Shown here piece by piece: positions 1 to 29,996 of a stretch of 29,996 bases of DNA. The notes under the pieces were generated by a model. The model had not been told where the DNA came from and did no database searches. It saw only the letters and a list, made by a program, of their open reading frames with translations. The translations under genes were made by a program, and so were the position numbers. The DNA is taken from the IMG/VR virus record IMGVR_UViG_3300047551_000534, positions 1 through 29,996 of that record; one strand, written 5' to 3'. Within the stretch, counting starts at the first letter, position 1. The number at the start of each line of letters is the position of its first letter. Source of the stretch: a virus.

Positions 1-342
1 ACCCCCGCCATAAGCAGTGATCGTTGAAAAAGGAGACGCTCCTGTAATGGTTGTATTACCACCTTTCCCACCCTTGTTTGGATTAGATGTAGCACCAGCG
101 CCGCCATTTCCAATCGTAATAGCGTAATCGCCTGCGCTTACCGCAGCTGTACCAGTAACAAATCCTCCAGCACCACCGCCACCTCCTCTATCTCTACCAC
201 CTCCACCGCCAGCGCCGACAACAAGGTAATCAACACTCGTCACCCCAGTAGGGCAAGTCCACGTTGAGGTTGCTGTGAAGGTTTGGATGATGGTGAACTT
301 CTTAGCAGCACCACCAAGCAATAAATTTAAGATACCAGTCAT
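1..342 (-). CDS. Glycine-rich tail protein, N-terminal part (truncated by window edge)
   Basis: Reading leftward from an ATG at 342, an open frame of 114 codons runs off the window at base 1. A good ribosome-binding site (AAGGAG) lies 5 nt before the start. The product begins MTGILNLLLGGAAKKF, continues with a segment of the type FTATSTWTCPTGVTSVDYLVVGAG, and then becomes very rich in glycine with runs of five Gly. This pattern (a short beta-type segment with a Trp/Cys-Pro turn followed by glycine-rich sequence) is common in phage tail fibre tips and receptor-binding appendages. It lies directly downstream of the tail fibre and a small tail-associated gene in the same leftward operon, which fits a tail tip or fibre-associated role. 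The C-terminus is missing, so full length and domain content are unknown. Confidence 0.7.
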   Translation of the reverse strand, partial: MTGILNLLLGGAAKKFTIIQTFTATSTWTCPTGVTSVDYLVVGAGGGGGRDRGGGGGAGGFVTGTAAVSAGDYAITIGNGGAGATSNPNKGGKGGNTTITGASPFSTITAYGGG

Positions 343-351
343 GACAACTCC

Positions 352-798
352 TTAGGTTAACCCAGTACCAGAAATCAACCAAGTTGTTGATGTTAGTTTT
401 ATCGCTGTTGCCATACCATATTGAGCTAGTGATCTAGATCCTGTTGTACCAGTACCAGCAAGATACAACGTGTCTGTTGTAATCGCAATGGTAACAACTT
501 GGGATGTCATATTGATGAATGTTAACACAGTTCCTACATCGTATGCAACAGAACTATTCGCAGGAATTGTAAAAGTTCTTGCGTTAGCGTCTGTTGATGG
601 GTGTAGAATAGCTTTACCTGAATCCGTATCAACTAATGTATACGCTGCTGATTGAGAATTAATAGGTACATTAAGATAACCTAAAGTAACACTATCTGTA
701 GACGGTAATGTTTGTGTAAAACTACTATTACTGTTAGCAGATTGAAGTGTTGTTGTACCTGAGCCACTTGCGTGACCTTGAAGTTTTATTGCGGACAT
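352..798 (-). CDS. Small tail-associated structural protein (148 aa), unassigned
   Basis: A 148-residue acidic, Ser/Thr/Ala-rich protein with no Cys and an alternating hydrophobic pattern, as in beta-sandwich virion proteins. It begins MSAIKLQGHASGSGTTTL and ends with a WLISGTGLT segment. Such domains (a short SAIKLQG-like opening, a central region with TFTIPANSSVAYDVGT, and a W-I-S-G-x-G ending) often occur in or beside phage tail fibre and decoration proteins. It sits between the collagen-like fibre gene (9 bases upstream) and the glycine-rich tail gene (9 bases downstream), each with its own AAGGAG-type ribosome-binding site, so co-translation in the late operon is likely. No enzymatic motif is seen; a fibre accessory or capsid decoration role is inference from context. 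Confidence 0.7.
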   Translation of the reverse strand: MSAIKLQGHASGSGTTTLQSANSNSSFTQTLPSTDSVTLGYLNVPINSQSAAYTLVDTDSGKAILHPSTDANARTFTIPANSSVAYDVGTVLTFINMTSQVVTIAITTDTLYLAGTGTTGSRSLAQYGMATAIKLTSTTWLISGTGLT

Positions 799-807
799 TA
801 TAGCTCC

Positions 808-3318
808 TTAAGCTAAAACCATCCATCTCTGACCTGTTCCAACGGTAACAGAGACTCCAGTATTAATAGTTACAGGACCAACGCTAAGTCCATTCTTAGC
901 AGAGGTTACGGTATAGTTAGATGATATGGTTTGATCATTCTCTAGGATCGTTGAAGATCCGCCACCACCTCCCGTGGAAGAAATAGTGATAGCACCATCA
1001 CCGTTAGTGATTGTGATGTTAGAGCCTTCGGTAAGAACTGCTTTAGTTAAACTACCAGAAGCATTACCAATCAGTAGTTGACCATTAGTGTATGATGTTT
1101 GTCCAGTACCGCCATTAGCAACTGCTACTGTACCAGTGACGTTAGCTGCGTTACCTGTGATGTTTCCTGAGACAATAGAACCACTAATGGATGTTAACCA
1201 AGCAGGGTTGCTATAACTACCACCAGTACTTACACCATCAGTGATGCCGTAACCACTCAGTGTAGTTGGTGTTGAGCTAATCTTTGACCAAGCTAACGAA
1301 GTAATCCATGACGGATTAGCATAAGAGCCTGTCGTATAAACACCGTTGGTTACTGTGCCTGCATTACCTGTGATGCTGATACCCCAAGTACCTGTTACAG
1401 ACGCTGGTGCAATATTCTTCCAATAAGGTCCAGTTGAATCATACTGCAGGATATCGTTGTTCGCTACAGAAGTAATCTTAACGTTATGTAGTTCGTCAAG
1501 TTCCCATCCGTTGTTAATGTTTACAAACAACTCACCGCTACTAGCATTGACTTTAACAACCCAACCAAGAAACACAGTATGTGCTGGTGCTGATGGTCTT
1601 GTAGCAGTAAATTGACCTGCTGTTTGTGATAAGTAAACATCATCACCTGCAGTGAATGCACTGGTATCAATACCACGAACAACACCAAAGGTTGCTACAA
1701 AGCCTTCTGCACCGTTAGTAATGTCTTCAGCAGCAATACCTAGCGTAGGTGCTGACAATGCTTCAGTATCTGCATCAGCTAATACAATACTAGGTCTTTG
1801 TCCTTGAGCACCTGCAACAGCAACAACAGAACCTTTAGTAATGGTTGCTCCAGACCCATTATAAGACAGTACTACGTTTTCTTGTCCGATATTAAGATCA
1901 AGGTTGTTACCTTTAAGTCTTGTAACCAGAGAACCATCACCACTGTCATACCAAACCCTACCAACAGCTCCAGTGACAGTTGCTGCTGTATCAAACTGAA
2001 TGTAATCAGGAGAGCTAATACCACCTGTAATACTGTCTAAACTAGTGATGTTTGTGTTAGCACCTGAGTTAGCAGCACCTAATGTATTGTAACTGATCGT
2101 ACGTGCTACTGAACCATCAAAGTCTGTTCCTGAAGCAGCTCCAGAGCCACTATTGTTAAACGTAACAGCATTCGTTGTTGTACCACCACCGCCTGCAGCA
2201 ACAGTATCCCAACCAAAAGAAGACCCTGACCACTTCAGATACGTATTGGATGTGGTGGGTGCATCAATAAAGCCTGTGGTGTTTGCACTAGTCTGATACA
2301 GAACTTTATTAGCATCACCGCCAGCAATGTTTGTTGCTGATCCTGCTTTACCGCTAATGTCACCTGTAATCTTAGAACCAGCTAATGATGTAATCCATGA
2401 AGGATTGCTATAGCTACCGCCTGTGCTAACTGCATCAGTGATGCCATAACCACTGATGGTGGTTGGTGTTGATGTTATCTTACTCCAAGCTAGTGCTGTA
2501 ATCCATGAAGGATTGCTGTAGCTTCCTGTTGTATAAACACCATTAGTTACTGTACCAGCATTACCTAGAATATCAATATTCCAAGTACCTGTGGCGTTTG
2601 TACCTGTGATGCTAGGAGCACCAAGCGTGTTATAGCTGATTGTACGTGCTACAGAGCCATTAAAGGTTGTACCTGATGCAGCACCTGTACCACCATTGTT
2701 AAAGGTTACAGCATAGGTTGTTGTACCACCACCGCCTCCACCGCCACCAGCAATCCATGACAGATTACCTTCACCGTCTGTGGAGAGAACCTCACCACCA
2801 TGTCCTGTTTGATCTGGTAACAGCTCTGTGATGCTCATCTGTCCTTGTTTGAACATTTGAATAACAGCATCACTAGCAACTCTATTAACGTAACCAGCAT
2901 CAATCTGCTGTCCGTTAGATAACTCTACAACCAGTTTATCATCAAAGTCAATGTATACGTTGGTTACACTGATACCATCCGAACCATCGACACCATCTTT
3001 GCCATCTCTACCGTCAACACCAGGACGACCATCTACACCGTCTCTACCATCCTTACCATCTTTACCGTTAAGACCATCTTTACCATCTCTACCAGGATCT
3101 CCCTTCTTTGTAGAAAGATCTTTTATCTCATTGTATTTCTGTATAAGTCGATCTTCAATCTGTTTAAAGGACTGTACGATGTAGTCAGATTTAGTCTTTG
3201 ATACCTCCAAGTCTTGTTTCTGTTTTTCTTCACGAAGACCAGCAATCAACTCTTTTAGTAAAAGTTTCTTATCTCGTGAAGAAGCCTGCATTACTGCATC
3301 AATAAGTTCTTTAGCCAT
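808..3318 (-). CDS. Tail fibre with collagen-like Gly-x-y segment and duplicated modules (836 aa)
   Basis: Large late-operon protein. Residues 1-70 are charged and helical, probably a trimeric coiled coil or attachment region. Residues about 73-115 are a collagen-like stretch of Gly-Asp/Gly-Lys triplets (GDPGRDGKDG and similar). After a Gly8 run near 190, the rest is repetitive: a module containing WSKI.STPTT.SGYGITD occurs twice, and a module with AVTFNN.G.GAASGT and SVARTISYNTLGA occurs twice, both also visible as DNA repeats. A central domain (about 470-620) has an IDTSAFTAGDDVYLSQTAGQ-like beta segment seen in other phage fibres. The start overlaps the portal stop by 8 bases, so translation is probably coupled. 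Collagen-like trimeric stalks are well known in phage fibres; receptor-binding function is inferred from architecture and position. Confidence 0.85.
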   Translation of the reverse strand: MAKELIDAVMQASSRDKKLLLKELIAGLREEKQKQDLEVSKTKSDYIVQSFKQIEDRLIQKYNEIKDLSTKKGDPGRDGKDGLNGKDGKDGRDGVDGRPGVDGRDGKDGVDGSDGISVTNVYIDFDDKLVVELSNGQQIDAGYVNRVASDAVIQMFKQGQMSITELLPDQTGHGGEVLSTDGEGNLSWIAGGGGGGGGTTTYAVTFNNGGTGAASGTTFNGSVARTISYNTLGAPSITGTNATGTWNIDILGNAGTVTNGVYTTGSYSNPSWITALAWSKITSTPTTISGYGITDAVSTGGSYSNPSWITSLAGSKITGDISGKAGSATNIAGGDANKVLYQTSANTTGFIDAPTTSNTYLKWSGSSFGWDTVAAGGGGTTTNAVTFNNSGSGAASGTDFDGSVARTISYNTLGAANSGANTNITSLDSITGGISSPDYIQFDTAATVTGAVGRVWYDSGDGSLVTRLKGNNLDLNIGQENVVLSYNGSGATITKGSVVAVAGAQGQRPSIVLADADTEALSAPTLGIAAEDITNGAEGFVATFGVVRGIDTSAFTAGDDVYLSQTAGQFTATRPSAPAHTVFLGWVVKVNASSGELFVNINNGWELDELHNVKITSVANNDILQYDSTGPYWKNIAPASVTGTWGISITGNAGTVTNGVYTTGSYANPSWITSLAWSKISSTPTTLSGYGITDGVSTGGSYSNPAWLTSISGSIVSGNITGNAANVTGTVAVANGGTGQTSYTNGQLLIGNASGSLTKAVLTEGSNITITNGDGAITISSTGGGGGSSTILENDQTISSNYTVTSAKNGLSVGPVTINTGVSVTVGTGQRWMVLA

Positions 3319-5311
3319 TGTTGGTCAACTTATCAAGTAGTTCGTTAAGCATGTCTTCATCGCCAGGAAGTACTCCTGCTTTGCTCATTTGCATTTCTAC
3401 GATCTTTGTGTTGTTTGCTAGATCAGCTTCTTTAAGCATCAGCTCAGCAATCTTTACACGACGATCAAACTCAACCTGAGCAGCATCAGCTTGTTGTGGT
3501 AAGTTTTTAGAGACTGCTGCCATTATTTTAGCACGAGTCTCTTCAGGAAGCAACTGTGTCTCTATAGCAGTCTTCTGAGCCTCTGCAGCGTCCCTAGCAG
3601 CCTTTGCTTGCTTTTCTCGGACAGAAGCCTCAGCATCCGCTAATTGAAGCTGTGCAGCCTGCTGTTGTAGCTGTTGCTGTTGTGGATCAGGTTGGGTCAT
3701 CTGAGCTAACTGAGCAAGTAAAGATTCCTTGTTAGGTAGCGAAGAAGTCTCAATAACACCCTGCAGTAGCAGCGGTACAATAGGACTATTCGGACCAAGC
3801 GTAGACAACAAAGCAAGAATCTGTGCTTGTTCGAACTCTCTAGCGATCATTCCCATTGTACCTGTAGCAATAAAGTCAAAGTCTTGTACAGGATATCGCT
3901 GTGGTGCAAACTGCATATACCTCCATGCAGCTTTTTGTACGAAAGGAATCAAGAAATCTTCTTGGAAGTTAACTAACGATCTCTTATTCTTCTTAATCAG
4001 TCCAGATACTGCCATTGCAAGTCCTGCAGTGGCTGCTTCACCACCAGAAACCTGTGCAGGAAGGTTTGCAGTGTCTAAAGTACCTGTAGCCTGCAGCATC
4101 ATACGCTCAAATACCTGAGCAGACTGTAGATTTGCAGGATCTGTGTTACCAAACTTAAAAGGAGCTAAGATTTCATTAGGATTACCATTTGTTAGGATGG
4201 TTTTTCCTGGTCTAATCTCAAATTTAGCACCTCTAGGAAGCCTTGTAGCGTCTACAGCCATCATAGGAGCTGTTGTAAGCCCTAAAGAGTCTACATGACT
4301 CCTAATTTGAGCATCAACAGCCTTTTGCATGTTGTATGCTTTCTCTGCTGTACCTCTTCCCCAGAACCTACCAGGGATAGTGTCTGCCTGATAAGCCACA
4401 ATAGGACGATCTTGCATCATAAACGGGTTTTCTTCAGCCTTTAGAAGAGCTTCTCCGTTAGCAATAACTACTAAAGCTTCTACCATATCGGAGTACAGTT
4501 CATCATTCTCGTACTCCATGTCATCAGGATTGTCTAAAAGCTTACGAGGTACAAGACCATAGTACCTTAAGAGTAAAATTTTATCATTCTGGTAGTAAGT
4601 TAAGTCCTGATCAGGCTCTAAATCCGTATCTACAGCAGCATCGCCTAAGGCAACTGCTTTGTAAACACCGTCTTCCATACCACGAACAACAACATGACGA
4701 CCTACATACTCTTCAATAGCACATCCCATTGCATCTTCAATGGTTGTTGCGTTAGGGTCAATAAGGAAGTTCTTAGGATTGATGGGTTTTAGCTGTACAG
4801 CGATACGATTATTAGCCTGTACACCAATCATAGACAATCCAGGATTCGCTGAAGGCTGTGTAGCTGGTGCTAATTCTTTCTTTTGCTTAACAATCAGTTC
4901 ACCGATACCTGTACCGTAGATCTCAGCTAAGGTCATTGCATTGCCAATAGCCTTTCTGATCTTGTCCTTTTTAAAGTCTTCGGACAATCTGGTACGGAGT
5001 ACCTCAATATCTTGTTTGTTTTGGTCTGCTATGTCATCACTGATATCAAAGAACTGTCCTTTAGCGAACACTGCTTCTTCAAGATCAGCTTGTTTGTTAT
5101 CTACAGCTTGTTGCAGTGCTGGAGAAATAATCTTTGAACGCTCTGACTGCCTGGTTTTATCTTCATCAGCCCAGATTCCTCGCCAAAGACGCTCGTATTC
5201 CTCCCATCTAGGAAGGAAATTCTCATCCCTATAATTTCTCCAATCATTGCACCTATCCATCACAAATGCTACAAGAGCATTCTGAGGGGTGATTTCTGAT
5301 TCAAATTTCAT
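3311..5311 (-). CDS. Portal (head-tail connector) protein (666 aa)
   Basis: A 666-residue protein encoded 11 bases after the large terminase, the usual place for a portal. The N-terminal part has the pattern of podovirus portals: a helical start (RCNDWRNYRDENFLPRWEEYERLW), then a segment on binding to a stable core with SKIISPALQQAVDNKQADLEE. A mid-region WGRGTAEKAYNMQKAVDAQ helix and a GLTTAPMMAVDA segment follow the connector family. The C-terminal about 130 residues are Gln/Ala/Glu/Lys-rich and predicted coiled coil, like the barrel extension of P22-type portals. It would form the dodecameric DNA channel at one capsid vertex and the docking site for terminase. The start is preceded by AGGAT. 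The assignment rests on size, order and general pattern rather than a catalytic motif, hence good but not complete certainty. Confidence 0.85.
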   Translation of the reverse strand: MKFESEITPQNALVAFVMDRCNDWRNYRDENFLPRWEEYERLWRGIWADEDKTRQSERSKIISPALQQAVDNKQADLEEAVFAKGQFFDISDDIADQNKQDIEVLRTRLSEDFKKDKIRKAIGNAMTLAEIYGTGIGELIVKQKKELAPATQPSANPGLSMIGVQANNRIAVQLKPINPKNFLIDPNATTIEDAMGCAIEEYVGRHVVVRGMEDGVYKAVALGDAAVDTDLEPDQDLTYYQNDKILLLRYYGLVPRKLLDNPDDMEYENDELYSDMVEALVVIANGEALLKAEENPFMMQDRPIVAYQADTIPGRFWGRGTAEKAYNMQKAVDAQIRSHVDSLGLTTAPMMAVDATRLPRGAKFEIRPGKTILTNGNPNEILAPFKFGNTDPANLQSAQVFERMMLQATGTLDTANLPAQVSGGEAATAGLAMAVSGLIKKNKRSLVNFQEDFLIPFVQKAAWRYMQFAPQRYPVQDFDFIATGTMGMIAREFEQAQILALLSTLGPNSPIVPLLLQGVIETSSLPNKESLLAQLAQMTQPDPQQQQLQQQAAQLQLADAEASVREKQAKAARDAAEAQKTAIETQLLPEETRAKIMAAVSKNLPQQADAAQVEFDRRVKIAELMLKEADLANNTKIVEMQMSKAGVLPGDEDMLNELLDKLTNNG

Positions 5312-5322
5312 GTTTGGTTATC

Positions 5323-6576
5323 CTAATAGCCTGCTACGTGGTCTAAGACTTCAAACTCTTCTTCATCTAAATTCTGATTCCAGTTTGCAGTTTGTATCTG
5401 ATCAATGTAGCTTAACGCATCAATCAAATCATCATGAGTTTTACTGTCAGGGAATTGCATAAGCTGATCAATGAACAGATTATTCCAATCACCTTCGTTT
5501 AAAACAATCCTTCCATGCTCAAAGCGACCCTGTAGTGACCAAACAATCCTATCTGTTTTTTTCTTATTACCATGCGTTAGTTCTTCAATACGAGGATAAA
5601 AACCATTCCTACGCATTAGATCGTGCATATAAGGCATCACTGCATTCTTCAGCGCACCTTTCTCTATACCAACACACGTAACACGGTAATCTTTAGCTGC
5701 TTTGAGAATCCTTACTGCTGTTTCTCGGACATCCCACCTACCGTGTAGAATGTCAGCAACCCACCATCCTCGTGTGTTAACCTTAACAATGGCTATCGCT
5801 GTTTCATCCAGCTTCGTATTCTTCGTCTTATTCGTCTGCGAAGAATCGCTAAAGCCACACAAGTCCACCGCCATAAAGTAGCTACCTTCATCTGGTTCCT
5901 CGTCAGTTACTTTAATCCACTCTTCCTTAAAAATCTCAGACTGTGATGCTTCAAACGAAGCCATAAACTCTTGTCTAAAAGCAAAGCTAGACATCGAACC
6001 TCTAGCAGCTTCAATCTCTGTTGGGTCTAGCAATGGATTATCAAAGCTAGTGAAGTGCCATGACTTGTAATCTTTATCCTTATTGGTAGCACCTAACTTG
6101 TACAACTCATAGAAGTGATTTCTACCCATTGGTGTTCCAATGAACATAGCTCTGCCCTTCTGATCCGCTAAAGCAGGTCTAAGGATTTGTTCGAACACCT
6201 GTGGTTTCATGTCTGCGTACTCATCCATCACTAAGTACTTCAAACTAACACCACGCATAGTCTCTGGTCTATCAGCACCCTTTAGAGATATCATTGCACC
6301 ATTGACTAAGGTAATCTGCATGTTATTCACATGACTACCTTTAATGACTGAATGGCCTAGCTCCAATAGCGTAGTCCACATAATATCTCTAGCTTGTCCC
6401 TGCGTAGGAGCTACATACCAGACATGACCCTTCTCAGTCTGTAGTCCTTCTATAATCAATGTCCAAGCAGCTAACCTAGATTTACCTGTACGTCTTCCTG
6501 CAGCGATGATCTTAAACCTTGCAGGGTCTTTAAACACCTCTTGTTGCCATGGAAGAAGCTTAACTTGTAGATCCAT
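5323..6576 (-). CDS. terL: Terminase large subunit (packaging ATPase-nuclease)
   Basis: DNA-packaging motor, 417 aa. The ATPase half shows Walker A GRRTGKS at 27-33, Walker B YLVMDE at 114-119 with catalytic Glu119, and the coupling motif GTPMG at 147-151. The RNase H-like nuclease half shows the first acidic residue in MAVDL (Asp238), the second in GIEKGA (Glu305), and the closing HDDLIDALSY motif at 381-390. All key residues are present, so it should be active. It overlaps the preceding small-terminase candidate by 17 bases and precedes the portal by 11, a standard packaging cassette. It acts at the procapsid portal, translocating and cutting concatemeric DNA. The length is a little short but normal for podovirus TerL. 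Confidence 0.95.
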   Translation of the reverse strand: MDLQVKLLPWQQEVFKDPARFKIIAAGRRTGKSRLAAWTLIIEGLQTEKGHVWYVAPTQGQARDIMWTTLLELGHSVIKGSHVNNMQITLVNGAMISLKGADRPETMRGVSLKYLVMDEYADMKPQVFEQILRPALADQKGRAMFIGTPMGRNHFYELYKLGATNKDKDYKSWHFTSFDNPLLDPTEIEAARGSMSSFAFRQEFMASFEASQSEIFKEEWIKVTDEEPDEGSYFMAVDLCGFSDSSQTNKTKNTKLDETAIAIVKVNTRGWWVADILHGRWDVRETAVRILKAAKDYRVTCVGIEKGALKNAVMPYMHDLMRRNGFYPRIEELTHGNKKKTDRIVWSLQGRFEHGRIVLNEGDWNNLFIDQLMQFPDSKTHDDLIDALSYIDQIQTANWNQNLDEEEFEVLDHVAGY

Positions 6577-7057
6577 CTTCTTCCTCGTAATCGATCAACG
6601 TAGTCTCTACATCGACTGGTTCATGCTGAATCATCTCCACTGGAGACTCTTGTTGTACACCAGTGATGTTGATGGTGATTGCTTTAGCACCTGATGATTG
6701 TCCTTTATCCTCAAAATAAGATACTGGAAGCATCCGATCCATACACATCTTTAGTGCTGCAATCTGATCCTTATCATTATCATCTAATGCTTTATGTACT
6801 ATCTTTCTGATAATCGCATTCGAATGCGTTAACAGCAGCGAAGCAGTGAACTCTTTAATCCTTGCTGCTTCTCCTGGTGGTCTTCCTCTTTTCTCTCTTT
6901 TTATATACTTTTGTACTTCTTCCTTCTTAGGACGACCTCTAGATCTCTTCTTTTTTGTCGGCACACTCTTTTCTTCATTGACTGCCAAGACATCCTGGCT
7001 GACTGATGAAGGTAGCGAACAATCCTCATTAGGAGAAGTAATTTTAATTTCTGACAT
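6560..7057 (-). CDS. Probable small terminase subunit with two AT-hook-like motifs (165 aa)
   Basis: First gene of the leftward block, immediately upstream of TerL and overlapping it by 17 bases, the usual place of the small terminase that recognises DNA for packaging. Residues 34-64 are very basic and carry two RGRP cores (40-43 and 57-60), the signature of AT-hook minor-groove binding. A helical segment follows (AARIKEFTASLLLTHSNAIIRKIVHKALDDND) and then an acidic tail. A GAGGGA sequence lies 5 nt before the ATG. No classic helix-turn-helix is evident to me. Its 5' end borders the control region with DnaA boxes and a parS-like site, so a second role in binding that region cannot be excluded. 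The small-terminase call is from position and DNA-binding character. Confidence 0.7.
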   Translation of the reverse strand: MSEIKITSPNEDCSLPSSVSQDVLAVNEEKSVPTKKKRSRGRPKKEEVQKYIKREKRGRPPGEAARIKEFTASLLLTHSNAIIRKIVHKALDDNDKDQIAALKMCMDRMLPVSYFEDKGQSSGAKAITINITGVQQESPVEMIQHEPVDVETTLIDYEEEDGSTS

Positions 7058-7157
7058 CAGATCCCTCTATATAGTTTCTCTGCTGAAAGCAGGACTTTAG
7101 GGTGTATATAATTTTATGTATCTCTTCTATGTAGTCAGTATGAAGTCTGTATGTAGT

Positions 7158-7188
7158 ATATAAAATTTAAGTTTTTGTTTATTGTCAG
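7158..7188 (-). promoter_or_regulatory. Weak candidate leftward promoter for the late block
   Basis: On the minus strand CTGACA (7188-7183, one mismatch to the -35 consensus) is followed by very AT-rich sequence with TTTTAT at 17-base spacing or TTATAT at 19-base spacing. It is about 100 bases upstream of the small-terminase start and in the right orientation. The -10 match is poor, so it is only a candidate. Confidence 0.25.
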
Positions 7189-7450
7189 TACATCGTCTGT
7201 TCATCGTTTCTACATAGTAGACTTATTGTAGCATACAAATGATATTGCTGTAAAGACCCTTGACTACTACTGTAGGGTTATTACAACATATCCAGCACAG
7301 ATTGCACAGTCTTTAGAGGCTGTAGCGGGACTCCATTTACATGGTGTCAGAGGCTCCGCAGAGCTTTTCTATTTAAGCTATTGATTCTATTACCTTTTAT
7401 TAGATAGTTTACTTAGGCTTTAGAGACTTCCATTCTTGCTTTTTTTAAGG

Positions 7451-7618
7451 CTAGGTAGCACCACAACATTTACATAACTACCTAGACCCCCTCCCCCTAT
7501 GCTGCACTGCAACATATCCACAGGTTATACAGAGTTATCCACAGGATACAGCATGGTTATCCACAGCTTATCCACAGATATCATAGAGTTATCCACAGGT
7601 TATCCACAGGCTAGGTAG
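7451..7618. repeat. CTAGGTAG motif, three copies around the DnaA array
   Basis: The octamer CTAGGTAG occurs at 7451-7458 and 7611-7618, and its reverse complement CTACCTAG at 7478-7485. The outer copies bracket the DnaA-box array, and the first and second copies form an inverted pair 19 bases apart. Related TACCTAG and CCTAG sequences recur in the 20-base repeats to the right. They may be binding sites for one regulator; no binding protein is identified. Confidence 0.5.
7514..7610 (+). promoter_or_regulatory. Phased array of DnaA boxes (candidate replication origin)
   Basis: Five exact TTATCCACA boxes, the high-affinity DnaA box of many bacteria, lie on the plus strand at 7535-7543, 7557-7565, 7568-7576, 7589-7597 and 7600-7608. 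Their starts are 22, 11, 21 and 11 bases apart, close to whole helical turns, so all face the same side. A near match ATATCCACA (7514) and weaker TTATACAGA (7525) keep the same phase, giving an 11-base iteron-like array over about 95 bases. An AT-rich stretch lies 60-150 bases to the left. Same-strand, phased DnaA boxes beside AT-rich DNA are how bacterial origins and some plasmid and phage origins are built; recruitment of host DnaA is inferred, since no dnaA gene is in the window. Confidence 0.85.
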
Positions 7619-7658
7619 TTTACTGTATATCTGTACAGTCTACGCTGGTGGGTGCATA

Positions 7659-7676
7659 GGCTGCGAAGGCTGCGAA
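7659..7676 (+). repeat. 9-base tandem doublet (GGCTGCGAA x2)
   Basis: Two exact head-to-tail copies of GGCTGCGAA at 7659-7667 and 7668-7676, between the DnaA array and the 20-base repeats. It is short, and its role is unknown. Confidence 0.5.
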
Positions 7677-7688
7677 GGTGTATCAGTG

Positions 7689-7748
7689 TAGCACCCTATA
7701 GAGTAACCTAGCACCCTATAGAGGTACCTAGAACCCTCTAAAGGTACT
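7689..7748. repeat. Three 20-base tandem repeats (iteron-like)
   Basis: Three consecutive 20-base units start at 7689, 7709 and 7729. Units 1 and 2 differ at only two positions (the shared core is TAGCACCCTATAGAG); unit 3 is more diverged (TAGAACCCTCTAAAGG). The period is about two helical turns. On the minus strand each of the first two units contains CTCTATAGGGTG, which resembles the start-site half of T7-type promoters, but the upstream half does not match. They may be origin iterons or operator sites. Confidence 0.65.
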
Positions 7749-7772
7749 TCGAAGGTACTCCAAAGCCTAGTT

Positions 7773-7788
7773 AGTTTCACGTGAAACA
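7773..7788. promoter_or_regulatory. parS-like palindrome (ParB-binding site)
   Basis: A perfect 14-base palindrome GTTTCACGTGAAAC (7774-7787) lies within a 16-base site that matches the broadly conserved bacterial chromosomal parS consensus (TGTTTCACGTGAAACA) at 15 of 16 positions, the first base being A instead of T. A chance match to this exact 14-mer in 30 kb is of order one in ten thousand. ParB of the chromosome-partitioning system loads and spreads from such sites, normally near oriC. No parA or parB is visible here, so any function would use the host protein. It sits about 165 bases from the DnaA array. Confidence 0.75.
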
Positions 7789-7797
7789 ATAGCCTAA

Positions 7798-7819
7798 AGT
7801 GTTGTTCGAATACAACACT
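7798..7819. repeat. 8-base inverted repeat next to the parS-like site
   Basis: AGTGTTGT (7798-7805) and ACAACACT (7812-7819) are perfect inverted copies around the 6-base centre TCGAAT. It could be a hairpin or a dimeric operator; there is no T-run, so it is not a terminator. Confidence 0.55.
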
Positions 7820-7820
7820 A

Positions 7821-7850
7821 CCGTTCATCCTGGATTGTCTGCCGTTCATC
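7821..7850 (+). repeat. CCGTTCATC direct repeat 21 bases apart
   Basis: The 9-mer CCGTTCATC occurs at 7821-7829 and 7842-7850, a spacing of two helical turns, just upstream of the candidate early promoter. This is a typical arrangement for an activator or repressor site; the binding protein is unknown. Confidence 0.45.
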
Positions 7851-7869
7851 GGATACACTGAAAACCCCA

Positions 7870-7898
7870 TTGACAATGCAAAAACAGCTAGGCACAAT
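7870..7898 (+). promoter_or_regulatory. Candidate sigma70-type early rightward promoter
   Basis: Perfect -35 TTGACA (7870-7875), 17-base spacer, then -10 CACAAT (7893-7898, 4 of 6 matches). It lies about 50 bases before the first rightward gene and is correctly oriented. It suggests that host RNA polymerase starts early transcription, consistent with no phage RNA polymerase gene in the window. Confidence 0.55.
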
Positions 7899-7950
7899 GG
7901 ATACATCGACAAAGCAATACCGCTAAGTCAAAACCAAAGGAGTAAACAAA

Positions 7951-8199
7951 ATGAAAACCTTAATCCAATCAATCAAACAAGCCTACAAAGCACTAAAGCT
8001 AGTAACCATAGTAAAGAAAACATCAAACACTAGATTTATCACAGCATACACAAAGCAAGGTAGGATCAATGGGATTCTAATCAACAAAGGTATCCTAAGA
8101 TCAACGATCCGAGTACCAAAGCAAGGCGATCGCACTGTATGGAATACTAACATTAACTTCGTAAGGCATGAGAAAATTACAAGCAAGCAATATATCTAA
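7951..8199 (+). CDS. Small basic early protein (82 aa), unknown function
   Basis: First gene of the rightward transcript, 82 residues, strongly basic (many Lys/Arg) with an amphipathic N-terminal helix (LIQSIKQAYKALKLVTIVKK) followed by beta-type sequence (RFITAYTKQGRINGILINKG). A strong ribosome-binding site (AAAGGAG) lies 8 nt before the ATG. I do not recognise a family. Small basic proteins made first from an early phage promoter are often host take-over factors or nucleic-acid binders, but nothing here fixes a function. The hammerhead ribozyme begins 5 bases after its stop codon, so self-cleavage would leave this gene on the upstream RNA fragment, with part of the ribozyme as its 3' end. 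Confidence 0.75.
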   Translation: MKTLIQSIKQAYKALKLVTIVKKTSNTRFITAYTKQGRINGILINKGILRSTIRVPKQGDRTVWNTNINFVRHEKITSKQYI

Positions 8200-8204
8200 A
8201 CCTA

Positions 8205-8259
8205 GGACGAAACCCTGCCAAGTGTAGGGTCTATAGTTTAATACTATACTGACGAGTCC
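8205..8259 (+). ncRNA. Type II hammerhead ribozyme
   Basis: All parts of a hammerhead are present in the circularly permuted type II order, open at stem II. Stem II is GGAC (8205-8208) with GTCC (8256-8259). The GAA core is 8209-8211. Stem III is ACCCT (8212-8216) with AGGGT (8226-8230) and a 9-nt loop, including the obligatory A15.1-U16.1 pair. The cleavage triplet is GUC, with cutting predicted after C8231. Stem I is TATAGT (8232-8237) with ACTATA (8243-8248) and a 5-nt loop. The second core strand CTGACGA is 8249-8255. All 13 fixed core bases fit the consensus and all 15 pairs are Watson-Crick. Cleavage would leave the GP88-like mRNA with a 48-nt leader starting with a 5'-hydroxyl. Activity is inferred from structure. 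Confidence 0.92.
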
Positions 8260-8279
8260 AACTAACCTTTGAGGATATC

Positions 8280-8927
8280 ATGCTCAAATTATCAATCACT
8301 AGCAAGCTTGACGGGATTAGATCTTGGAGTCTACAAGCTTTAGATACATGTTCAGGCAGTATCAATGTTTATACTGGTGAATTAGTTGATGCCTGCGCTG
8401 GTTGCTATGCCACTACTGGCAACTACTTATACCCTAACGTAAAGGCTCCTCGTGAGCATAACAAGGAAGACTGGCAGCGTGATAGTTGGGTTGATGATAT
8501 GGTACAAGCCTTAGACTCTGATCGATACTTTCGTTGGTTCGACTCTGGCGATATGTACACAATCAAGCTTGCTGAGAAAATGCTTGAGGTCATGAAACGT
8601 ACACCTTGGTGTAAACACTGGTTACCGACTAGGATGTACAAGTTTCCTAAGTATCAATCAATCTTAGAACAAATGGATGCACTTCCGAATGTGGTTGTAC
8701 GTAGGTCATCTGATTCTGTTATTGGCGAAGTACTTGATGCACCGTGGTCTAGCACCATTGCTGAATCCTACAATGATGATAGCATCAGTGTATGCCCAGC
8801 GTATCAGCAAGGCGGAAAGTGCAAAGGTTGTCGGAAGTGCTGGGATAAATCAATCCCAGTTATCGGTTATGCTGCTCATGGCCAAAAGATGTCTAAAGTT
8901 ATCAGACTCAAACTTGCAAAGGGTTAA
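8280..8927 (+). CDS. GP88-family protein (215 aa)
   Basis: Resembles the phage/plasmid 'gene product 88' family: an opening ISxKL segment, an early Cys cluster (CAGCYATTGNY near 37-47), a conserved FRWFDSGDMY block near 80-89, and a Cys-rich end (CPAYQQGGKCKGCRKCWD near 178-195). The cysteine groupings suggest metal or Fe-S binding; the biochemical role of the family is not established to my knowledge. A GAGGAT ribosome-binding site lies just before the ATG. Its leader contains the 3' half of the hammerhead ribozyme, so the stability or translation of this gene is the most likely target of ribozyme processing. It is followed 2 bases later by a 28-aa membrane peptide. Confidence 0.75.
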   Translation: MLKLSITSKLDGIRSWSLQALDTCSGSINVYTGELVDACAGCYATTGNYLYPNVKAPREHNKEDWQRDSWVDDMVQALDSDRYFRWFDSGDMYTIKLAEKMLEVMKRTPWCKHWLPTRMYKFPKYQSILEQMDALPNVVVRRSSDSVIGEVLDAPWSSTIAESYNDDSISVCPAYQQGGKCKGCRKCWDKSIPVIGYAAHGQKMSKVIRLKLAKG

Positions 8928-8929
8928 TC

Positions 8930-9016
8930 ATGTCAAAGTCTAATGATGTTATCTTAGTCCTAGGTGGTGCACTGTTCGGTGCACTGTATGCTGTAATGAT
9001 TTTCTTTTCACTATGA
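8930..9016 (+). CDS. Single-pass membrane peptide (28 aa)
   Basis: Short open frame with start ATG at 8930, 2 bases after the GP88-like stop, preceded by AAGGG. It encodes MSKSNDVI followed by an uninterrupted hydrophobic stretch (LVLGGALFGALYAVMIFF) long enough to cross a membrane once. The packing (start right after one stop, next gene 7 bases later with its own GAGG) supports it being real. Tiny membrane proteins are frequent among early phage genes; function unknown. Confidence 0.55.
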   Translation: MSKSNDVILVLGGALFGALYAVMIFFSL

Positions 9017-9023
9017 GGCTATC

Positions 9024-9194
9024 ATGGAACACTATAAGATTGTAGGCTATCTATTAACTTATCGTTATCCTGAGTATTCTGGTTTAACGCACCTTGAAAG
9101 GTTCGCTACAGTGGCTAAGGTGTATGAGTATGTTGAAGACTTAGAAATAACTGAATACGACATTAACCCCATTGTTGACTTATCGGGAGACTAA
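9024..9194 (+). CDS. Small protein of unknown function (56 aa)
   Basis: ATG at 9024 preceded by GAGG; the product starts MEHYKIVGYLLTYRYPEYSG and ends with an acidic VDLSGD tail. It is rich in Tyr and Glu and soluble-looking. It fits tightly between the membrane peptide (7-base gap) and the following 76-aa gene (4-base gap), which is the main support for it being a gene. No family recognised. Confidence 0.6.
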   Translation: MEHYKIVGYLLTYRYPEYSGLTHLERFATVAKVYEYVEDLEITEYDINPIVDLSGD

Positions 9195-9198
9195 TCCA

Positions 9199-9429
9199 AT
9201 GGTAACCATACTGAAGAAAGAAGATCTACTCTATGATTGTACTAAGAGAGAATTAGACTATGCTGTTGCCTCTATTAAGTTCCCAGAGGTCTATGATGAA
9301 ATTGTTCGCTTTCTCTCTGAAGGTGGGTTCAATAACCTATCTGATGTTGAATTAGCAGAGCACTATAGGGAAAACTTTACAGACTTAGACACCATAGAGT
9401 TTAGGAAACAATATAGGATTACCAAATGA
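9199..9429 (+). CDS. Small acidic protein of unknown function (76 aa)
   Basis: I place the start at ATG 9199, with GGGAG about 9 nt upstream, rather than at an in-frame upstream ATG (9172) that lies inside the preceding gene and has no ribosome-binding site. The product, MVTILKKEDLLYDCTKRELD onward, is helical and acidic without transmembrane segments. Its stop overlaps the next start by 4 bases (ATGA), indicating coupled translation. No family recognised. Confidence 0.65.
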   Translation: MVTILKKEDLLYDCTKRELDYAVASIKFPEVYDEIVRFLSEGGFNNLSDVELAEHYRENFTDLDTIEFRKQYRITK

Positions 9430-9626
9430 GCTTAACATTCAATGATCAACCATGCGAGATCGTACAAGGTCCAGATGCTGATGGCTTAGTCTGTATACGA
9501 TATGCTGGCGATCCTCGATGGCCTTTTCCGTCCTATACTTGGGTTAGCCCTAAAGTACTGAAGAAAGTTAGTAAAGATAGGAAAACTAAGGACGATTTAA
9601 AAGACGTCCAAGAAGCTCTATTTTGA
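9426..9626 (+). CDS. Small protein of unknown function (66 aa)
   Basis: Overlaps the preceding gene by ATGA. The N-terminal half looks like a small beta barrel (FNDQPCEIVQGPDADGLVCI then WPFPSYTWVSPKVL), and the C-terminus is a charged helix. It may be a small SH3-like or nucleic-acid-binding fold, but that is only impression. Part of the early cluster of unknown genes between the ribozyme and the replication operon. Confidence 0.6.
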   Translation: MSLTFNDQPCEIVQGPDADGLVCIRYAGDPRWPFPSYTWVSPKVLKKVSKDRKTKDDLKDVQEALF

Positions 9627-9638
9627 TAAAGGAGATAT

Positions 9639-9692
9639 CTGAAAACACCTTCGAATAGAAAATCGATTGTAGGTACCTTAAAACGCGTTTAA
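9639..9692 (+). CDS. Possible 17-aa peptide with CTG start
   Basis: A near-perfect ribosome-binding site (AAAGGAG) right after the previous stop is followed at normal distance not by ATG but by CTG (9639), opening a frame MKTPSNRKSIVGTLKRV if initiated with Met. A strong ribosome-binding site with no other start behind it is the only evidence; it could equally be a decayed gene remnant or regulatory. Confidence 0.25.
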   Translation: MKTPSNRKSIVGTLKRV

Positions 9693-9716
9693 ACGGCATT
9701 ATAGGAGGTTAGAAAG

Positions 9717-9890
9717 ATGACTAAAGAGACTGTACAGATGATGTTAGCCTTGATTGAGGCTATGATTGACTCCAGCGTAGCAGCATCATGGGGTCAATGG
9801 GAGGAGGTAGAGCATGCTGAAGATGTTAAAGAGGATCTATACCCTAAACTGATGATGTTGTTGGATCGTATGGAAGATGATGGTAAGTAA
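9717..9890 (+). CDS. Small acidic helical protein (57 aa), unknown
   Basis: ATG at 9717 with AGGAGG about 9 nt upstream, the strongest ribosome-binding site in this region. The product, MTKETVQMMLALIEAMIDSS then WGQWEEVEHAEDVKEDLYPK, is a Met-rich, acidic, all-helical protein. No family recognised. It is followed after 26 bases by the zinc-ribbon gene. Confidence 0.6.
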   Translation: MTKETVQMMLALIEAMIDSSVAASWGQWEEVEHAEDVKEDLYPKLMMLLDRMEDDGK

Positions 9891-9916
9891 CTTTTTAAGA
9901 AAGGTAGGGACGGAAG

Positions 9917-10111
9917 ATTAGATGTATCTCTTGTAATGAAGCACTTAGTGACTATGAAGCCTCTAGGCGTAGTGTTCGAACAAGACAATACTTAGACTTA
10001 TGTAATGATTGTTTTAAGTATGTCCGAGATGAGATCTGCGCTGTTGGTAATGTATCGCTGATGCACGACGATGATGAGATTGTTAGCGAACGTAAGAAGT
10101 CAGAGGACTAA
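9917..10111 (+). CDS. Zinc-ribbon small protein with apparent ATT start (64 aa)
   Basis: An open frame of 64 codons encodes a four-cysteine zinc-ribbon-like protein: CISC at 3-6 and CNDC at 29-32, separated by a DYEASRRS segment. This pattern is familiar from small phage proteins, typically beginning MRCxxC. Here the codon before Arg-Cys is ATT (9917), the frame is closed by TAG five codons earlier, and no ATG, GTG or TTG lies between, so initiation must use ATT or be impaired. A purine-rich GGTAGGGACGGAAG precedes it. The protein ends in an acidic and Lys-rich tail. It may bind nucleic acid or a host protein; function unknown. Confidence 0.6.
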   Translation: MRCISCNEALSDYEASRRSVRTRQYLDLCNDCFKYVRDEICAVGNVSLMHDDDEIVSERKKSED

Positions 10112-10114
10112 CTA

Positions 10115-10143
10115 TTGACAACTTTAGTTTTCTCTGATACCCT
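10115..10143 (+). promoter_or_regulatory. Candidate promoter for the replication operon
   Basis: Perfect -35 TTGACA (10115-10120), 17-base spacer, and an extended -10 TGATACCCT (TG at 10135-10136, hexamer 10138-10143 with 3 of 6 matches). Transcription would begin near 10150, inside the left arm of the inverted repeat, so the hairpin would form the mRNA 5' end. Confidence 0.4.
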
Positions 10144-10254
10144 AAATCTATATAGGCTATGTATACTATGTACTATACTTAGTATATATACTTAGAATAA
10201 TATTCTATGTACTTACTATGTATACATAGCCTATATAGTAGAGAGATAGGGTAT
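10137..10254. repeat. Long AT-rich inverted repeat upstream of the replication genes
   Basis: Perfect 19-base arms (10148-10166, beginning CTATATAGGCTATG, and 10220-10238) are flanked by a second perfect 8-base pair (ATACCCTA 10137-10144, TAGGGTAT 10247-10254). The inner AT-rich part has a further small palindrome (AGAATAATATTCT). The whole could form a cruciform or a long RNA hairpin. There is no T-run, so it is not a standard terminator. It separates the early small genes from the replication operon. Confidence 0.75.
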
Positions 10255-10255
10255 A

Positions 10256-10286
10256 GTTATAGCACTAGCATGTACACCCCTGTCAA
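10256..10286 (-). promoter_or_regulatory. Candidate leftward promoter facing the inverted repeat
   Basis: On the minus strand TTGACA (10286-10281) and TATAAC (10261-10256) are 19 bases apart, slightly long. No leftward gene follows, so it would make only antisense RNA through the inverted repeat. It may be coincidental. Confidence 0.25.
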
Positions 10287-10312
10287 GTAAACTTTACACT
10301 AAGGATAATACA

Positions 10313-10513
10313 ATGTACCCTGATGATGATTTTCTACCTGAAGAGGCTATGAAGCCTTCAGAGCCAACACAGGCAGAGTTGGATGATTACCATGAAGATG
10401 TCAAGATTGAAGCCGTACTGAGTGGTTTTGTTCGCTTATGTTCGGAGTATGGTTTTTACTTTATGATGCGTCAGTTAACGAAGGCTTTGAACGCTAAGGG
10501 TTTTAACGTATGA
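10313..10513 (+). CDS. Small acidic protein of unknown function (66 aa)
   Basis: First gene after the inverted repeat. ATG at 10313 preceded by AAGGAT. The N-terminus is strongly acidic (MYPDDDFLPEEAMKPSEPTQ) and the second half is hydrophobic-helical (VRLCSEYGFYFMMRQLTKAL). Four-base ATGA overlap with the next gene shows coupled translation with the replication operon. The acidic N-terminus could mimic DNA or bind a partner, but no family is recognised. Confidence 0.65.
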   Translation: MYPDDDFLPEEAMKPSEPTQAELDDYHEDVKIEAVLSGFVRLCSEYGFYFMMRQLTKALNAKGFNV

Positions 10514-10800
10514 AGAAGAAGATACAACCTAGAAAGCGTAAGCCTTCGCCGTATGTGCTGTTTATGCACTCTAATGGTGGTACATGCTCTTTAGAGGATC
10601 TGATGGCAGCATTTCCTGCTAAGGGTAAGAACGCCTTACTAAATGCGATGCAGAAGCTTGTTGATAACTATACGGTTGATAGGGATATTTACATCTATGG
10701 TGACAGACAGAAGAAGATCATCTACACTTTAGGTGGTTATGTCACTAAGGATACAACTGGGATCTGTTGGCATAATCCTTTTAACTTAGGGATCAAGTAA
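10510..10800 (+). CDS. Basic protein of unknown function, possibly winged-helix-like (96 aa)
   Basis: Starts MKKKIQPRKRKPSPYVL and has a very basic N-terminus, then a helix-turn-helix-like part (CSLEDLMAAFPAKGKNALLNAMQKLVDN), a beta-hairpin-like IYIYGDRQKKIIYTLGGYV and a short end. The helix-helix-hairpin order suggests a small winged-helix DNA-binding fold, which is an impression from pattern only. It overlaps its upstream neighbour by ATGA and the primase-helicase by one base (TAATG), so it is co-expressed with the replisome genes and may be an accessory or regulatory factor. Confidence 0.65.
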   Translation: MKKKIQPRKRKPSPYVLFMHSNGGTCSLEDLMAAFPAKGKNALLNAMQKLVDNYTVDRDIYIYGDRQKKIIYTLGGYVTKDTTGICWHNPFNLGIK

Positions 10801-12410
10801 TGACATACTTAGCCACGCACCAGGGTTGTGATGATTGCGGTAGCTCTGATGCCTTATCAGTGTCAGAGAATGACAAAGGAGAAACATGGTCTCATTGCTT
10901 TAGTTGCGGTACAAATAAGAAGTTGTCTACAAATGTTGATAACTTCCAACAAAATGTAACATCTAAGCCTAAAGTTGTACCTATGATTCAAGGTCAATAT
11001 CGTTCGATACCAGTGAGAAACCTTAGTGCTGATGCACTGAAGGCATACAACGTAGTGCTTACTGATGACTACGAGGTAGTGTTTCCCTATCATGATGCTG
11101 ATGGAAAGGTAGCAGCATACAAGGTAAGGCATGAAGCTACGAAGACAGACTGCACCATTAAAGGAGATTGGAGCAAAGCTAATACATTGTTCGGACAACA
11201 CTTATTTGCTAAAGGAGGGAAGAGCATTACCATCACTGAGGGTGAGTTTGATGCCATTGCTGTCTATCAAATGAATGGTATGAAGTATCCTTCAGTATCT
11301 ATCCGCAACGGAGCACAGGCAGCACTAAAGGACTGTAAAGCTAACTATGAATATCTTGATTCTTTTGAAACCATTGTTATCTCTTTTGATGCTGATGAAC
11401 CTGGGAAGAAAGCTGCTACGCAAGTAGCTGACCTATTCGGTGCTAAGGCTAAAGTTGTCAAGCATAGAGCACCATTCAAGGATGCTAACGATTACCTTAA
11501 AGAAGGAGCAATAAAGGAATACATACAAGATTGGTTTGCTGCTGAGACCTATGTACCTGATGGTATTGTCAATGGCTCTAAGCTGTGGGACGACATCAAT
11601 ACACCTGCTATTAAGTCTTCATGTAACTATCCCTTTGATGGCCTTAACAAGCTTACCTATGGCATTAGGAAGGGTGAACTAGTTACCTTTACTGCTGGAT
11701 CTGGACTAGGTAAATCACAGGTGTTGCGTGAGATCGTGTATCATATTCTGTGCAAGACAGACGACAACATTGGTTTGATGTTCCTTGAGGAGTCTACTGT
11801 CCGCACTGCTAAAGGCTTGATGTCCATACACGCTAACAAACCTTTACATTTACCAGACACAGCATACACAGATGAGGAGTTTAGAGATGCCTTCGAGCAC
11901 ACTCTTGGCACTAATAGGGTTTATCTTTTTGATCATTTTGGTAGTACGTCAATTGATAATATTTTATCAAGAGTCAGATTCATGTCAAAGGGATTGGGAT
12001 GTAGCTTTGTGGTGCTGGATCATATTAGCATCATCGTCAGTGCTGGTGATGTTGGCGATGAGAGGAAAGCCTTAGATGAGATCATGACAAAGCTAAGGAT
12101 GCTGGTTCAAGAGACTGGTATATCCTTATTGATTGTCAGTCACCTAAAGAGACCTGATGGTAAAGGCCATGAAGAAGGAGCAGCGACATCACTAGGACAG
12201 CTTAGAGGCTCTGGAAGCATTGCACAATTGTCTGACATGGTTATCGGTATGGAAAGGAATGCACAGCATGATGATGAACGTGAACGCAATATCACCAGGA
12301 TTAGGGTACTCAAGAACCGCTTCTCAGGTACGACAGGTCCAGCCTGTAGCGTCTACTACAACCACACAACAGGAAGGTTATCAGAGGTCATCGAAGATGA
12401 AAACTTATGA
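10800..12410 (+). CDS. T7 gp4-like bifunctional primase-helicase
   Basis: 536 aa with the full order of a phage primase-helicase. The N-terminal zinc ribbon has CDDC (10-13) and CFSC (33-36). A TOPRIM primase core has EGEFDAI from Glu147 and DADEPGKKA from Asp197. The RecA-like DnaB-type helicase has Walker A AGSGLGKS (299-306), Walker B VVLDH with Asp407, the H4 segment VSHLKRP (446-452) and an RGSGSIAQLSDMVIGMER block (469-487) with a likely sensor/finger function. It would synthesise primers and unwind the fork ahead of the polymerase encoded downstream. One-base overlap with the preceding gene; the next gene starts inside its last codons. All key motifs are intact. Confidence 0.95.
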   Translation: MTYLATHQGCDDCGSSDALSVSENDKGETWSHCFSCGTNKKLSTNVDNFQQNVTSKPKVVPMIQGQYRSIPVRNLSADALKAYNVVLTDDYEVVFPYHDADGKVAAYKVRHEATKTDCTIKGDWSKANTLFGQHLFAKGGKSITITEGEFDAIAVYQMNGMKYPSVSIRNGAQAALKDCKANYEYLDSFETIVISFDADEPGKKAATQVADLFGAKAKVVKHRAPFKDANDYLKEGAIKEYIQDWFAAETYVPDGIVNGSKLWDDINTPAIKSSCNYPFDGLNKLTYGIRKGELVTFTAGSGLGKSQVLREIVYHILCKTDDNIGLMFLEESTVRTAKGLMSIHANKPLHLPDTAYTDEEFRDAFEHTLGTNRVYLFDHFGSTSIDNILSRVRFMSKGLGCSFVVLDHISIIVSAGDVGDERKALDEIMTKLRMLVQETGISLLIVSHLKRPDGKGHEEGAATSLGQLRGSGSIAQLSDMVIGMERNAQHDDERERNITRIRVLKNRFSGTTGPACSVYYNHTTGRLSEVIEDENL

Positions 12411-12567
12411 AGATCTGATGGAACTAACTAAGAAGTTTGCTTTAGAACAACTTCGTACTGGTAGCTCATTAGGAGAAGTCATCAATGCTTTTAATGATAC
12501 TGCTAAAGAGATGTCTAGCTTCAGTGATTACATGTATGCTATTCAAGATGCTAACAGGAGACCATAG
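12397..12567 (+). CDS. Small helical protein (56 aa), unknown
   Basis: The start is taken as ATG 12397, within the end of the primase-helicase (14-base overlap). A longer frame extends upstream inside the helicase, but there it is only the shadow of that gene. The product MKTYEDLMELTKKFALEQLR onward is acidic-helical. Its TAG stop shares a base with the GTG start of the next gene, so the two are coupled. No family recognised; a small replisome accessory is possible from context. Confidence 0.65.
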   Translation: MKTYEDLMELTKKFALEQLRTGSSLGEVINAFNDTAKEMSSFSDYMYAIQDANRRP

Positions 12568-12725
12568 TGGCTGAAGTAACAAACCTTGTAGAGCATGAAG
12601 ATGGTTCTGCTACCATTACCTTAGACTTAACTAACGAAGAGTCTAGGATACTGATACAATGGGCTATCAGAGAAGCTATCAAAGCTGGTATCAAAGCAGA
12701 TAAGGAGTTGAAATGGGATTCTTAG
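12567..12725 (+). CDS. Small conserved-looking protein with GTG start (52 aa)
   Basis: GTG at 12567 with AGGAG 8 nt upstream opens a 52-codon frame: MAEVTNLVEHEDGSATITLD, followed by a helix containing QWAIREAIKAGIKADKE. The start shares one base with the upstream TAG, and the stop lies 12 bases inside the next gene. The MAEVTNLVEHEDGSAT-type opening is one I have met among small proteins of marine podoviruses, from memory only. Function unknown. Confidence 0.6.
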   Translation: MAEVTNLVEHEDGSATITLDLTNEESRILIQWAIREAIKAGIKADKELKWDS

Positions 12726-12892
12726 TCATGAGTATGAATGAGGTTGTTCAAGCAGCGTGGGATGCTAAACTCATTAGTGGCTACAACGTTGAGTACGTCA
12801 ATATTGATGCACTGATGCGGTTTGCTGAAGAGATCTCTAGGGTTGCTGTTGAAAACTATCAGGAAAGGGTATCTGATGTGGGTAATGGATAG
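12713..12892 (+). CDS. Small protein of unknown function (59 aa)
   Basis: Start ATG 12713 with an AAGGAG ribosome-binding site 5 nt upstream, inside the end of the preceding gene. An internal ATG at 12728 is a weaker alternative. The product MGFLVMSMNEVVQAAWDAKL then SGYNVEYVNIDALMRFAEEI is helical with alternating hydrophobics. Its end overlaps the start of the following coiled-coil gene by 17 bases. No family recognised. Confidence 0.6.
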   Translation: MGFLVMSMNEVVQAAWDAKLISGYNVEYVNIDALMRFAEEISRVAVENYQERVSDVGNG

Positions 12893-13055
12893 GTTGATAG
12901 CAGAGCATTCAGAGTTAAAGAAGAAGTACGATACACTCTTAGAAGACTATCAGAAGCTGGTACACAAATATGAAGAGCTTAGTTCTGGACATCGAAACAG
13001 ACATGAAGCAGAGTGTTATCTTTTGCGTAGTAACAAAGGATCTGACAACGGGTGA
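12876..13055 (+). CDS. Small coiled-coil protein overlapping the polymerase start (59 aa)
   Basis: Start ATG 12876 preceded by AGGAAAGGG; an internal ATG at 12885 is possible. Residues 4-34 have a clear heptad pattern (LIAEHSELKKKYDTLLEDYQ and KLVHKYEEL), a short coiled coil. The last 86 bases overlap the DNA polymerase gene in another frame, a long overlap that would couple the two. Codon quality and the coiled coil support a real gene. Function unknown; perhaps an oligomeric accessory factor. Confidence 0.55.
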   Translation: MWVMDRLIAEHSELKKKYDTLLEDYQKLVHKYEELSSGHRNRHEAECYLLRSNKGSDNG

Positions 13056-14610
13056 GGTTGTATGTCATACTCAAGCAAGTACACTAAAGCCTCTTATAGA
13101 GGACTACGACATAGTGATAGGACACAATCTAATCAGCTTCGACGGTTACCACCTACGGAGATTGTGGAACATTACGATACCACTCAAGAAGGCTTGCGAT
13201 ACGCTCGTGCTGTCGAGGCTATGGAATCCCAGTATCGAAGGAGGACACAGTCTAGAGGCGTGGGGAAAAAGACTGGGGAATCACAAGATTGACTTCCAAG
13301 ACTTTACAGCACTGACACAGCAAATGATTGACTATTGTATCCAGGATGTACACCTCACTGGTGATCTTCACCGCAAACTATGCGAAGATATGAAGGACTT
13401 TTCACCGCAAAGCATTGCACTGGAGCACAAAGTACAGTTCATTGTTGCACAGCAGGAGCGTAATGGTTTTAAGTTAGACATACCTTTATGCACTGCTTTT
13501 GTGTCCGAGCTACAGTCTAAGTTATCTAACATAGAGGAGAACCTACAATCAATATTTCCACCTATCATTACAGAAAGGATTAGCGAAAAGACAGGAAAGA
13601 AACTAAAGGATCATGTTGAAGTATTTAACCCTGGCTCTAGAGATCAGATAGGACGTAGACTGACATCGCTAGGCTGGAAGCCTGAGAAGTTTACTGAGAC
13701 TGGAAAGCCTATGGTTGATGAGGTTATCCTGTCTAAGCTACCCTATCCAGAGGCTAAGGCAATGGCTGAGTATCTACTGATACAAAAGCGTATTGCACAG
13801 GCTTCATCGTGGCTAGAGCATGTTGCTGACGATGGTAGGGTTCATGGTAAGGTCATCACTAACGGTGCTGTCACGGGTCGTATGACACACCATAGCCCTA
13901 ACATGGCTCAGGTTCCTGCAGTGACAGCAGAGTATGGTGATGTATCTAGACAAGTGTGGACTGTAGATGCTGGTAATGTCTTAGTAGGATGTGATGCTTC
14001 AGGGTTAGAACTAAGAATGCTTGCTCACTACATGAAGGATGAAGAGTATACAAAGGAGGTGATTAATGGGGATGTCCACAGCAAAAACCAGCTCGCTGCT
14101 GGTTTACAAACCAGACCTCAAGCAAAGACGTTTATCTACGCGTTTCTATACGGGGCTGGCCCAGCTAAGATCGGATCAATTGTCGGAGGCAACGCAGATG
14201 CTGGCAAGAGGCTTATCGCCTCGTTCCTTAAGAATACGCCAGCTCTCAAAATGCTTAAAGAGAAAGTTGCAAAGTATGCAGAGAAAGGGTTTGTGCCAGG
14301 ATTGGATGGTCGTAGACTATGGATACGGTCGGAACACGCAGCACTTAATACGCTTCTTCAAGGAGCTGGGGCGATCTGTATGAAACAGGCTCTTATCCAT
14401 CTTCATGAATCACTGAAGAGGCTTAAGATTCCTGCTAAGTTTGTTGCTAACGTCCATGATGAAATACAGATAGAAGTATTAAAAGAGCATGGAACAATCG
14501 TTGGTGAGCTTGCAGTAGATGCTATAGAGCAAGCTGGAGTAACCTTAGGGTTACGTTGTCCTCTGACAGGGGAATACAAAGTAGGTAATAACTGGAAGGA
14601 AACTCACTGA
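12970..14610 (+). CDS. Family A DNA polymerase with 3'-5' exonuclease, T7-like
   Basis: 546 aa. The exonuclease domain has Exo I DIET at 7-10, Exo II HNLISFDG at 52-59 and Exo III YCIQDV with Asp126. Polymerase motif A is DASGLELRM with Asp342, motif B is RPQAKTFIYAFLYG (Arg382, Lys386, Tyr390) and motif C is VHDE with His496-Asp497. The residue equivalent to E. coli Pol I Phe762 is Tyr390, as in T7, which permits dideoxynucleotide use and is common in lytic phages. There is no 5' nuclease domain; that activity is encoded separately downstream. Shorter than T7 gp5 (704 aa), mainly in the linker/thumb region. It starts inside the coiled-coil gene and ends with a TGATG overlap to the next gene. 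Confidence 0.96.
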   Translation: MKSLVLDIETDMKQSVIFCVVTKDLTTGEVVCHTQASTLKPLIEDYDIVIGHNLISFDGYHLRRLWNITIPLKKACDTLVLSRLWNPSIEGGHSLEAWGKRLGNHKIDFQDFTALTQQMIDYCIQDVHLTGDLHRKLCEDMKDFSPQSIALEHKVQFIVAQQERNGFKLDIPLCTAFVSELQSKLSNIEENLQSIFPPIITERISEKTGKKLKDHVEVFNPGSRDQIGRRLTSLGWKPEKFTETGKPMVDEVILSKLPYPEAKAMAEYLLIQKRIAQASSWLEHVADDGRVHGKVITNGAVTGRMTHHSPNMAQVPAVTAEYGDVSRQVWTVDAGNVLVGCDASGLELRMLAHYMKDEEYTKEVINGDVHSKNQLAAGLQTRPQAKTFIYAFLYGAGPAKIGSIVGGNADAGKRLIASFLKNTPALKMLKEKVAKYAEKGFVPGLDGRRLWIRSEHAALNTLLQGAGAICMKQALIHLHESLKRLKIPAKFVANVHDEIQIEVLKEHGTIVGELAVDAIEQAGVTLGLRCPLTGEYKVGNNWKETH

Positions 14611-14825
14611 TGATTACCGATCCATTAAAGATCGATGAATTAACTGTTACCGTTCGCTTTACAAGGAGTGATGATGGTGATATACTGATGGATATAAGTA
14701 CTGATAAGCTTGTCTCAAATGGTGTGATGGTTACGTTGTTGTACTCTGTTGCTCAGTCAGCAGAGGATAGTGTAAAAGCAGACATCATGGCAATGATGGC
14801 AATTGATAAAGCAAAGTTAAACTAA
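14610..14825 (+). CDS. Small protein of unknown function (71 aa)
   Basis: Start overlaps the polymerase stop (TGATG). The product MITDPLKIDELTVTVRFTRS onward has a beta-rich first half and a helical, Met- and Ala-rich end (DSVKADIMAMMAIDKAKL). It is co-translated between polymerase and ssDNA-binding protein. No family recognised; position suggests a replication accessory role but nothing more can be said. Confidence 0.7.
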   Translation: MITDPLKIDELTVTVRFTRSDDGDILMDISTDKLVSNGVMVTLLYSVAQSAEDSVKADIMAMMAIDKAKLN

Positions 14826-14833
14826 GGAAGATT

Positions 14834-15235
14834 ATGGATATCAAACCTGTACGTATCGAAGCAACCCTTATGTGGCCTTTCCTAGACAAACCTAACGACA
14901 TGTCTGGTAAGTATCAAGTAGATCTGACAAACCTGTCAGACAATGCTGTAAGGGCTTTAGAGGATATGGGTATTACTGTTCGTAATAAAGAAGGTAAAGG
15001 TTTCTTCATCACTGCTAAGAGTAACCATACCATCAAACCATTGGATAAGAATGGTGATGAAGTCTTAGCACATGTTGGTAATGGAACCAAGGCTGTGTGT
15101 GTCTTAGGTGCTTACTCTTGGACCTTTAAGAACAAGAAAGGTGTATCGCCTTCGCTGAAGAAGCTTGTGATCACTGATTTAGTTACCTATAACTCTGCTC
15201 CAAAGATGGAGGAGGAAGAGGAAGATGTCCTCTAA
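14834..15235 (+). CDS. Single-stranded DNA-binding protein, T7 gp2.5-like
   Basis: 133 aa; beta-rich body of OB-fold type (VRIEATLMWPFLDKP, GKYQVDLTNLSDNAV, then AVCVLGAYSWTFKNKKGVSP) and an acidic C-terminus EEEEEDVL, the hallmark of prokaryotic and phage SSBs that contact other replisome proteins. Shorter than T7 gp2.5 (232 aa) but typical of the small marine-podovirus versions. Good ribosome-binding site (AAGGAAG). Sits between polymerase and exonuclease in the replication cluster and overlaps the exonuclease start by 11 bases. It would coat single strands at the fork and during recombination. Confidence 0.85.
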   Translation: MDIKPVRIEATLMWPFLDKPNDMSGKYQVDLTNLSDNAVRALEDMGITVRNKEGKGFFITAKSNHTIKPLDKNGDEVLAHVGNGTKAVCVLGAYSWTFKNKKGVSPSLKKLVITDLVTYNSAPKMEEEEEDVL

Positions 15236-15914
15236 ACTGCCAATCATTGATGGTGACATCCTCTGCTACAGAGTAGGCTTTGCCTGCAATGAAGAAACTG
15301 AGGCTGTAGCCATCAAAACCATGGCAGAGTTGTTGGAAGAGCTGGTCTTTATAGACCTCTCTTCTGATGATTGTGTCGGCTACCTAACAGGATCTAAGAA
15401 CTTTAGGTATGACATTGCTAAGACACAACCCTACAAAGGAAACAGAAAAGATGCAGCTAGGCCAATTCATCTTCCTCGCCTTCGTGAGTACCTGCATACT
15501 GCTTGGGACTTCAGAGTGGTCGACGGACAAGAGGCTGATGATGCTATTGGAATCCATGCCACGAGCTTACGAGACAAATCGGTAATCGTTACCATTGACA
15601 AAGACTTAGATATGATTCCTGGTTATCACTACAACCCAGTCAAGAAAGAGAGTTATTATATCGACGACAAAGAAGCTATTAAAAACTTCTACCGACAAAT
15701 CCTTACTGGAGACAAGGTAGATAACATAGAAGGCTTACGTGGTATCGGTCCTAAGAAAGCAGATAAGATCCTTGCTGAAGCTGAGACAGAGCTAAAGATG
15801 TATGAAGCTGTGCTGAAGGCTTACGATAACAATCAAGAACGTGTAATAGAGAATGGTCAATTGTTATGGATTAGACGACAGGAAGATGAGCTATGGCAAC
15901 CACCGACACAATAG
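15225..15914 (+). CDS. 5'-3' exonuclease / flap endonuclease (T7 gp6-like)
   Basis: 229 aa in the FEN/5'-nuclease family. Acidic metal ligands appear in order: IIDGD (Asp9, Asp11), DGQEADDAIG around residues 101-110, TIDKDLDM around 122-129, and the helix-hairpin-helix motif GDKVDNIEGLRGIGPKKADK in the C-terminal half. It would remove RNA primers and resect 5' ends; the polymerase lacks this domain, so the gene supplies it. Purine-rich ribosome-binding site (GGAGGAAGAGG) lies in the acidic tail of the SSB gene it overlaps. Its last 22 bases overlap the next gene. Confidence 0.93.
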   Translation: MSSKLPIIDGDILCYRVGFACNEETEAVAIKTMAELLEELVFIDLSSDDCVGYLTGSKNFRYDIAKTQPYKGNRKDAARPIHLPRLREYLHTAWDFRVVDGQEADDAIGIHATSLRDKSVIVTIDKDLDMIPGYHYNPVKKESYYIDDKEAIKNFYRQILTGDKVDNIEGLRGIGPKKADKILAEAETELKMYEAVLKAYDNNQERVIENGQLLWIRRQEDELWQPPTQ

Positions 15915-16174
15915 TTTACTTAGAATGGGTTGATGCAGTAGCCAGCTCAGGATGGTCTAAGAAGGGTGTTGGTGATACTGCAAAGTGTAAAGCAATAGGG
16001 TTCATGACGTTTGAGAACAATGATTGTGTACACATCGCAGCCACCATACATGATGATGAGTGTAATGGATTGATGATCATTCCTAAAGCATGGATTAGTC
16101 AATGGACGGAGATCGATATTGAAGCCTTCAAGCGCAAAAAACAAAGGAAGACTACTGCAAAAGCTAGTAGTTGA
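15893..16174 (+). CDS. Protein of unknown function (93 aa), basic C-terminus
   Basis: ATG at 15893 inside the exonuclease end, with GGAAGATGAG just upstream. The product MATTDTIVYLEWVDAVASSG then WSKKGVGDTAKCKAIGFMTF has a beta-sheet-like body with DECNGLMIIPKAWISQW and a basic end (KRKKQRKTTAKAS). Small proteins of this kind are frequent between nucleases in podovirus replication clusters. It overlaps the endonuclease gene by 56 bases. Function unknown; nucleic-acid contact through the tail is a guess. Confidence 0.7.
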   Translation: MATTDTIVYLEWVDAVASSGWSKKGVGDTAKCKAIGFMTFENNDCVHIAATIHDDECNGLMIIPKAWISQWTEIDIEAFKRKKQRKTTAKASS

Positions 16175-16550
16175 GAAACTAAGAGATACTTTTAATCTGA
16201 GCGAACATGACTGCAAAAGTACACCAATGGGTACACAGGGCGAGGATGTCTGGCTCTCGTCGAATGCTTTGGAGAGATTCCGTTACGGCATCGAATGCAA
16301 GAACAGAGCAAGAATCGCTATCTTCAACGACTACGAACAAGCAATACGGCACTGTGAAGGAAAAGAAACAGAGCCTTTACTGGTTCTGAAGCAGAATAGA
16401 TCTACACCTTTAGCTGTTGTTGGTCTTGATCACTTCATAGAGCTAGCATCAAAGGCTAAGTTGTATGAGATCCAGCAACGACAGAAGACTGTAGAGCAAA
16501 GCAAACTAGCAACCACACTGAGAAAAGTCTATGGCAAACATAAAGGTTGA
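16119..16550 (+). CDS. PD-(D/E)XK endonuclease, TTG start (143 aa)
   Basis: Starts at TTG 16119 with CGGAG about 8 nt upstream, inside the end of the previous gene. Catalytic pattern of the PD-(D/E)XK nuclease fold: GED with Asp43, then IECKN with Glu59 and Lys61; an N-terminal SSAKNKGRLLQKLV helix precedes, and an FNDYEQA helix follows. These small phage enzymes act as Holliday-junction or debranching endonucleases, like T7 gp3 in role, trimming recombination intermediates before packaging. The C-terminal 30 residues are a basic helix. It overlaps ThyX by 20 bases. The exact substrate is not deducible. Confidence 0.8.
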   Translation: MKPSSAKNKGRLLQKLVVEKLRDTFNLSEHDCKSTPMGTQGEDVWLSSNALERFRYGIECKNRARIAIFNDYEQAIRHCEGKETEPLLVLKQNRSTPLAVVGLDHFIELASKAKLYEIQQRQKTVEQSKLATTLRKVYGKHKG

Positions 16551-17247
16551 TTACTTAGGACACATGGGTGATGACTTAACAGTAGTCAATGCAGCCCGTG
16601 TATCTTTTGATAAAGAGTCTGATGGTGCTGATTGGTATGATGTTGATATGGGTAATCACTTCTTCCCATTACCAGTACTCAACGACAGAGATTCAAAGCT
16701 GATTAAGTACTTAGCAAAGCATAACCACTGGAGTCCTTTCAGTCATTGCTTCTTACAGCTTAGGGTTAAAGCACCTATCTTTGTTGCTCGTCAGTTGATG
16801 AAGCACACTGTTGGCTTAGCCTGGAATGAAGTAAGCAGACGTTACGTAGATAGTAAACCATCATTCTACCAGCCTACTTACTTCAGACGTAAAGCTGACA
16901 ATGTCAAGCAAGGTAGTTCATCAGAGCCTGTATCATCGAGGACAGACTGGAACGAAACAGTTGACAAGTACACTGGTTACATGGTAACATTGTACGAGCT
17001 TATGCTTCAGGAAGGAGTTTGTCCTGAGCAGGCTAGGATGATACTTCCCCAATCCATGATGACTGAATGGTATTGGAGTGGAAGTCTTTACGCTTTTGCT
17101 AGGGTGTGTCAGCTTAGATTGGCTAAGTATGCACAGGCTGAGACCAGGATTGTAGCTGAGCAGATACATAATATCTCTGCTCAGATCTTCCCTGCCTCTT
17201 GGGATGCTTTAATGAACAATGGAGAAGATGATGAAAGAGACAGTTAG
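16531..17247 (+). CDS. thyX: Flavin-dependent thymidylate synthase
   Basis: 238 aa ThyX: converts dUMP to dTMP with methylenetetrahydrofolate, FAD and NADPH, supplying thymidine for phage DNA. Seen: HNHWSPFSHC (64-73), the FVARQLMKHT stretch (84-93), WNEVSRRY (98-105), and a C-terminal EQARMILP segment. The canonical RHR-X7-S signature is altered to KHT with Ser102 still present, a change shared by a phage subgroup as far as I recall. Coexistence with a class II ribonucleotide reductase downstream shows the phage makes its own dNTPs. It overlaps the previous gene by 20 bases. Confidence 0.93.
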   Translation: MANIKVDYLGHMGDDLTVVNAARVSFDKESDGADWYDVDMGNHFFPLPVLNDRDSKLIKYLAKHNHWSPFSHCFLQLRVKAPIFVARQLMKHTVGLAWNEVSRRYVDSKPSFYQPTYFRRKADNVKQGSSSEPVSSRTDWNETVDKYTGYMVTLYELMLQEGVCPEQARMILPQSMMTEWYWSGSLYAFARVCQLRLAKYAQAETRIVAEQIHNISAQIFPASWDALMNNGEDDERDS

Positions 17248-17554
17248 GTTACATATTAACATTAGCCATACTGCTAATGATAGAAACTTTGCTAGGGATT
17301 ATGAGTATCCTCTAAGTACTGACATTACAACAACAACAGTATTTGATACTGGGTGTTCTTGGCATCCGCTATTAGAGAAATGCTGCGAAGCTATCAGTGC
17401 CTACTACGGCTATGATATAAAAGATAAGGTCATTATTAAACAGTTTGGCGAGGAGGTTAACATTGCCGAACACCGTGAATACATATATAGCTACGCTGAT
17501 AAGTTTGAACTAAACAATTCTCAAGAAGCAGACAGTGAGAATCCTTCTACTTGA
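17231..17554 (+). CDS. Protein of unknown function (107 aa)
   Basis: I choose ATG 17231 (GGAG 6 nt upstream) over in-frame ATGs at 17219 and 17228. The product MKETVRLHINISHTANDRNF onward has a first half with beta character and a Cys-His segment (FDTGCSWHPLLEKCCEAISA), followed by a helical acidic end. No family recognised. It overlaps ThyX by 17 bases and the following exonuclease by 20, so it belongs to the same operon. Confidence 0.65.
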   Translation: MKETVRLHINISHTANDRNFARDYEYPLSTDITTTTVFDTGCSWHPLLEKCCEAISAYYGYDIKDKVIIKQFGEEVNIAEHREYIYSYADKFELNNSQEADSENPST

Positions 17555-17981
17555 TATTGAGTCAGCACCTAACACTGCTTATGTCTGGGGTTTGTTTAAG
17601 CAAAACATCAGCATCAGTCAGATCGTAGACAGCAGTAGTGTTCTGTGTTGGGCAGCTAAGTGGTATGGTGGTGATCATGTGATGTTCAGTAGCATCTTAA
17701 ATGGTAAGAAGACGATGCTAAAGAAGATCCATAGTTTACTTGATGAGTGTGATGCAGTGATACATTACAACGGTACTAGGTTTGATATACCGACACTCAA
17801 CAAGGAGTTCTTAGAAGCAGGAATGCCACCACCATCGCCGTATCATCAGATTGACTTACTAAAGACTTCTAGAAAAGAGTTTAGATTCCCTAGTAATAAG
17901 CTAGACTATGTTGCTAGAGCATTAGGACTAGGACAGAAGACTAAGCATGAAGGCTTTGAACTCTGGATTAAGAGTGTATGA
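17535..17981 (+). CDS. DnaQ-like 3'-5' exonuclease, N-terminal part (split gene)
   Basis: Begins with GTG at 17535. RNase H-fold exonuclease motifs: ExoI LLLDIES with Asp7 and Glu9, ExoII HYNGTRFDIPTLN with Asp84, and IDLL with Asp107. The third motif, usually Y-x-x-x-D-V near the end, is absent here and is found as YNKQDV at the start of the next open frame. The two frames overlap by ATGA and differ by one step. Intact relatives read continuously from a WIKCMNGD-like joint; here the bases AAGAGTGTATGA look like that joint with two extra bases. The half therefore lacks a metal ligand unless the second polypeptide supplies it. Confidence 0.8.
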   Translation: MRILLLDIESAPNTAYVWGLFKQNISISQIVDSSSVLCWAAKWYGGDHVMFSSILNGKKTMLKKIHSLLDECDAVIHYNGTRFDIPTLNKEFLEAGMPPPSPYHQIDLLKTSRKEFRFPSNKLDYVARALGLGQKTKHEGFELWIKSV

Positions 17982-18271
17982 ACAGAGACAAAGAAGCCTG
18001 GACAGTGATGGAGCAGTACAACAAACAGGATGTTATCCTGCTGGAGAAGGTCTATGAGCGATTTCTTCCCTGGATTCGAACCCACCCAAACGTCAGTATT
18101 GGTAACGACTACACAGGCTGCACACGGTGCGGGAGCTACAGTCTACAGCGGAGGGGGTACAGCACTACTGCCACGGGAAAGTACCAGCGATACCAGTGTC
18201 AAGACTGTGGTGGATGGCAACAACAACGTAGAGGAGAAAAACTTGCTACCGAAATACTCAAACCAAGCTAA
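17978..18271 (+). CDS. DnaQ-like exonuclease, C-terminal part with zinc ribbon (split gene)
   Basis: 97 aa from ATG 17978, overlapping the previous stop (ATGA). It opens with the missing ExoIII segment (YNKQDVILLEKVY, Asp18), followed by LPWIRTHPN and a four-cysteine zinc ribbon (CTRC 48-51, CQDC 74-77). Together with the upstream 148 residues this makes a normal-length phage exonuclease of about 245 aa. It may be made by reinitiation at ATGA and assemble with the first half, or the gene may be broken. The last 29 bases overlap the DUF3310 gene. Confidence 0.75.
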   Translation: MNRDKEAWTVMEQYNKQDVILLEKVYERFLPWIRTHPNVSIGNDYTGCTRCGSYSLQRRGYSTTATGKYQRYQCQDCGGWQQQRRGEKLATEILKPS

Positions 18272-18485
18272 ACAGGTTGGAGGCGATCACTATAAACAGA
18301 CAACACTACAGCCTTGGGATGTCATTAGTGCGTGGAGTTTAGACCCTTGGTCAGCTAATGTTGTTAAGTACATTCAACGATTCCATCGTAAGAATGGTAA
18401 AGAAGATCTACAGAAAGCAGTACACTATCTGGAGTATTTGATTGAGAACTATGACTTAGTAAAGAAAAAGTACTACAAGGAGTAA
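18243..18485 (+). CDS. DUF3310-family protein (80 aa), TTG start
   Basis: The conserved part, NQAKQVGGDHYKQ then LQPWDVISAWSLDPWSANVVKYI and a KEDLQKAVHYLEYLIE helix, matches the small DUF3310 family found in many phages, sometimes loosely called nucleotide kinases without proof. The open frame continues upstream, but there it only shadows the exonuclease half. TTG at 18243 has GAGGAG 6 nt upstream and is my preferred start; the region before it is low in family signal. The conserved GGDHY motif is intact. Function unknown; location beside dNTP genes suggests nucleotide metabolism. Confidence 0.75.
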   Translation: MLPKYSNQAKQVGGDHYKQTTLQPWDVISAWSLDPWSANVVKYIQRFHRKNGKEDLQKAVHYLEYLIENYDLVKKKYYKE

Positions 18486-18487
18486 TT

Positions 18488-18664
18488 ATGGCTTTGACGA
18501 TTCTGGACTTGTTTGATAAACTAAAAAGACTAGACGAGATATCTCTACTTGAGATACTTAACATAACAGCAGAAGACTTGGTTGATAGGTTTGAGGACAG
18601 AATCGAAGCCATGTTTGATGTTTTAGTTGACGAACTAGATGATACCGAAGAGGAAGATCAATGA
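18488..18664 (+). CDS. Small acidic helical protein (58 aa)
   Basis: ATG 18488 just after the DUF3310 stop, with AAGGAG 7 nt upstream; stop overlaps the RNR start by ATGA. The product MALTILDLFDKLKRLDEISL then LEILNITAEDLVDRFEDRIE is leucine-rich, acidic and helical, with a TEEEDQ end. Translational coupling with RNR may be its main contribution, or it may bind the reductase; no family recognised. Confidence 0.7.
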   Translation: MALTILDLFDKLKRLDEISLLEILNITAEDLVDRFEDRIEAMFDVLVDELDDTEEEDQ

Positions 18665-20559
18665 AGTTGAATAACTACCAAGCATTTATCCACAAGAGCC
18701 GTTACAGTAGGTTTCTTGACGAACAAGGACGTAGAGAGAACTGGGGCGAGACTGTAGATCGCTACATGGCTTTTATGCAAAAGCAGTTACTGAAGAAGCA
18801 TAAGTATGAGATTCCTCAGCATATCTATAAGACTGTACACAAAGCTATTGTAAACCTTGACGTTATGCCTTCGATGCGGTGTATGATGACTGCTGGTGAA
18901 GCTCTAGAGCGTCAGAACATTGCAGGATATAATTGTTCGTATCTACCCATCGATGATCCTAAGTCATTCGATGAAGCAATGTACATCCTTCTATGTGGCA
19001 CTGGTGTCGGTTTCTCTGTAGAGTCTAAGTATGTCAATCAATTACCTGAAGTCCCTGATCAGTTATTCGATAGTAAAACTACTATCGTGGTATCCGACAG
19101 CAAAGAGGGCTGGGCTAAAGCACTACGACAACTCATTGCTTTACTCTATGCTGGAGAGATTGCAAAGTGGGATGTCTCCAAAGTTAGACCTGCTGGGGCA
19201 AGACTTAAGACCTTTGGAGGCAGAGCTTCTGGCCCAGAACCCCTCGTTGAACTATTCAAGTTTGTTATTAGGAAGTTCCAGTCGGCCAAAAATCGTCGTC
19301 TGTCGTCCATTGAATGCCATGATATTCTGTGCAAGATCGGGGAAGTTGTTGTTGTGGGTGGTGTGCGACGATCTGCGATGATATCTTTAAGCGATCTAAG
19401 TGATGATCGTATGGCACACGCTAAAGCTGGTTCTTGGTGGGAACAGCAAGGACAACGTAGCTTAGCGAACAACTCTGCTGTGTATGATACGAAGCCTTCA
19501 GTAGGTCAGTTCATGCGTGAATGGTGCTCAGTCTATGAGAGTCATTCTGGTGAGCGTGGTATCTTCAACAGGGAAGCATCACAGAAACAAGCTTCTATCA
19601 ATGGTCGTAGAGATCCTAATCATGACTTTGGTACGAATCCCTGCAGTGAGATTATCCTACGTCCATACCAGTTCTGTAACCTCACTGAAGTCATTGTCAG
19701 AGCTACAGATACCATTGAAGATCTACGCTACAAAGTACGTGTAGCATCGATTCTAGGCACTTGGCAGAGCACAATGACTGACTTCCCATACCTGCGTAAG
19801 ATCTGGGAAAAGAACACCGCTGAAGAGCGTTTATTAGGTGTATCGTTGACAGGGATCTATGACAATCCGTTGTTGAATGATCCTAATGATATTCAATTAT
19901 CATTAAGACTACAGGATCTTAAGCATGAAGCAGTCACTGCAAATGAAGTTACAGCAACTGCTCTTAGTATTCCTGTCTCTGCTGCTATCACTTGCGTCAA
20001 GCCTTCTGGTACTGTGTCTCAGCTGTGTGGCACTGCTAGTGGCATTCATCCTCAGCATGCCCAGTATTACATCAGGCGTGTACGATCGGATAAAAAAGAT
20101 CCTCTTACAGCGTTTATGATCAGCCAGGGTATCCCTAATGAGCCTTGTGTGATGAGACCAGATAGTACAACAGTGTTCTCGTTTCCTATGAAGGCTCCTG
20201 ATTCTGCAGTGACTAGGGATGATGTATCTTCTATTGAGCATTTAAACCTATGGAAGATCTATCAGCTTAATTGGTGCGAACATAAGCCTTCAGTGACTAT
20301 CTCAGTGAACGAAGAAGATTGGCCTACTGTAGGGGCTTGGGTGTACAGGAACTTTGATATCTGTACTGGTGTATCATTCTTACCTATGGATGGTGGTACA
20401 TATAGGCAGGCTCCTTATGAGACATGTACTGAACAAGAGTACAATGATCTCTTAGCTAAGATGCCTACGAACATTAACTGGGATGATCTTAAGGAGGTAG
20501 ATGATAACGTCGAAGGTGCTCAACAATTAGCCTGTGTTGCTGGAGTCTGTGAGATCTAG
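18661..20559 (+). CDS. nrdJ: Adenosylcobalamin-dependent (class II, monomeric) ribonucleoside-triphosphate reductase
   Basis: 632 aa, makes dNTPs from NTPs using adenosylcobalamin. Landmarks match the Lactobacillus-type monomeric enzyme: radical-relay Cys in GYNCSY (Cys92), the catalytic NPCSE loop (Asn326, Cys328, Glu330) with its partner Cys339 at the same +11 spacing as in the Lactobacillus enzyme, the phosphate loop KPSGTVSQLCG (447-457), and the C-terminal redox pair CVAGVC (Cys625, Cys630). A shorter form than the 739-aa Lactobacillus protein. All catalytic cysteines are intact. It implies a host that makes or imports vitamin B12. Last gene of the rightward operon, ATGA-coupled to the small gene before it. 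Confidence 0.93.
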   Translation: MKLNNYQAFIHKSRYSRFLDEQGRRENWGETVDRYMAFMQKQLLKKHKYEIPQHIYKTVHKAIVNLDVMPSMRCMMTAGEALERQNIAGYNCSYLPIDDPKSFDEAMYILLCGTGVGFSVESKYVNQLPEVPDQLFDSKTTIVVSDSKEGWAKALRQLIALLYAGEIAKWDVSKVRPAGARLKTFGGRASGPEPLVELFKFVIRKFQSAKNRRLSSIECHDILCKIGEVVVVGGVRRSAMISLSDLSDDRMAHAKAGSWWEQQGQRSLANNSAVYDTKPSVGQFMREWCSVYESHSGERGIFNREASQKQASINGRRDPNHDFGTNPCSEIILRPYQFCNLTEVIVRATDTIEDLRYKVRVASILGTWQSTMTDFPYLRKIWEKNTAEERLLGVSLTGIYDNPLLNDPNDIQLSLRLQDLKHEAVTANEVTATALSIPVSAAITCVKPSGTVSQLCGTASGIHPQHAQYYIRRVRSDKKDPLTAFMISQGIPNEPCVMRPDSTTVFSFPMKAPDSAVTRDDVSSIEHLNLWKIYQLNWCEHKPSVTISVNEEDWPTVGAWVYRNFDICTGVSFLPMDGGTYRQAPYETCTEQEYNDLLAKMPTNINWDDLKEVDDNVEGAQQLACVAGVCEI

Positions 20560-20561
20560 AT

Positions 20562-20589
20562 AAAAAAAAGCCCTCCATCAAAGGAGGGC
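20562..20589 (-). terminator. Intrinsic terminator of the leftward late operon
   Basis: On the minus strand a 7-base-pair GC-rich stem (GCCCTCC/GGAGGGC, 20589-20583 with 20576-20570), 6-base loop and a run of eight T (20569-20562) form a textbook rho-independent terminator. On the plus strand the stem is followed by GAACGG, so it would be poor for the RNR operon. It lies 51 bases past the lysozyme stop. Confidence 0.92.
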
Positions 20590-20640
20590 GAACGGTCACT
20601 AAGGAAAACTATGCCGAATATATGGGGTTGGTCGTTTCTG

Positions 20641-21222
20641 TCAGGGTTTATGTTGGGTATCTGCTATTCTGATGATTTTGTCGTAATTGACGAGGACGGA
20701 GACGAGGCTTTTCTCGAAGGGTTCTTTGTCTTTATTAATATTGCTATCTTCAGTTTTGTTGTTGGTTGGGCTAAGGAAGAGTGATGCCTCAGCTTCACGA
20801 CGAAGAATCAAGCCTCTGGTTACTTTACCTGCTGCAAGATTCCAACGCTTTAGTTCTTGAACAGCTTCCACCCATCGCTCTTGGTTTATCCTTGTTCGCA
20901 TCGTGGATGCTCTCAACCTAGCTGCACCTAAATTATAAGTCCAACTAAGGATTGCAGCAGCTTTATTGTCGTGTTTCGTCAACACTGGACAGGCTTTATA
21001 GACTTGAAGTAGGAACCTCTCTGCATCAAGTTCGAATAATTCCTGTCCTCTTTCTTTTGTGATCTCAGGATCATTCAGTGTTACCTTATCTCCATTCTCG
21101 TACATCGTAGACCCCCAACCTATGGTGGGTACGTTAGCACTACAGAGATAAGGTTTACTTCTCCATCCTTCGAATCTCTTAATCAATGGTTCAGCGATTG
21201 AGATTACTTCTTTGATTCCCAT
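20641..21222 (-). CDS. Endolysin, glycoside hydrolase 24 lysozyme (193 aa)
   Basis: GH24 (T4-type) muramidase. Catalytic Glu18 is in RFEGWR, followed nine residues later by Cys27 (PYLCSANVPTIGWG) where T4 has Asp20, and by Thr33 in place of T4 Thr26. Cys at the Asp position occurs in many phage endolysins and a T4 Cys substitution is known to keep activity. A TRGLILRREAEASLFLS helix closes the domain; the last 50 residues are a charged extension. There is no signal peptide, so release depends on the holin-like protein encoded immediately upstream, with which it overlaps by 19 bases. Confidence 0.9.
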   Translation of the reverse strand: MGIKEVISIAEPLIKRFEGWRSKPYLCSANVPTIGWGSTMYENGDKVTLNDPEITKERGQELFELDAERFLLQVYKACPVLTKHDNKAAAILSWTYNLGAARLRASTMRTRINQERWVEAVQELKRWNLAAGKVTRGLILRREAEASLFLSPTNNKTEDSNINKDKEPFEKSLVSVLVNYDKIIRIADTQHKP

Positions 21223-21668
21223 ACTCTACCCACAAAGTAGAACGAAAGTATCATAGCAAGCATTCCCTCATCGAAATCAGTCCAGCCTGTGACGAGTACA
21301 GAAGTCCAACTACCGTCTTGTAAGAAAGCTAAGTAAAGCCCTGCAATCTTTACTGCTGAGTAAAAGAAAACAAACCAGTAAGTCACTGCAGGTCTAACTA
21401 GTGCTGACAGCGATGCTACCCACTTCCAAGCCTTACCATCAGACTCTGCTTGTTGTTTGAATGCTTCACCGATAGCATCTAATTCATGCTCTTGTAGACG
21501 CTGATATCCCTGCTGTAGAGCAAACTCTGCTTGCATCTTAGCAATAGATACTTCAACGTCTAACTTCTTTAGCTCATGTTCTCTTTCAAACTTACGATCT
21601 AAGATCTTCAGTACTTCAGGGGCTAACCTGAATACACCACCGATAAGAGCACCAATGAGTTCAAACAT
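21204..21668 (-). CDS. Holin-like membrane protein (154 aa)
   Basis: Lies directly upstream of the lysozyme. It starts MFELIGALIGGVFRLAPEVL, a hydrophobic/amphipathic segment, then a long charged coiled-coil region (about 25-80), then two hydrophobic stretches near 90-117 (ALVRPAVTYWFVFFYSAVKIAGLYLAFL) and 130-149 (EGMLAMILSFYFVGRVW). The layout (short N-terminal membrane segment, helical middle, C-terminal hairpin of membrane segments) is like the three-segment holins of marine phages and gene transfer agents. Function as pore former for lysozyme release is inferred from position. Start overlaps the preceding stop (TAATG). Confidence 0.75.
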   Translation of the reverse strand: MFELIGALIGGVFRLAPEVLKILDRKFEREHELKKLDVEVSIAKMQAEFALQQGYQRLQEHELDAIGEAFKQQAESDGKAWKWVASLSALVRPAVTYWFVFFYSAVKIAGLYLAFLQDGSWTSVLVTGWTDFDEGMLAMILSFYFVGRVWESKK

Positions 21669-24274
21669 TACTGCATCTCCTCCGGCATACCAGCCTGGAT
21701 AGCTGGAATAGCTCTAGCAGCACCTCTAGCAGCATCATCAATAACCATCGTAGTCCAATCAATACCTGCTTTCTTACCTAAGTCTACGAGCTTCTTAGCT
21801 GCCGTAAGATCTAGTGTACCATCAGCTTTAGGTGTCAGAGCCTCTGACAATATCCTAGTTGATTTAGGGTCTAACAATAAAGCCTTTAGCTTCTCATCAG
21901 TAGCTGCTGCTGTCTGCTTTGCCCAGAACTTAGACAAGATAGCTGACACAGCCCATGTCGTACTTGCTATTGGGTTTCTTAACTTAGAGATAATCTCTTC
22001 AGGAGGGACACCAACTAATTGCTCAATAGGTGTTGTCGGTACTTCTTTTACATTAAACTTAACATCAGCAGGGTTTACTGACAATCTACGAGCAGCTTCA
22101 GCAAGATTCTCTATATTCTTAGCGTAAGTAGGTCCAAAGACTTTATCGTAAGTAGCCTTACGTGTTCGATCTGTTAGAGCCTCTACAGGGTTTTGTGCTG
22201 ACAGAATATCATCTAACATAAAAGATCTAACAGCATTCAAGGTATCGATGTTACTACCATGAGTACGTAAGAAACGATCTACATTAGTTGGGTTACTGTA
22301 CAGGTTGTTGACGATATCCTGAGCAGTCTTACCTTCTAATTGAAGTAGATTACCTTTCCTAGCCTCTGTAAAGGCATTATTGATTCTTACCTTCTGTGCA
22401 TTCAGCTCAGTAACATCAGTAACTGCTTTACGGATAACATCAGCTTTATCACCCAGTAGAGCTAACTCTGATGAGTTTGATTTCAACCACTTCCTAGCAG
22501 CGTTAACATCTATAATACCGTTTCTCACTGCTGCTTTATCAAAATCAAACAAGAAAGCCTTCATTGCTAAATCAGCACCTTGTTCGCCAGTAACGTCCAT
22601 AAACTGAGACAAAGCAGACTTGTTCTTTGTTAGTACAGGCACAATAGACTCATCAAACTTAGCTCTATCTACCTGCCTAAGTGCTTCTTCACCAAAAGGT
22701 AAACCAACACGGTTTAGATAAGCAGCATCAGCAGCCCTATACTGTGTTACAAAACCTTCAGGAAGTGTGTTGATAACACCATCAACCTTAGTCTTCAGTT
22801 CAGATAGTAAACGTACTGCATTGTCATCTTTAGTGTTTCTAAGCTGACGATTGATCTCTCTCTTTAGCGAGTCTAGATCTTCAATCGTTGCTGCTTTAAA
22901 GACCTGTTCACCACCTTCAGATAAAGGACGACCGAACTCATCAACAAGAGCACTTGGTTGTGTTACTGTCGGCTTAAACTTAGTTGATACATCATTCCAT
23001 ATACGTTGAAATGGGAAAAATTTATCAGCTACTTTTGTGTCAGTAACAAACTGATAAATATCCTCTACACCAGCAGCAGGAAGATTAATATTGTTTTCAT
23101 TAGCAAAAGCAAATGCTTTGTTATATAAAGGAGCTACAGACTTTTTAGCTTCTTCTTCTTTAGTTGCAACTAAGTTAGCTACTCGTTTTCCTATGGTCTG
23201 CTGATCTTCGACACCTAGTTGGGATGCTTTAGCTATCTGAGTATCAATACCTCTTAACTTACGTTGCTGTGTTTTATCTAAAGGAATATCAGCTAGTGCA
23301 TTACGTAGTATTGTATTAGCCTGTGTAGGATCACCGAACAATCTGGTAGCTCTTCCTGATAAGGCATCCATTGCTTGTTCAAACTGTGAACCATACAGAT
23401 TACGGAAAGCAGGGTCTCTACTTGATAAGTTTCTAATCAAATCACCTAGTACAGGATTATTATTCAGCATTGCTGATGCTGGTAGCTGCACACCTGTGGT
23501 AGCACTGATCTGCTGTGATTTAGCTAATGCTTCAGCAAACTTAGGATCTGCCTGTGCTGCTGCTTGGAAGATAGAAGTTACAGTGTTGTCAGCTTGACGT
23601 AGAACCTCTTCTTCAGGAACAGTACCACGAATACGTTGCATCAGTGGTTTAGCCTGACCAGCCATTGCTGTAGCCCTTGGGATAGTTCCTTGAGCAACAC
23701 CACCACTTATACCACCAGCTAAAGCACCAATAACTTGTCCTGTGTCACCAGCAACATTTTGACCAACTTGACCACCGAACTCAGCGGTAACCCCAGGAAC
23801 AAAACCACCTAGTATTCTACGAACAACACCACCAGTACCAGAAGCAATACTAACAGGATCTAGTGCCGATTCAATACCAGCACCAATCAATCGACTACCA
23901 GTATCTGGAGGAGATATCTGCTGATAGCCTAGTGCTTGCTGTGATCGTTGCTGTACAGGCTGAATAACCTGTTGTTCTATCTGTTGCGTTAGAGAAGGCT
24001 GTGTAGAAGGCATTTGCATAGGAGCCTCCATACCACCCATGACTCTCATAGCCTGTGGAACAATGTTAGCCACTGCTCTCTTAGTTACATCAGCTAGATA
24101 ATCAGTTGTAGATGCTCCTGTATCCTGCGGACGATTACGCTGAAATACTTGAGATAGTTCTTTAGGGGTTACTCCACCAGTTTTAGGTAAAGAAGCAGCA
24201 ATCTCATCAATCTCAGCATCAGTTAGTGGTTGAGATGTTCTTACAGTTCTACCGTTAATGGTATAAGTAGGCAT
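21668..24274 (-). CDS. Large internal virion / ejection-type protein (868 aa)
   Basis: 868 aa, one of three consecutive large proteins upstream of lysis genes, like the internal core proteins of T7-like podoviruses. The start MPTYTINGRTVRTSQPLTDA is a short beta segment; residues about 170-200 are Gly-rich (FGGQVGQNVAGDTGQVIGAL), possibly membrane-active, and the remainder is long helices rich in Ala, Leu, Lys and Glu. No lytic transglycosylase motif is seen. AGGAAT precedes the start. Role in DNA ejection across the envelope is inferred from size, order and composition. Confidence 0.7.
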   Translation of the reverse strand: MPTYTINGRTVRTSQPLTDAEIDEIAASLPKTGGVTPKELSQVFQRNRPQDTGASTTDYLADVTKRAVANIVPQAMRVMGGMEAPMQMPSTQPSLTQQIEQQVIQPVQQRSQQALGYQQISPPDTGSRLIGAGIESALDPVSIASGTGGVVRRILGGFVPGVTAEFGGQVGQNVAGDTGQVIGALAGGISGGVAQGTIPRATAMAGQAKPLMQRIRGTVPEEEVLRQADNTVTSIFQAAAQADPKFAEALAKSQQISATTGVQLPASAMLNNNPVLGDLIRNLSSRDPAFRNLYGSQFEQAMDALSGRATRLFGDPTQANTILRNALADIPLDKTQQRKLRGIDTQIAKASQLGVEDQQTIGKRVANLVATKEEEAKKSVAPLYNKAFAFANENNINLPAAGVEDIYQFVTDTKVADKFFPFQRIWNDVSTKFKPTVTQPSALVDEFGRPLSEGGEQVFKAATIEDLDSLKREINRQLRNTKDDNAVRLLSELKTKVDGVINTLPEGFVTQYRAADAAYLNRVGLPFGEEALRQVDRAKFDESIVPVLTKNKSALSQFMDVTGEQGADLAMKAFLFDFDKAAVRNGIIDVNAARKWLKSNSSELALLGDKADVIRKAVTDVTELNAQKVRINNAFTEARKGNLLQLEGKTAQDIVNNLYSNPTNVDRFLRTHGSNIDTLNAVRSFMLDDILSAQNPVEALTDRTRKATYDKVFGPTYAKNIENLAEAARRLSVNPADVKFNVKEVPTTPIEQLVGVPPEEIISKLRNPIASTTWAVSAILSKFWAKQTAAATDEKLKALLLDPKSTRILSEALTPKADGTLDLTAAKKLVDLGKKAGIDWTTMVIDDAARGAARAIPAIQAGMPEEMQ

Positions 24275-24283
24275 TCTTATTCC

Positions 24284-25549
24284 TTAGTCTTCGATAACGT
24301 ACGTAGTACCGCTTGCTGTTCTCCCAGTCCTTCCTTTACCAGAAGAACCTCCTGGAGCTGTACCAAAGGCCTCGTCAAAGCTAGGGAAAATTTCTGCAGC
24401 ATTTCCACCAGATTCTTTTGATATAGCGTTCCTAAAAGGGGTTAACCTACGTTCGTACTGTGCTTGTTCTTTTTTACGTAGAGCTAACAATACTGCTTTT
24501 CTGTCTTCGTTGGTAACCTTTGTATCTTTACCATTGATAAACTGTGTGATTCTGTTAGCAATACGTTGATCAAGAGATCCTGTGTTGGCCAATGCTTCGA
24601 TCTCAGTCTTAGCTTTGTTAGCATCACCAAAGATAGAACTAATTTCTTGTCGTAAAGCAGCCTCACTAAAGGGAGTTCCTTGGTTAATCAATGTAAGAGA
24701 ACTATCAATAGCTGTCACTCTGTCGTTGATTTGTTTTGTTGCTGCTTGTCCTTGAGCAACTAATGCTGCTGTTTGAGGTGTGTTTATAGTTATATTAGTG
24801 CTACTACCTTGTCTGATTTGACCAGTAAATGGTACTTGACTTCCATCAGCGTTGATAGTTACCTGCCTACTTGTATTAGGGTCTAAGTAAACAATTTGAC
24901 CTGTTGTAGAAACACCGACTTTTTGAAGCGATTTTTCTTTAGCTGCCAAAGGAGCAAAGGTACTTTCTTTGTTGATAGCATTATCAAGTTCTTTTAGCTT
25001 TTGATCGATCTCTGCTAACTGCTGATCAGACTCTGCGTTAGGTCTTGCTGCACGTAGATCATCACGAAGCTTTTGTAACTTAGCTACTGTTGGTAGGTTC
25101 TCTGTCAGAGCTTTCCTAGCATCAGCCAATGCTTTAGTTGCCTGAGCACTCTTAAGACCAATCTCTGCTTCAGACTTCAGCTTCGTAGCTTTAATATCCT
25201 CAAGCTTTGCAGCAGTGACGATAGCTTTGTCAACCATACCTCTAGCTTGATAAGCATCGCTGAGAGCATTGTAGAGCTTCTCAGGGTCTTTAAAGTCTAC
25301 GCCACTATCCTTTAGTTCTTTGAAGATAGCTTCTTGCTGTGCAGCCTCTTTAAGCCTAGGATCTTCGATACCGAACAAACCACCTAAGGCTCTACCAGCC
25401 TGTCTCCCACCCTGCAGAGCTACTCGTGTTAGCTGCTGCTCAGGTGTTAACTGAGCAAGCTTTGAGGTAATAGCTTCATCTTCTTGCATCAGTCCAGCCT
25501 GAGCCTGTGCCAAGCTAGGACCGAATAAACTCATTTGTTGCTGTGCCAT
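24284..25549 (-). CDS. Coiled-coil internal virion-type protein (421 aa)
   Basis: 421 aa, highly helical. Residues 110-215 have a long Lys/Ala/Glu/Leu pattern (LEDIKATKLKSEAEIGLKSA onward) of a coiled coil; a beta-like insert around 216-245 (GVSTTGQIVYLDPN then SRQVTI) and a Gly/Ser-rich end (PGGSSGKGRTGRTASG) follow. Gln-rich start MAQQQMSLFGPSLAQAQAGL. An AAGGA ribosome-binding site lies 6 nt before the start, and the gene sits 9 bases from each neighbour. It belongs to the same internal-protein set as its neighbours; no enzymatic motif. The assignment is by context. Confidence 0.65.
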   Translation of the reverse strand: MAQQQMSLFGPSLAQAQAGLMQEDEAITSKLAQLTPEQQLTRVALQGGRQAGRALGGLFGIEDPRLKEAAQQEAIFKELKDSGVDFKDPEKLYNALSDAYQARGMVDKAIVTAAKLEDIKATKLKSEAEIGLKSAQATKALADARKALTENLPTVAKLQKLRDDLRAARPNAESDQQLAEIDQKLKELDNAINKESTFAPLAAKEKSLQKVGVSTTGQIVYLDPNTSRQVTINADGSQVPFTGQIRQGSSTNITINTPQTAALVAQGQAATKQINDRVTAIDSSLTLINQGTPFSEAALRQEISSIFGDANKAKTEIEALANTGSLDQRIANRITQFINGKDTKVTNEDRKAVLLALRKKEQAQYERRLTPFRNAISKESGGNAAEIFPSFDEAFGTAPGGSSGKGRTGRTASGTTYVIED

Positions 25550-25558
25550 TGTTGTTCC

Positions 25559-27622
25559 TTATGGTGCAATCAAGCCTTTAGATAATGCGTCAGCGTATGT
25601 CATATTCAACCCAGGTACAATATCACTAGGTCCGAACATACTACTTAGGATAGAACCAAACAGACTACTACCACCCGATGAGGCTGTGCCACCGGCTCCA
25701 CCGAACAAAGACTGTGTTAGTTGCTGATTAGCTCCAGACCTTGCTGCAGTGGCTGCTAACTGTCTTGCTAACATGTCAGAAATACCTTGACGCTGTAGCG
25801 TACCAGAGGCTTCAATACCTTTAGACTGCATACCAGTAAGGAGATTCTGTCTTGCAAGGTTAGATGAAAATTGTTGCTGTGCTGCTTGCTGTGCTGTGGT
25901 AGCTAACGATGTTGCTGGTGCTAATGCTGCAGCACCCTGAGACAATAACGTACCACGTTCACCTAATGCAGCCTGTCTAGAAGCTAACTCACGTTCTAAC
26001 TGTTGTCTTGCTATAGCTTGTTCTTGTGCTAACAGTTCAGGTGAAGAACCACCATAAGCAGCACCACTTACACCCAATCTACCTTGAGCACGTAAGCGTT
26101 CCTCTGTTGCTAATCGCTGACGAGCAATATCAGGAGCAGACAAAGCAGATAGCTTATTGTAATAATCTTGGGATAGTTGATCGACATTAGTTAAACCAGC
26201 TTGATTAAAAGATTGCTGTGCTGCTTGCATTGCAGCATTCTGAATATCTTGTCCACCTTGCCCGAACAGATTAGTAGTAACACCATAGGGAGTAAACTCA
26301 CCTAGTTGCTGTCCAGTAGTTGTAGCTAACTGGTTATACTGTCCTTGGATGTTCGAAGCTAAGTTGTTGTACTGTTGCTGGCTTAGTTGACCAGAAGCTA
26401 ACAAAGCATCAGCAGCCTCTTTAGCTTGTTGATAGTTTACACCAGCAGTGATCAGATTACCTACAGCATTAGAAGCATTACCACTAGTTAGACCTGTCAG
26501 TAATGTTCCTACAGCATCAGTAAACCCTTTAGTTAAGGAACTACCTAAATTAGAGAATAGTGATTCTATACCTGTAGGCACTGTAGGCGTAGTAGGTACA
26601 GTTGGTGTCGTTGGTGTTGTTGGTGTTGTTGGTGTAGTAGGAACTACCGGAGGCACTACAGGGGTTGTAGGAGTTACGTTAATGTTTTCATTAGCTATTT
26701 GATTAACTAAATCTTCAGTAGCTTGTGTACCTACAGTATCTAAAGTTGCTAACGTACCAGCACCTAGACCACCAGCAATAACTTCAGCAGGTATTGTAGC
26801 AGCAGGTAAAGGAGTACTTGTTACCGTTAATGTTGGAGTTGTTGTAGGTGTTAATAAACCACCTCCTGCAGCAGCTCCAGCAGCTAAACCAGCATCTAGT
26901 AAACCACCAGTTGTTGCAATAATTTCACTTGTCGCAGCAGGTCCAATAGCATTAAGTGTTGCTAACGATTCTGCTGATAAACCACCAGCAGCGATATCAG
27001 CACCTAAACCAGCAGCAGCTTCCGCACCAAACAAGCTTTCAGCTAGTCCAGGAGCAGCCACTAAAGCTGCCATAGTCCCTAACAAAACTTTACCGAGTCT
27101 TTCGGTTGTTTTATTACGATCAAGAACTCTTGTGCTTACTTCGCCTGTAGTAGGGTCTAAAAAGTCTGCTCTATACTGACCTTCTCCAATACCACTTTGA
27201 TCTGGGTTTAATGTTGATACTTGAACACCACCGTCAGGTGCTCTAAAAGCAGTCCAGTTACGACCACCGAACTCAACCGAACCTGTTTTAATGTCTGATT
27301 GTATCCCTGGTTGTTCTTGGTTAGCTACTTCAGCATCCCACTGAGAGTTTAAAGACTTAAGCTGTGCTCCAAGAAACTCATTAGATCCTTTAAAAGCATT
27401 AGCAACATCGTTTAATGATGCTGTGCCGTTTTTAACAGCATCCACCCAATATTGTAAACCACCTGCATCAGGAGATCTTTGTAGTAATGTCTGATACAAA
27501 CCACTAATGGATGTAGTAGCTTGATCAAAAGCGTTTCTATCTGCATCAACAGTGGCAGCAGGAATATCCTCTGACATACCACCATCCATCATTCTATACC
27601 CAGTCATTTGCTGAATAGCCAT
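25559..27622 (-). CDS. DUF4214-containing internal virion-type protein with Thr-Pro linker (687 aa)
   Basis: Residues about 40-86 (GLYQTLLQRSPDAGGLQYWV and ASLNDVANAFKGSNEF) match the DUF4214 pattern, often linked to extracellular or surface proteins. Next come Ala/Gly-rich stretches near 180-260 that could insert in membranes, a Thr-Pro-Thr repeat linker at about 314-350, and a Gln/Ala-rich helical C-terminal half (450-620). Such composition is frequent in podovirus ejection proteins; a DUF4214 domain in this set is a useful marker. The start overlaps the previous stop (TAATG). Function by context. Confidence 0.7.
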   Translation of the reverse strand: MAIQQMTGYRMMDGGMSEDIPAATVDADRNAFDQATTSISGLYQTLLQRSPDAGGLQYWVDAVKNGTASLNDVANAFKGSNEFLGAQLKSLNSQWDAEVANQEQPGIQSDIKTGSVEFGGRNWTAFRAPDGGVQVSTLNPDQSGIGEGQYRADFLDPTTGEVSTRVLDRNKTTERLGKVLLGTMAALVAAPGLAESLFGAEAAAGLGADIAAGGLSAESLATLNAIGPAATSEIIATTGGLLDAGLAAGAAAGGGLLTPTTTPTLTVTSTPLPAATIPAEVIAGGLGAGTLATLDTVGTQATEDLVNQIANENINVTPTTPVVPPVVPTTPTTPTTPTTPTVPTTPTVPTGIESLFSNLGSSLTKGFTDAVGTLLTGLTSGNASNAVGNLITAGVNYQQAKEAADALLASGQLSQQQYNNLASNIQGQYNQLATTTGQQLGEFTPYGVTTNLFGQGGQDIQNAAMQAAQQSFNQAGLTNVDQLSQDYYNKLSALSAPDIARQRLATEERLRAQGRLGVSGAAYGGSSPELLAQEQAIARQQLERELASRQAALGERGTLLSQGAAALAPATSLATTAQQAAQQQFSSNLARQNLLTGMQSKGIEASGTLQRQGISDMLARQLAATAARSGANQQLTQSLFGGAGGTASSGGSSLFGSILSSMFGPSDIVPGLNMTYADALSKGLIAP

Positions 27623-29154
27623 TATATGACCCTACCTGTTTTTACAAATACGTCCAATTGTTGAACTGAGATTGTCTCTGTTGCTATGTTAGCTTCAATA
27701 CCTAACTGGAACACACCACCAGTGCCACTGATCTGTTTCTCTAACTTACGAACAGATAAACCAGTGTTGTAACCAGTGTTGTACTCATCAATATTGTATT
27801 GAGCTATGTTGTATTCTGCTCTGGTGATCGTTGGCAGTGTTGATTGACTACTTTTGTAACTGTTACTGTAGTCAGTAGCCCATCTAATATTGATCGTGGT
27901 ATTGTTACCACCTATAAGAAGCATCGTCATCTTCTTTAGGATCTTGAAGATACCAGGAGCACCAGCATCAATGTTTGATGTGTAATAAGAGAATGTGTAG
28001 GCTGTGCCGTTATCACTTGCTCCTGAATACTGAGCAATATAGCCTGTACGACTAAAGTACAACTTCCTATCACTAGTAGCACAGAACGATATCGGTGCTA
28101 TAGTCCATGTTGTTACTTTACAAGAACCATCCTGTAGCCTACTCTTTACATCAAAACAATATATTAACTTTCTTGATGGTAGGCTTAGTAAGTAAAACCC
28201 ATCAGGATCTGAGTACACAGCTTTGATGTTGTCATCATTACCATTAGTAGCAACATCAGTGATTAAGTCATTCTTAACATTTCTAGAGATATCAAAGATA
28301 GGGTTTGACTTCTCTTGAATAACCCTAGCTAAACTCTTTACACCGCTATCTGACAAAAAGAAGATATCAGTACCAATATCCTGTACTGTATCTCTACTGA
28401 TACAACCAACACCATCAATAACTTCTACTAAAGAAAGATTTGTTGTAGGATCACTTTGAGCACCGCTGTATACGATGATGGATCTTTTACAAAATATAAT
28501 AAGGTATCCGTTAAAGGCTGCTAAGGCAGTGATGGTGTCAGTGCCATTAGTCAATACTTTTTCTATGTTGATAGATCCTGAAGAGCCTCCAGTCCAAGCA
28601 AAACCCTGCAGGGAATCTGACCATGTAACAGTACGTTTATCAGTACTTGTGTCAGCAACCCATAGACGACCAAAAGCACTTAATACTTCGTTAGCTAATG
28701 GGACAGTACCACTATAGCTAGCATAAGCGGACATCAGTGATATAGTGTTCGTACTGTGTACATATATCAATGGATTATGAGCACGTTGAAAGAAGTAAGT
28801 AAAACCATTAAAGTCTACTGCTTTCCAATTCTGTGCTGTCCAAGTACTACCAGTATACTTCAGTGTTAATGACGTTGTACCTGAGTAGATCTTATTGTCA
28901 CCAATACTTATGATCTCTTTGGTTCCATCAGTCTTAACGACTTCTTTAATCAAAGAAGGCTCTGTGCTGTTAAACCCTGAAGAACTATTTACTTTAATCC
29001 AACCACGACGAGAGGCAATACGACCAAACTGATCAATAACAGCGTTCTCTGCCTTTAAAGCATACTCTTTAGGTAACGTAACAGAAGAGTCCTGTGTGTT
29101 TAAACCAAAGAAACCAGGAGCAACAACTGTTACTGGTCTTAGTTGATCAGCCAT
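27622..29154 (-). CDS. Tail-tube or stabilisation-type protein, beta-rich (510 aa)
   Basis: 510 aa, mostly beta. It starts with PVTVVAPGFFGLNTQDSSVT and an ENAVIDQFGRIASRRGW segment, a beginning typical of the P22-gp10/T7 gp12-like tail proteins that seal and extend the portal. Repeated strands with Trp and Gly suggest a propeller-like body (LAAFNGYLIIFCKRSIIVYS, FFLSDSGVKSL, GFYLLSLPSRKLIYCFD). TAATG overlap at both ends with neighbours shows tight coupling. It would be part of the short tail below the adaptor; exact family not certain. Confidence 0.75.
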   Translation of the reverse strand: MADQLRPVTVVAPGFFGLNTQDSSVTLPKEYALKAENAVIDQFGRIASRRGWIKVNSSSGFNSTEPSLIKEVVKTDGTKEIISIGDNKIYSGTTSLTLKYTGSTWTAQNWKAVDFNGFTYFFQRAHNPLIYVHSTNTISLMSAYASYSGTVPLANEVLSAFGRLWVADTSTDKRTVTWSDSLQGFAWTGGSSGSINIEKVLTNGTDTITALAAFNGYLIIFCKRSIIVYSGAQSDPTTNLSLVEVIDGVGCISRDTVQDIGTDIFFLSDSGVKSLARVIQEKSNPIFDISRNVKNDLITDVATNGNDDNIKAVYSDPDGFYLLSLPSRKLIYCFDVKSRLQDGSCKVTTWTIAPISFCATSDRKLYFSRTGYIAQYSGASDNGTAYTFSYYTSNIDAGAPGIFKILKKMTMLLIGGNNTTINIRWATDYSNSYKSSQSTLPTITRAEYNIAQYNIDEYNTGYNTGLSVRKLEKQISGTGGVFQLGIEANIATETISVQQLDVFVKTGRVI

Positions 29155-29804
29155 TATACTGCTTCCCAGAGCACTTGATCAGGCTCTCTACCAGCTTCAA
29201 TGGATATGTAGTTAGCTAACACTTTACGGTATAGGTCTGCCTGCTGATCGGACATACGACCACCATCTTCTCCACGTTCGTTGATAGCACGTAGATAAGC
29301 ACCTTGAATAACTACATCTGATGGTACATAGATAACATCAGTATCGTTAACAAGATCTGCCTGTGGTACACAGCAGTCAAACTTTAATGTATAGACTGCA
29401 TCAGGGACAGGAAAGACATCAACAGACAATACACCAGCAGAAGATGATGTAGCCATTGCATAGCTATTAGGACGACCTGAAGGAGCACTTAGCACATTTA
29501 AGTACATGTTCATCTCAGGACCAGATAGCTGACGTAGATACCAATGTGCTGCTGGTATGTAAGCATCTTCAATCTTAGTTCTCAGGTTCGTTCCTGATAA
29601 AGCATAGTTAGTTGTAGTGGCTGCAGTGGTAACTGTGATGGTTTGTCGTAATACAGACCAATTCCAAGCATCTTCAACCTCACGCTTGGCTTCGTTGACC
29701 ATATCACCAATAAGTTTGGAGTAATCACTTTGAGTGACTACAACAACCTCATCCTCACGGATTCGACGCAGCACACCATTAACACAATCAAGAAAGGTAG
29801 CCAT
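29154..29804 (-). CDS. Head-tail adaptor / tail tubular A-like protein (216 aa)
   Basis: I prefer ATG 29804, overlapping the preceding stop (TAATG) with AAGGTG 8 nt upstream; an in-frame ATG at 29810 would add two residues. The product has the features of podovirus adaptor proteins: helical start (FLDCVNGVLRRIREDEVV), a KLIGDMVNEAKREVEDAWNW helix with a Trp, a central beta section (IDAYIPAAHW-like), and a C-terminal helix RMSDQQADLYRKVLANYISI. It would dock under the portal and carry the tail. Order adaptor then tail-tube protein then internal proteins is typical. Confidence 0.75.
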   Translation of the reverse strand: MATFLDCVNGVLRRIREDEVVVVTQSDYSKLIGDMVNEAKREVEDAWNWSVLRQTITVTTAATTTNYALSGTNLRTKIEDAYIPAAHWYLRQLSGPEMNMYLNVLSAPSGRPNSYAMATSSSAGVLSVDVFPVPDAVYTLKFDCCVPQADLVNDTDVIYVPSDVVIQGAYLRAINERGEDGGRMSDQQADLYRKVLANYISIEAGREPDQVLWEAV

Positions 29805-29996
29805 TACCATTTCACCTTATTAGCCCAATAGGCCGCTGACATTTTACCTTTAGCGATATTTGATGCGTGTCTTGCTTTAAAGGCTTTATTCCGTTCAGAA
29901 CCTTCAGGAGAACCTTTAACACCTTGTTGACCGAAACGAATCGTCTTAACTTGATCACCGTCCTTTGCTACAACAACGTGGCTCTTAGTAGGATGG
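29804..29996 (-). CDS. Small late protein, C-terminal part (truncated by window edge)
   Basis: The last 63 codons of a leftward gene whose start lies beyond the window. It reads HPTKSHVVVAKDGDQVKTIR then FGQQGVKGS and ends KARHASNIAKGKMSAAYWAN before a KVKW terminus. It is basic and has a Lys/Arg-rich end. Similar short basic proteins occur upstream of adaptor genes in podoviruses, as far as I recall. The stop overlaps the adaptor start (TAATG). Function unknown. Confidence 0.75.
   Translation of the reverse strand, partial: HPTKSHVVVAKDGDQVKTIRFGQQGVKGSPEGSERNKAFKARHASNIAKGKMSAAYWANKVKW

Follow-up and report, generated by a model that had tools for sequence, protein, structure and literature searches.

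DnaA boxes are already known from the origins of phages and plasmids, and a cluster of strong DnaA boxes outside oriC, datA, is the DnaA titration locus of E. coli. Partition systems are likewise known in phage-plasmids such as mycobacteriophages, where a partition site lies on the phage DNA (PMC7157519), and bacterial oriC-parS regions, e.g., Caulobacter parS-Cori, have phased DnaA boxes near a parS of the TGTTNCACGTGAAACA type (PMC6399470). We find both kinds of element in the divergent intergenic region (7058-7950) of a 29,996-base IMG/VR virus record without end repeats, referred to here as the window, i.e., the whole stretch of DNA that was analyzed (Table 1). Unlike oriC-parS regions, the phage sites lie in the control region of a ~40-kb phage in whose records dnaA and parB genes were not found, and the array of DnaA boxes is optional and occurs in either orientation, with no DnaA-trio signal detected. 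Unlike the sites of phage-plasmids, the parS-like site is of the chromosomal type, and neither ParB nor integrase was detected in the family records searched (see below). The array resembles datA in being a cluster of strong DnaA boxes outside oriC, but differs in lying on a phage, between divergent promoter-like sites, with its boxes in helical phase and a parS coupled to it. In the open-access literature searched, outside which most subscription papers lie, we find no report of a chromosomal-type parS in phages without ParB, whether alone or together with a phased DnaA array.

Table 1. Features of the divergent intergenic region and its borders (window coordinates)
Feature	Position	Strand	Basis or remark
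First leftward gene, putative small terminase	6560-7057	-	position upstream of TerL; no Pfam/PHROG match
Leftward sigma70-like promoter, TTTACA-18-TACAAT with TG	7225-7254	-	consensus match only; toward terminase/structural genes
Second least stable 50-bp segment of the 30 kb; possible unwinding element	7365-7414		stability computation
C-tract, CCCCTCCCCCTATG	7488-7501	+	conserved left boundary of variable slot
Degenerate DnaA box, ATATCCACA	7514-7522	+	one mismatch
Degenerate DnaA box, TTATACAGA	7525-7533	+	two mismatches; in phase
Exact DnaA box 1, TTATCCACA	7535-7543	+	exact motif match
Exact DnaA box 2	7557-7565	+	exact motif match
Exact DnaA box 3	7568-7576	+	exact motif match
Exact DnaA box 4	7589-7597	+	exact motif match
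Exact DnaA box 5	7600-7608	+	exact motif match
Three 20-bp tandem repeats (TAGCACCCTATAGAG...)	7689-7748	+	between DnaA array and parS
parS-like site, AGTTTCACGTGAAACA	7773-7788	+	15/16 to TGTTTCACGTGAAACA; core 7774-7787 exact
Rightward sigma70-like promoter, TTGACA-17-CACAAT	7870-7898	+	consensus match only; toward early/replication genes
First rightward gene, 82 aa	7951-8199	+	several early genes without assigned function

A sequence-only reading of the window had reported five exact DnaA boxes on one strand, with degenerate copies in the same helical phase, and we reproduce each of these positions and spacings. The exact boxes (7535-7608, plus strand) have start-to-start distances of 22, 11, 21 and 11 bp, and the degenerate boxes at 7514 and 7525 lead into them in steps of 11 and 10 bp that keep the phase. 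Both strands of the window together hold six exact boxes compared to 0.36 expected (sd 0.58; maximum of 3 in 100 shuffles). The sixth, at 18686-18694, lies alone inside the ribonucleotide reductase gene; many relatives also have it, at about +7.9 kb from the helicase, probably through coding conservation.

The parS-like site, absent from the sequence-only reading, lies 165 bp to the right of the array, and its 14-base core is the single match in the window at ≤2 mismatches (0.21 expected). The published chromosomal parS consensus is the 16-bp palindrome TGTTNCACGTGAAACA (PMC7022226), which the window's site follows at 15 of 16 positions and the sites of several distant members at all 16. Of 14 family records, 11 have an exact core, each in a single copy. 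An ungapped alignment on the core of 34 near-group phages having parS, i.e., of the window's group, gives 1.6-2.0 bits for each core column, and mostly 0.1-0.7 bits for flanking columns, with a few at 1.0-1.4; within the core, variation is greatest at the N position of the consensus, and one member also varies at the base preceding it. This palindrome might instead be a parS look-alike, the operator of a phage-encoded regulator, as any conserved palindrome near promoters could serve and several early genes have no assigned function. We regard that as highly improbable, given that the most variable core column coincides exactly with the N of the chromosomal consensus (PMC7022226) and that distant members carry the full 16/16 TGTTTCACGTGAAACA. 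In near relatives parS is also flanked by CTGTGCAGA-type repeats, and arrays of a 9-bp unit, GTGCAGGCT, lie upstream in three members without DnaA arrays (L614, L601 and L605).

To the left of the region, on the minus strand, are TerL, portal and a putative TerS; to the right, on the plus strand, are a gp88-like gene, primase-helicase, family A polymerase, 5'-3' exonuclease, RusA-like resolvase, thymidylate synthase and ribonucleotide reductase. Consensus matching finds five promoter-like sites in the region compared to 2.4 expected. The array and parS both lie between the leftward and rightward sites listed in Table 1, with the array ~260 bp from either one and parS 82 bp from the rightward -35; elements similar to the rightward promoter (TTGACA-17-TAGTAT) are present in several relatives. 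An AT-rich stretch had been placed adjacent to the boxes, and this holds in part: the least stable 50-bp segments of the whole 30 kb start, in order, at 10158, 7365 and 7132, such that the latter two put very unstable DNA about 100-380 bp left of the array, behind the C-tract, whereas the DNA directly touching the array is of average stability. The least stable 100-bp stretch (10143-10242) precedes a small ORF that itself lies before the primase-helicase. Relatives also contain ACATAGAGATAC repeats, spaced by ~22 bp, that resemble the repeats at 7689-7748.

The phage had been described as T7-like, and its primase-helicase and family A polymerase agree with this, but the single-subunit, T7-type RNA polymerase that marks T7-like Autographiviridae was found in none of 14 family records in a search with no control detected, and then in none of 10 in a search that detected T7 as the positive control. 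ParB_N was found in 0 of 14 family records and 0 of 19 distant-member records (controls detected in 11 of 14 genomes), and integrase and DnaA domain IV each in 0 of 14, all among records that may be incomplete. One family record (G001) has a 127-bp end overlap, and two others (G002 and G003) open elsewhere on the same ~40-kb map; the genome is therefore circular or circularly permuted, at ~40 kb. At the DNA level, the first 25,000 bases of the window match no named phage. The primase-helicase is 47-51% identical to those of Zobellviridae/Cobavirinae podophages (SIO1) and HTVC103P-type pelagiphages, and SIO1 is annotated with thymidylate synthase and ribonucleotide reductase, as is the window; TerL, unlike the primase-helicase, is close to no named phage. 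Neither array nor parS was found in three cultured or named relatives chosen by primase-helicase: SIO1 (whole), HTVC115P (bases 1-50000 of 54819) and ctYwJ313 (5000-54784 of 54784). As a guide to the host, a primase-helicase scan of genome contigs gave no match, and a scan by TerL alignment gave relatives only in contigs whose genomes are assigned to incompatible taxa (for the close relatives, Sphingobacteriales, Verrucomicrobiales, Acidimicrobiaceae, Euryarchaeota and others), which we set aside as mis-binning.

Relatives were retrieved by primase-helicase, by TerL and by distant TerL (at least 80 loci each); the TerL scans gave at least 600 stretches each, and the family is therefore large. 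In the primase-helicase set, which has 34 readable intergenic regions including the window, the parS core (≤2 mismatches) is present in 21 and an exact-box array in eight, the seven relatives among these having it on the opposite strand. From 253 loci with TerL, 191 have at least 1500 bp upstream, and these reduce to 140 representatives. This 140-member table is biased in that it includes loci fetched by motif, so that all rates are taken from the 84 protein-retrieved members only, counting as an array any two or more exact boxes that share a strand and fit within 150 bp. Arrays are present in 24 and parS (≤1 mismatch) in 21 of these 84 (window included). Within the near group (TerL ≥85% identical; 31 members including the window) parS is more widespread than the array (20 and 9 members, respectively), and among the 53 more distant members arrays are found in 15 and parS in one. 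The 84 members contain 93 exact boxes compared to 1 for a reversed-motif control, and 20 exact parS cores compared to 0. Of the four genome-contig relatives in which TerL is full length and the upstream sequence reaches 3.3 kb or more, two have a parS core and lack an array.

The helical phasing claimed for the window is borne out across the family. Members whose TerL is only 66-70% identical carry arrays of either orientation, their boxes spaced by 11, 22 and 33 bp; 47 of 64 box spacings differ by no more than 1 bp from a multiple of 11, compared to 29% expected from uniform spacing, and the phasing statistic (R = 0.72) is reached by none of 2000 random sets. Alignment of relatives had been suggested as a check on whether box spacing is preserved, and the answer is divided: helical spacing recurs across arrays, but the array is no fixed element, being absent from 22 of the 31 near-group members (window counted in the 31), including L249, whose TerL is 99.5% identical. 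On a TerL tree of 82 of the 84 members, from which two TerL pieces shorter than 250 aa were left out, the array state changes at least 19 times and parS nine times; these counts do not show whether an element was gained or lost, and support is weak for 24 of the 77 inner branches. The two elements show no co-variation on this tree (independent pairs changing the same way, 1.0; opposite, 2.2). Judged from the relatives, both the array and parS are under selection, and since the array is real, helically phased and recurrent, the binding of host DnaA would be its natural reading.

The array occupies a slot that begins at the C-tract CCCCTCCCCCTATG and that is filled by unrelated repeats in other phages. 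This comparison of relatives indicates an exchangeable slot in which the array is an optional cassette, one allele among others. Slot alleles were seen after the C-tract in relatives L244, L265, L304, L249, L250, L243, L261 and L301. One allele consists of TTGTC-N8-GACAA palindromes with GTATACTGTATACA; another consists of AT-rich AATGATAATGCATTA blocks, which we take to resemble Fur boxes; a third, of GAYGAAYGG repeats, occurs mostly without parS (nine without, one with).

A DnaA box and parS also turn up close together in a scan that was not aimed at this family. IMG/VR contigs with an exact DnaA box ≤30 bp from a parS core number 40 and 26 in the two possible arrangements, with seven shared, for a total of 59, and 25 of the 59 encode terS, terL or portal homologues of this phage family; we put weight on this family share and not on the raw number of contigs. 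By way of background, a parS core (≤1 mismatch) accompanies 2 of 120 among the at least 120 box-pair loci listed, and at least two exact boxes accompany 3 of 120 among the at least 120 parS loci listed. In L484 and its kin a perfect 16/16 parS lies inside a five-box array, and L546 has seven boxes and a perfect parS. Some non-family contigs among the 59 have other terminases or a phi29-like capsid gene, and unrelated phages may also pair a DnaA box with parS. The L524, L529 and L558 groups and L550 have a box ≤30 bp from parS, with family homology not detected.

We tentatively favor, as a plausible if somewhat doubtful reading, that 7058-7950 forms a docking module, at which host DnaA and host ParB bind and which acts in cis on the phage genome. 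Host DnaA would assemble a filament on the array and host ParB would load at parS and spread along the phage DNA, and the module would assist the initial rounds of transcription and replication, by helping to organize or open the control region, and would position the phage genome with the host origin machinery. The excess of boxes over chance, their phasing, the conserved parS core, the joint occurrence of the two elements, their place between divergent promoter-like sites, the circular or circularly permuted genome and the failure to find a phage ParB, DnaA, integrase or T7-type RNA polymerase in the records searched are consistent with this, and the lineage appears to recruit host chromosome-origin proteins, with relatives re-acquiring or preserving one or both sites. 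There is precedent in bacteria, in that Caulobacter DnaA binds parS (PMC6399470), that ParB at parS lowers the expression of neighboring genes, and that plasmids are stabilized by a chromosomal par operon together with one parS (PMC7022226). Because it is exchangeable and often absent, the array would be an accessory control cassette and not an indispensable origin. Several findings count against the docking module. Direct activation by DnaA usually acts over shorter distances than the ~260 bp that separate the array from the promoter-like sites; 22 near-group members lack the array; parS (≤1 mismatch) is missing from 11 of the 31 near-group and from 52 of the 53 more distant protein-retrieved members; the two elements do not co-vary on the tree; and neither was found in the checked sequence of SIO1, HTVC115P and ctYwJ313. 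The alternatives overlap with one another and with the docking module, and our confidences in them do not sum to one; we rank promoter control alone after the docking module, followed by an origin and then by a decoy.

Control of the promoters alone, with DnaA and ParB as repressors or host-growth sensors on divergent early promoters and with the other slot alleles binding other host regulators, seems rather unlikely to us. It would account for an exchangeable slot that holds unrelated repeats in near relatives and for two divergent promoter-like sites, one with its -35 only 82 bp from parS, and ParB silencing of nearby genes is documented (PMC7022226); the array is nonetheless far from the promoters, and in other members parS lies elsewhere, inside the array. 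A DnaA-dependent origin, at which host DnaA opens the region, the phage primase-helicase loads and parS handles the daughter molecules, in the manner of a chromosomal origin, is unlikely. The phased strong boxes, the very unstable DNA 100-380 bp left of the array, the circular map, a parS beside or within arrays and the lack of a detected T7-type RNA polymerase whose transcription could open an origin all point toward it. Yet the array is missing from those same 22 near-group members despite their common replication genes, and it can point either way; an optional array that most near relatives lack is unlikely to be a DnaA origin on which the lineage depends. A basal unwinding system comprises at least two tandem DnaA boxes and at least three DnaA-trios 0-16 bp from a box (PMC8287927). 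The window has the tandem boxes, but with a crude proxy that assumes the trio orientation its longest run of DnaA-trios is 1, short of three, and the mean on the 3' side of 24 arrays is 1.5 compared to 1.66 in shuffled DNA. Skew mapping had also been proposed as a guide to the origin, and the cumulative GC skew does reach its minimum at the array region; gene orientation switches at the same place, however, so that the skew is confounded and we reject it as independent evidence.

A decoy, in which the phage DNA would act in trans and, datA-like, titrate host DnaA (and ParB) away by its copies, so stopping host initiation and segregation, strikes us as quite unlikely. An optional, orientation-indifferent cassette fits it well, and the strong boxes, of which several members have five to seven in each genome, would amount to hundreds of sites at high copy. 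Titration alone, however, explains neither the helical phasing nor the position between promoters, and there is only one parS per record, in the control region. Finally, the DnaA array and a centromere might form a host-powered minichromosome kit in otherwise lytic-looking phages, which we consider distinctly improbable: host DnaA would initiate the ~40-kb circle and host ParABS would partition it, with no rep, par or integrase of its own, allowing a carrier state to persist in dividing cells before lysis.

If the docking module is real, a large aquatic phage family exploits the two proteins that define the bacterial chromosome origin region, and experiments could then ask whether viruses employ host DnaA and ParB-SMC to replicate, position or pass on their own genomes, or whether they disable the host cell cycle by titrating these proteins. 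Natural variants among near-identical phages, which differ in the orientation or absence of the array and in the presence of parS, offer a ready comparison. Elsewhere in the window, the one tRNA call was set aside, as it falls within a long ORF on the opposite strand. The DNA polymerase exonuclease subunit (phrog_403) is encoded at 17535-18271 as two overlapping ORFs that match consecutive parts of the profile, reflecting a frameshift, a split gene or an assembly error.

Follow-up and report, generated by a model that had tools for sequence, protein, structure and literature searches.

A type II hammerhead ribozyme between two putative early genes of a viral genome

We identified a complete type II hammerhead ribozyme at positions 8205–8259 of the window, the whole stretch of DNA analyzed here, which is an entire virus record of 29,996 bases. 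Comparative sequence analysis confirmed the element as a genuine type II hammerhead, with self-cleavage predicted after 8231. It lies on the coding strand in an 80-nt intergenic gap, 5 nt past the stop codon of a small gene and 20 nt ahead of the start codon of a GP88-family gene (gp88). The best explanation, which we consider probable, is that this hammerhead splits the early mRNA into single-gene units with hairpin ends.

Results

The element carries a complete hammerhead core and three stems

The segments of the element follow one another in the type II order, with the structure open at stem II (Table 1), and stems II, III and I comprise 4, 7 and 6 bp around the core. Every position required of a hammerhead core (C3 U4 G5 A6 N7 G8 A9, G12 A13 A14, A15.1-U16.1 and H17) is present. 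An earlier, sequence-only reading had described a complete type II hammerhead whose stems are paired by Watson-Crick pairs throughout. Direct reading of the letters bears this out for every pair it named, and stem III extends two pairs further, one of them G-U. The 48-nt leader that it placed between the predicted cut and the ATG at 8280 also agrees with the distance on the sequence. The minimum-energy fold of the 8205–8259 stretch is the hammerhead structure; its energy (z = −1.42) is unremarkable and was therefore kept out of the evidence.

Table 1. Coordinates of the hammerhead and its neighboring features in the window
Feature	Position	Strand	Basis or remark
Promoter-like element TTGACAATGCAAAAACAGCTAGGCACAAT (TTGACA...CACAAT)	7870..7898	+	Pattern 410 nt before gp88
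First early gene (putative), 82 aa	7951..8199	+	No Pfam match; slot holds at least five unrelated small genes in relatives
Type II hammerhead ribozyme, complete	8205..8259	+	Letters; independent covariance model
Stem II 5' arm, GGAC	8205..8208	+	Pairs with GTCC 8256–8259
Core GAA (G12 A13 A14)	8209..8211	+	Invariant among close relatives
Stem III, ACCCTGC-caagt-GTAGGGT	8212..8230	+	Arms 8212–8218 / 8224–8230; paired in 15 relatives, covaries across phages
C17	8231..8231	+	Predicted cleavage 8231/8232 from the NUH hammerhead rule; C, A or T, never G, in relatives
Stem I, TATAGT-ttaat-ACTATA	8232..8248	+	Arms 8232–8237 / 8243–8248; would be the 5'-OH end of gp88 mRNA
Core CTGACGA (C3–A9)	8249..8255	+	Relatives have C or T at position 7
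Stem II 3' arm, GTCC	8256..8259	+	Stem II pairing, comparative alignments
Linker and ribosome-binding site AACTAACCTTTGAGGATATC	8260..8279	+	Ribozyme-to-start spacing 20–24 nt in relatives
GP88-family gene, downstream cistron	8280..8927	+	PF17338, E = 4e-27

The genome is arranged divergently, with structural genes read to the left from ~7,060 and replication genes to the right from 7,951. The promoter-like element at 7870 recurs in most close relatives, there too ahead of the first gene, and is the presumed start of the early transcript. The term "early transcript", which the sequence-only reading used, is inferred from this promoter-like pattern and the divergent gene order. The position it assigned to the ribozyme, between a first small gene and a GP88 gene, agrees with the Pfam match and the gene order, and its class II (B12) RNR with a PF21995 match; the podovirus label is a suggestion from SU10/P22-like portal matches only.

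Upstream of the promoter, five exact DnaA boxes (TTATCCACA) fall within 74 nt (7535–7608), where 0.36 would be expected per window, and similar clusters are present in several relatives; judging by these boxes, the region is a probable replication origin. A parS-like palindrome (AGTTTCACGTGAAACA) at 7773–7788 has one mismatch to the bacterial ParB site. The motif nGTTYCACGTGAAACn is retained upstream of gp88 in most close relatives, and the phage may bind host ParB near the putative origin.

Unrelated phages carry the same structure and support it by covariation

A strict hammerhead descriptor gave no match in 300 dinucleotide shuffles of the 30-kb window. The CTGANGA heptamer by itself occurs 46 times in the window, so the core motif alone proves nothing and the entire element was tested instead. 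We searched the 2.9 million viral contigs of IMG/VR for the core together with a 4-bp stem II, stems I and III not being demanded. The GGAC/GTCC and GGTC/GACC forms of stem II were each found in more than 120 stretches, both counts being lower bounds, and the mismatched GGAC/GACC form in a single one, a recombinant from the window element's own family. The form with core G5 changed to A (CTAANGA) was found in none of the 2.9 million contigs. Stems I and III both reach at least 5 bp in 287 of the 310 distinct pattern matches listed, against 1 after interior shuffling.

We built a covariance model on 50 unrelated phage hammerheads, leaving out the window element's family. This independent model gave the window element a score of 55.8 bits (E = 6e-15), against 8.7 bits for the runner-up. 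Among the 50 sequences, 11 of 16 pairs show double changes, with a covariation score of 0.718 versus 0.143 for shuffled sequences, and all seven stem I pairs covary.

Variation within the close family is more limited. Across 15 relatives the required core positions are invariant apart from N7 (C/T) and H17 (C/A/T), changes that hammerhead rules tolerate (NUH rule). Stem III is paired at every position in all 15, with one-sided changes, and stem I is invariant among close relatives. Covariation is confined to one stem II pair (A-U/U-A), which is broken in three of the 15, all recombinants, and does not exceed that of shuffles; the A-U to U-A swap is seen in 2/15 close-family rows and in 19/50 unrelated phage sequences. 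The compensatory changes that the sequence-only reading had called for are therefore weak among close relatives (one pair) and very strong across unrelated phages. Since within-family covariation is weak, the structural case rests on the wider phage class.

We also considered that the element might be a pair of hairpins acting as an intrinsic terminator or attenuator, with an incidental resemblance to a hammerhead. In relatives, this slot does contain hairpins that are rich in GC and have a short T run. Yet no T run follows any stem of the window element, and a hammerhead is what its core conservation, its stem covariation and its model score indicate, which makes this reading highly improbable.

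A scan of 257 Gb of whole genomes returned 31 matches, most with proper stems; this is about the number estimated by chance for that pattern, and the scan was thus not used for abundance. Three of the loci (L341, L343 and L365), in Phycicoccus, Streptomyces and Eggerthellaceae MAG assemblies, have the same hammerhead and the same flanking DNA, an identity that suggests a shared contaminant or phage. Annotated phage records gave no DNA match to the window ribozyme, and the nearest GenBank GP88 phages (MW202484, MW202796 and AM24) are without it; the ribozyme-bearing relatives of this phage are metagenomic fragments throughout.

Rfam misses a phage subclass with a 4-bp stem II

At gathering thresholds, Rfam 15 reported nothing in the window. 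In E-value mode its sole match there, at 14 bits, was to the wrong hammerhead permutation, and RF02276 gave no match in the window at E up to 10. Stem II is 2 bp long in the RF02276 consensus, where an AGCC tail follows it, and on some loci this model scores 26–34 bits against a cut-off of 37. Rfam 15 at threshold also gave no match in eight loci holding perfect hammerheads, and it missed 38 of the 38 ribozymes that our independent model finds in 16 other loci. As these others are missed too, the silence of Rfam is a limit of the model for this subclass and not a fault of the sequence. The covariance-model search proposed in the sequence-only reading has two outcomes: the phage-built model recognizes the element, and RF02276 leaves it under threshold. 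Because the Rfam type II model misses a large phage subclass at threshold, counts of hammerheads in viral genomes are too low.

The published type II consensus includes a pseudoknot between loop I and the 3' tail (PMC3088659). In the window, a 5-bp UAGUU/AACUA pairing of loop I with the tail is possible, but it overlaps stem I. Our sample for the pseudoknot and for flanking adenines was selected on a 4-bp stem II, so that its statistics describe that class and not type II as a whole: loop I–tail complementarity averages 2.60 versus 2.61 with swapped tails, not above chance, and an A stands immediately before stem II in 296/317 phage hammerheads and after it in 226/317. The window element has both. 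In 42 of these 317, ATCAG lies directly 3' of stem II; it could pair with the core CUGAU and thereby lock the cleavage product or compete with the active fold.

Genes are exchanged around a conserved ribozyme

We further examined the 23 contigs whose GP88 is most similar (85–99%; L001–L023); the counts among them are not phylogenetically independent. The ribozyme lies immediately upstream of gp88 in 12 of them, each time behind a small gene. In five contigs gp88 comes straight after the promoter (L001, L005, L014, L019 and L023), and none of these has the ribozyme, compared with 12 of the remaining 18. The other six are arranged otherwise: L011 has a GGGC-GAAA-GCCC hairpin, L020 a 3' remnant, and L007, L012, L016 and L021, in which a gene precedes gp88, have tightly packed or unrelated borders without the ribozyme (L012 has a hammerhead one gene further upstream). 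Across 83 GP88 loci, the independent model has matches in 13, all immediately before gp88 or one gene upstream.

The genes that flank the ribozyme in the close contigs belong to five unrelated families before it and three after it. Ribozyme identity is nevertheless 84–100% among contigs with unrelated flanking genes, and 100% between L002, L004 and L009, whereas the 150 nt upstream show ~50% identity, the level of unrelated sequence. In nine separately collected loci, what comes after the 82-aa gene is the hammerhead (7/9), a hairpin (1/9) or a degenerate linker (1/9). Hammerhead and hairpin borders have a common left flank, AACCAAGG.CGAAA, and a common right flank, AACTAACC. The gene swaps and the replacement by a hairpin are hints that bear on the ribozyme's job.

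Hairpins of the type AAGGGC-GAAA-GCCCTT, or close variants, occupy the ribozyme's slot in L007 (2651), L011 (2959), L012 (2522) and L015 (2272), and the type is also present in L028, L037 and L039; the hairpin is possibly a weak terminator or a guard of the mRNA end.

Such a pattern of identity and gene alternation would be left by a sequence kept chiefly as a shared joint for the exchange of early genes by homologous recombination, with cleavage secondary or lost in some lineages. The mismatched stem II of three recombinant relatives (GGTC/GTCC in L008, GGAC/GACC in L012 and L015) joins the left half of one allele to the right half of another, which indicates crossovers inside the element, and L020 retains the 3' end only; full activity is thus not kept everywhere. 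A recombination joint, however, needs no intact catalytic core, yet the family core is invariant, and no G5 mutant turned up among the viral contigs. The stems also covary freely across phages, which destroys sequence identity and hence homology. We therefore regard recombination as an unlikely main reason for the element's conservation.

A gene-border position is consistent with mRNA separation

Among 272 evaluable hammerheads, 185 have a stop codon upstream and a ribosome-binding site with a start codon downstream, at median distances of 3 nt and 23 nt. The same placement was found at 124 of 1460 random positions and at 14 hammerhead sites read on the opposite strand. Enrichment before one gene function was not seen among the 89 downstream proteins, which are diverse (DUF932 commonest with 6; ArdA 1, ArdC 1). 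Up to ten hammerheads were found per locus in other viruses with a relaxed descriptor; L154, L103 and L081 have five to seven in a row between small genes. In the 30-kb record one hammerhead only was found.

We propose that an early transcript from the promoter near 7870 would span the 82-aa gene, the ribozyme and gp88. Once the stem II 3' arm is transcribed, the RNA would fold and self-cleave at the 8231/8232 junction. The stem III hairpin and a 2',3'-cyclic phosphate would then form the 3' end of the upstream mRNA, which carries the 82-aa gene; gp88 mRNA would have the stem I hairpin and a 5'-hydroxyl at its beginning, 48 nt ahead of its start codon. Predicted folds of the two halves have these hairpins at the upstream 3' end and the gp88 5' start. 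A terminal hairpin generally impedes exonucleases that attack RNA from the 3' side, and RNase E enters poorly where a hairpin carries a 5'-hydroxyl. From this general knowledge of RNA decay we infer that the ends would be protected here. The polycistronic message would be split into single-gene units with hairpin-guarded new ends, and each gene's mRNA could decay and be translated independently, whatever small gene stands upstream. Of the three hammerhead permutations, type II appears to be the only one in which cutting places each new end on a closed hairpin, a property that would fit an element at gene borders. Cleavage in the cell and an effect on expression are what this model predicts. 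Against the model count the four contigs in which a gene precedes gp88 but the border has no ribozyme (L007, L012, L016 and L021) and the recombinants with a mismatched stem II.

Among the roles raised in the sequence-only reading, mRNA separation and stability fit best, and exposure of the ribosome-binding site finds no general support in the predicted folds. If the element hid the gp88 ribosome-binding site until cleavage turned translation on, openness of the SD-AUG region should rise on cutting. In the centroid fold, an ATATC near 8192 may pair with GATAT at the start region, and predicted openness does rise in L003, L010 and L017. It stays at ~0.5 before and after cleavage in the window, however, and is unchanged in L006, L009, L022 and L002 as well, and the upstream pairing partner sits in the gene that is swapped among relatives. 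Such a switch seems improbable to us.

Hammerheads can also ligate, and a real hammerhead whose cleavage is followed by ligation would yield circular or spliced early RNA; the several ribozymes per transcript in other phages would be in keeping with this. The 30-kb record has a single hammerhead, and a 2011 study sought such products and found none (PMC3088659). We give this outcome very little credence.

Discussion

Probable separation of the early message best explains a hammerhead that is conserved in its core, covaries across its class and stands at a gene border, as such ribozymes do in hundreds of phages. More broadly, and tentatively, type II phage hammerheads might be interchangeable gene-border modules, letting new early genes plug in behind a promoter while the fate of their mRNA stays separate from that of the following gene. 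The two hairpin-closed ends would then be what favors the type II arrangement, for which a plain GNRA hairpin can substitute, and the conserved A before stem II, together with the missing loop I pseudoknot, would be the signature of a large subclass whose tertiary contact Rfam does not capture.

The close family offers natural comparisons: depending on the contig, one and the same gene precedes an intact ribozyme, a recombinant with a broken stem II, a plain hairpin or a degenerate linker, and gp88 may or may not have a gene ahead of it. These make testable the question of phage hammerhead function, which has been open since 2011. A 2017 review still describes the role of phage hammerheads as open (PMC6155905), and a 2023 paper describes the reason behind their gene associations as unknown (PMC10085705).

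Self-cleavage in a bacterial mRNA leader is known from the glmS ribozyme, which leaves a 5'-OH. It differs from the window element in having another fold and a metabolite cofactor and in promoting mRNA decay; no ligand is suggested in the window.

The closest known systems are the bacterial and phage type II hammerheads (PMC3088659; RF02276), which share with the window element the core, the open stem II, the cleavage triplet and the coding-strand intergenic site. Perreault et al. (2011) reported them between phage genes and around single prophage genes and proposed, as we do here, the processing of long phage transcripts (PMC3088659). Arrays of the phage type cleave in vitro and in E. coli, and 4 of the 18 consensus-like hammerheads assayed failed to cleave (PMC3088659). 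Unlike RF02276 (Hammerhead_II), with its AGCC tail, the window element has a 4-bp stem II followed by AACTAACC and falls below that model's threshold.

The sequence-only reading had called the context notable; it is less unusual than claimed, as a 2011 study had already described hammerheads beside phage genes, an early-gene case in haloviruses HF1/HF2 among them (PMC3088659). This HHphage ribozyme likewise lies just before the start codon of an early gene (13 nt in HF1/HF2), and a transcript 5' end maps at most 3 nt from its cleavage site (PMC3088659). It differs in being described as a structural analogue of a core-variant hammerhead tied to salty habitats, in preceding a helicase gene and in having a haloarchaeal host (PMC3088659). 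The triple hammerhead at ardA of Agrobacterium tumefaciens also flanks a small phage-type gene and cleaves in vitro and in E. coli (PMC3088659), but has several ribozymes per transcript where the window has one, beside GP88. Type II hammerheads at phage gene borders have been known since 2011; the contribution of this family is a set of natural comparisons and not a further kind of element.
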